64,000 nt of DNA, from positions 186,001 through 250,000 of the forward strand of contig JAUXNX010000001.1 in the NCBI GenBank assembly GCA_030682575.1, written 5' to 3'. The number at the start of each line of letters is the position of its first letter. Position 1 is the first letter of the stretch. Positions 1 to 64,000 of this stretch are shown here, piece by piece. The notes under the pieces were generated by a model. That model searched no databases. It was not told where the DNA came from and worked only from the letters and a program-made list of their open reading frames with translations. This stretch comes from Gammaproteobacteria bacterium (GTDB lineage: Bacteria > Pseudomonadota > Gammaproteobacteria > Pseudomonadales > Pseudohongiellaceae). Made by a program: the position numbers and the translations under genes.

Positions 1-640
1 AGCTTTGCAGAGCAGTAGAAGCAGTGTCGTCAGAAGCGCGTGATGCACCAATGGCGGCACCGTTGATCACCAGATCACCGACGCTCAATGCAGTGCTTGT
101 TGCTGTCGCGCTGACGCCAGACTTGGAAGAAACACCCAGAGTGTCTGCAGTCAGTTTGCCGATGGAAACGCTGATGGTTTCGCCAGCGTTCGCGCCAACC
201 TGGAAGACCGATTTGAAGCTGCCGTCCAGCAGGTTCAGGCCGTTGAAGTTGGTTTCGGCACCAGCACGCGTTACTTCTGAAATCAGTTGCTGAGCTTCTG
301 AGTTGAGAGCCTGGCGGTCTTCAGCACTGTTGGTACCGTTGGAAGACTGCAGGGCCAGTTCACGAATACGCTGCAATGAATCAGTCATGGAGCCCAGCGC
401 GCCTTCCGCTGTCTGCGCCAGAGACACACCGTCACCTGCATTACGTATTGCGACGTTCAGACCATTGATCTGTGATTGAAAGCGCGTGGAGATCGCCAGA
501 CCAGCGGCGTCATCCTTTGCGCTGTTGATGCGCAGACCGGAAGACAGACGTTCGAGGGCTTTGTTGGTGCCGGCCTGTGAACTGTTCAGGTTCCGTTGAG
601 CGTTGAGTGATGCAACGTTGGTATTGATTACTTGAGCCAT
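1..640 (-). CDS. fliC: Flagellin, N-terminal part (runs off the window)
   Basis: Flagellin is the subunit of the external flagellar filament and is exported by the flagellar type III system. The protein begins [20 protein letters not shown], the D0 helix typical of flagellins. It continues through the D1 motifs [20 protein letters not shown] and [16 protein letters not shown], so about 213 N-terminal residues are present. The rest lies beyond position 1. The start at 640 is fixed by an AGGAG ribosome site 8-12 bases upstream and by the family's invariant N-terminus. It is transcribed away from the FliT-like gene at 877. The copy number of flagellin genes cannot be judged from this window. Confidence 0.96.
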
Positions 641-820
641 TCTTTGTTACTCCTGGTTGTACACGTTGAACTGAACCGCATATCGAAGAGATTTTAATCC
701 GGTCGCCCCTATGCGTTACCAGAGTTAACGACATTGCAGAAAAAAGCTTTAGCGACAACAGATATTTTTTTACTTTGAAGTACAAGGATAATTTCCATAG
801 TGAAAAATAATTGCTTGTTT

Positions 821-828
821 TTATCGGC
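821..828 (-). promoter_or_regulatory. Possible sigma-28 (FliA) -10 element for flagellin
   Basis: The minus strand reads GCCGATAA, an exact match to the sigma-28 -10 consensus, about 180 bases upstream of the flagellin start. No TAAA-type -35 lies at the usual 15-base spacing, and the leader would be long. The call rests on the exact octamer and its position before a flagellin gene only. Confidence 0.4.
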
Positions 829-876
829 AGAGATGTTAGGTTAGCGCGCATACGCGAACATTAACAGGCGTCATCC

Positions 877-1218
877 ATGCCCACATACGACCATGCAGAA
901 TTTCTCCACAGGCAGCGCCAAGAGTGGTCTGAACTAATTGATATTTCTAAAAAATTATTACAACTTTCGCAGTGCGGAAACTGGCAGCAAGTAGATGAGT
1001 TGTCACTGCATCGCGAGACGATGCTGGAGAATTTTTTCAGCAAAGGAGTTGCACAGGAATTTATAAAGTCTGTGCAAGAAGGAATAGAAGAAATTCGCAA
1101 GACAGACGAAGAAATAGTACGAATGGTTAAAAAAAATCGCACTGAGTTGGCAGACGAAATAAGCAAACTGACAATCAAGAGAAAGCACGTCAAAGACTAT
1201 ATATCGAACAGCCGCTGA
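877..1218 (+). CDS. fliT: FliT-like flagellar chaperone
   Basis: Small charged helical protein of 113 residues. The segment LIDISKKLLQLSQCGNWQQV followed by heptad-like helices resembles FliT (a run of 'LLELAQRGEW' type in enteric FliT). FliT is a cytoplasmic export chaperone for the filament cap FliD and a modulator of FlhDC in enterics. The gene is divergent from flagellin and converges on flgL with a 40-base gap, which supports a flagellar role. It is AT-richer than its neighbours. Similarity is modest, so another flagellar chaperone of the same size is possible. Confidence 0.6.
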   Translation: MPTYDHAEFLHRQRQEWSELIDISKKLLQLSQCGNWQQVDELSLHRETMLENFFSKGVAQEFIKSVQEGIEEIRKTDEEIVRMVKKNRTELADEISKLTIKRKHVKDYISNSR

Positions 1219-1258
1219 AAACCTTTAGAACTATTTTCAAACCTTCACAACCAGCCCA

Positions 1259-2503
1259 TCACAAGTAGTTGAACAACGACAGCCGACTGATCCTCGCAAA
1301 GCTGGCCTGGGCCGCCTCAAGAATGAAAGACTCCTGCGTCATCTGACTGATGGCCTTGGCATAGTCAAGATCGGACACTTCCGAAAGTGCCGTCTTGACC
1401 GCAAACTCGAAGTCTATGTTATTGGCTCTGGCCGCTTCCACCACGTTCAGTCGCGATCCTACAGAACTGCGAGTTTCCAGCAGTCTGGTCTGGGCATTGC
1501 CCAGATTGCCAAGCGCATTGCCCAGCTGTGCAGCGAGAGTCGTCTTGTCCTGCGCACTGTCGGTCAGTGAATGAAGCGTGCGGATGTAGTCCTCCAGTCC
1601 TTCCAGAAGGCCCGTCCTGTTGCTGGACTCCACCTTGAAACTATCCCCCACTGCAGGACTGCCATTGATGCGCACCGACGTACCCGCAAAGCGGATTTTC
1701 TCACCAGGAATGTAGGCAGCATTTCCCACCAGCACCCTGCCATCCGAGATCTGCTTGATTGTGTAATTCAGCGCCGGCGGATTGACCTCGTTCATGGGCC
1801 GGAACTCGATGACAACGCTCCCCGGATAGAAACTGCTGAACGTGTCCCGATCCACCACTTCGGCGGAGCCAATCACAGCCGGAGGGATTCCCGTATTACC
1901 GGGGTTGGCACTGGCTACCACACCCGTGTCGACACTCGGAACATCCATGAAAACGGTTTTGCCAGAGTCACTGGCGGCCACCGATGTGGTGGACGCGATG
2001 CGGATATGACGCTGCCCCTCATCGCCGTTGTATGACCAGGTACCGTCGACCCCCTTCACGAAAGGCTGCTCTCGCCCCTGATGCCCCGAGAATATGTATT
2101 CTCCGCTGGCGTCACGGGTATTCATCAATTGCGCCATGGCGTCGACCACGGACTGCAGCTCCAGCGCAATATAACCACGTTGCTCTGCATTCAGGGCAGC
2201 ATTGCCCGACTTGGTGATCAGTTCCTGCGCAGTGAGTATCTGTTCGCTGATGCCGGCCAGCGCCACTTCTTCGCGCTGCAGGCGATTCTCCAGTGTCGAC
2301 AGGCTCTGGTTGTGCTGGGATATCTGCGCCAGCTCTTGATTCAATTGCAGAATGCGGGTTGCCGCGATCGGATCGTCGCCAGGAGTCAGGACACGCTTGT
2401 TGGCCGAGATCTGCTCCTGCGTCTTGCTGACGGCCTTCTGGGCATCCAGCAGGCCGGACAATCCTTTCGAATACATTTGCGCACTGGAAATGCGTACCGA
2501 CAT
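1259..2503 (-). CDS. flgL: Flagellar hook-filament junction protein FlgL
   Basis: FlgL (HAP3) joins the hook, via FlgK, to the filament. The 414-residue protein has the flagellin-like N-terminal helix (MSVRISSAQMYSKGLSGLLD, then ANKRVLTPGDDPIAATRIL). Its C-terminal D0 helix ends in LEAAQASFARISRLSLFNYL. The length is above the 300-317 residues of enteric FlgL, with extra sequence in the middle domain. The start is supported by a GGAG site just upstream. It is the last gene of the minus-strand flg operon, 21 bases after flgK. Confidence 0.95.
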   Translation of the reverse strand: MSVRISSAQMYSKGLSGLLDAQKAVSKTQEQISANKRVLTPGDDPIAATRILQLNQELAQISQHNQSLSTLENRLQREEVALAGISEQILTAQELITKSGNAALNAEQRGYIALELQSVVDAMAQLMNTRDASGEYIFSGHQGREQPFVKGVDGTWSYNGDEGQRHIRIASTTSVAASDSGKTVFMDVPSVDTGVVASANPGNTGIPPAVIGSAEVVDRDTFSSFYPGSVVIEFRPMNEVNPPALNYTIKQISDGRVLVGNAAYIPGEKIRFAGTSVRINGSPAVGDSFKVESSNRTGLLEGLEDYIRTLHSLTDSAQDKTTLAAQLGNALGNLGNAQTRLLETRSSVGSRLNVVEAARANNIDFEFAVKTALSEVSDLDYAKAISQMTQESFILEAAQASFARISRLSLFNYL

Positions 2504-2524
2504 GGTGACTCCGTATGATTCCTG

Positions 2525-5212
2525 TTACATGTTGAGAAGTGTGTCGAACAGATCCCGCGCCAATCCGATCAACCGTGCAGACGCATTGTAGTACTGCTCG
2601 AACTCGATCAGTCTTGCAGCTTCTTCTTCGATATTGACACCTGACACCGACGACAGTGCGTCCAGGGATTGACGCAGCATTGACTCACTGGCGCTCTGGC
2701 TTAAACGCATCTGGCTGGTGAGAATGCCAAGTTCTTCCACAAGTTGCCCGTAAGCGCCCTGAATGCTGAGATTGCCGTTGGACAGCAGATCGGCTGCACC
2801 CAGTGCCAGCAATGCACTCCCATTGCGATTGTCCGCTGAACCATTGCTGTTGTAACTGACCACGAAACTGTCACCCGTGCGGGGTTCACCACCTCCCCCG
2901 CTGCCACCACTGCCCAGCAGTACCTGATATCCCATGTAGTTGCTGCGCACGGTCGGGCTCGTGCCAAATAGACCAACACCCGTGTTAGAAGTCAGGACTG
3001 CGTTTGCCGCGAGTTGCACATCAACCCGCCCCCCGATCGTGAACTCCACATCGGGGTCACCTGGCGCGGCCGGACCTGCCACAGGCACTTTGGCTTCACC
3101 TACCGCCACTGATCCATCAGCACCGCCAATGGCAATCTGCAAATCAACTCCAGTACTGGAGCGGATAGTCAACTCCTCGCCGTTGCTGATGGCGAAGATG
3201 CCCTGGGCCTTCAAGGCAACATTGTTGTTGATGCGATCACGCAGAAAATCTGCCGTCAACGGATTGGGTACTTCTTCTGCCGTGTTCTGTCCTTGCGGAA
3301 CAAAGGTGGGATCTGTCAGCGCCACACCATTGAGACTGAGGGTCAATGGCTCGCCACCACTGCCACTGCGAAACTCGGACAGCAACATCTGTGACGAAGC
3401 ATTGGCGGTTACACCCGTCAGTGCAGACAAGCGCGCGGCAGTTTCACTGGCAGACTGGTGCTGATTCAGCGTCAGAAACTGTTCGGTGATGAAACCGGTT
3501 TTCGGATCGGTCGTCAGTATGGTGATCGTTTCCTGTGGATAACCATTGGTGGTGTGGCCGATCTGCAATGCGGCGGCCGCTGCACCCAGCGTGCTGACTG
3601 TCGTGCCACCAGGATCAGTGGGAAATACAGGCTGCAGTGAACCCGGCATGAACGACTGATTCATCAACGGTGGAATCAGTGGTACAGGATTGGACGGATT
3701 GCTGTAGTCCAGCACGTCGTAGGTTGTGGTCGACGTAAAACGGATCAGAATGGGTGGACTCAGTGCGCCCGCCTTCGCCGTAAATGCGTTCGTGGACACA
3801 TCGCTCACGGGGCCGGCTGTGATATATGCACCGCCCTGATTGCCTGCAGCCGAACTGGTACGAATCGGCGACGCAAATGCAAACTCTTCCGGCCGCGAAA
3901 TCTGCGCCGTCATGGACCCCGCTGCGGAACGGGTCGGTTGTATCCTGAATCTGTCGCCAGCGTTGAACGTGCCGGATTCCAGATTGATGCTGAAACCATC
4001 CACTTCAATGCTCTGCGGTCGATTCGGTCCGAGTAGCCCCTGCGACATCAACTTGCCGTCCGAGAGGCGAACCAATGAGTAGCGACCTCCAGGCCCGGAA
4101 AAACTCAGTTCATAATCACTGGTGGTCAATTGACCAATGTCATCAATAGACACAGAAAGACGTCTGTCGCCAGCGGGAGAATTGGTAGCATACTCGCGCA
4201 CTCTGTCGCGCATCTGAGCGGCAGTATTGATGTCACCAAATACCGTTCTGCCAAGATTGCCTTCCAGATCGATGCCAAGCTTATGCTGCTGATTGACGCT
4301 GTCGGTTATCGCCAGCGCGATACGTCCCAGTCCGTTGAAAGCAGGGTCGAGCGCCTCCTTTCTGTACCGCATGAGGCCGCCGAGCTCGCCACCCGTCAGC
4401 AGGTTGCCAACCGGCTCCAGATTGCCACTGACCTTGAATGCAAGTTCGCGCCGCGAAGGATCCGCACTGCCTGGCATGGTGACCAACTCTCTTGTGGTAG
4501 CGCCGATGACCAGCGGCTGCCCCTGCCCGATTGCCACATCAATGCTGCCATCGTCCCTCTCCAGTGTGGAAACTTCCACATAGCGCGACAACTCGCGAAC
4601 CAGTTGATCACGCTTGTCGAGCAAGTCATTCGGCAACTGCCTGGTGCCGCCACCGGAGGCATCACTGATGGCACGATTGAGTTCCGCAATCTGCTTGCCG
4701 ATGCCACTGACATTGGTGGCAACCGCATTGAGTTGTGTGTTGATCGCCTGATTCTGCGTCATCAACCTGTTTTCAAGTTGTTTGAAGTTGTCCACCAGCA
4801 GCTTTGTTTCCGTCAGCAGCAACTGGCGACCCAGCAACGAGCCAGGATCGTTGGCCGACTCATTGACCGCACCGAAGAATTTGTTCAGTGAAAGTGCCAG
4901 GTTGCTTTTATCACCTGCCAGCAGGTTATCAATCTGGGTAATGTTGGCAAGATAAGTGTCGAGTTCGCTGAGAATGGACACATCCGTGCTTACCTGATCG
5001 ACCAGAAACTTCTCGGTGTTGCGGAATATCTGGGTAGCGAGAACACCGCCACCGATATAACCGACGCCGGTTCTGGTCGGCTGCGCGGTTGCGCTGCTGA
5101 CCGTCTGACGGCTGTAGCCCTGGGTGTTGGCGTTGACTATGTTGTGGCCGGTAGTGGAGAGAGCCAGTTGGCTCATACGCAGGCCGGACATCGCTGTGTT
5201 GATCAATCCCAT
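2525..5212 (-). CDS. flgK: Flagellar hook-associated protein FlgK
   Basis: FlgK (HAP1) forms the first junction ring between hook and filament. The N-terminus MGLINTAMSGLRMSQLALST and the rod-type motif TTGHNIVNANTQGYSRQTV are diagnostic. The C-terminus (SGVNIEEEAARLIEFEQYYN and onwards) is the conserved D0 helix. At 895 residues it is far longer than enteric FlgK (about 547). The extra length falls in the surface-exposed central part, roughly residues 350-770. The gene starts one base after the flgJ stop, so the two are translationally linked. Confidence 0.96.
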   Translation of the reverse strand: MGLINTAMSGLRMSQLALSTTGHNIVNANTQGYSRQTVSSATAQPTRTGVGYIGGGVLATQIFRNTEKFLVDQVSTDVSILSELDTYLANITQIDNLLAGDKSNLALSLNKFFGAVNESANDPGSLLGRQLLLTETKLLVDNFKQLENRLMTQNQAINTQLNAVATNVSGIGKQIAELNRAISDASGGGTRQLPNDLLDKRDQLVRELSRYVEVSTLERDDGSIDVAIGQGQPLVIGATTRELVTMPGSADPSRRELAFKVSGNLEPVGNLLTGGELGGLMRYRKEALDPAFNGLGRIALAITDSVNQQHKLGIDLEGNLGRTVFGDINTAAQMRDRVREYATNSPAGDRRLSVSIDDIGQLTTSDYELSFSGPGGRYSLVRLSDGKLMSQGLLGPNRPQSIEVDGFSINLESGTFNAGDRFRIQPTRSAAGSMTAQISRPEEFAFASPIRTSSAAGNQGGAYITAGPVSDVSTNAFTAKAGALSPPILIRFTSTTTYDVLDYSNPSNPVPLIPPLMNQSFMPGSLQPVFPTDPGGTTVSTLGAAAAALQIGHTTNGYPQETITILTTDPKTGFITEQFLTLNQHQSASETAARLSALTGVTANASSQMLLSEFRSGSGGEPLTLSLNGVALTDPTFVPQGQNTAEEVPNPLTADFLRDRINNNVALKAQGIFAISNGEELTIRSSTGVDLQIAIGGADGSVAVGEAKVPVAGPAAPGDPDVEFTIGGRVDVQLAANAVLTSNTGVGLFGTSPTVRSNYMGYQVLLGSGGSGGGGEPRTGDSFVVSYNSNGSADNRNGSALLALGAADLLSNGNLSIQGAYGQLVEELGILTSQMRLSQSASESMLRQSLDALSSVSGVNIEEEAARLIEFEQYYNASARLIGLARDLFDTLLNM

Positions 5213-5213
5213 C

Positions 5214-6341
5214 TCAGTTCACCTGTGCAGGTCTGTCGGCAGGAAAAGTGCTGTGACGAAGAGATGTTCTTTGAATCGTCTCTTTCACCATGTTTGCCTT
5301 GTCCACCACTTTCGTCATCAATGGACTGTTCATGACCTGGCGAATTTTTTTGGCGTATGCAGGGTCTGTGGCATAGCCCGCCTTCTGCAAATGCAACACG
5401 AAGGAATCCGCATCGCCCGCATGCTGCAGCGCCTGTGCGTAGCGTGGATTGGACTCCAGAAAATCGACGTAGTCGGTAAAACTCTCCTGGTAGGACTGAT
5501 AGGCACGGAAATTGGCTCTCTCCCGCATCACCACGCCATCACGATGCTCCAGCGTGCTGACACTGACCTTTTCTCCTGTCCAGCGCGCATCCGCCTTCAC
5601 GCCGAACAGGTTGTGACTGTTGATCCCATCGTTGCGAGCGGGAATCGCCTGTCCCCAGCCAGTTTCCAGTGCAGACTGCGCCAGCAATACGCGAGGATCC
5701 ACACCCAGGCGTGCAGCCGCTTCTTCAGCCATTGGCAGCAGGCGCACTACAAAATCTTCCGGTGACTTGATCCGTCCGGAAATGGGCACTCGCGATGCGG
5801 AAGGAACTGCAAATACCCTGGCAGCCATCGCTGTTGCAACTGGTGCTGCCACCACCTCCTCCTGCGCGACTGGTTGCAATGCCAAGAAGATGTTTGTCGC
5901 GTCTGAAACTGGAATGGCGGGCGAGAGAGCAGGAACAACAAATGCAGTCACCTGACTGCGCTCTGGCACCTGTCGTGCTTCAACGAGTGACCCAGCAACG
6001 GGTGATGAAACAATTGAAGCCCCGTCATCAAATCGTGTCAGCATCTGTCTGTAGAGAGAATCCGCAAGGCCAATGCCGCCAACACTCGCCATATGGAGGC
6101 TGAGCTGGTTGTCGAGATTCTCCTGATGGAATTCCATTTCATTGCTGCGCATGTAGTTGTCTTCAAACAGCGAAGAATTGCTGTCCCGCATGGACTTGAG
6201 CATCATGTTGATGAACATGGACTCGAACTGCTGTGCCACCTGGCGCAGACCCTCCGGTGTATTCTCGCGCCCAAGGCGGGAGATGGACTGCAGCCCAGCC
6301 AGGTCGGTATATACATTCGGGTTCTCTACAATGCCTGCCAT
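5214..6341 (-). CDS. flgJ: Flagellar rod-cap / peptidoglycan hydrolase FlgJ
   Basis: FlgJ caps the growing rod in the periplasm and opens the peptidoglycan. The N-terminal rod-binding domain spans about residues 25-115 (LRQVAQQFESMFINMMLKSM). A proline/alanine-rich linker of about 80 residues follows. The C-terminal glucosaminidase domain spans about residues 195-345, with the likely catalytic glutamate in LLAQSALETGWGQ and the NLFGVKAD segment. At 375 residues this is the two-domain form of gamma- and betaproteobacteria. It sits between flgI and flgK in the operon. Confidence 0.96.
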   Translation of the reverse strand: MAGIVENPNVYTDLAGLQSISRLGRENTPEGLRQVAQQFESMFINMMLKSMRDSNSSLFEDNYMRSNEMEFHQENLDNQLSLHMASVGGIGLADSLYRQMLTRFDDGASIVSSPVAGSLVEARQVPERSQVTAFVVPALSPAIPVSDATNIFLALQPVAQEEVVAAPVATAMAARVFAVPSASRVPISGRIKSPEDFVVRLLPMAEEAAARLGVDPRVLLAQSALETGWGQAIPARNDGINSHNLFGVKADARWTGEKVSVSTLEHRDGVVMRERANFRAYQSYQESFTDYVDFLESNPRYAQALQHAGDADSFVLHLQKAGYATDPAYAKKIRQVMNSPLMTKVVDKANMVKETIQRTSLRHSTFPADRPAQVN

Positions 6342-6368
6342 TTTTCCGTTCCGCCCGGGTGACTGATT

Positions 6369-7517
6369 TCAGATCACGATCAGGTCAGCGCGCAGCGCGC
6401 CGGACTGTTTGAGTGCTTCAAGAATCGCAGCAAGGTCCCCTGGCGCTGCACCCACTGCGTTGATGGCCTGCACGATGTCTGCCAGTGTGCTGCCAGGCTC
6501 GAACAGGAACATGCGATTGCTTTCCTCAGACACTGTGATATTGGACTGTGGCACTACCACTGTCTCACCATCTGACAAAGGCGTCGGCTGACTCACATTG
6601 AAGCTCTCGGAGATGGTCACGCTAAGACTGCCGTGCGTAATGGCTGCGGCAGACACCCGCACATTCTCACCAATCACTATGGTGCCGGTACGGGAATTGA
6701 CGATCACTCGAGCAACTGCCTCACCCTGTTCGATCTGAATGTTCTCCAACTCCGACACGAATGCCACACGAGTCTGCGTATCCAGCGGCGCAAACACCTT
6801 CACCGACACAGCGTCGATAGCCTCGGCTGTGCCTGCGCCCAGAAAATCGTTCAAGGCACTGGAGACGCGCTTGGCAGTGGTGAAATCGGCGCGCTTGAGA
6901 TTGAAAACGATGTGGTCTCCCTGACCAAATGACGTCAGTACCTCCTGCACGGAAGTCGCACCACCGGGAATTCTGCCAACACTGGGGACATTGATGGACA
7001 CGCGTGAGCCATCGGCAGCGCCGATTCCAAGACCGCCGACAATGAGATTACCCTGGGCAATCGCGTACACCTGCCCATCCACGCCCTGCAGGAACGTTCG
7101 CTCCAGCGTACCGCCACGGAGACTGCCGGCATTGGCAAGCGAGGAGACCGTGACATCAATGGTCTGGCCTGGCTTGGTAAAGGCCGGCAACTCGGCCTGT
7201 ACCGATACCACTGCCACATTGCGCAACTGGAAAGTCTGCCCGGCCGGCATTGGAATGCCGAACTGATCGAGATAGGCGCGAAAGGATTCAGCGGTGAACG
7301 GTGCCTGAGTGGTCTGGTCGCCCGTGCCATCGAGCCCGGTGACAAGTCCGACGCCAACCAGTTGGTTCGCCTGCACGCCCTGCAGCGTGGCAATGTCCTT
7401 GATGCGATCCGCATGTCCCTGAGGAATGAAGACGGAGAAATTCAGCACGATGCTGAGCAGTGCGATCAGCGCCCTGCTCTTTCCTGTATGTCTGATCATC
7501 AAGTTGTGCATCAACAT
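6369..7517 (-). CDS. flgI: Flagellar P-ring protein FlgI
   Basis: FlgI forms the P ring around the rod in the peptidoglycan layer. A cleavable signal peptide (RALIALLSIVLNFSVFIPQGHA) precedes the mature start DRIKDIATLQGVQANQLVG. The family motif LVGVGLVTGLDGTGD follows. The C-terminus with LADIVQAINAVGAAPGDLAA is also typical. The length of 382 residues is about normal. A GAGGAA ribosome site precedes the start at 7517; a second in-frame ATG two codons in cannot be excluded. Confidence 0.96.
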   Translation of the reverse strand: MLMHNLMIRHTGKSRALIALLSIVLNFSVFIPQGHADRIKDIATLQGVQANQLVGVGLVTGLDGTGDQTTQAPFTAESFRAYLDQFGIPMPAGQTFQLRNVAVVSVQAELPAFTKPGQTIDVTVSSLANAGSLRGGTLERTFLQGVDGQVYAIAQGNLIVGGLGIGAADGSRVSINVPSVGRIPGGATSVQEVLTSFGQGDHIVFNLKRADFTTAKRVSSALNDFLGAGTAEAIDAVSVKVFAPLDTQTRVAFVSELENIQIEQGEAVARVIVNSRTGTIVIGENVRVSAAAITHGSLSVTISESFNVSQPTPLSDGETVVVPQSNITVSEESNRMFLFEPGSTLADIVQAINAVGAAPGDLAAILEALKQSGALRADLIVI

Positions 7518-7556
7518 GCTTGCTTCCTCGGTTCCTGCTCTATGAATTCAAAACGT

Positions 7557-8246
7557 TCAGAACGGCCAGACATTGCCCACAAAGAAGCGACTCAACCAGC
7601 CCGGCTCATTGCTGTCGGCAAGTGTGCCCGTGCCGCTGTAGGCGATGCGGACATCAGCCACACGGGTGGATGAAATGCTGTTGTCCGGAGAAATATCGGT
7701 GCCGCGCACCAGTCCGCTGATACGGATGTATTCGTTACCCTTGTTCAATTGCAGCCATTTTTCGCCCCGTACTTCCAGCAGGCCGTTGGGTAGCACGTTG
7801 GCAACAGTCACGGTGATGTTGCCGATCAACTGGTTGCTCTGATCGCTGTTGGCGGAACCACCGAAGTCCGTGCTCGACCCGAGCTCGGTCGCGGTGTTGA
7901 TGGTGGACCCGAACAGGGAGACATCAGGCACGCTGGTGCTGCTCTCGCGACTGTAAGAGGTGCCGGATGACTTTCTTGCAGAAGTCGACTCATTGAGATT
8001 GATGGTGAGCACATCGCCCGTGCGGTATGCCCGGCGCTGATACAGATCCACTGCACTGCCGCGCTGATAGATCGAACCATTGGCAGAGCCGACTGTTGGC
8101 TGACTGAGCGTCAGCACTGGTGCGAAGCGTGGATCGTTGGGCTCCGGAATGACTGCCTGTGGCACCGTGCAGGCGCCGAGCGTTGCCAATGACACCAGGC
8201 TTGCAGATTTCAACCATGCACGTGTTGAGCAGTGGCTTGTCTTCAT
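7557..8246 (-). CDS. flgH: Flagellar L-ring lipoprotein FlgH
   Basis: FlgH forms the outer-membrane L ring. A lipoprotein signal ends in the lipobox LGAC, with Cys26 as the lipidation site. The body carries the L-ring motifs LYQRRAYRTGDVLTINLNES and NGLLEVRGEKWLQLNKGNEY. The C-terminus is RIAYSGTGTLADSNEPGWLS. At 229 residues it is family-typical. It lies between flgG and flgI in the operon. Confidence 0.96.
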   Translation of the reverse strand: MKTSHCSTRAWLKSASLVSLATLGACTVPQAVIPEPNDPRFAPVLTLSQPTVGSANGSIYQRGSAVDLYQRRAYRTGDVLTINLNESTSARKSSGTSYSRESSTSVPDVSLFGSTINTATELGSSTDFGGSANSDQSNQLIGNITVTVANVLPNGLLEVRGEKWLQLNKGNEYIRISGLVRGTDISPDNSISSTRVADVRIAYSGTGTLADSNEPGWLSRFFVGNVWPF

Positions 8247-8280
8247 CGGGGCTTCTCCGGACTATCCAAAAAATGGTTGC

Positions 8281-9066
8281 TTAGAGGTTCTGGGTGATGA
8301 ACTGCAGCATCTGGTCTGCAGTGGAAATCACGCGAGAATTCATTTCGTAGGCACGCTGGGTGGTAATCATGTCCACCAATTCCTCCACCACTTCCACGTT
8401 GGAGTTCTCGAGCGCGCTCTGCACCACAGTGCCCATGCCGTTGAGCCCCGGCGTGGATTGCTGCGGGCTGCCACTGGAGACAGTCTCCGAATAAAGATTG
8501 CCACCCAGTGACTGCAAACCGGCCGGATTGATAAAATCCACCAGATTCAGGTTACCCACGTTGACAGCATCCGGATCACCAGCCAGCTTCACGGTGATGA
8601 CACCGTCCGTGCCAATCGTGATGGAACTGGCGCTTTCCGGAATCGTGATGCCGGGGCTGACAATCAGGCCGCTGGAATTCACGATCTGGCCCTGAGCGCT
8701 CAACTGCAACTGACCGTCGCGAGAGTATGCGGAACTGCCATCAGGCATCTGAATCTCGAAGAAGCCGCGACCATTGATGGCCACGTCCAATGATTCACTG
8801 GTGGTCTGCAAGGAGCCCTGCGTGAATATCTTCTGGGTGCCGACGGTACGCACACCGGTACCCAGTTGCAGACCAGAAGGTAACTGCGTGTCCTGAGTGG
8901 AGCTGCCACCCGGCTGACGCTGAATCTGATACAGCAGGTCTTCGAAAGCGACTCTGTCACGCTTGAAACCATTGGTAGCCACGTTGGAAAGGTTATTCGA
9001 AATCGTCGTCAGGCGTTTGTCCTGAGCGGCGAGTCCGGTCTTGGAAACGTAGAGTGCTGCGTGCAT
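8281..9066 (-). CDS. flgG: Flagellar distal rod protein FlgG
   Basis: FlgG builds the distal rod. The 261-residue protein starts MHAALYVSKTGLAAQDKRLT, contains NNLSNVATNGFKRDRVAFED, and ends with the conserved ELVDMITTQRAYEMNSRVIS helix and QMLQFITQNL. These are the N- and C-terminal coiled-coil helices shared by axial rod and hook proteins. The length equals that of the enteric protein. It is part of the flgB-L operon, 46 bases after flgF. Confidence 0.97.
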   Translation of the reverse strand: MHAALYVSKTGLAAQDKRLTTISNNLSNVATNGFKRDRVAFEDLLYQIQRQPGGSSTQDTQLPSGLQLGTGVRTVGTQKIFTQGSLQTTSESLDVAINGRGFFEIQMPDGSSAYSRDGQLQLSAQGQIVNSSGLIVSPGITIPESASSITIGTDGVITVKLAGDPDAVNVGNLNLVDFINPAGLQSLGGNLYSETVSSGSPQQSTPGLNGMGTVVQSALENSNVEVVEELVDMITTQRAYEMNSRVISTADQMLQFITQNL

Positions 9067-9112
9067 GTATGTGCTCCCGTGAGCTGAAAAAACTGTCTGG
9101 TACTCTATCTAT

Positions 9113-9853
9113 TTACTGAATTTGCAAAAGGCGTGCCGAAGCTTCGGAATTCCGCTCTGCAGTCTGCATCAACTTGATATTCATCTCGTAACTGCGGGTC
9201 AGATTGATCATTCCGACCATCGCGTCGACGATATTGACGTTGCTGCCTTCCAGATAACCGGCAACAAGTTGCACATTGCCATCGGCAATTTCCGTCTCGC
9301 CATCCACTCTGCGGAACAGTCCATCCGCGCTCTTCATGACATCGGCGTTCTCAGGATTGACAAGCTTGATGCGATCCAGCACTGCCATCACCGCAGGACC
9401 CTGCCCCAGTTCACGAACCGACAACGTACCATCCATGCCGATCTCGAGTTTCTCGAAGGGTGGCAACACGATAGGACCACTGTTACCCATCACCGGCAGG
9501 CCGTCGCCGGTCAGCAGTTCGCCTAACTGACTGACACTCATGCTGCCAGCGCGTGTATACGCCTCGGTGCCATCTTCAGCTTGAACCGCAATCCAACCCT
9601 CGCCCTTGATGGCTACATCCAGATCGTTGCCCGTCTGCTGCAGGGGACCGTGGCTGAAGTCAGAGCCAGAGCTCTCTGTCATGGCGTAGACGCGGGAGGG
9701 CAAACCATCGCCATAAACCTGCATGGCAACCGCGTTTGCCAAATCGGAACGGAAACCCGTCGTGGTGGCGTTGGCAAGGTTGTGAGCATGGATTGTTTGA
9801 GCGCGCATGGTCTGCGAGGCCCCACTCATGCCGATGTAAAGTGCTTTATCCAT
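9113..9853 (-). CDS. flgF: Flagellar proximal rod protein FlgF
   Basis: FlgF is a proximal rod subunit. The 246-residue protein starts MDKALYIGMSGASQTMRAQT and carries the axial-family motif AHNLANATTTGFRSDLANAV. Its C-terminal helix is DAMVGMINLTRSYEMNIKLM. Its position between flgE and flgG, and the shorter, more divergent middle, separate it from FlgG. Confidence 0.96.
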   Translation of the reverse strand: MDKALYIGMSGASQTMRAQTIHAHNLANATTTGFRSDLANAVAMQVYGDGLPSRVYAMTESSGSDFSHGPLQQTGNDLDVAIKGEGWIAVQAEDGTEAYTRAGSMSVSQLGELLTGDGLPVMGNSGPIVLPPFEKLEIGMDGTLSVRELGQGPAVMAVLDRIKLVNPENADVMKSADGLFRRVDGETEIADGNVQLVAGYLEGSNVNIVDAMVGMINLTRSYEMNIKLMQTAERNSEASARLLQIQ

Positions 9854-9901
9854 GACAGGTTCCTGAATGTTCGATCAGTTATTCACCACGGTCAGACTCG
9901 G

Positions 9902-11932
9902 TTAGAGATTGATGATGGTCTGTGTCGCCGCATCGGTCGCGGAGATGATTTGCGCCGCCGCCTGGTAGTTGCGCTGTGAGATGATCAATTGCACCAGCTC
10001 CGCAGGCAGATCCACGTTGGAATCCTCCAGCGCGCCGGATTGAATGGCTCCCAGACCAGCTGTGCCGGCGCCGCTGACAGATGCAGCACCCGACTCACTG
10101 GTTTCCGCAAAGCGTGTACCTCCCATGTTGGACAAACCACCTGGGTTGGCGAAGTTGGCCAGCGCCACTTCACCGATGGCGCGAGACTGTCCATTGGAGA
10201 AGCGTGCCGAGATCAGACCACGACCGTTGATCTCCAATCCGGTCAATTGACCCTTGGCGAAACCGTCCTGATTGTTTGACTGCACAGAAAAATCACCGCC
10301 GAACTGCGTCATTGAGCTGAGATCGATACGGAAGTTCGAGTTGTTGGTGTTTTCGCCAACGTTCGGGTTACCTGGCACAGGGCCAGCGCCGACTCTGCGC
10401 CCTTGAGCATCAACCGGATTCCAGTTGGTGATCTCGATTGGCGTCTGGTTCTGGTCATACAGACCACCATCAGTGAAGACAATCGGGAATCTCGCCAGCA
10501 CAGGCTGACCATCCAGCGAGTTGGGGTCATAACCGATATTGCGCCCATCCACCTGCAGATAGACGCTCCAGGTATTCGCGGTATCACCAGCGTTCTCGGG
10601 ACGTTCCTTGACAAAGAACTGGGTCAGCGTGTGCTGGTTACCCAGCGTGTCGAAGACCGTGACGGCGGAAGAACGGAAATAGGTGTCAGGGTTTTTCGGA
10701 TCAAAAGTGTTGGTTTCGAATGGCACACCGGCCAATGCGTCAGTGCCAGAGATATCACCAAAAATGCTGTTGATTCGCGTAGATTGGTCGATTGGATCGC
10801 CCGCTGCGTCGACGCTTGATGCGGTCATGACCACACCTTCGTCCAGTGTAAAGTCCACTGTGCCACCAATCACGATGACTTCACCCGCTCCCACGTCAGC
10901 CGTGACCGGGCCTGCTCCGGCTATTGCAGCGCCTGACGAATTGCGCAGGGACGGCAGCATGGTGATCTCACCATTACCGCTGGAACCCGGAGTGATGACC
11001 AGATCCGATCCCAGATTGTGAGTGATCTCCAGGTTCCCCCCTACCATGCGGGCAGAGAGGTTGCTGGTAATGCCATTGATGGCCGCCATCACCTGTTCAA
11101 GTGCATCGAGATCAGTCGGGTCTACCTCGAACTCTCTGCCGTTGATTGCGAATCTTGTGGTTTCCGTTGCCGGCGCTGTCAACCCGCTGATATAGGCAAC
11201 CGATGTACCACGCGCCGTCACGCCATTGACCGCTGAGAACAGTTGAGCCACCTGGTTGGCGGTGGAGTTGGCGGGGACGCTGATCAGACGCGTGACGTTG
11301 TCACTGCCGACAACCGAGATGGCATTGGCTTCATAACCATTCTGGCGTGGATCAGTCAGATCGAGTTGTATGGGCGTACCGGAACGTCCCTGATTGGCGA
11401 CAAGCGTGCTGCCAATAATCGAAGAGGGCAATGCACTCGCATCAAGGTTGATGACACTCGAAACAAGAGTAGTCGGGCGCGGTGGAATCTCGCCGGTTGT
11501 GACCACCAGATCAGTGAGAGGACCACCACCCGCAGCGATGCCACTGGCACTCGCCGCGAAGCCCTGCAATCTTTCGCCTGCACTGTTAACGATAGTGCCA
11601 TTCTTGTCCGTACCGAATGCGCCGGCACGCGAGTAGCTGACGCCAGACTCACTGCGCTGGATGAAGAATCCACCACCGTTGATCGCCATATCCAGCGTAT
11701 TGTTGGTAAAACTGATGTTGCCCTGAGTAAAACTCTGATTGATCGCTTGCAGTGTCACACCACCGCCCTGCTGGCGAGAACCGCCACCCAGCACCGAGGC
11801 GGCATACACATCACCGAACGTGGCGCGGGACGACTTGAAGCCGTTCGTGCTGGAGTTTGCAATATTGTTACCTGTGATGTTGATTTCCTGTTGAGCTGCA
11901 TTCAATGCACTCAATCCGACGTTAAAACTCAT
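9902..11932 (-). CDS. flgE: Flagellar hook protein FlgE
   Basis: FlgE is the subunit of the hook, the flexible joint outside the cell. The N-terminus MSFNVGLSALNAAQQEINIT and the motif GNNIANSSTNGFKSSRATFG identify it. The C-terminus ELVQLIISQRNYQAAAQIIS with DAATQTIINL closes the D0 helix. At 676 residues it is much longer than enteric FlgE (about 400). The surplus is in the D2/D3-like middle, about residues 150-400, which also happens in Pseudomonas-type hooks. It lies between flgD and flgF. Confidence 0.96.
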   Translation of the reverse strand: MSFNVGLSALNAAQQEINITGNNIANSSTNGFKSSRATFGDVYAASVLGGGSRQQGGGVTLQAINQSFTQGNISFTNNTLDMAINGGGFFIQRSESGVSYSRAGAFGTDKNGTIVNSAGERLQGFAASASGIAAGGGPLTDLVVTTGEIPPRPTTLVSSVINLDASALPSSIIGSTLVANQGRSGTPIQLDLTDPRQNGYEANAISVVGSDNVTRLISVPANSTANQVAQLFSAVNGVTARGTSVAYISGLTAPATETTRFAINGREFEVDPTDLDALEQVMAAINGITSNLSARMVGGNLEITHNLGSDLVITPGSSGNGEITMLPSLRNSSGAAIAGAGPVTADVGAGEVIVIGGTVDFTLDEGVVMTASSVDAAGDPIDQSTRINSIFGDISGTDALAGVPFETNTFDPKNPDTYFRSSAVTVFDTLGNQHTLTQFFVKERPENAGDTANTWSVYLQVDGRNIGYDPNSLDGQPVLARFPIVFTDGGLYDQNQTPIEITNWNPVDAQGRRVGAGPVPGNPNVGENTNNSNFRIDLSSMTQFGGDFSVQSNNQDGFAKGQLTGLEINGRGLISARFSNGQSRAIGEVALANFANPGGLSNMGGTRFAETSESGAASVSGAGTAGLGAIQSGALEDSNVDLPAELVQLIISQRNYQAAAQIISATDAATQTIINL

Positions 11933-12002
11933 TTTTTCACCTCTCCATTCAAGGCTTCATTGGAACTGCGTTGATATTGATGATCGAATTCCTTACCACT
12001 AC

Positions 12003-12683
12003 CTAGTTGATCTGGATCACTTCACTGAGTGATGTAGGCCCAATCGCCGCCAGATTGAGTTTGAGTGAGCCACCTGGCTCTATGGTCACGCTGTTGACAT
12101 TCGCGCTCAGATAGATCGGGACACTGGTCGCCTCCCCACCCATGGAACCAGTGACGCTGAAACTGTAGAGGCCAGGCGGGAAGCGCTCGCCATTCGCTTT
12201 ATGGCCAGTCCAGATGAACTCATTGCGTCCAGAGCTCTGTGGTCCGAGTTCGAAGCTGTCCACCAGTTCGCCAGAGCTGCTGTAAACGGACAGGCTCGCT
12301 GACGCCATCGGTGCGTCCATTTCCGCCAACACACTCACGGCATTGCTGGCATCCAGCATGGTGAAATCGGATTTCACATGCACGGGTCGGCCAACCAGTG
12401 AAGTGGCCTGAAGTGTCTGCGTGGACTGAAACGCCGTTGCAAACTTGTCAAACCCAGCGGTCAGTTTCTGGCTCTCTTCAAGAGAGGAAAACTGCGCCAG
12501 CTGCGCCACGAATTCACCGTTCTCCTGTGGATTGGTGGGGTCCTGGTTCTCGAGCTGTGCAACCAGCAGTTTGAGAAATTCGTCGCGCCCCATCTCGTTG
12601 CGCTTCTTGTCCGGTTCCTTGTGCGCGTACTCTGACAGCACGCGACTCAGAGCTGTACCGCCTGCATTCGTGACATCACTCAT
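12003..12683 (-). CDS. flgD: Hook-cap / hook assembly protein FlgD
   Basis: FlgD caps the growing hook and is lost when the hook is complete. The N-terminal motif GRDEFLKLLVAQLENQDPTN and the following QENGEFVAQLAQFSSLEESQ are diagnostic. A FlgD Ig-like/Tudor region with EFIWTGHKANGERFPPGLYS follows. I place the start at 12683 (226 residues) because GAGG lies six bases upstream. A TTG two codons earlier is in frame but would overlap that site. Confidence 0.95.
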   Translation of the reverse strand: MSDVTNAGGTALSRVLSEYAHKEPDKKRNEMGRDEFLKLLVAQLENQDPTNPQENGEFVAQLAQFSSLEESQKLTAGFDKFATAFQSTQTLQATSLVGRPVHVKSDFTMLDASNAVSVLAEMDAPMASASLSVYSSSGELVDSFELGPQSSGRNEFIWTGHKANGERFPPGLYSFSVTGSMGGEATSVPIYLSANVNSVTIEPGGSLKLNLAAIGPTSLSEVIQIN

Positions 12684-12717
12684 TTTCAACCTCGTTCCTG
12701 TAGTCTTGCGGTCAATC

Positions 12718-13182
12718 TTACTGTCCCAGTGAAAGTACGCGCTGCATCATGCTGCGTGCAGCGTTCATGACATCGACGTTCATCTGGAACGAACGCGATG
12801 ACGAAATCATGTTGGTCATCTCTTCCACAATGTTCACATCGGGATAGAAGACATAGCCGTCGTCGTCGGCCAGTGGATGTTCAGGTTCGTAGCGCGGCTG
12901 CAGTGGTCGATTGCTCTCCACGATGCCCAGCACCTGCACACTCATACCCGAGTCTGTTGCAAAGTTGCTTTCTGCAAAATTGGCTGCAAAATCACCGCGC
13001 TGCATTGCTGCCTGCGCTCGCGTCTGTACTGCCGAGAAAATGGGATACCGGGCCTTATAGGTTTCCTCGGCACTGCGTGCCGCGCTGTTGCCATTGGCCA
13101 TGTTGCTGGCTGTGGTACTCAGCCGGATGCTCTGGGCACTCATGGCAGAACCGGAGATGTCGAAGATGTTCATCAGACTCAT
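12718..13182 (-). CDS. flgC: Flagellar proximal rod protein FlgC
   Basis: FlgC is a proximal rod protein. The 154-residue product contains NIFDISGSAMSAQSIRLSTT with SNMANGNSAARSAEETYKAR, the usual axial N-terminal helix. It ends with the conserved VDVMNAARSMMQRVLSLGQ. PDVNIVEEMTNMISSSRSFQ is the C-terminal rod signature. A GGGAG site precedes the start, and the gap from the flgB stop is three bases, indicating translational coupling. Confidence 0.96.
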   Translation of the reverse strand: MSLMNIFDISGSAMSAQSIRLSTTASNMANGNSAARSAEETYKARYPIFSAVQTRAQAAMQRGDFAANFAESNFATDSGMSVQVLGIVESNRPLQPRYEPEHPLADDDGYVFYPDVNIVEEMTNMISSSRSFQMNVDVMNAARSMMQRVLSLGQ

Positions 13183-13185
13183 GGT

Positions 13186-13605
13186 TTACTCTCCCTTCAG
13201 GGCTTTCATCAGCCCCAGGAATTTACGATTGAGGAATTCGAAGCTGGCCTGGTGCTCCAATGCATTACGGGCGAAGGCTGCATTCTCCAATTGCTCGTCC
13301 ACGCTGTTGCCGTCGGCAGATGCCTGACTGACCACGCGGTAGCTGAGAATGTCGTCACCGGCCGAGTCGCTGAAGCCACCAAGATGATGCGCGTGAGCGG
13401 TGCTGAGGCGTAGCATGCCACCACCGCTGTCTCCACCAAGCACACCGACACGGGCCTGCAGCACGGAGCGGAAGTCGAAATCCCGTGCCTTGTAGCCAGG
13501 GGTATCGACGTTGGCGATGTTGCTGGCAAGCACCTCGGTGCGCTTGCCGCGCAGCAGTAATGCCTGCTCATGGATTCCCAATGCGGTGCTGAAGTTGATG
13601 GACAT
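13186..13605 (-). CDS. flgB: Flagellar proximal rod protein FlgB
   Basis: FlgB is the first proximal rod subunit and the first gene of the flgBCDEFGHIJKL operon. The 139-residue product begins with MSINFSTALGIHEQALLLRG and has LASNIANVDTPGYKARDFDF, the typical FlgB motif. It ends in FLNRKFLGLMKALKGE. A GAGG site lies upstream of the ATG, and a sigma-54-type promoter ends about 40 bases upstream. Confidence 0.96.
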   Translation of the reverse strand: MSINFSTALGIHEQALLLRGKRTEVLASNIANVDTPGYKARDFDFRSVLQARVGVLGGDSGGGMLRLSTAHAHHLGGFSDSAGDDILSYRVVSQASADGNSVDEQLENAAFARNALEHQASFEFLNRKFLGLMKALKGE

Positions 13606-13643
13606 GCTGCTGGCCTCGATGATGTTGCGTACAACAAGCTGAT

Positions 13644-13660
13644 AGCAAACCTCGGGCCAA
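13644..13660 (-). promoter_or_regulatory. Sigma-54 (RpoN) promoter of the flgB operon
   Basis: On the minus strand the sequence is TTGGCCCGAGGTTTGCT. It matches the sigma-54 consensus YTGGCACGRNNNTTGCW at every defined base except one, with the invariant GG and GC ten bases apart. It lies about 40 bases before the flgB ATG. Flagellar rod/hook operons in Pseudomonas depend on RpoN with FleQ/FleR, so the site fits its context. Activator sites were not identified. Confidence 0.8.
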
Positions 13661-13692
13661 TATTTTTCTAGATACTTTTCAACAAGATAGAA

Positions 13693-13722
13693 TTATCGGC
13701 TCACTGAAGCGGCAAAGCTTTA
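13693..13722 (-). promoter_or_regulatory. Possible second, sigma-28-like promoter before flgB
   Basis: The minus strand carries TAAAGCTT followed, after 14 bases, by an exact GCCGATAA. Both half-sites fit sigma-28, but the spacer is three bases longer than the usual 11. It sits just upstream of the sigma-54 site. The spacing makes function uncertain. Confidence 0.35.
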
Positions 13723-13824
13723 CCGGGGGCAGGGCAAGGTTTGGCTGAGAGAACAAGGGAGTACTGTGGCGGTGCAGGCTGCGCCAGGGTTTGCACAAGA
13801 GGCGGCAGGGAATTGGCCCAAATC

Positions 13825-14685
13825 TCAGGGTCTGGCACGATAAACAGTGGCATTGACCGTGACACGCACGGGCTCATAGAGAGCAGCCACACCCGATGGC
13901 ATCGACTCGGAGGCCCCCAATACCAGAAAGGCACCAGGACTGAGAGTGGCGCGAATGCGGCGCAGGATGTCGCACTTCAGCTCCATGGAGAAGTAGATCA
14001 ACACATTACGGCAGAACACGATGTCAAAGGTGCCGAGCCCGGCAAAGCTTTCAAGCAGATTGAGGGCACGGAACTCCACACGACTGACAATGCCCGGTTG
14101 CAATTCATACAGACCATCACTGGCCTGATTGAAAAAGCGGTCACGGCGCTGATCGCTAAGCCCGCGATTGACCGTCGCCTGATCGTAACGGGCATCCCGT
14201 GCTGCAGTCAGCACCTTGCTGGAAATATCGGTGGCAATAATGGAGGGATCGCGGCGCACTATGCCTGGATTGCGAGCCTTGAACTCCTCCACAATCATGC
14301 TGATGGAATAGGGCTCCTGCCCCGAAGAACAAGCCGCAGACCAGATGCGTAATGTATCCCTGCGCTCGTTGACCAATAGCCGTGGCATCAACACATCACG
14401 CAGCACTTCGAAGGGAAAGACATCACGAAACCAGAACGTCTCGTTGGTGGTCATCGCGTCGATGATCTGTTCCTTCAAGCTGCTGCGCGGGTTCTGCTCA
14501 ATCCTCTTCACCAATTCGGCAAGTGTCTCAAGGTGGTGGGTAGAGAGCACTCTACGTATGCGGTTGGCAACGAGATACTGTTTGTTGTCGCTCAGGACAA
14601 TACCGCAGGCACGCTCCAGAAACGCCTGAAATACCCGGTAGTCCTCAGTCTTGAAGTACACATCTTCTTCGGGCATTGGCCCCAT
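13825..14685 (-). CDS. cheR: Chemotaxis protein methyltransferase CheR
   Basis: CheR methylates glutamates on chemoreceptors using S-adenosylmethionine. The N-terminal helical domain (YFKTEDYRVFQAFLERACGI) is followed by the Rossmann methyltransferase domain. Key motifs are TTNETFWFRD, the SAM-binding WSAACSSGQEPYS, and FDIVFCRNVLIYFS. The start at 14685 has AGGA about ten bases upstream; an ATG three codons later is possible. The open frame extends to 14796 without family-like sequence. In Pseudomonas cheR and cheV also sit between flgB and flgA, so the placement is conserved. Confidence 0.95.
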   Translation of the reverse strand: MGPMPEEDVYFKTEDYRVFQAFLERACGIVLSDNKQYLVANRIRRVLSTHHLETLAELVKRIEQNPRSSLKEQIIDAMTTNETFWFRDVFPFEVLRDVLMPRLLVNERRDTLRIWSAACSSGQEPYSISMIVEEFKARNPGIVRRDPSIIATDISSKVLTAARDARYDQATVNRGLSDQRRDRFFNQASDGLYELQPGIVSRVEFRALNLLESFAGLGTFDIVFCRNVLIYFSMELKCDILRRIRATLSPGAFLVLGASESMPSGVAALYEPVRVTVNATVYRARP

Positions 14686-14896
14686 AACATTCTGTCCTGA
14701 CAGTGCCGCCTGCCGCCGGAAATCGTTCCTGCTGTCCCTGCGGCACTGATTCCAACCTGAGGCCTGACAACCGCCCCTTGTCCAAGGCATGCTCATGCGC
14801 TGATGCTGGCTTGCATGCCAGAGTTGTCGTCCAAATTGCCACTTTCATAAGGGCAGAGGCCGATAAAGTAGTGCAAATTTTCATCACTGCCAGACC

Positions 14897-14912
14897 CGGC
14901 ACGGTAGTTGCT
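14897..14912 (+). promoter_or_regulatory. Sigma-54 promoter upstream of flgA
   Basis: CGGCACGGTAGTTGCT matches the sigma-54 consensus TGGCACGNNNNTTGCW with a single mismatch in the first base. The GG and GC dinucleotides are exactly ten bases apart. It lies about 100 bases before the flgA start, in the same direction. Regulation by RpoN/FleQ is inferred from the family. Confidence 0.75.
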
Positions 14913-15014
14913 GACTCTCACAGCAACAAACTGCTCATTGCCGGGACACGATCGCCACAGTCGCAAGGTGTCTCGACAAGCAGTGCCCATGGTAGCAAAG
15001 GTGGTGTACGAATA

Positions 15015-15827
15015 ATGAACAATTACTTGCAGCTTCAAAATCCTTGTCAAAAGCCAGCAATGGCAACGAGGATACACGGCTGGCGGCATACGCTGCTGGT
15101 CGTCGCCCTCACTGTGCTCGGACTCGCTACCAGCCTCTCGGACAGTGTTGCCAGTCCAGTCCTGGACGGACACACGCAAATCAGCACGGCAGTTCACGAC
15201 TTCATCGCCGGGCACTACCCGGATGCAGTGCAACTTTCGGAAGGCAATGCAGCGGCAACTTCCGGCCGTCGGGTGGAAATTGATGTCCCCCGTCTGGACC
15301 CACGCCTCAGTATTCAGTCTTGTCAGATGCCATTGCAGGTGCGGCTCAACCAGAATCAAACCCCGCTGGGCAAGATCTCGGTACGGGTGGATTGCCAGGA
15401 TGCGGCACCTTGGTCTCGCTACATTCCGGCCAGCGTAAGGGTCTATCAGCAGGTGGTGTTCAGCGCACGACCGCTGACACGCGGTAGCGTGATCGCAGTG
15501 ACGGACCTCCAGGTGAGCGAAGTGGACATTGCCAGCGTGCGGGGCAGCTGGCTGGCGGATACTGACATGGCGGTCGGCAAGGAGGTGCGTCGTACACTCC
15601 CCTCTGGTGTAGCAATCACTGCCGAAGCGCTGACGGAGCAGGAACTGATAGCCCGAGGCCAAACCGTAGTTCTCACAGCGCAGAAAGGTACGGTACTCAT
15701 CCGCCAACAGGGCGTAGCACTGCAGGCGGGTGAATCAGGCAAGCAAATCAGTGTACGCAACAGCAATTCCGGCCGGGTAGTGCAGGCCGTGGTAACCGGT
15801 CCGGGCGAGGTCGAGGTCTTGTTCTGA
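15015..15827 (+). CDS. flgA: Flagellar P-ring chaperone FlgA
   Basis: FlgA is a periplasmic chaperone that assists FlgI polymerisation into the P ring. A hydrophobic export signal (HTLLVVALTVLGLATS) is followed by an SAF-type domain. It contains YQQVVFSARPLTRGSVIAVT and the C-terminal QISVRNSNSGRVVQAVVTGP typical of FlgA. The start at 15015 has a GGTGG site about ten bases upstream; an ATG at 15060 lacks one. The product is 270 residues. It converges on cheV with a ten-base gap. Confidence 0.92.
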   Translation: MNNYLQLQNPCQKPAMATRIHGWRHTLLVVALTVLGLATSLSDSVASPVLDGHTQISTAVHDFIAGHYPDAVQLSEGNAAATSGRRVEIDVPRLDPRLSIQSCQMPLQVRLNQNQTPLGKISVRVDCQDAAPWSRYIPASVRVYQQVVFSARPLTRGSVIAVTDLQVSEVDIASVRGSWLADTDMAVGKEVRRTLPSGVAITAEALTEQELIARGQTVVLTAQKGTVLIRQQGVALQAGESGKQISVRNSNSGRVVQAVVTGPGEVEVLF

Positions 15828-15837
15828 TCAGTTGCCC

Positions 15838-16776
15838 TTAAACGGCGACCGGAACCCGCAAGCCAATCTGGGCGATTACCCGCCGCCCCAACTCGTCCGG
15901 ATTGAACTTGGCGAGGAAGTCGTCGGCCCCGACCTTTTCGACCATCGCCTTGTTGAACACACCACTCAATGACGTGTGCAGCAACACGTGAATCCTGCTC
16001 AACCGCGGGTGTCCCTTGATGTTTGCGGTCAACGTGTAACCATCCATCTCCGGCATCTCGATATCGGAGATGATCAGGCTGTAGAACTGCGTCGGGTCCT
16101 GTCCCTGTTCCAACATTTCCTGCAAGTGTGCTAACGCCTGACGTCCATCGTTAAGCAATGTCGTCTCCAGCCCCAGCGCCTCGCAGCAGCGACGAATCTG
16201 ATTACGAGCCACGCTGGAGTCATCCACGATCAGCACATGATGCTTCTCTTCCTTCGTGGTAAATCCATCACGGATGACATCTGCACTCAGATCACGCGGC
16301 GGAGGTGACACCTCGGCCAGAATCCGCTCCACGTCCAGAATCTCGACCAGGCGGTTGTCCACTTCGGTCACGGCGGTCAGATAATTGTCCTTGCCGGAGC
16401 CCTTGGGTGGCGGATGAATGGCCTCCCAGTTCATGTTGACGATGCGCTCGACGGAGCTGACCAGGAACCCCTGGGTCACATCGTTGTACTCAGTGATGAT
16501 GATGAAACCATCATGCACGTTGGCGATTGGCCGATGTCCGGTAGCAATGCTGAGATCAAGCACAGAGATCGTACGCCCTCGAATATAGGCAACACCGCGC
16601 ACCACGGAGCTGCTTCTGGGCAGAACGGTCAGGCGCGGGCACTGCAGCACCTCCTTGACCTTGAACACGTTGATGCCATAGACCTGATTGCTTGCCAGTT
16701 TGAACAGCAGCAACTCCAGCCGGTTCTGCCCGACCAGTTGGGTACGCTGATTCACTGACTCCATTAAGCCAGCCAT
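15838..16776 (-). CDS. cheV: Chemotaxis coupling/response protein CheV
   Basis: CheV couples receptors to CheA and adapts by phosphorylation. A CheW-like domain spans about residues 18-155. A receiver domain spans about 180-305, with acidic residues D185/D186 in LIVDDSS and the phospho-acceptor D238 in IISDIEMPEMDG. The length of 312 is standard. A GGAG site precedes the start. The divergent gap to flgM holds the promoters of both genes, but I found no clear sigma-54 or sigma-28 site on the cheV side. Confidence 0.96.
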   Translation of the reverse strand: MAGLMESVNQRTQLVGQNRLELLLFKLASNQVYGINVFKVKEVLQCPRLTVLPRSSSVVRGVAYIRGRTISVLDLSIATGHRPIANVHDGFIIITEYNDVTQGFLVSSVERIVNMNWEAIHPPPKGSGKDNYLTAVTEVDNRLVEILDVERILAEVSPPPRDLSADVIRDGFTTKEEKHHVLIVDDSSVARNQIRRCCEALGLETTLLNDGRQALAHLQEMLEQGQDPTQFYSLIISDIEMPEMDGYTLTANIKGHPRLSRIHVLLHTSLSGVFNKAMVEKVGADDFLAKFNPDELGRRVIAQIGLRVPVAV

Positions 16777-17118
16777 GTCGATCTCCGCTGCATCTTGGTT
16801 ACCAAAAGAGGTTGCTCTTGGATCAACTTATCGTCAGCCGGCCAGGATTCCTGAAGATTATCGGGTAAATAAATCCTCCGCTTGGAGATCAATGCGGCAC
16901 ACATATTGCTTTCCATCACCATGGAGCGAACAGGAAGTTGTTTGTTTGACGTGGCCTCTGTGGGCCGGACTGTGGTGGAATGACTCAAATCGGGACCGCC
17001 ATCACAAAAAACGTCAGAAAAGTGACGCCAAACGCTAAAGTTTTTCAGGTACAGGTCGCAAACATCAGGGTAGGCTGATCAGAAGCCTTCATGCACCCAG
17101 TGAATCAAGGTAAATGTC
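16777..17118. other. Divergent gap between cheV and flgM
   Basis: This 342-base stretch has no gene. The part next to flgM carries the sigma-28-type promoter listed separately. The rest holds two one-mismatch sigma-28 -10-like octamers on the cheV strand (near 16828 and 16858) without matching -35 elements, so I make no promoter call for cheV. Confidence 0.5.
17036..17062 (+). promoter_or_regulatory. Sigma-28 (FliA) promoter of flgM
   Basis: A perfect TAAAGTTT -35 is followed at the canonical 11-base spacing by GTCGCAAA, which matches 5 of 8 bases of the GCCGATAA -10. It ends about 56 bases before the flgM ATG. FlgM is the anti-sigma factor for FliA, and autoregulation by sigma-28 is well known for flgM in other Gammaproteobacteria. 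Confidence 0.65.
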
Positions 17119-17433
17119 ATGACTGTAAGCACAATTGGCAGCAACGCTACACCGACCCCGTCAGAGCATCGCAGCGCTGGTACGAGCGGCACATCGCCCG
17201 TATCCATCAATAGCGCGAGCGCTAATCGAGCGGCTGTGTCCGGCAGCAGTGATACCGTGCACATCAGCTCTCAGGCGATTGATTTGCAGGGCCTTGAGGC
17301 TCACATCAACCAGCTTCCCGATGTGGACAAGGCGCGTGTCGCCGAGCTCCGCACCCAGATCGCCAACGGCCAGTACCAGATCAACTACGACAAGGTGGCA
17401 GAAAAGATACTCGGGCTTGAATCCGAGCTCTAA
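17119..17433 (+). CDS. flgM: Anti-sigma-28 factor FlgM
   Basis: FlgM binds and inhibits FliA (sigma-28) until the hook is finished, then is exported. The 104-residue protein has a disordered, Ser/Thr/Ala-rich N-terminal half. The conserved C-terminal FliA-binding helix is VDKARVAELRTQIANGQYQI followed by NYDKVAEKILGLESEL. An AAGG site precedes the ATG. It starts a plus-strand run with flgN and the PilZ gene, as in Pseudomonas. Confidence 0.94.
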   Translation: MTVSTIGSNATPTPSEHRSAGTSGTSPVSINSASANRAAVSGSSDTVHISSQAIDLQGLEAHINQLPDVDKARVAELRTQIANGQYQINYDKVAEKILGLESEL

Positions 17434-17624
17434 CCTGCCGCTTTGTACCTGATCTCCCGACGTGATCGCCTGACTGCTCCAGTGGTCAGGCGCAGTCGGT
17501 ATCACCGTTGGCGCCCGTCTTTCGCAGGCCGCCATTTGACCAGCAGAATCGGATGCCCCGGCGTCCGGTTTTGCTCTTGTGTTTTCACCGTCGGGCGACT
17601 TCATCGCCCACAATGGAGCGGCAG

Positions 17625-18086
17625 ATGAGCGATCAAAATTTGCACAAATTGCTGGAAAAAGACTTGCAAAACGCCTTGAATCTTGAGAACTTGCTGCGCG
17701 CCGAACGCGCCCAGCTCGAGAGTCGGGATATCGGCGCATTGACCAGGACCTTGAGCGAGAAGGCCGAAGTGCTGGCCGCAATAGAGCGTAATGACGAATC
17801 GCGCAGGAGCATGCTCAAAGCTCTGGGGCTGCCGAATGACAGCCAGGGAATGCGCCAGTATTGCGCGGCATCAGCTGAAGGCCCGGCCCTGTATGACGAG
17901 CTGCGGCAACGAATCAGTCTGTGTGCAGGGCTCATTGAAATCAACGGTGCCATCGTGCACCGCAGCCGATTGAACACCAGGCAGGTGCTCGACATTCTGC
18001 AGGGCAAGGCAGCACAGGCAGATCTGTATACCCGGAAGGGAAACAACAACCGGACAGCGGAGTCCCGTGCAATAGCAGAAGCCTGA
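17625..18086 (+). CDS. flgN: Flagellar export chaperone FlgN
   Basis: FlgN is the cytoplasmic chaperone for FlgK and FlgL. The 153-residue protein is almost entirely helical and charged (LLEKDLQNALNLENLLRAER; ERNDESRRSMLKALGLP). I set the start at 17625 because GGAG lies six bases before this ATG. The open frame extends upstream to 17508 with proline/arginine-rich, non-conserved sequence. Its place after flgM supports the call. Confidence 0.9.
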   Translation: MSDQNLHKLLEKDLQNALNLENLLRAERAQLESRDIGALTRTLSEKAEVLAAIERNDESRRSMLKALGLPNDSQGMRQYCAASAEGPALYDELRQRISLCAGLIEINGAIVHRSRLNTRQVLDILQGKAAQADLYTRKGNNNRTAESRAIAEA

Positions 18087-18116
18087 CCACGGGCTCAACG
18101 ACGACCAGAACTGACC

Positions 18117-18830
18117 ATGGCGATAAACGACAGCACGGACCGTTATTACTTCGGTGCCGGCGACATATTTGGCGTACTGCGTGCGCTCCAGATCGAACGC
18201 AGCACCGTCAATGTGCAGTTCGAGAACGGTGCACAGCTCTACAACACCATGGTGCTGGACGCCAACCTGAAGGACCGCTACTTCCTGCTCGACGAAGTCA
18301 CCCCGCGCGACGGCCACCGCAAGGTCGATGAAGGTACCACTTTCAGCCTGCGCGCCAGCATCAACGGCATCAAGGTCCACGCCAAGGATCTGAAGAGTTC
18401 CCGCACACTCAGCAACGAGTCCGGCATCTATTACGTCATTCCCTTTCCCGCCAAACTGCTCTACCTCCAGCGCCGCGATGCCTTCCGTGCTTATGTGCCG
18501 GGAAGCATGATGGCAGTCGCCGAGTACAGATCTGCCGAACGTGAAGACATGCCCCACGGTCGCATAATGAACATGTCGGCAACGGGAATCCGGGTGGCAT
18601 TTCCTGGCGGGATCAAGCCGGAGTTGCAAGCGAAGGAACGTTTCGAGGCAGTCATCAAGATTCAGGCTCAGGAACAGAATCTGGAGTGCCAGATCGAAAT
18701 CGTCTACTACGAATACAGCAGAGATCGCGACCTGACGATCTGCGGCTGCCGCTTCGTCGATCTGCATCGCAATACGCAGATGATCATCAATCGCCTGGTC
18801 ACTTTCTTGCAGCGCGAGAGCATGGCCTGA
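18117..18830 (+). CDS. ycgR: YcgR-type PilZ flagellar brake protein
   Basis: YcgR (FlgZ in Pseudomonas) binds cyclic di-GMP and slows flagellar rotation. The N-terminal YcgR domain occupies about residues 8-115. The PilZ domain follows, with the binding motif RRDAFR (RxxxR type) near residue 122 and NMSATGIRVAF (D/NxSxxG type) near residue 157. The 237-residue length fits the family. It lies 30 bases after flgN and probably shares its transcript. The phosphodiesterase at 60591 could influence the same signal. Confidence 0.92.
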   Translation: MAINDSTDRYYFGAGDIFGVLRALQIERSTVNVQFENGAQLYNTMVLDANLKDRYFLLDEVTPRDGHRKVDEGTTFSLRASINGIKVHAKDLKSSRTLSNESGIYYVIPFPAKLLYLQRRDAFRAYVPGSMMAVAEYRSAEREDMPHGRIMNMSATGIRVAFPGGIKPELQAKERFEAVIKIQAQEQNLECQIEIVYYEYSRDRDLTICGCRFVDLHRNTQMIINRLVTFLQRESMA

Positions 18831-18833
18831 AAA

Positions 18834-19496
18834 TCAGACCATGAATGGTGGCGACAAAGCTGTCAGTCTTTGCAGATCCTCGGGACGATCCACATCCCAG
18901 CGCGGCGCCAGCTCCACATGATGTGCGTTGTGCTGACGCAGTCTTTGCCGTGTCACCTTCAGCACGCTATCGGTGCCCCATGGCATTGCGTCGAACAAAT
19001 ACTCTGGTGCCTCACGTAATCCAAGCAGCACATAACCACCATCCTCTGCCGGGCCAATCACGACGGGCACACCACTTTGCAGCAGGGTCAACGCCTCGCG
19101 CAGATAGCTCGCATCCACCGACGGGCAATCGGCACCTATCAGCACCACACACTCGGCACGGGTCAACACAGCGTTGGCAGCGTGGTGCATTCGCGCCCCC
19201 AGATCGGCACCTTTCTGATCATGAATACTTTCGTTATTACAAATAGATAGGAACAACTCATGATGTTGTTGTGGAGACTGCGGAGAGCCCGCCACCCACA
19301 GCTCCACAGGACACAAATCCGCCTGCTCAAGATTGCCAAAGACATAGCGGATCAGCGCATCGTGCAGCGCCAGTGCACCTTCTGCACCCAGCTGCGGCTG
19401 CAACCGCGTCTTCACATGACCAAGGCGTGGCTCCTTTGCAAACAACGCCACCACTGCCGAGGGGAATTCCAATAATTTATTTTCATTCATATTCAA
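18834..19496 (-). CDS. DUF2064 / TIGR04282-type glycosyltransferase
   Basis: Nucleotidyl/glycosyl transferase-like protein of 220 residues. The N-terminal motif VVALFAKEPRLGHVKTRLQP, with VVLIGADCPSVDASYLREAL and IGPAEDGGYVLLGL, matches the DUF2064 (selenodomain-associated transferase 1) family. It is a GT-A-like fold; the true substrate is not known. It is immediately downstream of a TIGR04283-type transferase gene, an association seen in many genomes. No radical SAM/selenodomain partner is visible here. Confidence 0.85.
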   Translation of the reverse strand: MNMNENKLLEFPSAVVALFAKEPRLGHVKTRLQPQLGAEGALALHDALIRYVFGNLEQADLCPVELWVAGSPQSPQQHHELFLSICNNESIHDQKGADLGARMHHAANAVLTRAECVVLIGADCPSVDASYLREALTLLQSGVPVVIGPAEDGGYVLLGLREAPEYLFDAMPWGTDSVLKVTRQRLRQHNAHHVELAPRWDVDRPEDLQRLTALSPPFMV

Positions 19497-19503
19497 TGAG
19501 ATA

Positions 19504-20190
19504 TCATTTTTTCTTCACGTACATTGCATGCAGGGATTGCGGCGCCACATCCACAAAATACAGCAACCTCAACCACCACATGAGGAACACTGTACGCAGC
19601 ACACCGTGCTTCTCCCAGCGCCGACTTGAGGTAATCACCCGCACGCGCAGGCAGACCGGTGATGCAATTCGCCGCAGTGTCTTGCTGAGCGCCACATCTT
19701 CCATCAGCGGTATATCGGCAAAGCCTCCGACACGACGGAACACAGCTGTGCGCACAAAAATCCCCTGGTCACCCGTCGCCACTCCGGACACTCGCGAACG
19801 CAGATTCATCATGAAACCGATCAAGCGAAACACCGCCTTGTCACCACTGAGGCGCACATCGAAGTGGCCCCACATCGCCGACAATTTGCCAAGTGCAGAC
19901 TGAATCTGCGCCAGTGCATCCTCGGGCAGCAGCGTGTCGATATGCAGGAACAACAGAATCTCGCCGTTGGCCATTTCGGCCCCGGCATTCATCTGTCGCG
20001 CCCTGCCCGGCTCACTTGTCACCACCACATCCACCAGTCCGGATGCAAGGTCAGCACTGCCATCCACACTGCCGCCATCCACCAGAATGACCTCATGACC
20101 TGCAGAGCGAAAAGGCTGCAACAGCGGCAGGTGCGCGCGCAGGGCTGCGGCCTCGTTGAGCACTGGAATAATGATGCTGATGCGTTTCAT
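19504..20190 (-). CDS. TIGR04283-type family 2 glycosyltransferase
   Basis: Family 2 glycosyltransferase of 228 residues. It has the start MKRISIIIPVLNEAAALRAH, the first aspartate motif HEVILVDGGSVDGSADLA, and the acceptor-region FLHIDTLLPEDALAQIQSAL. These features match selenodomain-associated transferase 2. The start at 20190 is set by a GGAGG site seven bases upstream; the open frame runs further to 20289 without a ribosome site. It forms a two-gene operon with the DUF2064 gene, seven bases apart. Confidence 0.87.
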   Translation of the reverse strand: MKRISIIIPVLNEAAALRAHLPLLQPFRSAGHEVILVDGGSVDGSADLASGLVDVVVTSEPGRARQMNAGAEMANGEILLFLHIDTLLPEDALAQIQSALGKLSAMWGHFDVRLSGDKAVFRLIGFMMNLRSRVSGVATGDQGIFVRTAVFRRVGGFADIPLMEDVALSKTLRRIASPVCLRVRVITSSRRWEKHGVLRTVFLMWWLRLLYFVDVAPQSLHAMYVKKK

Positions 20191-20541
20191 GACAACCTCC
20201 GGTTCGCCTTGATACCTGAATATGACATTTATGCAACGGTTTTCACGCAATAGCACCGTTTCTTCCCCCTGTGGGGCTATCAAGATCAAGTCGAAAGCAG
20301 GATAATGCTGCCACTGTCAAGGGGATTATTCACGAACTTAAATGATCCCGGCTTCAGGTTCGGTTCAGGCTCGACAAGACATCATCGACATCCATACCGG
20401 CTTTGTTGCGCAAACATCCTGACAACGGTTTTTGATTAAAACGGGTAAGAAAACAGGCACTGTCCCGTTCTCATTTTCGAAGGAGTAAAAATCTGATCCT
20501 GTGAGCTATCCGGCGAAGACCTCGCCAGTGAAAGCACACGC
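20191..20541. other. Gap without recognised gene
   Basis: About 350 bases between the divergent transferase operon and a small unknown gene. It should hold the promoters of both. I see no convincing ORF, terminator or known regulatory box. An AAGGAG near 20480 is not followed by a plausible start codon. Confidence 0.5.
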
Positions 20542-20829
20542 ATGACTGCACAAGCCCTGCACAGTCACCCGGTCAGAACAGTAGAAGCAATGAACGTTGA
20601 AAATTTTTATATTATTGCGACGGCGCCCAATGAACCCACATTACAGGTCAACATTTCCGGCCCTTACCTGACTCGACAGGCTGCCGAGGCAGATTTGAGT
20701 GCGGCCATAGGCGAAGCGGTAGGCCTTGATCCGGCGGCAAAGGACTACGAGTACAAGATTTCGAAGATCGCCTGCCAGAAGCCTGGAGTGATTCAGCACA
20801 TGGCCTGTCACATGGGTCAGAGGTTGTAA
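20542..20829 (+). CDS. Small hypothetical protein
   Basis: A 95-residue product I do not recognise. The core FYIIATAPNEPTLQVNISGP, followed by a helix rich in alanine and glutamate (YLTRQAAEADLSAAIGEAVG), looks like a compact alpha/beta fold. It has no signal peptide and no membrane segment. The start is uncertain: ATG at 20542 and ATG at 20590 both lack a good ribosome site. The latter would give a 79-residue protein beginning just before the conserved-looking part. Confidence 0.5.
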   Translation: MTAQALHSHPVRTVEAMNVENFYIIATAPNEPTLQVNISGPYLTRQAAEADLSAAIGEAVGLDPAAKDYEYKISKIACQKPGVIQHMACHMGQRL

Positions 20830-20931
20830 GCAAGGGTTGCAAGGAAGGGCTGTAAGGAGATGTACCGCACATACCGCAGCCGGTAACTGTCTGATAATGG
20901 CGACTACTTTGACACCTTAGGAGAGAGTTTT

Positions 20932-21369
20932 GTGAAAAGACTGGATCCGCTTCATCACATCAGCATCATTGAGTCCCGCGGCACCAACTGCGCGTGGGTG
21001 CGTATCAAATACGACAACAAGAGCTTCCAGGAATCCTTCCCCTTCAAAAAGTACGGTGGCAAGGATGAGGCCATCAAAGCCGCGAAGAAAAAGCGCGACG
21101 AAGAAGGCAAGAAGATCTACGGCGAGAACTGGCCATTCACCAAGTTCAGTCCCCGCAAGGTTTCTCCACTGAACTCATCCGGCGAGATCGGCGTCAGTTA
21201 CTCCGAAAGTGATCACGCCTGGGTAGCCACGTGGCAGGAAAACATCGACGGCAATCGGCGCCAGCGCAATGCCTATTTCTCCATCAACAAGTATGGCGAC
21301 AAGAAGGCCCGCACCATGGCAGTCCAGCGCCGCCGTGCCGAAGTGGACAAGAACAAGATCGCGAGTTGA
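20932..21369 (+). CDS. Protein with two tandem AP2-like repeats
   Basis: A 145-residue basic protein starting at GTG, preceded by GGAGAG. Two similar halves can be aligned by eye. Residues about 8-55 have 'CAWVRIKYD' and 'KKYGGKDEAIKAAKKKRDE'. Residues about 83-140 have 'HAWVATWQE' and 'NKYGDKKARTMAVQRRRAE'. The pattern (three short strands with AW, then KYG and a basic helix) resembles the AP2/ERF DNA-binding fold found in some bacterial and phage proteins. DNA binding is inferred. There is no HNH or integrase domain. It lies 130 bases before tRNA-Arg. Confidence 0.6.
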   Translation: MKRLDPLHHISIIESRGTNCAWVRIKYDNKSFQESFPFKKYGGKDEAIKAAKKKRDEEGKKIYGENWPFTKFSPRKVSPLNSSGEIGVSYSESDHAWVATWQENIDGNRRQRNAYFSINKYGDKKARTMAVQRRRAEVDKNKIAS

Positions 21370-21380
21370 TCTGTAACCCT

Positions 21381-21406
21381 GTGGAGCGGGCCTTGCCCGC
21401 TCCCAC
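21381..21406. repeat. REP-like palindrome
   Basis: A near-perfect palindrome with arms AGCGGGC and GCCCGCT flanked by GTGG/CCAC, just after the AP2-like gene. It resembles the Pseudomonas REP type with a conserved GTGGGAGCGG head. Related copies are at 36833, 36886, 54341 and 54903. It may also act as a transcription terminator. Confidence 0.6.
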
Positions 21407-21442
21407 AACAAAACCTCCCCTTCTGCTCAAAATTTACCGTGC

Positions 21443-21448
21443 TATAAT
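21443..21448 (+). promoter_or_regulatory. Likely -10 box of the tRNA-Arg gene
   Basis: A consensus TATAAT is followed by a GC-rich discriminator (CCGCGCCC), as expected for a stringently controlled tRNA promoter. It lies about 48 bases before the mature tRNA. The -35 region is not clear. Confidence 0.55.
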
Positions 21449-21495
21449 CCGCGCCCTGTCCAGACAGCCAGACATTCGCAATACCCTCCACCTAC

Positions 21496-21572
21496 GCTCC
21501 GGTGGCACAGCTGGATAGCGCGGTCCCCTCCTAAGGGACAGGTCGCAGGTTCAAATCCTGCCCGGGGCACCA
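21496..21572 (+). tRNA. tRNA-Arg (anticodon CCT)
   Basis: A full cloverleaf can be drawn. The acceptor stem GCTCCGG pairs with CCGGGGC (one G-T pair), and the D-arm contains AGCTGGATAGC. The anticodon arm is GTCCC-CTCCTAA-GGGAC with anticodon CCT, reading AGG. The T-arm is CAGGTTCAAATCCTG, and CCA is encoded. The length is 77 bases. tRNA-Arg genes are frequent integration sites, but I see no direct repeat of its 3' end downstream in this window. Confidence 0.95.
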
Positions 21573-21784
21573 AACAATCGTTCAGCACTGACTCACAACA
21601 CCGCGTAATCCTCAAAATCTCCACAAAACCAAGCCTTCCTTTCGAAGACAGTCACTACTGCTGGAGAGATGCCAACAAGGTTCCGGCATGGCTTGAAGAC
21701 TGTTTTTCTGGAGGGAAGTCACCCTCTTTTCAAGATGGGCATATGCGTAACAATGCCATTGCATCCACTTTCCGGTGAAATCCC

Positions 21785-21949
21785 ATGACAGTTTCCAGAA
21801 CCGCCACGCTCAACCTGCGCATAGCGGCGCAGCGCGATCATCGCTCCATCGCCAACCTGATCGAAGTCCTGATCCGCAAGCACTGCGAGGCCAACAGCAT
21901 CTCGATCCCCGAACAACATGCGCTCTTTGCGGAGGCCGACGATGAATGA
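21785..21949 (+). CDS. Small ribbon-helix-helix protein
   Basis: A 54-residue product beginning MTVSRTATLNLRIAAQRDHR and continuing with SIANLIEVLIRKHCEANSIS. This is a short N-terminal strand (TATLNLRI) followed by two helices, the plan of ribbon-helix-helix DNA-binding proteins such as many antitoxins. It overlaps the next small ORF by eight bases in a shifted frame. It lies 213 bases after tRNA-Arg, a typical place for island remnants. No toxin partner of known type is recognisable. Confidence 0.6.
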   Translation: MTVSRTATLNLRIAAQRDHRSIANLIEVLIRKHCEANSISIPEQHALFAEADDE

Positions 21950-22082
21950 GAAAACATTGCGTGCGTTGATCGACGCCGTGACAGCCACGACCACCGCTGG
22001 CGCCATCAAGACCAGGGATGCACTTGAACAAACACCAATTGAGTCGCAGCGCTATTGGGGATGTGGACCCGAGCTGTCTTAA
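21942..22082 (+). CDS. Tiny ORF coupled to the RHH gene
   Basis: A 46-codon ORF (MNEKTLRALIDAVTATTTAG and onwards, ending WGCGPELS). Its ATG lies inside the last codons of the RHH gene, so translation would be coupled. I do not recognise the product. Its last codons form one arm of a perfect 10-base inverted repeat. It may be a real small protein or a remnant of a longer gene. Confidence 0.4.
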   Translation: MNEKTLRALIDAVTATTTAGAIKTRDALEQTPIESQRYWGCGPELS

Positions 22083-22100
22083 CAAGTAGGGACAGCTCGG
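22069..22100. terminator. Inverted repeat between convergent genes
   Basis: CCGAGCTGTC and GACAGCTCGG form a perfect 10-bp stem with a 12-base loop. It overlaps the stop of the tiny ORF and sits 12 bases from the end of the convergent phosphotransferase gene. There is no long T run, so terminator function is a guess from position and stem strength. Confidence 0.45.
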
Positions 22101-22111
22101 AACCGTGATGA

Positions 22112-23614
22112 TCATTCACTTTCCAAGGGCGAACCGGGCTGGTGAGAGGATGACTTCAACTCCCTCTCAAGCTCCTCACACACCGTCTTCAACACACTGA
22201 TACGCGCCACCCGCTTGTCATTGGCCGACACCAGCGTCCACGGCGCGGTGCGTGTACTGGTGCGGGCCACCATGTCGTGCACGGCAACTTCATATTCCTT
22301 GCGGTGACTGCGGTTACGCCAGTCGTCTTCCGTCAGCTTGTATTGCTTCCACTCTTCTTCCTGCCGGGCCATGAAGCGCTGCAGTTGTTGTTCGGGGCTG
22401 ATGTGCAGCCAGAATTTGCAGAGGATGACACCGTGCTCACGCAGTTGTTCCTCGAAGTCGTTGATTTCCTGATACGCGCGTTGCCATTCGTGACGTTGTG
22501 CGAAGCCTTCGACTCTCTCTACCAGCACACGACCATACCAGGATCTGTCATAGAGTGTGACATGGCCCGCACGTGGGACATGACGCCAGAATCGCCACAG
22601 ATAATGATGCGCCTTTTCTTCATCGGTGGGGGCGGATGTGGAGATGACGCGAAACAGGCGTGCGTCGATGCCGGCAATCAGGCGTCGAATGGCTCCGCCC
22701 TTGCCTGCGGCGTCCCAGCCTTCGAAGACGAGTACGGTGCTGCGCTTCTGTTCCTTTGCCTGCCAGGTCAGGCGCCGCAACTTTTCCTGATAAAGAGAGA
22801 GACTGTGCTCGTAGTCCTCATCACTCATGGTGAGGTGCAGATCGACGGTATCGAGGATGGTGGAATCGGTATCAGGTTCGCTCACATCCGGTGACGATTG
22901 TGGCAACGCGGCGAGGGTTTTGCTGCAATGCCGCTCCAGTGTATCGAGAAGAATTCTGCCCGCAGTCAGTTGCTGATAGTGTTTGTCGGTGGCCTCGATG
23001 ATGTGCCAGGGAGCATGACCGACATCGGTATTGCGTATGGCGAGCTCCGAGACTTCGACAAAACGGTCGTAGTGTTTCGAGTGAAGCTTGATCTGTGGGG
23101 ATGCAATGTTGGCGGCCAGATCCTTGTTGAGACGTTCCAGTTGCTTCTCCTTGCTCAGGTGGAACCAGAACTTGATGATGAGTGCGCCGTCGTCTACCAG
23201 CAGTTGTTCGAATTCGGCAATGCGGTGCAGTTCATGCTCGAATGCATTCCGGTCGATGCGCCTGAAGGCATGCTCGACAATTGGGTCGATGTACCAGGAG
23301 CCAAAGAGAATAGCGAAGGTGCCGCGCGGTGGCAGTACCCGCCAGAATCGCCAGAAGCGTGGTCGGTCGCGCTCCTCTTCACTGCTCTCCCAGAATGCAC
23401 AGGTCTGCACTCCGCGCGCATCCAGCCACTTGTTCAGCACATTGACGACTTCGCCTCTGCTGGCCCCCTCTACACCGGAAATGAGCACGATCACGGGAGT
23501 ATTGGCTGCGCGAATGGCGAGCTGTGCTGCGAGCAGACGGGTATGCAGTTCGGGTTCGAGCTCATCGAATTCCTTCTTGCTGACCTTGCGGCCCAATTCT
23601 GCTGTTTCGAACAT
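22112..23614 (-). CDS. pap: Polyphosphate:AMP phosphotransferase (class II PPK2)
   Basis: Transfers a phosphate from polyphosphate to AMP to give ADP. The 500-residue protein has two fused PPK2 domains. The C-terminal one carries an intact Walker A, FEGWDAAGKGGAIRRL, and the lid-type DRSWYGRVLVERVEGF. The N-terminal copy has lost it (GVEGASRGEVV in place of GxxxxGK). This matches class II PPK2 enzymes such as the Pseudomonas PAP. The start at 23614 has AGGAG upstream; the frame opens 12 codons earlier without one. It is monocistronic here. Confidence 0.93.
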   Translation of the reverse strand: MFETAELGRKVSKKEFDELEPELHTRLLAAQLAIRAANTPVIVLISGVEGASRGEVVNVLNKWLDARGVQTCAFWESSEEERDRPRFWRFWRVLPPRGTFAILFGSWYIDPIVEHAFRRIDRNAFEHELHRIAEFEQLLVDDGALIIKFWFHLSKEKQLERLNKDLAANIASPQIKLHSKHYDRFVEVSELAIRNTDVGHAPWHIIEATDKHYQQLTAGRILLDTLERHCSKTLAALPQSSPDVSEPDTDSTILDTVDLHLTMSDEDYEHSLSLYQEKLRRLTWQAKEQKRSTVLVFEGWDAAGKGGAIRRLIAGIDARLFRVISTSAPTDEEKAHHYLWRFWRHVPRAGHVTLYDRSWYGRVLVERVEGFAQRHEWQRAYQEINDFEEQLREHGVILCKFWLHISPEQQLQRFMARQEEEWKQYKLTEDDWRNRSHRKEYEVAVHDMVARTSTRTAPWTLVSANDKRVARISVLKTVCEELERELKSSSHQPGSPLESE

Positions 23615-23845
23615 GCATGACTCCTGCAGTGTATTGAGTGCCCGAAACATTGCCTGCGTGACTCGGGCCGTTTCGGAACCAGACGAATATTAGCCGTTTT
23701 ATCAACCAGTTGCCTGGTGAAATTGGGAGAGCATGACAGGCGACAGCCATGGCAGTGAGCCACCCCCCGGACCACCGCGTGCTTGACTGCCTCCACCCAC
23801 CCGGCTATCGTCCAACCATTCCAATCACTGCGAACCGACTCGCCC

Positions 23846-24310
23846 ATGCGACTGTCATTTTCACGAACAACACGCCTGCCACACTGGCTGCTGGCACTCC
23901 TGCTGCTGATGTATGTCGGGCAGTCGGTGGCATCGGTGTCTGTGCCATGTCATCTGCTGTCACAGGAAACAGAGGAGCATGGTGGATATGCAGCACGTGC
24001 AGACCACAGCGGGCACGACATGAGAACGGTGGTGAATCATCATCAGCATGGTCATGAGATGGATCATTCTGCGCATGGAGTGGGCTCTCCCGACAGTGTC
24101 ACCACCAGTGCCGACGCCGCTGCCACCGCGCTGCACGATTGCTGCGACACAATGAGTCATTGCGGTTCTGGCAATTGCTTCATGACTTCGCTCGATGAAA
24201 GAGTGCTTTATGCCCCCTTGAATGTCGGTACGGCAGAGCTTGCTGCTGCCGTCGACGAATCCCCCGCACGACCCACCTACTCGCTCTACCGCCCACCCAT
24301 TCTCCGCTGA
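23846..24310 (+). CDS. copL: CopL-like histidine-rich periplasmic protein
   Basis: A 154-residue protein with an N-terminal signal sequence (LPHWLLALLLLMYVGQSVAS). A His/Met/Cys-rich stretch follows (RADHSGHDMRTVVNHHQHGH; then CCDTMSHCGSGNC). It lies directly before copA in the same direction, as CopL does in Xanthomonas, where it is needed for copper-inducible copAB expression. The DHSxH motif is the same as that repeated in the downstream CopA. The start at 23846 is chosen because it begins a proper signal peptide; no strong ribosome site is seen. The symbol is by analogy. Confidence 0.6.
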   Translation: MRLSFSRTTRLPHWLLALLLLMYVGQSVASVSVPCHLLSQETEEHGGYAARADHSGHDMRTVVNHHQHGHEMDHSAHGVGSPDSVTTSADAAATALHDCCDTMSHCGSGNCFMTSLDERVLYAPLNVGTAELAAAVDESPARPTYSLYRPPILR

Positions 24311-24425
24311 CACGGCACAGTTACGCCCGCAATTTGTCGGGACACTTCATGAGGACTCTTTGTCGGAGTTCTCAATTCGACTGCAATCTACTGCCGCACA
24401 GCTTGCGGCAACCGTGGAGACAAAC

Positions 24426-26462
24426 ATGAATGAATCACGCAGCACCCATGCTGCATCGATATTGTCGAGAGACAAGCCACATCCTTCAGAAGGAATAACC
24501 AGACGTCGCTTCGTACTCGGCGCGTCGTCATTATTGGCGCTGAGTACGCTGCCGCTGCCCGCTTCATTGTTCGCGAGCAGCGCAGCATCGAGAACCGGCC
24601 CGCAGACGCTTGCGGGCCAGGTGTTCGATCTCACCATCGATTATCAGAATGTGAATATTACCGGCAAGAAGAGCAGAGCAACCACGGTGAACGGGAGTTT
24701 GCCCGGACCGATCCTGCGTTGGCGGGAAGGTGATCGAGTGACCTTGCGAGTGAAGAACAATCTCGATGTGGAAAGTTCCATTCATTGGCACGGCCTGATC
24801 CTGCCCTGGCATATGGATGGCGTGCCCGGCATCAGTTTCGATGGCATTCCACCGGGTGAAACGTTCGAGTATCAGTTCGATCTGGTGCAGAGTGGTTCCT
24901 ACTGGTACCACAGCCACTCGTCCTTTCAGGAGCAGATCGGGTTGCTCGGCGCCATCATCATCGATCCGAAGGAACCTGACCCCGTTGTGTATGACCGCGA
25001 CCTGGTTGTGCTGTTGTCCGACTGGAGCGACGAAGACCCGCACGCGATCTATGCCAAGCTCAAGAAGATGAGTCACTACTACAATCGCAGCGAACGCACT
25101 CTGGGCGATCTGTGGCGCGATGTGCGGGACAATGGCATTGCGGCCACCGTGAGCGATCGTGCCATGTGGAACCAGATGCGCATGAGCAACAGCGACATCG
25201 CGGATGTTACCGGCTACACCTATACCTATCTGATGAACGGCGTCACGCCAGACGAAGGCTGGCTCGGTGAATTCAGGCCCGGTGAAAAGGTGCGCCTGCG
25301 TTTCATCAACGGGGCCGCGATGAGCATCTTCGATGTGCGTATTCCCGGTCTGAAGATGACAGTGGCAGCAAGCGATGGACAGAACATTCAACCAGTGGAG
25401 GTGGATGAGTTCAGGATTGCCGTGGGGGAAACATACGACGTGATCGTGGAGCCTGCCGCCGATCGCGCCTACACGATCTTTGCACAGAGTAATGATCGCA
25501 GCGGGTATGCCCGTGGCACATTGACTGCCGATACATCTCTGCGCGCAGAAGTCCCGGCGATGGATCCGGCTCCGGTACTCGGACATGCCGAGATGGGCAT
25601 GGCCATGGCTGGCATGGATCACAGTGCGCATCAGGCGACTGACGCGACGGCCGTGGATCACAGCAGTCATGGTGTTGCACCAGTGCCGGAGGTAGATCAC
25701 AGCAATCACGCACCAACACCTGCGCCCGAGATCGATCACAGCAGTCACACCTCGGCGGCATCACCGGCACCGGAAGTAGATCACAGCAACCACGGTGTCG
25801 CACCAACCGCTGTCGTCGATCACAGCAACCATGTACAGAGCCCTGCTGCAAATGCAAGTCAGGCTTCACAGCAACCGCTCGCTCTTGCGGGTTTCGGCAG
25901 CAATTTCGGCACAGCGCCACTGGTCACCCATTCCGCCAGCGAGTTCGGTCCCCACGTGGATTATCGTTCCGAGGCGCCTCAGAGTGGCCTTGCCGATCCA
26001 GGCATTGGACTGCGCCAGCATCAGGCTCTGTACAATCGCCGTGTGCTGACTTATGCCGATATCCGCGGCCTCACTCCGACCCGCGACAAGCGCCAACCCA
26101 CCCGCGAAATCGAACTGCATCTGACCGGCAACATGCGCCGCTACATGTGGTCGGTCAATGGCATCAGCTTTCATCACATCGATCCCATTCAGTTGCAATA
26201 TGGTGAACGTGTACGCTTCATTCTCGTCAACGACACGATGATGACGCATCCGATTCATCTGCACGGCATGTGGAGCGAACTGGAGACAGGTGATCCCGAT
26301 TACATGCCGCGCAAACATACGATCATCGTGCAACCCGGTGCGCTCGTGAGTTATCTGGTGACGGCCGATGCGCCAGGACCGTGGGCCTTCCACTGTCATC
26401 TCATGTATCACATGCCCGGCATGATGCGCGAAGTGCGCGTATCGCAGGAGATGACGACATGA
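24426..26462 (+). CDS. copA: Copper-resistance multicopper oxidase CopA
   Basis: Periplasmic multicopper oxidase of 678 residues that oxidises or sequesters copper. A Tat signal is evident (RRRFVLGAS from residue 26). Copper ligand motifs are SSIHWHGLILPW, SYWYHSHSSFQEQIGL, HPIHLHGMW and FHCHLMYHMPGMM, covering the type 1, 2 and 3 sites. A repeated DHSxH segment between the second and third cupredoxin domains is listed separately. A GGAG site seven bases upstream fixes the start at 24426; the frame opens earlier at 24222 inside the previous gene. It overlaps copB by four bases. Confidence 0.95.
   Translation: MNESRSTHAASILSRDKPHPSEGITRRRFVLGASSLLALSTLPLPASLFASSAASRTGPQTLAGQVFDLTIDYQNVNITGKKSRATTVNGSLPGPILRWREGDRVTLRVKNNLDVESSIHWHGLILPWHMDGVPGISFDGIPPGETFEYQFDLVQSGSYWYHSHSSFQEQIGLLGAIIIDPKEPDPVVYDRDLVVLLSDWSDEDPHAIYAKLKKMSHYYNRSERTLGDLWRDVRDNGIAATVSDRAMWNQMRMSNSDIADVTGYTYTYLMNGVTPDEGWLGEFRPGEKVRLRFINGAAMSIFDVRIPGLKMTVAASDGQNIQPVEVDEFRIAVGETYDVIVEPAADRAYTIFAQSNDRSGYARGTLTADTSLRAEVPAMDPAPVLGHAEMGMAMAGMDHSAHQATDATAVDHSSHGVAPVPEVDHSNHAPTPAPEIDHSSHTSAASPAPEVDHSNHGVAPTAVVDHSNHVQSPAANASQASQQPLALAGFGSNFGTAPLVTHSASEFGPHVDYRSEAPQSGLADPGIGLRQHQALYNRRVLTYADIRGLTPTRDKRQPTREIELHLTGNMRRYMWSVNGISFHHIDPIQLQYGERVRFILVNDTMMTHPIHLHGMWSELETGDPDYMPRKHTIIVQPGALVSYLVTADAPGPWAFHCHLMYHMPGMMREVRVSQEMTT
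25614..25832 (+). repeat. DHSxH copper-binding repeat block inside copA
   Basis: Within copA, residues about 397-469 hold six copies of a [M/V/I]DHS[N/S/A]H motif separated by Ala/Pro-rich spacers of 7-10 residues. The DNA units resemble one another (GTAGATCACAGCAAYCACG-like), which suggests expansion by slippage or unequal recombination. Pseudomonas CopA proteins carry Met/His repeats at the same place that bind extra copper. Confidence 0.85.
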
Positions 26463-27175
26463 AAACGAATCTCTCACAGAGCATTCTGGCTGTGCTGTTG
26501 TCCACGCTATCTCTCGACGTACTTGCACAGGCTCACGACAATCCCGATCCGCTGCTGGGGACTGTTGTCATCGAGCAATTGGAATGGCGTGACACCCCTG
26601 GCGAGAAGCCGCTGATACTGGAAGGCCACGGCTGGCTCGGCTACGACCTGCACAAGTTGTGGATCAAGACGGATCTTGACGTCGTGGAAGGTGAAGTGGA
26701 GGAGGCTGAAGTACAGGCACTCTACAGCCGCGCCATCTCGGCGTTCTGGGATATGCAGGTTGGTGCGCGTGTGGATCTGGAGCCGTCACCGTCGCAGACC
26801 TGGGGCGTCATCGGCGTGCAGGGTCTTGCGCCCTATTTCTACGACATCGACGCGGCCTTGTTCATCGGTGACTCGGGTGATCTTGCTGCCAGGGTGAGCG
26901 CCGAATACGAGATCATGCTGACGCAGAACTGGGTGCTGTCGCCGGAGTTGTCGCTGGATTTCTTCGGACAGAACGACCGAAGCATGGCACGGGGCTCCGG
27001 TCTTGCCACGGCGCAGGCAGGCCTGCGTCTGCGCTATGAAATCCGCCGCGAGTTCGCTCCTTATGTGGGTATCAATTGGAACAGGATGTTTGGATCTACC
27101 GCCGATTTCGCACGAGCGAGTGGCGAAGATGTCAGCGATACGCATTGGGTTGTCGGAGTGCGTGCCTGGTTCTGA
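26459..27175 (+). CDS. copB: Copper-resistance outer-membrane protein CopB
   Basis: CopB is an outer-membrane beta-barrel of the Cop system. The 238-residue protein has a signal peptide ending near VLAQA and no Met/His-rich N-terminal extension of the sort some CopB carry. The barrel sequence includes GYDLHKLWIKTDLDVVEGEV and APYVGINWNRMFG. It ends in VVGVRAWF, with the terminal Phe used for barrel insertion. Its ATG overlaps the copA stop (ATGA), and GGAG precedes it, so the two are translationally coupled. Confidence 0.92.
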   Translation: MKTNLSQSILAVLLSTLSLDVLAQAHDNPDPLLGTVVIEQLEWRDTPGEKPLILEGHGWLGYDLHKLWIKTDLDVVEGEVEEAEVQALYSRAISAFWDMQVGARVDLEPSPSQTWGVIGVQGLAPYFYDIDAALFIGDSGDLAARVSAEYEIMLTQNWVLSPELSLDFFGQNDRSMARGSGLATAQAGLRLRYEIRREFAPYVGINWNRMFGSTADFARASGEDVSDTHWVVGVRAWF

Positions 27176-27298
27176 ACACTGCTCGCGAGACATGAATCCG
27201 CAGTCATCGTGGCAACGGATTCATGCTCGCCAGCCGTTTACATGGGCTGCTACACTCCACATGTCAAGTTCACCTTTCCTCCCACAAGCGAGCACCTC

Positions 27299-27760
27299 AT
27301 GAGCGAAAAAACCTTCAGCGTGCAGTTGCGACTGCTCGAGAATTACCTGTTTCAGATCGACTTCGGTGAGTTCGGCAATGTGCTCGCCGACGAACCAGAG
27401 CCAATTGGCGGTGGCGAAGGACCAAGCCCCACTGCCATGCTCGCGGCGTCCGTCGCCAATTGTCTGTCCGCCAGCCTGCTGTTCGCGCTGCGCAAGTACA
27501 AGCAGGACCCGGGTGACATCAGTGCCACCGTGACCGGCACCATTGGCCGCGTGGAGAAATTTCAACGGGTCACGAATCTGCAGGTGCAGATCCGCCTGGC
27601 TGTGGCGCAGAACGAGCTGCCCGACCTTGCCAAGGCTGTCAGCCAGTTCGAGAACTTCTGCACCGTCACAGAAAGTGTCCGCCACGGCATCCCCGTGGAT
27701 GTCGAGATTGTCGACAACGCAGGTGTCAGCGTACATCGGAGTACAGCGAATCACGCATGA
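27299..27760 (+). CDS. OsmC/Ohr-family protein
   Basis: A 153-residue OsmC-like protein. The family's two cysteines are C55 in ASVANCLSASLLFAL and C121 in NFCTVTESVRHGIPV, the pair used for hydroperoxide reduction in OsmC and Ohr. The start at 27299 gives the usual domain length; the frame opens earlier without a ribosome site. It overlaps the following transporter gene by four bases (ATGA), so the two are likely co-translated. Whether it reduces peroxides or has another role is not shown. Confidence 0.87.
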   Translation: MSEKTFSVQLRLLENYLFQIDFGEFGNVLADEPEPIGGGEGPSPTAMLAASVANCLSASLLFALRKYKQDPGDISATVTGTIGRVEKFQRVTNLQVQIRLAVAQNELPDLAKAVSQFENFCTVTESVRHGIPVDVEIVDNAGVSVHRSTANHA

Positions 27761-29016
27761 CACCCACTTCTTCACAACCAGCGCCACACACTGTCACGCA
27801 GACTGATCAGCGGCCAACGCTGTGGCTGATGGTGGGTGCCAGTATTCTCTGCACCCTCGTGACTGTGGTTTTTGCGCGTTTGGCTTATGGGCTGATATTG
27901 CCGTCAATGAGCGCCAGCCTTGGCCTGAATTATGCCGAAGCAGCGAATCTTGGCACCGTCACCGCCCTCGGTTATCTCACCTTGGTGCTGCCCGCCGGCA
28001 TGCTGGCCAGTCGCTATGGCGCACGTCGGGCTATCCTGCTCGGACTCTGTCTGGGGATCGCCGGTTTCTCGGGCCTTGCAATGGCCTCCTCCTATCCGAC
28101 ACTGCTGGTGCTGATGGTGATGCTCGGCGCCGCCACCGCGTTCGCCTATACACCACTGATCTCGTTACTCGGCAGCTGGTTTCCGGAGCGACGTGGCACT
28201 GTCATCGGTTTCGCCAACAGCGGGGTGGGCAGCGGCATGCTGTTGGCTGGGGCAGTGGTGCCATTACTGACCGGTGAGGGCAGTGATCCCGATACCGGCT
28301 GGCGCTTCGTGTGGGCACTGTTCGGCTTGAGTGCTGTACTGTGTGCCGTGGTGTGCGCCATTGTCTTCAAGGACCCGCCCCGTCCTGCTCAGAACGATTC
28401 TGTTGGTAAAGTGCCACGTGTCCGTATCAACTCGGTGTATCGCAACCCGCACGTGGTGACGGTAGGACTGGTTTACGCTGTTGTTGGTGTCACCTACATC
28501 GTGCAATCCATCTTCATGTACAGCTTCGCACTGAACGCCGGTATTTCTCCCGTTGCAGCAGGAAGACTCGTGGCACTGATGGGAATTCTGGCGATATTTG
28601 CCGGGCCGTTGTGGGGCTGGGGATCTGATCTCATGGGCCATGGTCGGGCGCTGATGATCTGCATGTGCATGTGTCTGATCGGTACCGCTGCACCGGTGCT
28701 GCGGCCCACACTGCCAGCATTCACACTGCACTACCTGCTGCTTGGTATTTCGGTGACCGGGCTGTTCACTGCAATTCTGGCCAGTGCCACCCGCACGGTC
28801 AGCCGCGAGCATGCGGCAGTCGCAGTCAGTTTCGTCACGCTGTTCTTCGCGTTCGGGCAACTGGTTGGCCCTGCCCTTGCCGGATTGCTGCTGGAGGCAA
28901 CCGGCAACTTCCGACTCACATTCCTTATCAGTTGTCTGCTGATGGTGCTTGGCATCTATCTCAGTTGGCTGAGCGGACAGTCACAGGATCGCACCGATTT
29001 GATGCGCAAAACTTGA
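27757..29016 (+). CDS. YbfB/YjiJ-like MFS transporter
   Basis: Major facilitator protein of 419 residues with about 12 membrane segments. The first-loop motif GMLASRYGARRAIL between helices 2 and 3 is typical of MFS. The overall pattern (FARLAYGLILPSM near helix 1, LGSWFPERRGTVIGFANSGVG at helix 4-5) fits the YbfB/YjiJ subgroup. The substrate is unknown. It is translationally coupled to the OsmC gene upstream, which may link it to a reactive or thiol compound, but that is speculation. Confidence 0.87.
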   Translation: MTPTSSQPAPHTVTQTDQRPTLWLMVGASILCTLVTVVFARLAYGLILPSMSASLGLNYAEAANLGTVTALGYLTLVLPAGMLASRYGARRAILLGLCLGIAGFSGLAMASSYPTLLVLMVMLGAATAFAYTPLISLLGSWFPERRGTVIGFANSGVGSGMLLAGAVVPLLTGEGSDPDTGWRFVWALFGLSAVLCAVVCAIVFKDPPRPAQNDSVGKVPRVRINSVYRNPHVVTVGLVYAVVGVTYIVQSIFMYSFALNAGISPVAAGRLVALMGILAIFAGPLWGWGSDLMGHGRALMICMCMCLIGTAAPVLRPTLPAFTLHYLLLGISVTGLFTAILASATRTVSREHAAVAVSFVTLFFAFGQLVGPALAGLLLEATGNFRLTFLISCLLMVLGIYLSWLSGQSQDRTDLMRKT

Positions 29017-29054
29017 CTCATCTGCTCAAGAGTCAGACTTTTGAGGTTACCAAC

Positions 29055-29507
29055 ATGCTTCAGTGGCGCTGCCAGCCCTTCTCCGAACTCAGCACGGAAC
29101 AACTCCATGCAATATTGCACCTGCGCCGGCAGGTCTTTGTCATTGAACAGGCATGCGACTATCAGGATATCGATGGCTGTGATGAGGACGCGATGCATCT
29201 GTTTGCAGAGGAAAACAACACACTGGTCGCCTATTGCCGCCTGCTGCCACCCGGAAAGAAATACACCGAGCCTGCCATCGGACGTGTATGCACAGCTCAG
29301 ACTCACCGTGGTCTGGGAATTGGCAGGATATTGATGGCGAAGGCGCTGCAGCAGATAGCGCAACACCATCCTGGTCAGGCTGTGCGAATTTCGGCACAGT
29401 GTTACCTGCAGGAGTTCTACGAGTCGTTCGGATTCAGGGCAACATCCTCGCCCTACGACGAGGATGGCATCCTGCATATCGATATGCTGTCAGAATTTCG
29501 ATCTTAG
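29055..29507 (+). CDS. elaA: ElaA-like GNAT acetyltransferase
   Basis: A 150-residue GNAT protein. The N-terminal QLHAILHLRRQVFVIEQACD, with YQDIDGCDEDAMHLFA, is typical of ElaA. The acetyl-CoA site is IGRVCTAQTHRGLGIGRILM (QxxRGxG/A type). The C-terminal FYESFGFRATSSPYDEDGI completes the fold. The substrate of ElaA is not established. The start at 29055 has GAGG eight bases upstream. Its stop overlaps that of the convergent receptor gene by four bases. Confidence 0.93.
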   Translation: MLQWRCQPFSELSTEQLHAILHLRRQVFVIEQACDYQDIDGCDEDAMHLFAEENNTLVAYCRLLPPGKKYTEPAIGRVCTAQTHRGLGIGRILMAKALQQIAQHHPGQAVRISAQCYLQEFYESFGFRATSSPYDEDGILHIDMLSEFRS

Positions 29508-32500
29508 AATTGCAACAACGCCCTGGCATAAATACGGCGACCACGACCATCGAAAACACTGGCATCGTAGTTGGTCACGATGCTTGGATCGTAAGTGGTA
29601 AGACCGCCTTCTCGGTGCGGGATCTTCGCATTGAACGCATCAAGCACACCGACAGAAAATACCGACGTACCCATCTTCTTGCTTGCCCAGTCCATCGTAT
29701 AGCTGTATTGAATGTCCCAGCTCTGATAGCTGTCGATTTCCTTGCGCACCAGTGAGCGCACCAGATCATTGCCGGCATCATAGGTGCTCTGGTAGGCAAG
29801 ATCGCGATAGGAACCTATCAACCGTGTGATGACCGTCAGGCCGTGATTGTCCCGCAGCCAGTTCAGGCTGATGTTGCCCTTGTTGTCCGGCAGTGATCGC
29901 ACCAGATTGCCATCGCCAGTGGTACCGGCTGCATCGAATTCTCCAGTCTCCAGCAACCCGAGTTCCAACCCTGGCACATCGATCAATCTGTACTGGCGCA
30001 CATGAGTATAATCAAGGCCGAGTCGGAACAGACCGAAGCTGTTGCTCCACGCATAACCCAGCTTCAGATCAACACCATCGGAGATGATCGTACCCGCATT
30101 GATGGTGCTCAACACCGTGGTAGTCAACTGCGCAGTGGTCGATGCAAAAGTACGCACGACACCTGGCACCACGTACTTGCGCGGGTCCACGACACAGTTC
30201 AGACGCTGTGCAGAATTGCGACCAAACTGTGCTTCCAGCGCATTCGGATCACAGGCCTCGAACGGCGTCGTGGCGTTGCCGGAAAGAGAACTGTTCAGCA
30301 AGTAGTTGGCCGGATTTGCAGCAGCAACCTGGAAGGCCGCGATCTCGCCGGCAATCGCGGAAATGCCGGGCTGTGGCAGCACTTTATCCTTGAGTTCGAA
30401 GCGCCAGAAATCGGCATTCACACTCAATCCCTGCAGTGCGCCGGAGGGCGTCCAGATGAAACCGGCACTGAAGGTATCGGCGTGTTCATTCTCGACATCC
30501 GGTGCGGCAGCACCCAAAGTGTAAGTCGTATTGGGTAGCGCGTGCTCATTGGTCGGCGGCAACAGACCTGCACGTACGGCTTGATTGCGCAGTGGGTCGC
30601 GGAATGTATTCTGCGAACCTTCCAGTCCCTCTTCCACGACGCCAACATTTGGGGCTCGGAAAGACTGCGAGAATGAACCCCGCACCAGCAACTCCTCCAC
30701 TGGTCGCCAACTCGCAGCAATCTTCGGTGTCACTTCACTGCCGATATTGCCACCATAGTCTTCCCAGCGTAGCGCGAATTGTGTTTCGACATTCTGCACA
30801 AGTGGCAGCGACAACTCGGTAAATACCGCCTTCACGTTACGATCATTATCGTAGTTGAAAATACAGAATGAACATTCCAGGTTGTTGCTGACATAGTGAA
30901 ATACATCGGGTCTGCCAGCACTGTCATAACCAAGGATTGCATTTGGGATACCGGGCAGATTGATCGCGGGCGCACGAGATGCATTGTTCTGCATGCGGTA
31001 CTGCGCACCGGCCGCAAACTGTGCCATACCGCCACGCAATGGCAGCAATTCACCCGTGATGACCGCGTCAATGACGCCGAGTTTGTTGCGCTTGTCGGCA
31101 CGCAGGATCGTGGGGCTCATCCAGTCGATCAATTCCTGCGAATTGGCCAGCGCCGGGTTTATCAGTGCTGTCAGGAACGGATTGAAGAACTGGCATCCAC
31201 CAATGCCATGGTTGTTGCTGGTCAGTGCCAGCGACAGACTCTCGCGCGTGTTGAACACATAACCGGGGAAGAAAGTCTGGGTCAGACCATCACCAAGCGC
31301 TCCGTTGGAGACATTCCAGAATGTGGGCAACGCGCCCCCCAGAGGACCGGGGGTATTGCGAAAATCGAAATCAGCGCGACCATTGGGTGTACAGTTCGGT
31401 CCGCCCAGACCATTGGCAGCCAGCTCGGCACGATCACGCTGCAACGTGCGATAGCGCTGTTCGAAACTGGTACCGCTCCAGGAATAGCTGACATCGTAGG
31501 TGAATTGCCGATCATCGAATGCCTGGAACTCGCCCTTGAATCCCGCCTGTACACCAACAGTTTCAGTATCCGTGAAATTCGAATCACCGCCGGTGCGTGG
31601 CGTACCCGTACGAATCGTGGCCCACAGTGGTACATTCATGCCGCCATTGGCGAGCGCATTCGGCACGTTCGGAATATTCGTTGGCCTGGGTAATCCCGCA
31701 GCAGGCGCATAGAAACCCAGCTCCGCTGTCTGCCCGATGCCGTAACCACCCCACGCAGGATTGCCGATGTGAGAACCAGGTGCCGCCAGAAACACGGAGG
31801 CGCCACGTGAACTCAGTGCTCCGGAATCCGTGCGCTGAATGCTGGAATCCGACCATTGCAGAAAGGAGTAGAATTCGGCCTTCTCGCTGAAACTGTGATT
31901 GAAGGAAGCGGCAATGCTGTCGCGCTCAATGCCCAGATTCATGTAGTGCCAGTCATAAGTGCCTTCACGACAGGAGCCGGTGTTCAACCCTCGCCGGTCA
32001 TTGCGACTGCCGACAAAGAACGGCTCGCCTTCAGCATCGCTCAGGCTCGTGCACAGTGGATCGGTGTATACAGGGTTGCTCAGCCCCCCTTCGGCAACAT
32101 TGCGAGCCATCACTGCAGGATTCAGATAGGCTGCGTTGAAATTGGCGCCAAACTGCGGGTTGTTGAAGACCGCCTCGGCACTGCTCGGCGTGCCACCAAC
32201 GATGTCGCTGAACTCGGAATTCTCATTGAAGTAGCGCGCGTATTCCACTGGCACAGGATCACGTTCATAGCGCTCGGCAGCCAGTACGAAGCGAGTATCG
32301 CCAGTGCTATCGACCCAGCCCCATATCGCGCTCGCAGTCGTGTCAAAAAGATCTCCGGCTTTCTGCACGCCCTGAATATCGCCATAGAGTTCGAAGCCTT
32401 CGAAATCGGTGCGCATGATCAGGTTGACCGCACCTGCGACAGCATCGGAACCATAGAGTGCGGAGCCACCATCGGTAAGAATCTCCAACCGATCCACCAT

Positions 32501-32953
32501 CACCATCGGAATCGAGTTCAGATCCACCATTTCACCACCGCTGCGTGTGGTCGTGGCAGCAGAGACCTGGCGCTTGCCATTGATCAGCGTGAGCGTGGAG
32601 TTCTCGCCGAGGTTGCGCAGATTGATATTGGCGATGCCTTGTACCTGTGTGTTCTCACCAGAACCAACATTACTGACCGAGCCGGAGTTCACTTCCAGAT
32701 TCTTGATGACATCCCATATCTGTGCAGCCCCCTGATACTCAATGGCGCTGCGATCAATCACCTGTACAGGTGAAGGGCCATCCAGAGGACTGCCACGTAG
32801 ATAGGAGCCCGTAACGAGCACCTCTTCCACTTCTGGTGTTCGCGACTCCTGCGCCTGCAACTGCAGCGCGGAAAAGCTCATGGCGGATACAACACTGGTA
32901 ACGAGGAGAGATTTGCCGGATTGGTCGAACCGGCGGCGAAACCGCTGAGACAT
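29504..32953 (-). CDS. Large TonB-dependent outer-membrane receptor
   Basis: A 1149-residue TonB-dependent receptor. A signal peptide ends around QLQAQ. A TonB-box-like stretch (VEEVLVTGSYLRG) is followed by a plug domain with SAIEYQGAAQIWDVIKNLEV, NINLRNLGENSTLTLINGKR and DGGSALYGSDAVAGAVNLIM. A long barrel ends in GRRIYARALLQF. The length is at the upper end of the family. Receptors of this type import large ligands such as peptides or oligosaccharides, but the ligand here is unknown. The start at 32953 has AAAGGA upstream. No transport partner gene is adjacent. Confidence 0.92.
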   Translation of the reverse strand: MSQRFRRRFDQSGKSLLVTSVVSAMSFSALQLQAQESRTPEVEEVLVTGSYLRGSPLDGPSPVQVIDRSAIEYQGAAQIWDVIKNLEVNSGSVSNVGSGENTQVQGIANINLRNLGENSTLTLINGKRQVSAATTTRSGGEMVDLNSIPMVMVDRLEILTDGGSALYGSDAVAGAVNLIMRTDFEGFELYGDIQGVQKAGDLFDTTASAIWGWVDSTGDTRFVLAAERYERDPVPVEYARYFNENSEFSDIVGGTPSSAEAVFNNPQFGANFNAAYLNPAVMARNVAEGGLSNPVYTDPLCTSLSDAEGEPFFVGSRNDRRGLNTGSCREGTYDWHYMNLGIERDSIAASFNHSFSEKAEFYSFLQWSDSSIQRTDSGALSSRGASVFLAAPGSHIGNPAWGGYGIGQTAELGFYAPAAGLPRPTNIPNVPNALANGGMNVPLWATIRTGTPRTGGDSNFTDTETVGVQAGFKGEFQAFDDRQFTYDVSYSWSGTSFEQRYRTLQRDRAELAANGLGGPNCTPNGRADFDFRNTPGPLGGALPTFWNVSNGALGDGLTQTFFPGYVFNTRESLSLALTSNNHGIGGCQFFNPFLTALINPALANSQELIDWMSPTILRADKRNKLGVIDAVITGELLPLRGGMAQFAAGAQYRMQNNASRAPAINLPGIPNAILGYDSAGRPDVFHYVSNNLECSFCIFNYDNDRNVKAVFTELSLPLVQNVETQFALRWEDYGGNIGSEVTPKIAASWRPVEELLVRGSFSQSFRAPNVGVVEEGLEGSQNTFRDPLRNQAVRAGLLPPTNEHALPNTTYTLGAAAPDVENEHADTFSAGFIWTPSGALQGLSVNADFWRFELKDKVLPQPGISAIAGEIAAFQVAAANPANYLLNSSLSGNATTPFEACDPNALEAQFGRNSAQRLNCVVDPRKYVVPGVVRTFASTTAQLTTTVLSTINAGTIISDGVDLKLGYAWSNSFGLFRLGLDYTHVRQYRLIDVPGLELGLLETGEFDAAGTTGDGNLVRSLPDNKGNISLNWLRDNHGLTVITRLIGSYRDLAYQSTYDAGNDLVRSLVRKEIDSYQSWDIQYSYTMDWASKKMGTSVFSVGVLDAFNAKIPHREGGLTTYDPSIVTNYDASVFDGRGRRIYARALLQF

Positions 32954-33310
32954 GGGGATTTCCTTTGCGAATGACACGCTTAGCGCACGACACACTTAGT
33001 GAAAAGCACTAATTTGGTGGGTGACGCTATGCGCGGGCAACACGGTTACGATCTTGTGTTGGCGTGTAATTACCGCCGCAATACAAGGAGTTGCCCGGAC
33101 TTTATCCAATCAATCTGGGCAAAGCAACCGCAACGCCCAAGAATTGTAGCTCGTTCCGCCGCTTCGACTGACCGCGCGGACTCATACTGTGAGCATGGGG
33201 TGGAGTGGTGATCTGTGGAATAGTCCCTACCTGCAACTTCCCCATCCTGCTAAGCTGGCCAGCATTGAATGTATGCGAACTGCATGACGAAATGGATGGA
33301 GAATTACGGT
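32954..33310. other. Divergent promoter region, no gene
   Basis: A gap of about 357 bases between the large receptor gene and the DUF945 gene. A small inverted repeat (TTAGTG-AAAAG-CACTAA, about 32996-33012) lies upstream of the receptor and could be an operator, though it is short. Nothing else stands out. Confidence 0.45.
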
Positions 33311-34612
33311 ATGAAGAAGTTGCTCGTGCTGCTTGGTGGCGTGATTGTGACGATCCTGACGATCAGCCCAAAGCTGCTGGGATTGATGATCCAGGACGAC
33401 AGCACCGAAACAAGGCTGATCGAGATGACAGGCCAGCCTGGTTTAAGCCTTGCCATGCAGTCCGGCTGGTTCTCCAGCCAGGGGCAAATCACCATCCGCG
33501 ACCCGATCATTGCAGGCAACATGTACAGAGGCGTTGTACTCGTCGCCGATCTTGCGGTACTGCACGGCCCGCTGCTGGTGACCGATGACGGCATGAAACT
33601 CGGTATGGCATGGGCGCGCATTCTGCCGGTGATTTCCGGCCTTGCCGCCAACGATCCCATTCAGCAACTACTGGCAGAAGACATGCAGACTTCTTTTACA
33701 GTGCTGGCCGGATTGGATGGTTCGCTGCAGTTGCACATGGATGCCGGTGCGTTGCAGTTCGCAGAGGCTGGCACATATCTGTATCTGGACGATCTGCGGG
33801 CCGACCTGCACATCGCTGCCAATGGCAATGCAGAACTGAGAGCCAGCAGCAGTGAAATTACCGTCGGAGATGCCCTCAACGACACGGTTATTCGCAACGC
33901 CAGCATGACACTGCACACCGAGGAGCTCAGTGCCACCCCGCTGCCTGGTGGGCTTGGGGTGCGAGCCACACAACTGCAAAGTAACGGTTTGCAGCAGTTG
34001 ACGATGAACGGGATTAGCATAGACTATGTCGCCCGCCCGGAACCTGACACCAGAACCATTACACTGCAGCAGAATGTGCAGATTGACGAGATTGTGTCGT
34101 CGATGCCGATAGACTCACTGACGCTGACATCGGAATTCACAGGAATTGACGAGAATATAGCCGCTGGCTACATCGCCTTCATGCGCGAAACGCAGGGCCG
34201 GATGCAGTTGATGAGCGAGACTCAACTACAGAACCACGTTGCACAGCACAGCGAACAATTGGTGCTCGGACTGATTCGCAGCCCGCTGCAACAAAGAGGT
34301 AATGTGATAGTGCAGGCCTTTGGCGGGGAACATCGCGCAGCACTGGACATCGAATGGCCGGGAATGGACGGATTATCATCGCTGAGCGGTATCGATGTAC
34401 GGCAGGTTATTCGCGTGATTGATGTCACGCTCGATATTGTTGCAGACGAGGAGGCATTGTCGAGAAGTCCGATCGCTGCCTCCGTTCGTGCCTACGTGAT
34501 GCAGGGAATGCTGCCACAAGACAATGGCAACGTGCTGCTGAATGCGAGTCTGCGAGGCAGCGTTCTTGTTGTGAATGGGCAACGTTTTCCGCTGGAAGCA
34601 TTACTGAATTAA
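33311..34612 (+). CDS. DUF945 (YdgA-like) family protein
   Basis: A 433-residue protein starting [20 protein letters not shown], a single N-terminal membrane anchor or signal. A long, repetitive beta-rich body follows ([40 protein letters not shown] at the C-terminus). This matches the DUF945/YdgA family of envelope proteins, whose function is poorly known. The start at 33311 gives the signal sequence and has GGAG about nine bases upstream. The gene precedes ygiQ by 25 bases, in the same direction. Confidence 0.75.
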
Positions 34613-34637
34613 TGACACAGAATCTTATTGGAACACC

Positions 34638-36809
34638 ATGAGCCAGATCACCACAGACCACTCCACCCGCCACCTGTTCTCCTACCCGAAATACTGGGCG
34701 GAGTGCTACGGAACCGCGCCCTATCTGCCCATGTCCCGCGCGGAGATGGATGCCCTGGGCTGGGACAGCTGCGACATCATTCTGGTGACAGGTGACGCCT
34801 ATGTGGATCACCCCAGCTTCGGTATGGCGGTGATCGGCCGCATGCTCGAATCCCAGGGCTTTCGCGTCGGCATCATCGCGCAGCCGGACTGGCACTCCAC
34901 CAAGGCGTTCAAGGCTCTGGGTGAGCCGAACCTGTTCTTCGGCGTGACTGCGGGCAACATGGACTCGATGATCAACGCCTACACCGCCGATCTACGCATC
35001 CGCACCGACGACGCTTATACACCGGACGGTGTAGCGGGCAAGCGGCCGGATCGCGCCGTGATCGTCTACAGCCAGCGCTGCCGCGAAGCCTATTACAAGA
35101 CACCGATCGTCATCGGCGGCATCGAAGCCAGCCTGCGGCGCATCGCCCAGTACGACTACTGGAGCGACAAGGTCCGCAAGTCGGTATTGATCGACTCCAA
35201 CGCCGACATTCTTCTGTATGGCAATGCCGAGCGTGCACTGGTAGAGGTCGCGCATCAGATCTCTGCCGGACACACCATCGCCGAGATGACCCGCATTCGC
35301 GGCACTGCAGTCCTGCTCGACAATGTGCCCGCTGGCTGGACCGAGATCGACTCCACACGCATCGACTGGCCGAGCAAGATTGATGCGATGCCCAACCCTT
35401 ACGAATACAAGGATCCGGAGTCGCAGAGCTGCGCGACTGACAGGAATGCTGACGCGGACCCGCAGGCCGCAAGCCCCATCCGCATCATCCCCATGCCGCT
35501 GCACCGCAAGAACGATCTCGACAAGGACACTACCTATATCCGCCTGCCTTCCTACAACAAGGTAAAGAGTGACCCGGCACTGTATGCCCACGCCTCCCGC
35601 GTGCTGCATCAGGAGTCCAACCCCCATAACGCCCGTGTGCTGGTGCAGAAACACGACACCAAGGAAATCTGGATCAACGAGCCGCCGATTCCCCTGGAAA
35701 CCGACGAGATGGATGGCGTGTTCGACCTGCCCTATCAGCGTCGTCCGCATCCGAGCTATGGCGATGCGAAGATTCCAGCCTATGACATGATCAAGACGTC
35801 GGTGAACATCATGCGCGGCTGCTTCGGTGGCTGCACGTTCTGTTCCATCACCGAGCATGAAGGACGCATCATCCAGAGTCGCTCCGAGGAATCGATCCTC
35901 AAGGAAGTGGCGCTGATTCGCGATCAGGTGCCGGGCTTTACCGGCACCATCTCCGATCTGGGCGGCCCAACGGCGAACATGTACCGCCTCAACTGCAAGT
36001 CCGAGACGATTCAGAAGAACTGTCGCCGTCTGTCCTGCGTGTATCCAACCATCTGCCAGCATCTGGACACGGACCACAAACATACGACCCAGCTCTATCG
36101 CAAGGCCCGCATGATCCCCGGTATCAAGCGCGTGGCGATCGCGTCAGGATTACGCTATGACCTGGCACTTCGCGATCCGGAGTATGTGGAAGAACTGGTG
36201 ACCCACCACGTCGGCGGCTATCTGAAGATTGCGCCGGAGCACAGCGAGGAGAACACACTTTCCAAGATGATGAAACCGAGCATCAGCTCCTACGACGAGT
36301 TCAAGGAGATGTTCGACAAATTCTCGAAGAAGGCCGGCAAGGTGCAGTACCTCATCCCCTACTTCATCGCCGCGCATCCGGGCACCGAGAATTCCGACAT
36401 GCTCAGCCTCGGCCTGTGGCTGAAGAAGAACAAGTTCAGGCCCGATCAGGTACAGACGTTCTATCCATCACCGATGGCGCTGGCCACGGCGATGTATCAC
36501 TCCGGCCGCAACCCGCTGAAGAAAGTGACCTACAAGAGCGAGAAGGTCAGCATCGTGCGCCAGATCGAACAGCGTCGTATCCAGAAGGCCTTCCTGCGCT
36601 ACCACGACGAGAAGAACTGGCCGCTGCTGCGTCAGGCTCTCAAAGACATGGGACGTGAGGACATGATTGGGGATGGGCCGCATCAACTGGTGCCTGCGGA
36701 GAAGAAGTCTGCACGGCACGGCCCGGCACCGAAGCGTCCTGGAGGGAAACCCTCAACGGCAAAACCTGCCGGAAAATTTGACGCCAGGAAGGCCCGCAAC
36801 CGCCCGTAA
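34638..36809 (+). CDS. ygiQ: YgiQ family radical SAM protein
   Basis: A 723-residue radical SAM protein of the YgiQ family. The iron-sulfur motif CFGGCTFC is at residues 395-402, CxxxCxxC type. The N-terminal half ([38 protein letters not shown]) and [18 protein letters not shown] near the C-terminus are family signatures. The last 40 residues are Lys/Pro-rich, as usual. The reaction is not established. Confidence 0.95.
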
Positions 36810-36832
36810 CTCCTTTTGTGACTCCATCCACT

Positions 36833-36862
36833 GTGGAAGCGGGCCTCGCCCGCACTACCCAC
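36833..36862. repeat. REP-like palindrome (first of a pair)
   Basis: An imperfect palindrome with arms GCGGGC and GCCCGC, flanked by GTGG and CCAC, just after ygiQ. It forms a BIME-like pair with the copy at 36886. Confidence 0.55.
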
Positions 36863-36885
36863 AAGACTCCTCATTAATCCAGGAA

Positions 36886-36912
36886 CATCGCGGACATGAT
36901 CCGCTCCCACAG
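36886..36912. repeat. REP-like palindrome (second of a pair)
   Basis: Arms GCGGA and TCCGC around CATGA. The minus strand reads CTGTGGGAGCGGATCATG, a head often seen in Pseudomonas REP sequences. It is opposite in orientation to many single copies and lies 24 bases from the first palindrome. Confidence 0.6.
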
Positions 36913-36954
36913 GGCCTCAACGTGCCCGAAAAACATTTGCATCCACCTGTTGAT

Positions 36955-36991
36955 GATAATGATTCTCATATGTATAATGATTCCCATCAGT
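36955..36991 (+). promoter_or_regulatory. Tandem Fur boxes before the FecA-like receptor
   Basis: GATAATGATTCTCATATGT and an adjacent TATAATGATTCCCATCAGT each match the 19-bp Fur consensus at about 12 positions, with the left halves almost perfect. They lie 70-110 bases before the receptor start and suggest repression by iron-loaded Fur. Confidence 0.75.
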
Positions 36992-37063
36992 AGGGTTGAT
37001 TGATTATCCAATTGAAATCCCGCTCCATAAAAGTACATAGAAGTTGTAATCACGGAGAGTTAC

Positions 37064-39178
37064 ATGCAACACCCTGCCCTCGTCTCACGATTCCCTCTCA
37101 AACCCCTGGTTCTGGCCTTGGCTGGCGTGGGTCTTCTGAACAGCCATACTGCCCTTGCACAAGGCAGCGAAAGTGCTGACAGCGAACGCGACATGCCTGC
37201 GATCTACGTGATTGGCAAAGAAGAGAATGCAGCGCTACGCCAGCCTGGCGCGGTCACTCTGGTAAATCTGCAAGAGTTGGAACTGCGTCAACCTCGTTCC
37301 ACGGAAGAGATCCTGCGCACAGTGCCAGGTGTGACTGTCAAGCCGGAAGAGGAAAGCGCTATTGTCGGCAATATCGGCATGCGCGGCCTCAGCTCTGCCG
37401 ACTACAAGACCTTGATTCTGGAAGATGGCGTGCCTGTGGCTCCGGGCCTGTTTGTCGGCAATGGCCGCTACTACAACCCACGCATTCAGCGCATGGAAGG
37501 CATTGAGGTACTGAAAGGCGCCGCGTCTCTTCGCTACGGTCCAAGCACCATCGGCGGCGTGATCAACTACATCACCCGACAACCTGCAGACGGCTTGGAA
37601 CTGTCCATGCGTGGAGGCTCCTTCGGCTACCGAGAAGCCACTATGGACGTCGGTGGCAGTTCACCTTCCGGCGAAGCGGTATTCGGTCTGCTGGCCACGC
37701 GCGAGAAGAGCGATGGTTTCATGGACAAGAGCTATGACATGACCGACATCGTGGTCAAGACCGGTCTGCAGATTGGCAACGATCAATCCATCAGCCTCAA
37801 GTACTCCGACTACGAGAGCGATGCCAACATCTCCTACCGGGGCGTGTTCCTGAACGAATACCGCAGCGAGAGCCGTGCCAACCCGGCACCGGACGACTGG
37901 CTCCTGTCCGGCCGTCGCGCACTCGACCTCAACCATGAATGGGAAATCAGTGACACCATGCGCCTGAACACACTCGCCTATGTCAGTGAGACATGGCGCG
38001 ACTACTGGCGCTACGGCACCAACAATGCCGCATCTGCTGCCGCCGGTACATGGATTTACACCAACAACCTGAACGGCAATAACCGTGCATTCGAGCGCAC
38101 TGGCGTCGACAGTCGCCTGCAACTGCAACACTCGTTGTTCGGCGTGGCCAGCGAAGCAGAGTTAGGCGTGCGTTACATGGAAGAGACCATGGATGACGTG
38201 ACAGTGGCAGCAGTGCGCGCCACGCCACGCACCGGCACAGTTGCCAAGGACGTGCGCGACTCCGCGGACAGCATTGCTTTCTATGGACAGAACCGCTTTC
38301 AGTTGTCGGAGAGCGTGGCGCTCACCGCCGGTCTGCGTATTGAAAAATACGAGCAGGCCAGCAGAGATCGTCGTCGCACCGATGCACAGGGCGCTTCGGC
38401 CAGCAGCTCCAATACGGAATACCTCCCCGGGCTGGGTCTGACGTGGCAATTCACTTCCGATTTACAGTTGTTTGCCAGCGCCTACAAGGCTTTCTCTCCG
38501 GCGCTGAATGCCGATGCTCTGAATGGCCTGACGGATCAGAAACTGGATGCCGAGCGTTCAGTGAACATGGAAGTGGGTCTGCGTGGCGACAGTGGTCGCC
38601 TGACTTATGAGTTCGCGGCATTCCGCATGGACTTCGACAACCAGATCATTCCGGCCAACAGCAACAGCCAGTTCCAGCGTACCAACGGTGGCGAAACCAT
38701 TCATCAGGGTATGGAGTTCGGTGCAGGATTCGATCTGGGTTCAGGCTTCAGCGTCAACGGCAATGCAACATGGATTCCAGATGCGGAATTCGACGGCAAT
38801 CGTTACAACGCCAATGGCACAATCAGCACGCCCGATGGCAACCGCATCACTTACACACCGGAGTGGACCGCCAACCTGAGCCTGGACTACACAGCAGGCA
38901 GCCTGCGTTCGTCCTTGAGTGCACATCACACGAGTGAGCAGTACACCGATGTGACCAATACAGTAGCAATCACAGAAAGCACAGCAGGTTTCTTCACTGG
39001 TCGCATCAAGGGTTACACGCTGATCGATCTCAACATGATCTATGAAGTGAATAGCCAATTGTCGTTCAGCGGCAGCGTGAAAAATCTGGCAGACAAGCGT
39101 TACATCGCCAGTCTGCGTCAGGGGATTTATGTGGGCACAGAGCGCAGTGTCAATGCCGGGTTTGTTTATCGGTTCTGA
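37064..39178 (+). CDS. fecA: FecA-like TonB-dependent ferric siderophore receptor
   Basis: A 704-residue outer-membrane receptor. A signal peptide ends near TALAQ. The plug domain is STEEILRTVPGVTVKPEEES, NIGMRGLSSADYKTLILEDG and GPSTIGGVINYITRQP. The barrel ends with SVNAGFVYRF and a terminal Phe. The plug resembles FecA-type receptors for ferric dicitrate and related siderophores. There is no extra N-terminal signalling domain, and no fecIR genes are adjacent. Two Fur boxes upstream support iron control. The true ligand is unproven. Confidence 0.87.
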   Translation: MQHPALVSRFPLKPLVLALAGVGLLNSHTALAQGSESADSERDMPAIYVIGKEENAALRQPGAVTLVNLQELELRQPRSTEEILRTVPGVTVKPEEESAIVGNIGMRGLSSADYKTLILEDGVPVAPGLFVGNGRYYNPRIQRMEGIEVLKGAASLRYGPSTIGGVINYITRQPADGLELSMRGGSFGYREATMDVGGSSPSGEAVFGLLATREKSDGFMDKSYDMTDIVVKTGLQIGNDQSISLKYSDYESDANISYRGVFLNEYRSESRANPAPDDWLLSGRRALDLNHEWEISDTMRLNTLAYVSETWRDYWRYGTNNAASAAAGTWIYTNNLNGNNRAFERTGVDSRLQLQHSLFGVASEAELGVRYMEETMDDVTVAAVRATPRTGTVAKDVRDSADSIAFYGQNRFQLSESVALTAGLRIEKYEQASRDRRRTDAQGASASSSNTEYLPGLGLTWQFTSDLQLFASAYKAFSPALNADALNGLTDQKLDAERSVNMEVGLRGDSGRLTYEFAAFRMDFDNQIIPANSNSQFQRTNGGETIHQGMEFGAGFDLGSGFSVNGNATWIPDAEFDGNRYNANGTISTPDGNRITYTPEWTANLSLDYTAGSLRSSLSAHHTSEQYTDVTNTVAITESTAGFFTGRIKGYTLIDLNMIYEVNSQLSFSGSVKNLADKRYIASLRQGIYVGTERSVNAGFVYRF

Positions 39179-39196
39179 GTTGATTGATTGTTTGTA

Positions 39197-39363
39197 GCTT
39201 CGAGCGGTGGCGCGAGGCAGGGGCCGGTTCTGCGGCTGACCTGCGCCGCTCCGCGGTGCCCTCTCTCCGCAAAAAGCCCAAGGTCTTTTTGCTGCGTTCG
39301 GCTTGGCCTTTCAAGCCGCAGAACCGGACCCCGTCTCCATCTCCCGCCTCGGCCTACGAAGCA
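39197..39363. repeat. Large imperfect inverted repeat between fecA and tex
   Basis: An 18/19-base arm at 39220-39237 (GGGGCCGGTTCTGCGGCT) pairs with 39314-39332, differing by one extra base. Shorter matches (GCTTCG, GAGGC) extend the symmetry to both ends. Inside are two further hairpins: GCAAAAAG/CTTTTTGC (39269-39292) and GGCTT/AAGCC (39300-39317). The genes on both sides converge on it, so it could act as a bidirectional terminator. Its size and nested symmetry look more like a dispersed repeat element. No second copy is in the window. Confidence 0.6.
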
Positions 39364-39376
39364 CTAATCACCAAGA

Positions 39377-41707
39377 TTATTTCTTCTTCAACGCCTGTTC
39401 GAACAATGCCGCCATGGTTCCTACCTGGCGCTTGTTAGCCGCCGCTGCTTCGAAGTCCTTCTTCTGCCGCTCCGCGTACTGCGTCTGATTGCGACGTGAG
39501 GAATCACCCTGCTTGCCTGCGGTTGCAGCACCGGTTGCGGGCAGTTCATCACTCAAGCGCATCGTCAGCGCGATGCGATTGCGGTTCAGGTCTATCTCCA
39601 GCACTTTCACTTTCACGATGTCACCGGCCTTCACTACATCATGCGGCGTCTTGATGAATTTTTCCGACAATGCAGAGATGTGCACAAGACCATCCTGATG
39701 CACGCCGATGTCCACGAACGCACCGAAGTTCGTCACGTTGCTGATCGTGCCTTCCAGTGTCATGCCTGGGATCAGGTCACTGATTTTCTCTACCCCGTCT
39801 TTCAGTTCAGCAGTCTTGAATTCCGGGCGCGGGTCGCGGCCAGGCTTTTCCAGTTCCTTCAGAATGTCCTGCACTGTCGGCAGACCGAAGTTTGCAGTCA
39901 CGTAGTCCTGCGAATTCAGTGACCGAATGAACGTGACGTCGCCGATCATGGACTTCAGATCGCGGTTGTTGCGCTTGGCGATGGCTTCCACGACACAGTA
40001 GGATTCCGGGTGGACTGCCGAGGCGTCCAGTGGATTGTTGCTCTCATTCACACGCAGAAAACCCGCTGCCTGTTCGAAGGATTTATCGCCGAAACGTGGC
40101 ACCTTCTTCAGTTCTTCACGGCTGCGGAAGCGTCCATGGGCGTTGCGGAAGTCGATGATGTTATTGACGAGCGTCTGGTTCAAGCCGGAAACGCGTTTCA
40201 GCAATGGTACCGAGGCAGTATTCACATCCACGCCCACTGCGTTCACACAATCTTCCACGACGGCATCAAGACTACGCGCCAGTTTCACCTGACTCACGTC
40301 GTGCTGGTATTGACCAACACCGATCGATTTCGGATCGATCTTCACCAGCTCCGGCAGCGGATCCTGCAGACGGCGCGCGATGGAAACGGCGCCGCGAATC
40401 GTCACGTCGAGATCAGGGAATTCCAGTGCTGCCAGCTCGGAGGCCGAGTACACGGACGCACCAGACTCGCTGACGATGACGCGCTTCGCTTTCAATTCCG
40501 GATGCGCCTTCAGCAACTGGCCGACGAACTGATCCGTCTCGCGGGACGCCGTGCCATTACCGATGCTGATGAGTTCAACGCCGTACTTCTTGCACAACTG
40601 CAACAGTGTCGCTGCGGCCTCATGCACGCGATTGGTCTGATGGGGGAAGATCGCGCAGTGGTCGAGCACCTTGCCCGTCTCATCCACTACCGATACTTTC
40701 ACACCTGTGCGAAGACCGGGGTCGAGGCCGATCGTGACCTTCTTGCCCGCCGGGGCGGCCAGCAGCAGGTCCTTGATGTTCTTCGCAAAGACCTCGATGG
40801 CGTCTTCTTCCGCGCGCTCGCGGATCTCGGTGAGGAAATCTGTTTGCAGATGGCTCTGCAGTTTCACGCGCCAGGTCCAGCGCACCACATCCAGCAACCA
40901 CGCATCGGCGGTGCGGCCCTGATCCTTGATGTTCCAGAAACCTGCGATCAGACTCTCGCACGGATGTCGCAGCGCGGGATCAAGATCCTTGATATCGACA
41001 TTCAACAGCAGAATGCCTTCCTTGCGTGCGCGGAACAGTGCCATGGCGCGGTGCGAAGGAATCTTCTCCAGGCCTTCCGAAAATTCGAAGTAGTCGCGAT
41101 ACTTGGCACCCTCCTCTTCCTTGCCGGGGACGACCTCGGAGATCACCTGGGCCTTCTGCCAGAAATATTCGCGCAACTGGCCAAGCAGTTTAGCGTCCTC
41201 GCTGAACTGTTCGATGAGGATGTGGCGCGCGCCATCAAGCACTGCCTTCGCATCGGCGAAACCGAGCTCGACATTCACATAGGCAACGGCTTCCTCTTCC
41301 GGATTGCGCTGCGGTTCGGCGTACAGCAGATCGGCCAGGGGCTGGATGCCTGCCTCGCGTGCGATCTGCGCTTTGGTACGACGCTTGGGTTTGTATGGCA
41401 GATAGAGGTCTTCGAGTTCGGTCTTGGTAGCGGCACCGCGAATCTGCTTCTCCAACTCGGGCGTCAGCTTCTCCTGCTCTCTTACACTTTTCAGAATGGT
41501 ATCGCGACGCTCTTCCAGCTCGCGCAGATAGTAGAGACGTTCCTGCAGTTTACGCAGTTGCGTGTCATCCAGACCTCCGGTCACTTCCTTGCGATAACGG
41601 GAAATAAAGGGCACCGTGGCGCCTTCATCAAGCAAGCCGACGGCGGCAGCAACCTGGGCGGGCTTGGCATCAATCTCTGTGGCAATCTGTGCGAACAAAA
41701 AAGACAT
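39377..41707 (-). CDS. tex: Transcription accessory protein Tex
   Basis: A 776-residue RNA/DNA-binding protein. The domains in order are an N-terminal helical region ([20 protein letters not shown]), the YqgF/RNase H-like domain about 325-420 ([20 protein letters not shown]), helix-hairpin-helix segments about 490-560 ([20 protein letters not shown]), and a C-terminal S1 domain about 645-715 ([20 protein letters not shown]). All are Tex hallmarks. A Lys/Ala-rich tail follows. A long plus-strand open frame through this gene is an antisense shadow. Confidence 0.97.
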
Positions 41708-41781
41708 ACGTTCTCAAACCTGTAGTGCAAAAAATATAAAAATAGAATCAACAAATCCGTGTCCGGATGCTGAACGAAATA

Positions 41782-42708
41782 TCAGTCACCAGAGTAGTCT
41801 CCGGTATAGTTGGAGTCGGACACTCCAGCGCCGGTGCTTTTCTTCAATGACTCACTCTTGCGCTCCTTCCGCTGCTGCTCGACGCTGATGCCACGTGTGG
41901 CCCGCTCATTGAGCATGTCGATATGCGAGAGCAATCCGCGCAGAATGCTGATTTCCATCTGGTCGGGACGAATGCGCCCGAACAGACGACGCATCCTCAT
42001 CATGAGCAGGCGCGGATTCTCCGGATCATGGAAGTTGAGGTCAATCATGGCCTGCTCAAGATGTGAATAGAAGCTCTCCATTTGTTGTCCGGTGGCACGG
42101 GGCACATCCCAGTCGAGGCCCGTGACCACCACATCATCGGCAGCGCCCTGTGCGCTGGCTACGTCGTGATCGCCTTCCGCCACGCGTTGCTCACGCCGCA
42201 GCAGTTCCATGCGCACCTCGTAGCTCACCACCATCACTGCGGCGGCAAGATTAAGGGAGCTGTATTGCTCATCGGCGGGAATATGCACGTGGAAATGGCA
42301 CAACTGCAGCTCTTCGTTGGTCAGTCCCGAATCCTCTCGGCCGAACACCAGTGCCACTACATTGTTGCGGCTCTCATCCGCCACTTTCACAGCGCATTGT
42401 GGCGGCGACAAGAGCGGCCAGGGCAGTCTGCGCGAACGCGCACTGGCACCGATCACGAGACCGCAATCCACGATGGCTTCCTCCAGAGTCGAGGTCACGA
42501 CCGCTGACTCCAGAATATCCACGGCAGCTACCGCGCGGCCTGTCGCCACACTGCTGGGAAAGTCTTCGGGATCGACAAGAGTGAGCTGCGTGAGCCCCAT
42601 GTTCTTCATGGCTCGTGCCGTCGCCCCAATATTGCCGGGATGAGAGGTGTTCACCAGGATGATGCGAATATTGTTGAAATTGTTGGCAATGACCAGCTTG
42701 TCGGACAA
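41782..42708 (-). CDS. trmJ: tRNA (cytidine/uridine-2'-O)-methyltransferase TrmJ
   Basis: TrmJ methylates the ribose at position 32 of several tRNAs. A SPOUT fold of 308 residues shows RIILVNTSHPGNIGATARAM at 15-34, VFGREDSGLTNEELQ, and the knot motif IPADEQYSSLNLAAAVMVVS. The C-terminal helical part is FLPKR-like, as in E. coli TrmJ. No ATG precedes the first conserved motif, so I use TTG at 42708, which has an AGGTG ribosome site six bases upstream. A short ATT/TTG-led N-terminus is longer than that of E. coli TrmJ. A MITE-like element separates it from suhB. Confidence 0.93.
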   Translation of the reverse strand: MSDKLVIANNFNNIRIILVNTSHPGNIGATARAMKNMGLTQLTLVDPEDFPSSVATGRAVAAVDILESAVVTSTLEEAIVDCGLVIGASARSRRLPWPLLSPPQCAVKVADESRNNVVALVFGREDSGLTNEELQLCHFHVHIPADEQYSSLNLAAAVMVVSYEVRMELLRREQRVAEGDHDVASAQGAADDVVVTGLDWDVPRATGQQMESFYSHLEQAMIDLNFHDPENPRLLMMRMRRLFGRIRPDQMEISILRGLLSHIDMLNERATRGISVEQQRKERKSESLKKSTGAGVSDSNYTGDYSGD

Positions 42709-42804
42709 AACGGCACCTCGGCTGCGCCCCGCCGTTATGAATCAAGACGGAAATGGGGCGGAAATTACAGAGCTTGTGAAAATCAGGCGGCGATTATAGC
42801 AGCT

Positions 42805-43068
42805 AGGGAACCTCTTAATAACTCTGATATGCCTCTGGCCTTCAGGCAATCGTGCTGACAAGGCGCGCTTTTGAAGGCATGCGTCGGCCTGTCGAGAAAG
42901 CGTAACGCAGGCAGCACGATTGCCTGAAGGCCCCGAAGGGCGGGCCTGTCGCGCGCCGCCGCGTTGTCGCACTTGCCAAGGGCGATGGCCATTGCCTGCG
43001 CACGACGCCTTGCGGCAACACGCGACAGACTCACGCAGAGACATATCAGAGTTATTCAGAGGTTCCCT
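42805..43068. mobile_element. MITE-like element with 27-bp terminal inverted repeats
   Basis: The ends (42805-42831 and 43042-43068) are inverted repeats of 27 bp with one mismatch, beginning AGGGAACCTCT. A TA dinucleotide at each border (42804-42805, 43068-43069) fits a TA target duplication, as in IS630/Tc1-type elements. The 264-bp body has no ORF. It contains a perfect 21-bp inverted repeat (42837-42857 with 42912-42932) and a second TGTCGCG/CGCGACA stem. It appears to be a non-autonomous element. Family and transposase are unknown. Confidence 0.75.
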
Positions 43069-43198
43069 AAAGATTTTAGCTGAGACTGCGCGAACCGTAT
43101 TTGCTATTATTGCGCGGCCTCAAAAAGCCCGGTTCCCAAAACCCTGCTTTTCATGAATCCAGTGCCACAAGCAGTCCAGATACAGGTTCTTCAAGTCT

Positions 43199-43999
43199 AT
43201 GCACGCTATTGTCAATATTGCCCTCAAGGCCGCACGGGATGCAGCAGAAGTTCTCGCCCACAATGTCGATCGTCTCGACAGGATCAAGGTGGTTGAAGAG
43301 AACGATGGCCAGATCATCACCAACATGGACCTGGATTCCGAGAAGACCATCCTGTACCACCTGCATAAGGCCTACCCTGATTACAGCATCCAGTCCCGAG
43401 TATCTGGCACCGTGAAAGGACGCGACAGCAATAATGTGTGGATCATTGATCCGCTGTGCGGCAGCGCCAATTACCGGCGTGGCATCAGCCACTTCTGCGT
43501 GTCAGTCGCACTGGCCACCGGCGGGCGTGTCAATCATGCGGTGCTGGTCAACCCCATGCAGAGAGAAGAATTCACAGCATCACGAGGCGCCGGGGCACAG
43601 GCCAATACACAGCGTCTGCGGGTCAGCAAGGCCACATCACTCGAGAACGGGCTCGTCAGCCTGGACTCCGATCCACGCAACGCAGCCCACAGCGAGGTTC
43701 TGTTGAATATCCAACAAAATCTCTATGGTCTGCAGTGTGACACGCGCATCACAGGCTGTGCCGCACTGGATCTGGCATGGGCGGCGGCCGGACGCCTGGA
43801 CGCCGGCTGGTTGGGCGAGAATGATCCAGCGTCCATTGCAGCGGCAATTCTCATTCTGCAGGAGTCAGGTGCCCTCATCAGCGATGCAACAGGCAATCCG
43901 GAGATTTCCTCCACTGCCGAACTGATATTTGGCAACCCGAAATGCTTCAAGCAAATGCTGCAGTTCCGACAGGCTGCGGGAACAAAAAACGTGTCATGA
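43199..43999 (+). CDS. suhB: SuhB-like protein with a degenerate inositol-phosphatase site
   Basis: A 266-residue member of the inositol monophosphatase fold. SuhB is both a phosphatase and, in E. coli, a transcription antitermination factor for rRNA operons. Alignment by position to SuhB shows the fold conserved (TNMDLDSEKT 41-50; WIIDPL 81-86; GCAALDLAWAAAGRLDAGW near 186-204). The metal ligands are altered: E67 becomes R (SRVSG for GEEGG), D87 becomes C (DPLCGS for DPLDGT), and D212 becomes S (DPASIA for PWDIA). D84 is kept. Catalysis is therefore doubtful. It is divergent from trmJ, as suhB is next to trmJ in Pseudomonas. Confidence 0.85.
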   Translation: MHAIVNIALKAARDAAEVLAHNVDRLDRIKVVEENDGQIITNMDLDSEKTILYHLHKAYPDYSIQSRVSGTVKGRDSNNVWIIDPLCGSANYRRGISHFCVSVALATGGRVNHAVLVNPMQREEFTASRGAGAQANTQRLRVSKATSLENGLVSLDSDPRNAAHSEVLLNIQQNLYGLQCDTRITGCAALDLAWAAAGRLDAGWLGENDPASIAAAILILQESGALISDATGNPEISSTAELIFGNPKCFKQMLQFRQAAGTKNVS

Positions 44000-44147
44000 C
44001 GATGACAGAAAACTGATTGCGGCCGGGTCTCCTGCATCAGTACAAACAGCCTATCAACAATAATCACATAACAGGACTTCAGGCTCCCATCTCTGCCGAG
44101 GAGACAACCCCCCAGCAGTGGTCGCAAAGCTGACTCAGTTTCAACCC

Positions 44148-45530
44148 ATGGCAGAGAGTTCCAGACGCAAACGCCACAGCCTTGTCGATGGGCCCATACC
44201 GGCAACGCTGATCCGCATGACCGGACCGATGATCATCGGTATGTTCATGCTTTTCTCCTTCAATCTGGTCGACACTCTCTTCATCAGCATGCTGGGCACA
44301 GAACCGCTGTCCGCCATCAGCTTCACGTTCCCCGTCACCTTCATGATTCTCAGTCTGGCCATCGGTCTGGGCATTGGCACCTCTGCCGTAGTGGCCAAAT
44401 ATCTCGGCTGCGCGGAGCATGAGAAGGCCAAGCAGGCCTCCACCGTGACCAACTACACGTCGATCCTGCTGGCTCTGCTGCTGTCGCTGATTGGCTATGC
44501 CTTCATGGACGAGATATTTCTATTGATGGGGGCGCGCGAGGCATTGCTGCCACAGATCCGTGAGTACATGACGATCTGGTTGCCTACCAGCGCGCTGCTT
44601 GTCGGCATGACGACCGCCAACAGCGTCCTGCGCGCCTGCGGCGACACCAAGACACCGAGCATCGTGATGGCCGTGTCCGGTCTCATCAATGTGGGGCTGG
44701 ACCCGATTCTGATCTTCGGTCTCGGCCCAATCCCCGCCATGGGCATACAGGGGGCGGCCATCGCAACACTGATCTCGTGGATCGCGGGATTCACCTATCT
44801 GTTTTACTACCTCGCGGTGAAACACGAACTGGTCTACAAGGGCATCCCCTCCCTGGAGATATTTGTGACTTCCAGTCGTGAGATGTTGCGTATCGGTATT
44901 CCCGCGTCCGGAGCCAATATGCTGACGCCGGTGGCGGCAGGCATCATGACGGCCATAGCGGCTACCTATGGCGAAGGCACAGTAGCCGCGTTTGGTGTCG
45001 GCTCTCGTATCGAATCCATCGCCAGTCTGTTGGTCCTGGCACTTTCCTCTACCCTGCCCCCGTTCATCAGCCAGAATTTGGGCGCGGGTCGCATGGATCG
45101 TATTGCGGAGTCCTACAGAATGACGATGAAGTTCATTCTGCTGTGGCAATTGGTGGTGTACCTGTTGATGGCAATGACTGCCGGTTTGATTGCGTCCATC
45201 TTCACTGAGGACGCGGAGGTCGCGCGAGCGATCCGCCTGTTCATCTGGATTCTGCCATTGGGCTATGGACTGCAGGGTGTAGTGATTCTGACGAACTCGG
45301 CCTTCAATGCGCTGCACAAACCGATGATGGCGCTGTACCTGAGTATTGCACGCTTCTTCGCGTTCTATGTGCCACTGGCATGGCTGGGCAGCGAGATGTT
45401 TGGTCTGGCGGGATTCTACGGCGGGGCACTGTTGGGAAATGCAATCATGGCAGTGTTGTCGTGGCGCAGCTTTCAGAGCGCCTTGGCAAGTTATGCAAAG
45501 GCAGAGATCGTGCAACAGCCCACACCGTGA
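44148..45530 (+). CDS. MATE family efflux transporter
   Basis: A 460-residue multidrug/Na+-coupled MATE carrier with about 12 membrane segments. It has the typical start LVDGPIPATLIRMTGPMIIG, the motif VVAKYLGCAEHEKA after helix 2, and RACGDTKTPSIVMAVSGLIN. The start is uncertain: ATG 44148 gives the family length, while GTG 44118 is ten codons upstream with a distant GAGGAG. Substrate unknown. Confidence 0.88.
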   Translation: MAESSRRKRHSLVDGPIPATLIRMTGPMIIGMFMLFSFNLVDTLFISMLGTEPLSAISFTFPVTFMILSLAIGLGIGTSAVVAKYLGCAEHEKAKQASTVTNYTSILLALLLSLIGYAFMDEIFLLMGAREALLPQIREYMTIWLPTSALLVGMTTANSVLRACGDTKTPSIVMAVSGLINVGLDPILIFGLGPIPAMGIQGAAIATLISWIAGFTYLFYYLAVKHELVYKGIPSLEIFVTSSREMLRIGIPASGANMLTPVAAGIMTAIAATYGEGTVAAFGVGSRIESIASLLVLALSSTLPPFISQNLGAGRMDRIAESYRMTMKFILLWQLVVYLLMAMTAGLIASIFTEDAEVARAIRLFIWILPLGYGLQGVVILTNSAFNALHKPMMALYLSIARFFAFYVPLAWLGSEMFGLAGFYGGALLGNAIMAVLSWRSFQSALASYAKAEIVQQPTP

Positions 45531-45537
45531 GCTGTTC

Positions 45538-47199
45538 TCAGTTGCTGAACAGGTTGCGGATACTCGCGATCAGACCGCCCTGTTTTTCTGCGGGTGCCAT
45601 CACAGCCGGTTCGAAGACCTTGACCGGGGACTCCACTGCAGGCACTGCTCCAGCTCGATGATCCAGCGCCGCTTTCTCGGCGTCGTCAACAAGACTGAAA
45701 CTCTTGTCTTCCACTTTTGCAATGACTTCGTTACCAGCCTCATCTGCGAAGCTTAGACGATTATTGCTCTCCTGGAAGGCCAGCATCTCCTTGCAGATTT
45801 CGTCGTACTCCTCAGCCGTGAGCAGATCCGGACGTTCCTTCATGTTCAGCGTGAACTGTTTGTCATTGGCTGCTGAAAGATAGTGCAGGTTTTTCTTGGT
45901 GGTGAGCAGCAATCCCTCTTCCTTGGCCTTTTCATACAGCGGCGTACCACGCAGCGGAATGTAAGGGAAGAAGAAGAAAAACTCCGGCGCAATGCGACGA
46001 TTCAGTTCCAGCGTCTGGCGCATGTTCTCCGCTGTTTCCAGTGGCATGCCAACAATATTGAAGGTCAACCGGTTGATACCTGCCTTCTTGCAGTTGTCGG
46101 CGGCGTCGATAACCTGTTGATTCGTCATCTTGCGACCCAGCATCGTGGAACGATACTTTTCATCACCACTCTCGATGCCAAACCAGATTGTGTGACATCC
46201 AGCCTCTTTTGCCGACTCACAGAATTTTTCGTTCATCACTTCCACGCGGGAATTGATGGAGAACGGCAGATGGATCTTCTCTTTGTATATCTCGAAGAAC
46301 GCACGCACGAATTTCAGATTGGAGAGGAACAGTTCGTCCCAGAATTCGAAATAGCCGACGTTGTACTTGTCGCGCAGACGGATCAGTTCGTTGACCATGT
46401 CATCAGGATCGTACTTGCGCAGGAATTCCTTCTTGACCTTCCAACCATCCAACAGCGGCGTGTTGCAGCAATAAGTGCAACGATAAGGACAGCCGCGCCC
46501 GGTCATCACCGGCAGCACCACCTTTTCCTTCGGTCCGAAGATCGAGGTGTTCACATCCTTGAAGCTGTTGTCCTTTGCGAAAATATCGTAATCCGGAAAC
46601 GGCAGTGCTGCGAGATCGCCGATCTGGTGCGGTTCGGTCCTGATGACTTCGCCATCATTGAGCTTCTCCCACATGCCATCCACAGGGCCGTCCTTGCTGC
46701 CACGCAGGAACTGCACGAGATTGCCGATGGCATACTCGCCGTCGCCCACGCAGATGAAGTCCACGTTCGGGTTCTCGATGGTCTGCTCCTGGGACAGCAT
46801 GGCCTGGTAGCCACCGATGCAGATCGGCAGCTCCGGCAGCATCGACTTGATGATCGCGAAATAGGGTTCCATCGGATACCAGTGCGGACTCATCACGGAG
46901 AAGGCGATCAGGTCAGGCTGCAACTCGGCGATGCTGCGGGCATAGTTTTCGGGATTGTAGAGTTCGGCGTCGCGCACTATCAGAATGGGCTTGAGGATCA
47001 CTTCAACCCACGGGAAATCACGCTTCAAATAAGCTGACATGCTGGCAAGTGGCATCGCCACTTCGTTACCATCCGGGGAGTAGAAACTGAATACCAGACG
47101 CAGCTTTTTACCGGCTGCCTTGCCATACCACTTCGATTTGACCTGAGGGTAAACGGGACGTTCGGAACTTACCGCTATAAGATCAGCTATTGAATTCAT
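45538..47199 (-). CDS. B12-binding-domain radical SAM protein
   Basis: A 553-residue radical SAM enzyme. The N-terminal cobalamin-binding domain spans about residues 30-170 (PLASMSAYLKRDFPWVEVIL; ICIGGYQAMLSQEQTIENPN). The cluster motif C237xxxC241xxC244 follows in GRGCPYRCTYCCNTPLL. The later NSRVEVMNEKFCESAKEAGC and GIESGDEKYRSTMLGR are typical of the SAM barrel. These enzymes (class B methylase-like) often alkylate secondary metabolites or tRNA. The substrate here is unknown, and no biosynthetic cluster is visible. Confidence 0.88.
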   Translation of the reverse strand: MNSIADLIAVSSERPVYPQVKSKWYGKAAGKKLRLVFSFYSPDGNEVAMPLASMSAYLKRDFPWVEVILKPILIVRDAELYNPENYARSIAELQPDLIAFSVMSPHWYPMEPYFAIIKSMLPELPICIGGYQAMLSQEQTIENPNVDFICVGDGEYAIGNLVQFLRGSKDGPVDGMWEKLNDGEVIRTEPHQIGDLAALPFPDYDIFAKDNSFKDVNTSIFGPKEKVVLPVMTGRGCPYRCTYCCNTPLLDGWKVKKEFLRKYDPDDMVNELIRLRDKYNVGYFEFWDELFLSNLKFVRAFFEIYKEKIHLPFSINSRVEVMNEKFCESAKEAGCHTIWFGIESGDEKYRSTMLGRKMTNQQVIDAADNCKKAGINRLTFNIVGMPLETAENMRQTLELNRRIAPEFFFFFPYIPLRGTPLYEKAKEEGLLLTTKKNLHYLSAANDKQFTLNMKERPDLLTAEEYDEICKEMLAFQESNNRLSFADEAGNEVIAKVEDKSFSLVDDAEKAALDHRAGAVPAVESPVKVFEPAVMAPAEKQGGLIASIRNLFSN

Positions 47200-47460
47200 G
47201 CGCAGGCCTGGGCTCCAGATTCGGACTTCTTTCGACTATTCGGAACAGCGATTTGGTGGTCGTCTGTATTAACCGACTATTTTGGTGGGAAATAGTACCA
47301 CAAAAGATGTCGATGCCAGCCTGCTTTCTTGCCGTCAACGCTGAGCCCCCCTCGAACAGGGGGCATGACTCACGGCTTGGGAGTCCCTGGTGTGCCGGTT
47401 TCCACCAGAAGCAAATTACTCTATTCTTGGGCGCAAATTCATCGACAGAAAAGGCCCGCA

Positions 47461-48015
47461 ATGGATGCTCTGAACGCACTTCACACTCGAACCTCAGCTG
47501 GCCGCGTCACCGGCCCCGCACCAGAGGAAGCGACATTGCAGAACATTTTTCGTGCCGCGCTCCGAGCTCCGGATCACGGCCAATTGCGCCCATGGCGATT
47601 CCTGCGTATCGAGGGCGAATCATTACAGCGCCTTGGTAATCTCTTCGTGGCCGCCGCCCTGTATGACAATCCCGCTCTCAACGCGGAAGAGCAGGAGAGT
47701 GTGCGGAGCAAGGCTCTGCGTGCTCCGCTGGTCATCGTGACAGTTTCCAAAGCGGCAGAGCATCCAAGGATTCCCATTCTGGAGCAGGAGCTCTCGGCAG
47801 GTTCGGCAACTCACGCAATGCTGGTGGCGGCCCACGCCCAGGGTCTGGGCGCAGTCTGGAGAACCGGCCCCATGGCAACTCACGCTATTGTGAGTCGTGG
47901 CCTTGGGCTCGGTGAAAACGAAAAAATCATTGCTTTCCTGTATGTAGGGCACCTGGATGGGAGTCCGCGACCGCTGCGCGAACTGTCTCTGGACGACTAT
48001 GTCCAACACTGGTAG
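47461..48015 (+). CDS. Nitroreductase family protein (YdjA-like)
   Basis: A 184-residue FMN-dependent nitroreductase-like protein. The segment FRAALRAPDHGQLRPWRFLR is the YdjA-type flavin-binding start. ATHAMLVAAHAQGLGAVWRT and IIAFLYVGHLDGSPRP complete the fold. YdjA-type proteins are short, single-domain members. An AAAGG site lies about ten bases before the ATG at 47461, while the open frame begins 44 codons earlier without family similarity. Its natural substrate is not known. Confidence 0.9.
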   Translation: MDALNALHTRTSAGRVTGPAPEEATLQNIFRAALRAPDHGQLRPWRFLRIEGESLQRLGNLFVAAALYDNPALNAEEQESVRSKALRAPLVIVTVSKAAEHPRIPILEQELSAGSATHAMLVAAHAQGLGAVWRTGPMATHAIVSRGLGLGENEKIIAFLYVGHLDGSPRPLRELSLDDYVQHW

Positions 48016-48079
48016 ACAGCATATAAGCCTGCCCAGCAGGTGACCGAATCGCCCTGAAAGCCGGAGAGCTCCCTGACCC

Positions 48080-48655
48080 ATGCGTACCACCATATTCTCA
48101 ACTCCTGTACTGACCCCCTTGCTGCGCCTCCTCGCCATCTTGTTACTGAAGTTGAGCGGCTGGAAGGCAGTAGGTCGTCCGCTGGAGAATGCCCGCTTTG
48201 TCCTGATCGGCGCCCCTCATACCAGTAACTGGGATTTCGTGGTGATGCTGCTGGTAGTCCTGAAATTGCGCCTGAAGCTCTTCTGGATGGGCAAGAACAG
48301 TCTCTTTCCCACGCCTCTGGGCTGGCTGATGAAGTGGCTCGGCGGGATTCCCGTGGACCGCAGTCGCAATCACAATCTGGTCGACCACACGGTGAAGCAA
48401 TACAAGGAGAATCCGGAGCTGATAGTTTTGATTCCCCCTGAAGGCACCCGCAGCCGGGTCAAGGAATGGAAGACGGGTTTCTATCACATCGCGGTGAATG
48501 CGGAAGTACCCGTACTGATGGGATACATCGATGCCGCAAAAAAGGAGGCAGGGCTCGCCGACTTCTTCCATCCGACCGGCAATATCGAAGTGGATATGCC
48601 AGCTATCCGCGCCTTCTATGCGGGCAAGACCGGTATCAATCCGGAAAACGCCTGA
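48080..48655 (+). CDS. Lysophospholipid acyltransferase (PlsC-like)
   Basis: A 191-residue 1-acyl-glycerol-3-phosphate acyltransferase-like protein. The catalytic motif HTSNWD (H47, D52) is of the HX4D type. The acceptor-binding motif IPPEGTRSRVKEWKTGFYHI follows. The first 30 residues are a hydrophobic membrane anchor. It is shorter than PlsC (about 245 residues) and belongs to the small acyltransferase branch. It lies 64 bases after the nitroreductase gene and converges on the TetR gene. Confidence 0.88.
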   Translation: MRTTIFSTPVLTPLLRLLAILLLKLSGWKAVGRPLENARFVLIGAPHTSNWDFVVMLLVVLKLRLKLFWMGKNSLFPTPLGWLMKWLGGIPVDRSRNHNLVDHTVKQYKENPELIVLIPPEGTRSRVKEWKTGFYHIAVNAEVPVLMGYIDAAKKEAGLADFFHPTGNIEVDMPAIRAFYAGKTGINPENA

Positions 48656-48661
48656 TGAAGA

Positions 48662-49372
48662 TCAGGCGTCCTGATAGTTGAGATTGTGCAGCGTTGTCTC
48701 GTACACGAACGCTGCATACTCATCGATCCGCGTGCCCAAGAGCTGAAACTTCCAGCGCTTGAGGTACCACTGCTGCAGCATCGAGGTGGTGTTGGCGGCG
48801 AGCAGTGCAACCTTGTCTGCCTTGAAGATTCCCGCCGCAATGCCTGCAACAAAGGTCTCCTGCAGACGTTCGTCGAACTTGATCTCCATTTGCATGGCCG
48901 CCTCACGCTGATCTCGGGACAAACCCTTGGCCTCCAGATAGCAGAAGTAATACCAGGGATGCATGATGTCGTTCATGTAGATGTCGCCATAGATGATGGC
49001 CTTGAGGCGATCCAATGGCCCCAGATCCAGCACCGCCTGATCCGACATCACATCATCTATGGTCTTGCGCAGCACTTCCTCGATGGCGGAGGCAAGATCG
49101 TCCTTGCTGCCGATATAAGCATAGAGTCCACCCATGCTGATGCCGGTCTCGCGACTGAGGTCGCGCAGACTCATGGCCTGGAAGCCCTTGGAGTTGGCCA
49201 GACGGAAGGTGCAAGTGAAGATCTTTTCGAGATTGCCAACTGCCACCTGCGGATTCTTGATCTGCATCTTTTCGCGATGCGTATCGAACACCCTGCGCCA
49301 GAGCGGCTCGCCTTCCAGTACCCAGGTACGGCGGAACGCATCAATACTGATATCTTGAGGCCATTGGTCCAT
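48662..49372 (-). CDS. TetR/AcrR family regulator
   Basis: A 236-residue regulator. The N-terminal TetR DNA-binding domain contains GFQAMSLRDLSRETGISMGG with LYAYIGSKDDLASAI, and a C-terminal ligand domain follows. The start at 49372 has GGAG six bases upstream; the frame runs to 49489 without family sequence. It is divergent from the acyl-CoA dehydrogenase gene, a common layout for fatty-acid regulators, so an acyl-CoA ligand is plausible but unproven. Confidence 0.9.
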   Translation of the reverse strand: MDQWPQDISIDAFRRTWVLEGEPLWRRVFDTHREKMQIKNPQVAVGNLEKIFTCTFRLANSKGFQAMSLRDLSRETGISMGGLYAYIGSKDDLASAIEEVLRKTIDDVMSDQAVLDLGPLDRLKAIIYGDIYMNDIMHPWYYFCYLEAKGLSRDQREAAMQMEIKFDERLQETFVAGIAAGIFKADKVALLAANTTSMLQQWYLKRWKFQLLGTRIDEYAAFVYETTLHNLNYQDA

Positions 49373-49565
49373 TCTTGCTCCACTAAATGCAGTGTCTCCG
49401 GAAACAGGGTGGTAAGTGTAATCTGATCTACCGTGCGAATTAAACAGTTTTCTGCGCCGACTCTCTTCACGATAACTCCATGAACACACTCATAATTTAT
49501 CACTGACATGCTATCCTCGGCAGAACTGCTCTGATGAGCGTTTGCCAACACAGAAGAGGCTAACA

Positions 49566-51347
49566 ATGTCGAATTACCAGGCACCACTGCGGGACATGAA
49601 ATTTCACACCGACGAAGTCCTGGACTTTCCAGCACACTATTCTGGATTTGCACAAGGGCAGGAGGCGAGTCCGGACATCGTCACGGCAATTCTGGAGAGC
49701 GCGGCGCAGTTTGCCGAAGAAGTTCTAGCGCCGCTGGACAAGGTGGGAGACGAAATCGGTTGCCAATGGCACGACGGAGAAGTGACAACTCCGCCAGGAT
49801 TCAAGGCAGCGTATGCTGAATACATCGCCAATGGCTGGACAACATTATCAATGCCTGTCGAGCTCGGCGGTCAGGGTCTGCCCGCGTCACTCTCCGGTCT
49901 ATGCATGGAGATCATGTGCACAGCCAATCACGCATGGACCATGTATCCCGGCTTGAGCATGGGCGGTATCCAGACGATTGCGGCACACGCCGATGACTCA
50001 TTGAAACAGCTCTACCTGCCCAGCCTGATTGCTGGTCAGTGGTCTGCCACCATGTGCCTGACCGAAGCGCATTGCGGTTCCGATCTTGGGCTCTTGCGCA
50101 CACGGGCCACACCCTCGGCAGATGGCAGTTATCGCATAACCGGCAGCAAGATTTTCATCTCTTCCGGCGAGCATGATCTCACCGACAACATCGTTCATAT
50201 CGTGCTGGCGAGATTGCCGGATGCACCACCCGGCATCAAGGGCATCTCGCTGTTTCTTGTACCCAAATTCATGGTCACCGAGAGCGGCAAAGTCGGCTCC
50301 CGCAATACTGTGCGATGTGGCTCTATAGAACACAAAATGGGCATCCACGGCAATGCCACCTGCGTCATCAACTTCGACGATGCCGTTGGCTATCTGATCA
50401 GCCCGCCCAACAAAGGCATGAGCTGCATGTTCACGTTCATCAATGAGTCGCGCATGGGCGTGGCCCAGCAGGCACTGGCGCAGATCGAAGTGTCACATCA
50501 GAACGCGCTGCGCTATGCCCGCGACCGCGTGCAATTCCGTGGCACTGTACGCAGGAATCCCGAGGCCCAGGCCGACCCGATCATTGTGCATCCCGACATT
50601 CGCCGCATGCTGTTCACGCAGAAAGCCTTTGCGGAGGGGGGACGGGCGCTGAGTTACTTCCTCGCCAAGCAGGCTGATCTCGAACGCTACAGCGATAACG
50701 CGGACGTGCGTGAAAACGCTGATGCCCTGCTCTCTCTGCTCACACCCGTGGCCAAGGGTTTCCTCTCGGAAGTAGCGATGGAGGCGACCAGTTATGGCAT
50801 CCAGATCTTCGGCGGTCATGGCTATGTGCGCGAGTGGGGTCAGGAACAACACTTCCGGGATGCGCGCATCACTTCCATCTACGAAGGTACTTCAGGAATT
50901 CAGGGACTTGATCTGCTGGGCCGCAAGATTCTTGCGAGCGGCGGTCAGGCGCTGGCGCCGTTTGTCATGCTTGTGAGCGGATTCTGCCAGCAGAACCCCT
51001 CCGGCACGTGGACTGCAGACGTGCAAAAGCATCTGCAGGAGTGGACTGCGCTTACGGCAGAGCTTGGTCAAAAAGCCATGCAGAATCCCGATGAAGTGAA
51101 CGCTGCGGCGTACGACTATCTGATGTACTCGGGCTATACGGTGCTCGCGTGGATCTGGGCACAGGCTGACAACGTCGCAAATGCGGCATTGCAGAAAGAT
51201 CCTTCCGATCAGGAAGCAGAGTTCTATCACGGCAAGATTGCCACGGCGCGTTTCTACTTCGAGAGGATATTGCCGCGCACGCTGGCACTGGCCGTCAGTA
51301 TGCGCTCGGGAGTGGAAAACCTGCCGGAATTCCCGCCGCTGTCTTGA
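49566..51347 (+). CDS. Acyl-CoA dehydrogenase with C-terminal extension (DmdC-like)
   Basis: A 593-residue flavin-dependent acyl-CoA dehydrogenase, longer than the 380-residue classical enzymes because of a C-terminal acetyl-CoA-dehydrogenase-like domain. The start MSNYQAPLRDMKFHTDEVLD is typical of this long class, which includes DmdC (3-methylmercaptopropionyl-CoA dehydrogenase). FAD-site motifs are MCLTEAHCGSDLGLLRTRA and TGSKIFISSGEHDLTDNIVH. The catalytic Glu is in SIYEGTSGIQ. A GAGG site precedes the ATG. Substrate specificity is not resolvable from sequence alone. Confidence 0.93.
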   Translation: MSNYQAPLRDMKFHTDEVLDFPAHYSGFAQGQEASPDIVTAILESAAQFAEEVLAPLDKVGDEIGCQWHDGEVTTPPGFKAAYAEYIANGWTTLSMPVELGGQGLPASLSGLCMEIMCTANHAWTMYPGLSMGGIQTIAAHADDSLKQLYLPSLIAGQWSATMCLTEAHCGSDLGLLRTRATPSADGSYRITGSKIFISSGEHDLTDNIVHIVLARLPDAPPGIKGISLFLVPKFMVTESGKVGSRNTVRCGSIEHKMGIHGNATCVINFDDAVGYLISPPNKGMSCMFTFINESRMGVAQQALAQIEVSHQNALRYARDRVQFRGTVRRNPEAQADPIIVHPDIRRMLFTQKAFAEGGRALSYFLAKQADLERYSDNADVRENADALLSLLTPVAKGFLSEVAMEATSYGIQIFGGHGYVREWGQEQHFRDARITSIYEGTSGIQGLDLLGRKILASGGQALAPFVMLVSGFCQQNPSGTWTADVQKHLQEWTALTAELGQKAMQNPDEVNAAAYDYLMYSGYTVLAWIWAQADNVANAALQKDPSDQEAEFYHGKIATARFYFERILPRTLALAVSMRSGVENLPEFPPLS

Positions 51348-51356
51348 ATGTGAGAG

Positions 51357-52064
51357 TCAGAGCCAGAAGGAGAGCACCGCCGCCAGACCACAAACACTGC
51401 ACAGCGTCAACGAGGCAATGCGTAGCTGTTTATGCGGCACCTTCGTCATGCTGTAGCGCGCTATCAGAAAACCGATGAAAGTGGCTGGCAACAGAGGCAG
51501 CGAGAGCAGAATCTGACGACTGCCAAACTGCCCAACCGGCGCCAGCACCACCAATGACATCAAGCAACTGATCACGAAGAATGCCGAGAGATTGGCGCGA
51601 ATCAGATTTACTTCCTGATGCTGCCACAGCAGTGCCATCGGCGGCCCGCCTATCGATGAACTGGTGCCCATGAAGCCGGACATGAATCCTGCGAACATCA
51701 TGCGACCCGGAGTCGGTTGCCAGCGCAGCGACGTCATGCTTACCGCCACCGCCGCGAGCACCGACAACCCTATCCACAATGCCAGCCAGTCCTTGTCGAT
51801 CCATAACAGCAGAGCCGCGCCCAGAATTGACCCGGGCACGCGCCCGATCACCGCATTGCCCAGCCCCCGAAACGAGACCTGGCCTCGATAGCTGTATACA
51901 TTGAACACCGACAGCACCAGCGCACACACGGTAATCGGCGCAGGCACGTAATAGGGATCAATGAAGTACAGAATCGGTGCGGCAATGACTGCCAGGCCGA
52001 AGCCGATGGCAGTCTGCACAAACGCGCCGAGCACGATCACAAGACAGGCAAGCAGGATTTCCAT
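51357..52064 (-). CDS. TauE/SafE (TSUP) family permease
   Basis: A 235-residue membrane protein with about seven to eight segments. The N-terminal LGAFVQTAIGFGLAVIAAPI and the central FMSGFMGTSSSIGGPPMALL are the repeated TSUP motif. Family members move sulfite, sulfoacetate or other anions. It lies downstream of a frameshifted repeat gene and converges on the dehydrogenase. Confidence 0.88.
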   Translation of the reverse strand: MEILLACLVIVLGAFVQTAIGFGLAVIAAPILYFIDPYYVPAPITVCALVLSVFNVYSYRGQVSFRGLGNAVIGRVPGSILGAALLLWIDKDWLALWIGLSVLAAVAVSMTSLRWQPTPGRMMFAGFMSGFMGTSSSIGGPPMALLWQHQEVNLIRANLSAFFVISCLMSLVVLAPVGQFGSRQILLSLPLLPATFIGFLIARYSMTKVPHKQLRIASLTLCSVCGLAAVLSFWL

Positions 52065-52152
52065 CAGGCAACCGCGACAGGAGGAAAAGTGGCGGCGATC
52101 TTAACAGTTCCGGCTACAAATCGTAAGGTTGCAAGCCCCCACAGAAGTGAGC

Positions 52153-52646
52153 TCAATCATTCCTGGCAGCTGTGCGAAATTCGTTGCCTTCGCTGATGTT
52201 GACCCGGCGCAGGTCGATACTGCCGGAGCCATTCTCATGGATCACCACTTCTCTCTGCACGTCGCGCACGTCAATGCTGCCGGAACCATCATGAATGCCA
52301 ACACTGCGACCCACCTGGGCAATGCGCAGGGCACCCGAACCATCTTCCACATCGACGTTGCCCATCACGTGACTGATGTCGATCATGCCAGACCCATCAC
52401 GCACATCCACGTTGCCATCCACGTCTTCCACACTGAGTTCTCCGGAGCCGTCGCGGATCACCACCCAGCACGTGCCTCAATCTCCAATTGCTTGATGTTT
52501 TCCATTGGAACGGAAAACGCGACTGTCTTCTCATAGCTGCAGACATCTGCCAGGACCACCACTGGCAGCAGCAGAAAGATAAAGGAAGTCACCAGGGTGA
52601 CGCGCTTGCGCGAGACGAGACATGGTTTGCTATGCGGTGTTTCCAT
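52153..52646 (-). pseudogene. Frameshifted repeat protein (DGSGxIDV repeats)
   Basis: Two overlapping reading frames form one gene. The first (from 52646) has a signal segment (TLVTSFIFLLLPVVVLADVC) and stops after ARAGW. The second continues at once in another frame with VVIRDGSGELSVEDV. Five repeats of about 18 residues follow, each with a DGSG core (VDVRDGSGMIDI, VDVEDGSGALRI, and so on). They resemble the beta-helix repeats of DUF4097-type proteins. Adding one base near 52460 restores a single frame. It may be a true mutation, a programmed slip or an assembly error in the GGGTGGTG run. Confidence 0.7.
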
Positions 52647-52988
52647 TGTGTTGTATCTCCAAAACTGTTCGTTGTTGAAACGCTTTTCAAACGTTTAGTA
52701 GGCTCAGTGGTCAGCTAAATCCCCTCTGTGAACCCTCATGGGAGTTCTGTTTGAGAAGGGTTTAGCAACAAGCGCGCCAACACAATGAAATCTGTTTATC
52801 TTATTGTTTTAAAGAATATTAGTTAGAGAAAACAAGAAAAGCCCCGCAGTGATATTCGCGGATTTTCTTATTTATTGGCGAATATACCCATCCAGATCAC
52901 GTGTGCAGGTTGTGTTTGTTATTTCAGAGCCGGATACTGTACATTATTACAGCCTTTCAATTTCCCTGTGCCACGAGAGCAGATTCGT
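52647..52988. other. Upstream region of the double uvrA
   Basis: A divergent gap of about 342 bases, AT-richer than its surroundings. Besides the LexA box listed separately, it holds an 8-bp inverted repeat (ATATTCGC at 52852, GCGAATAT at 52878) with an 18-base spacer, of unknown meaning. No gene is seen. Confidence 0.5.
52937..52952 (+). promoter_or_regulatory. LexA (SOS) box
   Basis: CTGTACATTATTACAG is a perfect CTGT-N8-ACAG dyad. It fits the E. coli-type consensus TACTGTATATATATACAG closely, including the TA before CTGT. It ends 36 bases before the start of the tandem uvrA gene. SOS control by LexA is the expected role. Confidence 0.85.
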
Positions 52989-55900
52989 ATGCAGAACATC
53001 CAGGACGGCATCGTCATCAAGGGCGCCCGCCAGAACAATCTCAAGAACCTCAGCCTGACACTGCCGACCGGCAAGCTGATCGTGATCACCGGCGTGAGCG
53101 GTTCAGGCAAATCCACGCTGGCGTTCGACACCATCTATGCCGAAGGTCAACGCCGCTATGTGGAAACCTTCTCTGCCTACGCGCGGCAGTTCCTGGATCG
53201 CATGGACAAGCCTGCGGTGGACAGCATCCTCGGCATCCCTCCGGCCATCGCCATCGATCAGAGCAATCCGGTGCGCACCTCGCGCTCCACCGTGGGCACG
53301 ATGACCGAGCTGAACGATTACCTGAAGCTGGCGTTCGCGCGGCTTGCCCTGCTGCATTGCCCGCAGTGTGCGCGCATTGTGCGCAAGGACACGCCGCAGA
53401 GCATCGTCGCCGACCTGCATGAGCGCCTGCAGCAGGAGCAGCGCATCAACATCTGCCTGCCTATCCGTGTGCCACACAATTTCAGTGAGGAAGAGATCGT
53501 GCAACTCCTCGGTCAGCAGGGCTATACCCGCATCCAGTCGCGCCACAGAACCGACAAGGGCGATGTGGTGGAAGCGGTGCAGGATCGCCTGCGGCTGAAC
53601 GAGGCCAATCGCGAACGTCTCGGTGAGGCATTGGAGGTGGCGATGCATCACGGCAATGGTCGCGTGGTCGTGTATCCAATCTCCGAAGGTGAATCAGCGA
53701 GTGACAAGGACACTGCCCTGCCCCCGCTGCGCTTTTCCAGTCATCATCACTGCGCCGATTGCGACATCGAATTCGCCGAACCCCAACCCAGCCTGTTCTC
53801 GTTCAACTCCCCCATTGGCGCGTGTGATGAGTGCCGTGGCTTCGGACGCATCATCGGCGTGGACTTCGGATTGGTGATTCCCGACGAGAACAAGTCGCTC
53901 GCCCAGGGTGCGGTGAGACCCTGGCAGACGCCCAGCTTCAAGGAATGCCAGGACGACATGATGCGCTTTGCGCGCAAGCGCAAAATCCCCACAGACACGC
54001 CATGGTCTCAGCTCAGTACCGAACATCAGCAATGGGTGCTGGAAGGCGAAGGCTCCTCGGAAGATGGTCTGTGGTATGGCGTGCGGCGGTTCTTCAACTG
54101 GCTCGAAACCAAGGCCTACAAGATGCACATCCGGGTGCTGCTGTCGAAGTACCGCGCCTATACGGAGTGTCATGTATGTCATGGCACCCGCTTGAAGGCG
54201 GAGAGTCTGTGGTGGCGATTGCATGGGGCAGATCGGCATCTCAACATCAACGAAGTGATGACGCTGTCGCTGGAGCATTGTGCGGATTTTTTTGCGGCGT
54301 TGGCGGGGGGCAGGATCGACAGCGGGGATGGTGGGAATATTCATTCGCGAGCGAGGCTCGCTCCCACAGGGAGTGCGGGGAGTGCGTTGGATGAGGCAAC
54401 GCAACTGTTGATGACGGAGGTGCGTTCACGACTCGGCTATCTGCTCGATGTCGGGCTCGGCTATCTCACCCTGGACAGGCAATCGCGCACGCTCAGCGGC
54501 GGCGAAGTGCAGCGCATCAATCTCACCACCGCGCTCGGCACATCACTGGTCAACACGCTGTTCGTGCTCGACGAGCCCAGCATTGGTCTGCATTCGCGGG
54601 ACATGACGCGCATGATCCGCATCCTGCATCGCCTGCGCGATGCGGGCAACACGCTGATTGTGGTGGAGCACGATCCACAGGTGATGCTCGCCGCCGATCT
54701 CATCATCGACATCGGGCCGGGGCCGGGCAAGGACGGTGGTGAGATCCGCTTCATGGGCACGCCTGCACAGTTGCTGAAGCACAAGGACAGCCTCACGGCG
54801 CAGTATCTGAATGGCAAGCGTTCGGTGCTGGATCTGGTGTTGCAGCAGAAGTCAGAACGCGAAGATCAGAATCGAACTGCGGGAGTGGCGGATACTGCCG
54901 CAACGTATTCACTCGCGAAGCCCGCTTCTGCAAGAGCCACTTCGGGAACGAGCCCTGCTCGCGATTTCCAGAGCGCTCCCGCAGTCTCCATCCAGGGAGC
55001 AAGTGAGCATAACCTTCGTGACATGGACATCCGCATCCCTCTCGGCCAGCTCGTGTGTCTCACTGGCGTCAGTGGTTCAGGTAAATCCACCCTCATTCAC
55101 GACGTGCTCTATCGCGCCGCATGCAAATATTTCGGACAGGCCACCGAGGCTCCCGGCGCACACACAGCGGTAACCGGTCTCGAACACGTGCAGAACGTGG
55201 TGATGGTGGACCAGAGTCCCATCGGCAAGACCACACGCTCCATTCCAGCCACCTATGTCGGTGCGTTCGATGTGATCCGCCAGCGCTTCATCAGCGAACC
55301 GCTGGCGAAGGAACGCGCCTACACCGTCGGCACGTTCAGCTTCAATGCGGGCAACGGACGCTGCCCCACCTGCTCCGGTAACGGCTTCGAGCATGTCGAG
55401 ATGCAGTTCCTCAGCGACGTGTATTTGCGTTGCCCGGAGTGCAACGGCAAACGCTATCGCCGCGAGATACTCGAAGTACGCATCTCCGGTGCCACGCCGG
55501 GGCGCAAGACCATTGCCGATGTGTTGGAGATGACGGTCAGCGAAGCACTCGCCTTCTTCGCCGACGATGCGGGCGTGATCGAATGCCTGCAGCCACTGCT
55601 CGATGTCGGTCTGCAGTATGTGCAGTTGGGTCAGGCCGTACCCACACTCAGTGGCGGCGAGGCGCAGCGTCTTAAACTCGCGGGTCATCTCGCGACCATC
55701 GCGCAGGAGCAATCGAAGGCCGCAGGCAAGCGCAAACGCAGTACAGGAAAGCCTGCGAAGGGCCTGCTGTTTCTCTTCGACGAACCGACAACGGGATTGC
55801 ACTTTCATGACATCAGCGTGCTGATGAGCGCATTCCGCAAGCTTATCAATGCGGGGCATTCGCTTCTCATCATCGAACACAATCTCGACGTGATCCGCGT

Positions 55901-58736
55901 CGCCGACTGGTTGATCGACATCGGACCGGAAGGAGGAGACAAGGGCGGCACACTGGTAGCCGAAGGCACGCCTTCCGAATTCCTGCAGCATGGCAAGGGG
56001 CTGACCGCGCAGGCGCTGCGCGAATACGAGCAGAGCATGATGGATACGCGCCGTCGTTCGCTCGCTGCGCTGCCGACTATCGATAAAGCAGCAAAGTTGC
56101 CCGCTCCAGTCAGAGCGATTCAGATACACCACGCCCGCGAACACAATCTCAAGAACATCGACGTCAGCATTCCCTGGAACAAGTTCACGGTCATTACCGG
56201 CGTGAGCGGCAGCGGCAAGAGCACGCTCGCGTTCGACATCGTTTTCGGCGAAGGTCAGCGTCGCTACCTCGAATCCCTCAATGCCTATGCGCGGCAATTT
56301 GTGCAACCTGCCACCCGTCCCGACGTGGATGCGATTCACGGCATTCCACCGACGGTAGCCATCGAACAGCGCACCAGTCGCGGGGGCCGCAAGAGCACCG
56401 TCGCCACACTGACCGAGATCTATCACTTTCTGCGTCTGCTTTTCGTCAAGCTCGGCGTGCAACACTGCCCGCGCTGTGATGTACCCATCGCCCCGCAGAC
56501 CAGGGACATGATCCTTTCCAGAATTCTTTCAAGCTGGAAAGGCAAGGAAGTGAATCTGCTGGCGCCGATGGTGGTGGGCCGCAAGGGCATCTACAAGGAA
56601 CTGGCGGCGTGGGCGGCGAGCCGTGGCTACACACAACTGCGCGCCGACGGCCATTATCTGCCGAGTGATCCCTGGCCAGTGCTGGATCGCTACAAGGAAC
56701 ACGATGTCGAGATTCTCACCGGCAGTTGCATGGTCAACGCGCGCAACGAGGCGATGCTGACTGCGCTGATCGACCAGACACTCGAACTTGGCAACGGCCT
56801 GCTCATCGTCGCCCCTGTGAAGGCGGCAGCGGGCGAACGCAAGGCCGACATGCTGTTCTCCACGCAGCGCGCCTGTCCCTCCTGCGGCGACAGCTTTGAT
56901 GAACTTGATCCACGCCTGTTCTCCTATAACTCCAAACATGGGTGGTGTGGCACCTGTTTCGGCACCGGCGAAATCATCGGCAGTTTTACGGAGGAACAAA
57001 CGGGCGAAGAAGAAGTCTGGCTGGAGACGTCAGAAACCGACAACGAAGACGACTTGCCCCCGGACCGAGTGTGCTGCCCTGCGTGCGATGGTCAGCGTCT
57101 CAATCCTGTGGCACTCGCCGTGCAACTGGAAGGACGCTCGATTGCAGAGTTCACCGAGTTGTCGGTCATCGACGCAGAGCAGAGGATCGGTAAATTCCGC
57201 TTCGACAGGAAGGAACAGGCCATTGCCCGCGATGTGCTGCCAGAACTGCGCTCACGCCTGAGTTTTCTCAACAAGGTTGGACTGGGGTATCTGAGCCTTG
57301 ATCGCGCAGCGCCAACTCTCAGCGGCGGCGAAGCGCAGCGCATACGCCTCGCCTCCCAGCTCGGCTCCAACCTGCAGGGCGTGTGTTACATCCTCGACGA
57401 ACCCACCATTGGTCTGCACGCGCGGGACAATGCGCTGCTGATCCAGACCCTGCGTGAACTGCAGCAGCACGGCAACACCGTGATTGTCGTCGAACACGAC
57501 GATGCCACCATGGCCGAGGCCGACCATCTGATCGATGTGGGGCCTGGCGCGGGCAGCCGTGGTGGTGAGATTGTCGCTCAAGGCACACTTGCGCAACTGA
57601 AGAAGAACAAGGTCTCGCTCACCGGCCGTTTTCTCGCCAACCCGTTGCGCCATCCATTGCCAAATCTGCGCGATGTCATCGCACGCACAATATGGCCAGA
57701 CACAATATTGCGAATCGAGGAAGCCACGTTGAACAACCTGCGCGATGTCTCCCTCGACATTCCCCTGCGCCGACTGGTTGCCGTCAGTGGCGTGAGCGGC
57801 AGCGGCAAGAGCACGCTGATTCGCGGCGTGCTCTTCGACAACCTTCGCCAGGCGCTGCGCGCGCGCAACAACCGCAGGAAAATTCCGGCCTGGACTGGCT
57901 GTGACAAGCTCACAGGCTGGGAGAGTGTGGACCGTCTGCTGCAGGTGGACCAGACACCTATCGGCAAGACACCCCGCTCCTGCCCCGCCAGCTACATCGG
58001 CATCTGGGACACCATCCGCAAGCTCTTTGCAGACACGGTCGATGCACGTCTGCGCGGCTACGGGCCAGGTCGCTTCTCCTTCAACGTCTCGGGCGGCCGC
58101 TGCGAAACCTGCGCCGGCAACGGCATGCGCCGCATCGAGATGAACTTCCTTCCCGACGTGCGGGTGAACTGCGAGGAGTGTCACGGCTGGCGCTTCAACG
58201 ACGACACGCTGGCAGTACGCTACAAGGACAAGCACATCGGCCATGTACTTGCCATGAACGTGGACGAGGCGGTGGAATTCTTTGCGCCCGTGCCGCTGGT
58301 GCATCACCCGCTCAGCCTGTTGCAGGATGTCGGTCTGGGCTACCTGACTCTGGGTCAGCAGAGTCCGACGCTGAGTGGCGGCGAGGCACAGCGCATCAAG
58401 CTGGTGGCAGAGTTGGCGAAGGCGAAACCCTCAGTGCAGCTGCGTCGCAACACCGTCACGCACAGCCTCTACATTCTGGATGAGCCAACGGTGGGTCTCC
58501 ATATGGCAGATGTGGAGAAATTGTTGCGAGTACTGCACCGCCTCGTTGATACCGGCAACAGTGTGATTGTGATCGAACACAACCTCGATGTGATCGCGGA
58601 AGCCGATTGGGTGATCGACATGGGACCCGAAGGCGGCAAGGATGGTGGCAAAGTGATCGCCCAGTGCGAACCGCTGGCACTGACCCGCAAGAAAAAGTCG
58701 CACACAGGCACTCATCTTGCGCGGTTGTTCTTGTAG
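52989..58736 (+). CDS. uvrA: Tandem double UvrA (four ABC modules)
   Basis: A 1915-residue protein made of two consecutive UvrA-like units, against about 940 residues for a normal UvrA, the damage-recognition subunit of nucleotide excision repair. Walker A motifs GVSGSGKS occur near residues 35, 692, 1070 and 1600. ABC signatures LSGGE(V/A)Q occur near 500, 886, 1443 and 1794. Zinc-binding CxxC sets are present in both units. I place the start at 52989 because it gives the UvrA N-terminus (MQNIQDGIVIKGARQNNLKN) and follows a LexA box. REP-like sequence is translated near residues 451-462 and 639-660. Long UvrA fusions are known in other genera, but their role is unclear. Confidence 0.93.
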   Translation: MQNIQDGIVIKGARQNNLKNLSLTLPTGKLIVITGVSGSGKSTLAFDTIYAEGQRRYVETFSAYARQFLDRMDKPAVDSILGIPPAIAIDQSNPVRTSRSTVGTMTELNDYLKLAFARLALLHCPQCARIVRKDTPQSIVADLHERLQQEQRINICLPIRVPHNFSEEEIVQLLGQQGYTRIQSRHRTDKGDVVEAVQDRLRLNEANRERLGEALEVAMHHGNGRVVVYPISEGESASDKDTALPPLRFSSHHHCADCDIEFAEPQPSLFSFNSPIGACDECRGFGRIIGVDFGLVIPDENKSLAQGAVRPWQTPSFKECQDDMMRFARKRKIPTDTPWSQLSTEHQQWVLEGEGSSEDGLWYGVRRFFNWLETKAYKMHIRVLLSKYRAYTECHVCHGTRLKAESLWWRLHGADRHLNINEVMTLSLEHCADFFAALAGGRIDSGDGGNIHSRARLAPTGSAGSALDEATQLLMTEVRSRLGYLLDVGLGYLTLDRQSRTLSGGEVQRINLTTALGTSLVNTLFVLDEPSIGLHSRDMTRMIRILHRLRDAGNTLIVVEHDPQVMLAADLIIDIGPGPGKDGGEIRFMGTPAQLLKHKDSLTAQYLNGKRSVLDLVLQQKSEREDQNRTAGVADTAATYSLAKPASARATSGTSPARDFQSAPAVSIQGASEHNLRDMDIRIPLGQLVCLTGVSGSGKSTLIHDVLYRAACKYFGQATEAPGAHTAVTGLEHVQNVVMVDQSPIGKTTRSIPATYVGAFDVIRQRFISEPLAKERAYTVGTFSFNAGNGRCPTCSGNGFEHVEMQFLSDVYLRCPECNGKRYRREILEVRISGATPGRKTIADVLEMTVSEALAFFADDAGVIECLQPLLDVGLQYVQLGQAVPTLSGGEAQRLKLAGHLATIAQEQSKAAGKRKRSTGKPAKGLLFLFDEPTTGLHFHDISVLMSAFRKLINAGHSLLIIEHNLDVIRVADWLIDIGPEGGDKGGTLVAEGTPSEFLQHGKGLTAQALREYEQSMMDTRRRSLAALPTIDKAAKLPAPVRAIQIHHAREHNLKNIDVSIPWNKFTVITGVSGSGKSTLAFDIVFGEGQRRYLESLNAYARQFVQPATRPDVDAIHGIPPTVAIEQRTSRGGRKSTVATLTEIYHFLRLLFVKLGVQHCPRCDVPIAPQTRDMILSRILSSWKGKEVNLLAPMVVGRKGIYKELAAWAASRGYTQLRADGHYLPSDPWPVLDRYKEHDVEILTGSCMVNARNEAMLTALIDQTLELGNGLLIVAPVKAAAGERKADMLFSTQRACPSCGDSFDELDPRLFSYNSKHGWCGTCFGTGEIIGSFTEEQTGEEEVWLETSETDNEDDLPPDRVCCPACDGQRLNPVALAVQLEGRSIAEFTELSVIDAEQRIGKFRFDRKEQAIARDVLPELRSRLSFLNKVGLGYLSLDRAAPTLSGGEAQRIRLASQLGSNLQGVCYILDEPTIGLHARDNALLIQTLRELQQHGNTVIVVEHDDATMAEADHLIDVGPGAGSRGGEIVAQGTLAQLKKNKVSLTGRFLANPLRHPLPNLRDVIARTIWPDTILRIEEATLNNLRDVSLDIPLRRLVAVSGVSGSGKSTLIRGVLFDNLRQALRARNNRRKIPAWTGCDKLTGWESVDRLLQVDQTPIGKTPRSCPASYIGIWDTIRKLFADTVDARLRGYGPGRFSFNVSGGRCETCAGNGMRRIEMNFLPDVRVNCEECHGWRFNDDTLAVRYKDKHIGHVLAMNVDEAVEFFAPVPLVHHPLSLLQDVGLGYLTLGQQSPTLSGGEAQRIKLVAELAKAKPSVQLRRNTVTHSLYILDEPTVGLHMADVEKLLRVLHRLVDTGNSVIVIEHNLDVIAEADWVIDMGPEGGKDGGKVIAQCEPLALTRKKKSHTGTHLARLFL
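54341..54374. repeat. REP palindrome inside the uvrA coding frame
   Basis: The minus strand reads CTGTGGGAGCGAGCCTCGCT followed by CGCGAATG, a Pseudomonas-type REP head and stem (GCGAGCGAGGCTCGC). It lies in frame inside uvrA and is translated as IHSRARLAPTG, within the insert before the first ABC signature. Confidence 0.75.
54903..54970. repeat. Degenerate REP pair inside the uvrA coding frame
   Basis: Two REP-like stretches in the linker between the first and second ABC modules: CTCGCGAAGCCCGCTTCTGC and, further on, GGAACGAGCCCTGCTCGCGA. Both are decayed relative to the 54341 copy. Together they encode about 22 linker residues rich in Ala, Ser and Pro. Confidence 0.5.
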
Positions 58737-58879
58737 ATCCCTTTCATGTGAGAAGCAGGCTTCAATCACTCGCACAAAAAGTGCCCCACCAACTGCTTTA
58801 CCCATCGTGAATGGACAGGCTATGATGACCCGGCGAATTGACGGTTACTCAAAATCTACCGCTTTCCAGGGTTCCCCCC

Positions 58880-60604
58880 GTGATCCAGACCATCAAGAAC
58901 AAGATCACACGCGTCATCATACGCACCAGCGTGGTGATTGCAGGACTGCTCAGCACAGCTCTGGTTGGCTGGCTGATGGCAGATTCCGCCTTGCGTGTGT
59001 GGCAGGTCGAAGCCATTACCGAGGCCGAACGACTCAGTACCGAATTGAATTACCGCGTCCAACGCGAACGCGAACCCCTTGTTGCCATATCCATACTCTA
59101 CTTCGGATCCACCGAGGTTACGCAGGATGAGTTGATCGCCTCCAGGGCTCAACTGGTTGACTCTACTGCTCGCAACCCCATGCTTTCACTCGGATTCGTG
59201 ACACGCAGAAATGAAGATGGTTTCCTGGTGCAGCAGGCCGCTGGCGACTTGCCGCTGTTGCCAACGGGCCAGTCCTATCTGATCAATGAACATCTGGTCA
59301 CAACGATCGAACAGGCTTTCGAGCAGAAGCCCGCCATCGTGACTGGCGCTCTCTTCAAGGTCGATGACATCAGCTACCTGCCGCTGGCCATTGCCGTCCC
59401 CAATGCTGAGATGGAGGGGGTGCTTGTCTGCCTGATTGATTTCAGTCACCTTCTGGAGGACGTGACCAGGGGAATCATCGCCAACGGCACCACCGTGGAA
59501 ATCTACCACCCCGAATTTCCCAATGTGAATTATTCCAGCCTGCCAGCCCTGAACTCCGCGCAGGAGATGTCGCATCAAACGGAAATCGACATGGGGCTCT
59601 ACCGCTGGGAACTCATCTGGCACTTCGACGCCGACAACGGCAATCCGGTGGACTATCGGCTGACATATGTGTCTATCGCTTTCGGACTGGCGATCACCGC
59701 TCTGTTGACCTTCATCATCCACAATATCCTGCAGCAACAGCGCCGTGTCGAACAGCAGGTGAAAGAAAAATCCGCAGAGCTGGAAGATGCTCACAGCAAA
59801 ATGGTACAACAGGGCCGAATGGCGGCCCTCGGCGGGATGGTGGCAGGTATCTCCCACGAACTGAATACGCCGGTGGGCAACAGTCTCATGGCGGCAACGG
59901 TGTTGCGGAACCGCACAGCAGAGGTGCGCGGGTTGCTGACGGACAACAATCTCAAACACTCCGATCTGAGCAGTTTTCTTGAGTTCGCCACCGACAGCAG
60001 CCGCATCATAGAAGAGAATATCCGCCGCGCCACCGAGCTGGTGAAGAACTTCAAGCAGGTCGCAGTTGATCAAACCAGTGAGCGCAGACGCAGCTTCAGC
60101 ATCTCGGTGATGATCAACGAACTTGTTACAACATTGAGCCCACAGCTCAGGCATACTTCACACAGACTTGAGGTCGTCGTACCCGAACATGTTCTGATGA
60201 ACAGTTACCCCGGCCCCCTCGGTCAAGTCATTACCAACCTGGTCATGAATTCCTTGACTCATGCCTTCGAGTCCCACACCAGTGGACTGATGCAGATCAC
60301 GGTCCGAATGCCTGACGATCTGCACCTGAGCCTTGAGTACAGTGACAACGGTTGCGGCATAGACGAGAAAATCAAAAGCCGCATCTTTGACCCGTTCTTC
60401 ACCACGCAACTCGGCCAGGGCAGCAGCGGCCTGGGCCTGCATATCGCCTATAACATCGTCACCGACATGCTCGGCGGTGAGATCAAGCTCGATGAGAAAA
60501 ACAGCAAAGGTGTGCGCTTCCTGATCACTCTGCCTCTTGAGGCGCCTGAAAGGCGACAACAAAAAACACAGGACCGACGGAACACTCCCTATGGCACACA
60601 ATAA
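58880..60604 (+). CDS. Membrane sensor histidine kinase
   Basis: A 574-residue two-component kinase. A membrane helix near residues 12-32 (VVIAGLLSTALVGWLMADSA) and a second near 268-290 enclose a periplasmic sensor domain. A short coiled segment (QQQRRVEQQVKEKSAELEDA) leads to the H-box GMVAGISHELNTPVGNS. The N box NLVMNSLTHAFE and G boxes DNGCGID and GSSGLGLHIAYNIV follow. I use GTG at 58880, with AGGG upstream; TTG 58838 is the alternative. It overlaps the response regulator gene by 14 bases, so they form a pair. The signal is unknown. Confidence 0.88.
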   Translation: MIQTIKNKITRVIIRTSVVIAGLLSTALVGWLMADSALRVWQVEAITEAERLSTELNYRVQREREPLVAISILYFGSTEVTQDELIASRAQLVDSTARNPMLSLGFVTRRNEDGFLVQQAAGDLPLLPTGQSYLINEHLVTTIEQAFEQKPAIVTGALFKVDDISYLPLAIAVPNAEMEGVLVCLIDFSHLLEDVTRGIIANGTTVEIYHPEFPNVNYSSLPALNSAQEMSHQTEIDMGLYRWELIWHFDADNGNPVDYRLTYVSIAFGLAITALLTFIIHNILQQQRRVEQQVKEKSAELEDAHSKMVQQGRMAALGGMVAGISHELNTPVGNSLMAATVLRNRTAEVRGLLTDNNLKHSDLSSFLEFATDSSRIIEENIRRATELVKNFKQVAVDQTSERRRSFSISVMINELVTTLSPQLRHTSHRLEVVVPEHVLMNSYPGPLGQVITNLVMNSLTHAFESHTSGLMQITVRMPDDLHLSLEYSDNGCGIDEKIKSRIFDPFFTTQLGQGSSGLGLHIAYNIVTDMLGGEIKLDEKNSKGVRFLITLPLEAPERRQQKTQDRRNTPYGTQ

Positions 60605-62801
60605 TAACGACGACATCGTGTTCAAGCCCGAATCGCCTGTCCAGAAAAAGGCACCTCTGCGCCCAGAGGACTCCTGGCATATCCTGATTGTGGATGACGA
60701 CAAGGAAGTGCATGAGGTCACACGCCTGGCACTGTCCAGACTGACGGTGCTGGGCAGGCCTCTGGAGTTGCATCACACGTCGTCGGCCGCCGAATGTCTT
60801 CAATTTCTCGAAGACAGAGACAATATCGCTGTCATCCTCATCGATGTCGTGATGGAAACCGAAGACGCCGGCCTCAGCGCAGTACGCTATATCAGAAACA
60901 CCATGGCACGGGACGAAGTGCGCATCATCCTGCGCACCGGCCAACCAGGATATGCGCCGGAAGAAAATGTGGTGCAGGACTACGACATCAACGACTACAA
61001 AACCAAGTCGGAACTCACCCACAGCACACTCACAACAGTGATGATTTCGTCCATCAGGTCGTATCAGCAGATCCGTACCATCAATCAGAATCGCAAGGGC
61101 TTGCAGAAGATAATCAACGCAGGCGCAAGCCTGATGGAGCAACATTCACTGGAGGAGTTTTCGGACGGGGTGATTACACAGATCTCGTCCTTGCTCGGCC
61201 TGCGGGCAGAGGGTTTGCTATGCGCTCAGGCGCGACTGGATGAAGACGCTGAGCAGGACGACATCTACATCATGGGCGCGGCAGGCAGTTATGCCCCATT
61301 GATTCGCCATCAACTGAGTCGCATTGACGATACCCACATAAGCAGCCTGATCAATACTTGTCTGCAGCAAAAGCAGCACCTTTATACCGATGCCGAAACC
61401 GTGCTGTATCTGGGTAACGAACAACATACAGCCGCCGTCTATTTGCAAACTCGTTGCCCGATTTCAGAGACCGACAAAGCACTGCTGCAGGTATTTCTGT
61501 CGAACATCACCATCGGTTACGAGAACGTCAAACTGTTCCAGGAACTGCGTGTTACTGCATACACAGATCCGCTCACACGTCTGGCCAATCGCATCGAATT
61601 CACTCGCCTGTTGCAGGGCAGAGTCGACAGCGAAGAGGCAAGACAAGTCGCCGTACTCGTCGACATCGATCACTTTTCCGACATCAACGACGGACTCGGC
61701 CAGGAGACAGGCAACGAACTGCTCATCGCCGTGGCAAGCCGCCTGAAGATGGCCTTTGGCGACAACTGTGTAGTGGCCCGTGTGGACGCGGACGTATTCG
61801 GCATTGTCGGAGAAGAGTTCAATCTCTCACCACAATCCATCCTGGCCATTTTCGAATCACCTTTCAGCACTCGCGATCAGGTGTTGTCGATCAATGCCAC
61901 TCTCGGCATAGGTCGTCTGCATGAACTTGGCGATCACGGATTGACCATGCTCAAGCGCGTCTACATTGCATTGAACAGCGCCAAGAAGGAGAACACCCGA
62001 CACTTCGAATACTACTCTCCGGAGATGGAAGAAGCGAAAGAGCAAAGACTGCAGATGATCCGACAATTGCGGATAGATTTTGCGCTGCAGAAACTGCGTA
62101 TCTGGTATCAGCCGCAGTACGACCTGAAAACACGCCGCATTGTGTGCCTTGAGGCACTGTTGCGATGGCCACAGGCAGACGGAAGTTTCATCCCTCCCGG
62201 CGTCTTCATTCCCATCGCGGAATATTCAGGGCTCATCATTTCCATCGGGGCCTGGGTGCTCGAGAACGTCTGCGCGCAGATCGCCATGTTCAAGGCCGCA
62301 GGGTTCAAGGATCTACGGATCGCAGTCAACGTCTCCATGCCGCAATTCCGCAGTCCTCTTTTCGTCCCCCATGTCGCCAGTGCGCTGAAACGTCACAATA
62401 TTGCCAACGGTGAACTGGAACTGGAAATTACTGAGTCTGTCATGATGGATGACCCGGAAGCCCTCATTCAGTGCCTCACCAAACTGAAGGCTCTCGGTAT
62501 CCGCATATCCATTGACGACTTCGGCACCGGTTACTCGTCACTGAATTACCTGCGTCGCCTGCCGCTCGACAAGATGAAAGTAGACCGCAGTTTTATCCGG
62601 GATATTGGCAAACCCGGCGGAGCCGTCATCGCCGAAACCATTGTGCATCTTGGCAGACAACTGGGGTTGGTGACGATCGCGGAAGGGATAGAAACCGCCG
62701 AACAGGAACAGATCATGACAGACATGGGGTGTGTCGAGGCACAGGGCTACTACTTTGCCAAACCCATGCCGTTGGAAGAGCTTGCGGAGTTGCTCAAGTA
62801 G
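60591..62801 (+). CDS. REC-DUF3369-GGDEF-EAL phosphodiesterase
   Basis: A 736-residue response regulator. The receiver domain comprises about residues 25-150 (ILIVDDDKEVHEVTRLALSR; VILIDVVMETEDAG). A DUF3369 sensor-like domain follows, about 155-330. A GGDEF domain (about 340-490) has a degenerate active site, DADVF in place of GGDEF. The EAL domain from about 495 keeps EALLRW, ELEITESVMM, IDDFGTGYSSL and AEGIETAEQ. It is therefore expected to degrade cyclic di-GMP, not make it, and its output may act on the PilZ protein at 18117. The start at 60591 lacks a strong ribosome site but is the first good ATG; the kinase gene overlaps it. Confidence 0.9.
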   Translation: MAHNNNDDIVFKPESPVQKKAPLRPEDSWHILIVDDDKEVHEVTRLALSRLTVLGRPLELHHTSSAAECLQFLEDRDNIAVILIDVVMETEDAGLSAVRYIRNTMARDEVRIILRTGQPGYAPEENVVQDYDINDYKTKSELTHSTLTTVMISSIRSYQQIRTINQNRKGLQKIINAGASLMEQHSLEEFSDGVITQISSLLGLRAEGLLCAQARLDEDAEQDDIYIMGAAGSYAPLIRHQLSRIDDTHISSLINTCLQQKQHLYTDAETVLYLGNEQHTAAVYLQTRCPISETDKALLQVFLSNITIGYENVKLFQELRVTAYTDPLTRLANRIEFTRLLQGRVDSEEARQVAVLVDIDHFSDINDGLGQETGNELLIAVASRLKMAFGDNCVVARVDADVFGIVGEEFNLSPQSILAIFESPFSTRDQVLSINATLGIGRLHELGDHGLTMLKRVYIALNSAKKENTRHFEYYSPEMEEAKEQRLQMIRQLRIDFALQKLRIWYQPQYDLKTRRIVCLEALLRWPQADGSFIPPGVFIPIAEYSGLIISIGAWVLENVCAQIAMFKAAGFKDLRIAVNVSMPQFRSPLFVPHVASALKRHNIANGELELEITESVMMDDPEALIQCLTKLKALGIRISIDDFGTGYSSLNYLRRLPLDKMKVDRSFIRDIGKPGGAVIAETIVHLGRQLGLVTIAEGIETAEQEQIMTDMGCVEAQGYYFAKPMPLEELAELLK

Positions 62802-62843
62802 GCTGTACCTGATGTTGTTGAACACCAGGAATAGTATGGTCTA

Positions 62844-63091
62844 TCAAAGGCGGAAGTGATAAAGCGCAGCAACAGGCGGGACAATCTCAAGTGGCACTAT
62901 CGGTTCAGGCTTCGTGACCTGTTCGATCACCTCCATTTCAATCTCGGGCATGGTGGCATCCACCACCGTCACGATCGAGAGTTCCTGCTCGACGAGTCCT
63001 CCCTTTGCAATCAACGACTGCATTGCATACAACAGGAGAAGGGTTATCAGTGCGGCCAGACCAACGAGCTAATCCCACGGATTGCGATCAT
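62844..63091 (-). pseudogene. Broken TonB-like N-terminal fragment
   Basis: Minus-strand sequence encodes LVGLAALITLLLLYAMQSLI followed by AKGG and an acidic, Pro-containing stretch (EVIEQVTKPEPIVPLEIVPP). This resembles the membrane anchor and linker start of TonB-type proteins. The frame in front of LVGLAA is closed by a stop, while the nearest ATG (63091, MIAIRGISS) is in another frame, so a one-base shift is needed to join them. It ends early after about 70 residues with no TonB C-terminal domain. The assignment is tentative. Confidence 0.35.
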
Positions 63092-63447
63092 GGTCTGTCT
63101 CCGTCAAACCGAACGTTATTGTTGTGAAGCACGCCCCGATGGTGCTCCCGGAAGATGGGAAATGCAACCCGTCAGATGAAGGGTTTTAGGGTGGTTGGAG
63201 ACATCGTGTGGGGTGGCGGTTTCGGGTTGGAGGAATTGGGGTTGAGGCGTATAGTGGTGGGAGATTGACGGGAGTGAGGGCAGATGACTAATCGATTATT
63301 GTCTTCGCCAAAAGTTAGCAAGTCTTGGCAGGGGTGGCGTGAATTTGCGTGCGATTTGAATTTGGTGGTTAGAATTATATGGCCGCCTGTTGAAAAAATT
63401 TGGAAACCGTTGGCCTTACAAATTAACTGTTAGGTGCAAGGAAACAT
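63092..63447. other. Gap before the DUF4145 gene
   Basis: About 356 bases, mostly AT-rich from 63300 on, with a clear drop in GC compared with the rest of the window. I see no gene, terminator or known site. The base change marks a likely junction of acquired DNA. Confidence 0.45.
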
Positions 63448-64000
63448 ATGAGTAATAAATCACTTCCATACAGATCTCCAGAATTCAATGTTAAAACATT
63501 TCATTGTCCGAACTGCTCCGCATACTCCAAGCAGCGTTGGGCTTTCCCAAACATGAATTTTGAAGGTATTGGTGTCAACGCTGATCATAATATGGGCCTC
63601 ACACGGTGTGACAATTGTGAGAAGTATTCAATCTGGGTAGACCAAAATCTGGTTTTTCCAATTAAGCTTCCGGGGATTACTCCTAACCCTGATCTAAGTG
63701 ATGACATCAAGGCAGATTTCGACGAAGCAAGAAGAATACTACACGACTCTCCAAGAGGTGCGGCTGCGCTCTTACGTTTAGTTGTCCAAAAGATATGTAT
63801 TGAACTTGGAAAGAAAGGTAAAAATATTAATGACGATATAGCTGCATTAGTAAAAGAAGGCATGCCTCCAAAGATTCAGCAAGCGCTTGATGTCGTACGT
63901 GTCGTTGGAAACAACGCTGTTCACCCCGGCGTCATAGACATGAAGGACAATGTAGAAACGGCAAATAAACTTTTTTCTCTAGTTAACCTCATTGCTGAGG
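63448..64000 (+). CDS. DUF4145 domain protein, partial
   Basis: The first 184 residues of a protein that continues past the window. Residues C20-C23 and C54-C57 form a probable zinc ribbon (FHCPNCSAYSKQ; TRCDNCEKYS). A DUF4145 domain follows (RRILHDSPRGAAALLRLVVQ, then VVRVVGNNAVHPGV). DUF4145 is a HEPN-like domain often found near restriction or other defense genes, but no partner is visible here. An AAGGAAA site precedes the ATG. Its low GC and codon use differ from the other genes and suggest transfer. Confidence 0.85.
   Translation, partial: MSNKSLPYRSPEFNVKTFHCPNCSAYSKQRWAFPNMNFEGIGVNADHNMGLTRCDNCEKYSIWVDQNLVFPIKLPGITPNPDLSDDIKADFDEARRILHDSPRGAAALLRLVVQKICIELGKKGKNINDDIAALVKEGMPPKIQQALDVVRVVGNNAVHPGVIDMKDNVETANKLFSLVNLIAE

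Follow-up and report, generated by a model that had tools for sequence, protein, structure and literature searches.

Can a bacterium carry two UvrA proteins in one uninterrupted chain, is such a chain placed under the control of DNA damage, and what would it add in a cell that already has an ordinary UvrA? These questions are raised by a locus in the window, by which we mean the whole stretch of 64,000 nucleotides analysed here. Read from sequence, it is predicted to be a LexA-box gene for two UvrA units in a single chain, and the following features, all on the forward strand, support that reading.

52937..52952, +, predicted LexA (SOS) box CTGTACATTATTACAG, CTGT-N8-ACAG (exact pattern; 36 bp 5' of the ATG; conserved in the genus)
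52989..58736, +, tandem uvrA, 1915 aa, single frame (frame, profile matches, homologues)
52989..55988, +, unit 1, residues about 1-1000, with the insertion domain and the R216/E222 equivalents (alignment)
53391..53738, +, unit 1 UvrB-binding domain, E. coli 131-248 (alignment)
53862..54152, +, unit 1 insertion domain, E. coli 290-400 (alignment; PF17755)
55989..56081, +, inter-unit linker, approximate (36 residues by alignment; 24-74 across 86 rows)
56082..58733, +, unit 2, residues about 1032-1915, without the insertion domain, R216/E222 equivalents substituted, R730 retained (alignment)
56499..56861, +, unit 2 UvrB-binding domain, R158-K159-G160 and R178 retained (alignment, AlphaFold model)
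56976..57044, +, unit 2 short variable stretch replacing the insertion domain (alignment; pLDDT 55-60 there)

The product is read in a single open frame from the ATG at 52989 to the stop at 58736, inside a stop-free stretch spanning 52875-58736, and has the 1915 residues given by the initial annotation, whose feature start at 52937 is that of the box, whereas the gene begins at the ATG. A motif search of the protein finds Walker A four times and LSGG four times, the TIGR00630 and PRK00349 profiles match it in four stretches, and Walker B and H-loop residues are intact in both units by alignment; each unit thus has the pair of ABC ATPase modules, complete with Walker A, Walker B and signature, that marks class I UvrA. 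These searches bear out the earlier count of four Walker A and four ABC signature motifs in two UvrA units, and the word "complete" holds for all four ATPase sites but not for unit 2 as a UvrA, since its insertion domain is absent. The UvrB-binding domain profile PF17760 matches two stretches and PF17755 only one (residues 292-358). The units were modelled with AlphaFold as separate halves (unit 1, pLDDT 81.7, pTM 0.76; unit 2, pLDDT 81.7, pTM 0.73), with the UvrB-binding domain predicted to be folded in both, and their top Foldseek matches are UvrA structures (2r6f and 3uwx for unit 1, 3uwx and 2r6f for unit 2). Two tuberculosis structure entries, 9ga3 and 9ga4, are noted here by their titles.

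So long a frame might come from a frame error or an assembly collapse joining two adjacent genes, a worry voiced at the outset and given some substance by draft contigs that do stop within the gene and by one genus member (G010) in which it is split into two frames on one contig. The check went the other way: the genome scan kept 80 loci, and 79 of them, named isolates included, have a single frame of more than 1700 aa, the only exception (L063) sitting at a contig edge, and the 15 plasmid-collection records listed each match over about 5.8 kb in one piece and are plainly tandem. Collapse of two neighbours is ruled out by these single frames, and since the genome carries a separate, normal uvrA as well, we give an artefact of either kind a negligible chance. 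Within the genus, complete tandem frames occur in seven further genomes (G001, G006, G007, G008, G011, G012 and G013), the gene reaches contig ends in G002, G003, G004 and G009, and no match was found in G005, which is 76% complete. Since one UvrA can match both units, the 28 of 155 plasmid records with a match are not a count of tandems, the 15 listed being the ones plainly so; for the same reason it is misleading that 22 phage records score as covering 80% of the tandem query, the ten listed among the 44 matching phage records being only as long as one UvrA gene, about 2.8 kb.

The normal single uvrA whose existence had been left to be checked is present in the window genome, together with uvrB, lexA and recA, which makes the tandem an accessory gene; a single uvrA likewise occurs in 69 of 75 tandem-bearing genomes, partial matches counted. 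No LexA box was found upstream of the window genome's single uvrA. The LexA consensus is CTGT-N8-ACAG, and a perfect copy stands just before the tandem gene as first reported. By count alone this is weak, the window holding 3 such boxes against 1.25 expected (a number reached by 16 of 100 shuffles) and the genome 68 against 49 for the pattern read backward, and for this reason the claim is based on conservation. Of the 12 genus genomes whose 5' end can be read, all but G009 have the exact box 5' of the tandem, which makes 11, and it is found in 20 of 84 tandem rows (two of them duplicate records) versus 0 of 84 for the reversed pattern, with a background of 0.5% of 1603 random windows; the exact box is absent from 64 of the 84 rows, and no box was found at the tandem in G009, in the same-family genomes G016 and G023 or in the same-order genome G032. 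The footprint alignment comprises ten genus sequences, all box-bearing and three of them excised around the box by pattern, and leaves out G009 and G012; in the upstream comparison of relatives, L140 contributed 172 bases only and L147 was unusable. Box-like sites of the same genome lie at lexA, CTGTATATAATTACAG, and recA, TACTGGTTGAATATACAGTA (one mismatch), so that the box has the marks of a LexA regulon, being like these sites and kept upstream in near relatives. The scan recovers the E. coli uvrA box. At the box of the window's tandem gene, a sigma-70 promoter scan found no promoter.

Which uvrA carries the box was then a matter of comparing the two genes within genomes, 60 pairs being examined and 55 counted after L076, L092, L094, L119 and L128 had been set aside for short stretches. 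The box is at the tandem only in 12, at the single gene only in 1, at both in 0 and at neither in 42, and two pairs outside the 55 (L092 and L128) have it at the tandem only; the single-uvrA stretch of L093 was wrongly 4,272 bases long, with no box in it. A LexA box on a uvrA gene is, in other words, nearly always on the tandem copy. Among the 42 genomes with a box at neither gene, 18 of the 24 validly scanned have one at lexA, one misplaced stretch of the 29 in that scan (L274) having been excluded.

What the two units might do is best judged from an alignment of 85 loci and the window, giving 86 rows of which 84 are distinct (L056 equals L028 and L057 equals L027), with L026 (which is the window itself), L063, L061 (where the pattern found three Walker A) and the truncated loci L034-L042 left out. 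All four Walker A lysines are retained in 86/86 rows, and the proposed alignment of the halves shows the ATPase sites intact in both units and most zinc cysteines kept. The insertion domain is present in unit 1 of all 86 rows (95-103 residues) and in unit 2 of none (84 distinct sequences in each case), its unit 2 equivalent measuring 19-34 residues throughout, versus 110-111 in 14 single UvrAs. In E. coli numbering, the R216 equivalent is R in 86/86 rows of unit 1 and 7/86 of unit 2, and that of E222 is E in 78 and D in 6 rows of unit 1, against E in 8 and D in 17 of unit 2; the window's unit 2 has M and D, the latter, as in the other 16 rows, a conservative change. Conversely, R730 (86/86 in unit 2, 0% in unit 1) and R158-K159-G160 (86/86 versus 0-2%) are kept in unit 2, as are R178 and H198, which are mostly substituted in unit 1. 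In the window, R181, D199, R200, R210 and E216 of unit 1 correspond to E. coli R176, D205, R206, R216 and E222, of which we take R176 and R206 to be UvrB contacts, and its UvrB-binding domain has the R158-K159-G160 motif substituted and one stretch absent. The halves are systematically unlike, with reciprocal losses, in all lineages sampled, and the division of labour suggested by the initial annotation is supported in a more specific form: unit 1 has R216/E222 and the insertion domain, while R158-K159-G160, R178, H198 and R730 belong to unit 2.

Such unlikeness might have no function and belong to a redundant duplicate adrift, as the broken frame of G010, the substitution of zinc ligand C256 in unit 1 of 30 of the 86 rows and the UvrB-binding domain would allow, where of 35 residues invariant in single UvrAs no more than 10 in unit 1 and 12 in unit 2 are kept at 80% or more. 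Drift is nevertheless very unlikely given identical reciprocal losses in every lineage sampled, the invariant ATPase lysines, and a tree in which unit 1 and unit 2 each form their own clade with support 1.0. That tree was built from 30 of the 86 unit pairs together with 38 single UvrAs and three class II sequences, and apart from E. coli it samples genomes covered by this analysis.

According to PMC3025350, R216 and E222 of E. coli UvrA are part of the surface that interacts with UvrB, and damage discrimination is reduced when 290-400 are lost; the paper also recounts one earlier study in which B. stearothermophilus UvrA lacking its insertion domain had no apparent defect. It further reports that R216A/E222A UvrA retained repair with a wild-type-like strand bias, so that UvrB binding by unit 2 could survive the substitution of these residues, and that R730 was tested solely in combination with three other arginines.

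We hold it probable, with moderate confidence, that the tandem is an SOS-inducible accessory UvrA, a single asymmetric chain in which one arm senses damage and one dock is well suited to UvrB. We infer that LexA binds the box and that its cleavage upon DNA damage would induce the gene; unit 1 would discriminate damage through the sole insertion domain and would offer UvrB/Mfd the contact surface that is better preserved, whereas unit 2 would add two more ATPase sites and the more complete complement of signature-II DNA-binding residues. The units would pair mutually, like the two identical protomers of an ordinary UvrA dimer, and the complex would then be polar, each chain having one sensor arm and a single good dock, hence one UvrB. 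Under heavy damage the tandem may act alongside the single UvrA and pass UvrB to the usual UvrC pathway of excision repair. Assembly in trans, with chain pairing to chain, or a unit to the single UvrA, in complexes mixed or of more than two units, is unlikely in our estimate: each unit does have a full ATPase core and a single UvrA is usually at hand as a partner, but the reciprocal losses are most simply explained by two units lying opposite one another in the same complex, and no free-standing unit was seen, the two candidates followed (G078 and G084) stopping at contig ends.

In the open-access literature we found no paper on tandem UvrA asymmetry, a result that is no proof of absence, and neither the systematic unlikeness of the halves nor the LexA box nearly always on the tandem rather than the single uvrA was found described. 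More tentatively than the single-chain reading itself, we suggest that damage-inducible excision repair could here use a natural one-chain UvrA heterodimer whose single sensor arm and single UvrB dock fix UvrB loading at one per complex with built-in polarity, SOS control having moved to it from the ordinary uvrA. Such a chain, occurring naturally and predicted to have one good UvrB dock beside its one insertion domain, makes testing possible without engineered heterodimers.

Tandem UvrA is an already known kind of protein, represented by the PRK00635/NF001885 model (1809 positions), which we take to be chlamydial and which likewise has two UvrA units per chain; probably the Cupriavidus "uvrA2" belongs here too. 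The window tandem scores 1116.8 bits against PRK00635 over the whole protein, below the cut-off of 3054. The short ATP-binding I pieces of units 1 and 2 map to positions 6-115 and 939-1056 and suggest collinearity, whereas the longer unit 2 piece points otherwise, fitting unit 1 of the model best; signature-I pieces always fit its unit 1. The CHR2 record of C. metallidurans CH34 holds a tandem homologue with a 1982-codon frame, four Walker A and two LexA-like boxes upstream, presumably the "uvrA2" (Rmet_4549) placed on CHR2 in PMC2864759, the accessible text of which makes no mention of tandem structure or SOS control of that gene. For betaproteobacteria with several chromosomes, the accessible text of PMC3323433 puts uvrA within the conserved SOS core of the predicted LexA regulon and does not specify which uvrA; here, in the Burkholderiaceae having one, the box is on the tandem copy, and if it works, the "uvrA" of betaproteobacterial SOS regulons may often be the tandem gene rather than the E. 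coli-type uvrA.

Class II UvrA (D. radiodurans UvrA2, Ecm16, DrrC) resembles the tandem as an accessory paralogue beside a normal UvrA, and the tandem might, like it, act independently of UvrB as a damage or drug sensor; its predicted stress control would suit this, as would the resistance that Ecm16 confers without UvrB (PMC10192343, as far as available). We think this improbable: class II proteins are without the UvrB-binding domain in the accessible parts of PMC10192343 and PMC5128194, whereas PF17760 occurs twice here and the domain is predicted folded in both units, R216 is invariant in unit 1, and the units fall outside class II in the tree with its three class II sequences. Membership of class II was rejected on the same domain. 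With E. coli class I UvrA (PRK00349/TIGR00630) the tandem shares the fold, the ATPase motifs, most zinc cysteines and the UvrB-binding domain, and E. coli uvrA has a LexA box as the tandem gene does, unlike the window genome's single uvrA; class I UvrA is a single-unit chain, whereas the tandem joins two units in one chain, from which different parts have been lost.

The tandem uvrA gene of the window lies in a frame that is open without interruption from 52875 to 58736 and encodes 1915 residues from the ATG at 52989. The initial annotation had claimed a product of this length with four Walker A motifs and four ABC signatures behind a perfect CTGT-N8-ACAG box, and all of this is borne out by the frame and by motif scans: Walker A and LSGG motifs each occur four times in the protein, its Walker B and H-loops are intact, TIGR00630 gives four match stretches in a profile search, and the box is in place.

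52937-52952: LexA box CTGTACATTATTACAG, found by pattern match
52989-58736, + strand: tandem uvrA, unit 1 (N-terminal) followed by unit 2 (C-terminal)

The ATG is the likely start codon, because the aligned genus sequences diverge with indels 5' of it, except for the box and a TTGT block. A frame error or assembly artefact is ruled out by full frames in relatives: the complete frame occurs in 7 of 13 genus genomes (the window not counted), and among the best 80 loci of a genome-contig scan 79 have a single frame of more than 1700 aa, 78 of these with four exact Walker A patterns. In 4 of the 13 genus genomes pieces of the gene end at contig ends, in G005 (76% complete) a tandem uvrA match was not found, and in G010 (locus L034) the gene is split into two frames on a single contig, through decay or sequencing error. 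Draft contigs of G078 and G084 (L190-L192) stop inside the gene, where unit 2 begins, and can mimic split genes; at L131 the ORF measures 3280 aa, the tandem frame staying open for ~1,350 codons further upstream.

The two units were compared in an alignment that combines 86 rows of each (84 distinct) with E. coli UvrA and 14 single UvrAs. Across the region of the insertion domain (E. coli 290-400) there are 95-103 residues in 86/86 unit 1 rows, 19-34 in 86/86 unit 2 rows, and 110-111 in singles. R216 and E222, confirmed at those positions in the E. coli sequence, are placed on the UvrB interaction surface in one published study (PMC3025350); the R216 equivalent is R in every unit 1 row and in 7/86 of unit 2. 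At the E222 equivalent, 78 of the 86 unit 1 rows have E and 6 have D, as against 8 with E and 17 with D among the 86 rows of unit 2. R176, D205, and R206 are kept at 95-100% in unit 1 versus 1-12% in unit 2, and R158, K159, G160, R178, and H198 at 99-100% in unit 2 versus 0-2% in unit 1. Within signature domain II, R730 is present in 86/86 of unit 2 and 0/86 of unit 1, R722 in 65/86 and 21/86, respectively, and R712 and R724 in nearly every row of both. Since the insertion domain and key residues are kept reciprocally, the features of one ancestral UvrA are divided between the two units, a division absent from the initial annotation. Of 35 residues invariant in the UvrB-binding domain of singles, unit 1 keeps 10 and unit 2 keeps 12; all four Walker A lysines are present in each of the 86 tandem proteins. 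That the gene is merely a redundant paralogue drifting after duplication, its unlike halves having no function, strikes us as very improbable.

AlphaFold models, built separately for each unit on 34-row alignments (pLDDT 81.7 for both; pTM 0.76 for unit 1 and 0.73 for unit 2), have solved UvrA as their best structural match, with the UvrB-binding domain predicted to be folded in both units and the insertion domain in unit 1 only; the linker between units has 24-74 residues, 36 in the window. In a FastTree phylogeny of 101 sequences, rooted on three class II sequences (UvrA2/Ecm16/DrrC type), each unit forms its own clade with support 1.0, the units being already distinct before the sampled lineages split; singles form one clade (0.60), and under this three-sequence rooting unit 2 groups with them at 0.98.

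We propose that the two units of a single chain would pair with each other. The UvrB-binding domain of unit 1 and signature II of unit 2 would then make up a single dock that is well preserved, and the opposite combination would lack most of the named contact residues, so that one UvrB and one sensing arm per chain are predicted. The second dock may be weak rather than absent, because R216A/E222A UvrA retained repair, with wild-type-like strand bias (PMC3025350).

The tandem gene is accessory, since a single uvrA is likewise present, with partial hits included, in 69 of the 75 genomes searched that bear the tandem; the other six are all MAGs. A single uvrA, for which the initial annotation had proposed a search, is present in the window's genome along with uvrB, lexA, and recA; this genome also contains, at L020 (G000:C5:78462-81477, ORF from 1976), the start of a protein resembling type II Cas9, with a motif, GLDIGIASVGWAV, which we take to be type II Cas9-like. 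Tandem-type matches occur in 24 of 186 other genomes sampled from the class, at least 3 of them cut at contig ends. Record titles among the best 80 loci include Paraburkholderia, Cupriavidus, Bordetella, Achromobacter, Saccharospirillum, and Thiocystis, as well as three MAGs titled Verrucomicrobia, Spirochaetia, and Spirochaetales. Eight tandem-bearing genomes (G230, G231, G238, G247, G250, G273, G289, and G291) have an extra class II-like UvrA with a profile match from about position 263. About 100 bp downstream of the tandem gene, on the same strand, window 58838-62801 reads as probable genes for a sensor histidine kinase and for a response regulator of the GGDEF/EAL type.

In the window's genome boxes also precede lexA (CTGTATATAATTACAG) and recA (TACTGGTTGAATATACAGTA, one core mismatch). 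The 5' end of the tandem gene is readable in 12 genus genomes; 11 of them have an exact box ahead of the gene, and in G009 (L154) a box was not found there. In an alignment of 10 of the 11, chosen among sequences having the box, its core is conserved and its flanks diverge. Across 84 tandem rows the box is exact in 20 and within one mismatch in 29. The exact boxes carry the signal, as the reversed pattern gave 0 exact matches and random windows 0.5%, versus 8 and 7% at up to one mismatch. Ten of the 20 belong to the window's genus (two being duplicate records) and the rest to Motiliproteus, Achromobacter, Cupriavidus, Pandoraea, Caballeronia, four Paraburkholderia, and Candidatus Burkholderia; the C. 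metallidurans CH34 gene has two boxes. Two further matches in the window, at 23957-23972 and 25810-25825, are probably due to chance.

Both upstream stretches were testable for a scored box in 55 of 60 genome pairs of tandem and single uvrA: 12 pairs had it at the tandem only (2 being genus duplicates), 1 at the single only, 0 at both, and 42 at neither, with controls at 8/2400 for random windows and 0/120 for reversed. The sole single-only pair is Saccharospirillum salsuginis (L158/L058), with no box scored at its tandem. In the window's genus all 6 pairs examined were tandem-only, and no box within one mismatch was found at 10 single-uvrA upstreams (one of 172 bases). The scan recovers the E. 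coli uvrA box, and of 28 genomes with a valid scan at lexA it finds a box there in 22; many absences at uvrA genes are real, because it finds the lexA box in 18 of the 24 among these 28 that have none at either uvrA. The link between box and tandem is frequent in some clades and absent in others, given the box-free pairs and the tandems of G016 and G023 (same family) and G032 (same order), where a box was not found. SOS control has apparently been captured by the tandem uvrA, judging from these upstream sequences, and the gene would be induced by damage.

In betaproteobacteria, uvrA had already been assigned to the LexA regulon by a comparative study, with the copy not specified in the part concerned (PMC3323433). 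The tandem gene is already a known kind, as the initial annotation had said of long UvrA fusions elsewhere; descriptions of its reciprocal asymmetry, or of its apparent capture of SOS control, were not found in the open-access literature searched. Its interest lies in offering a natural test of UvrA-UvrB stoichiometry.
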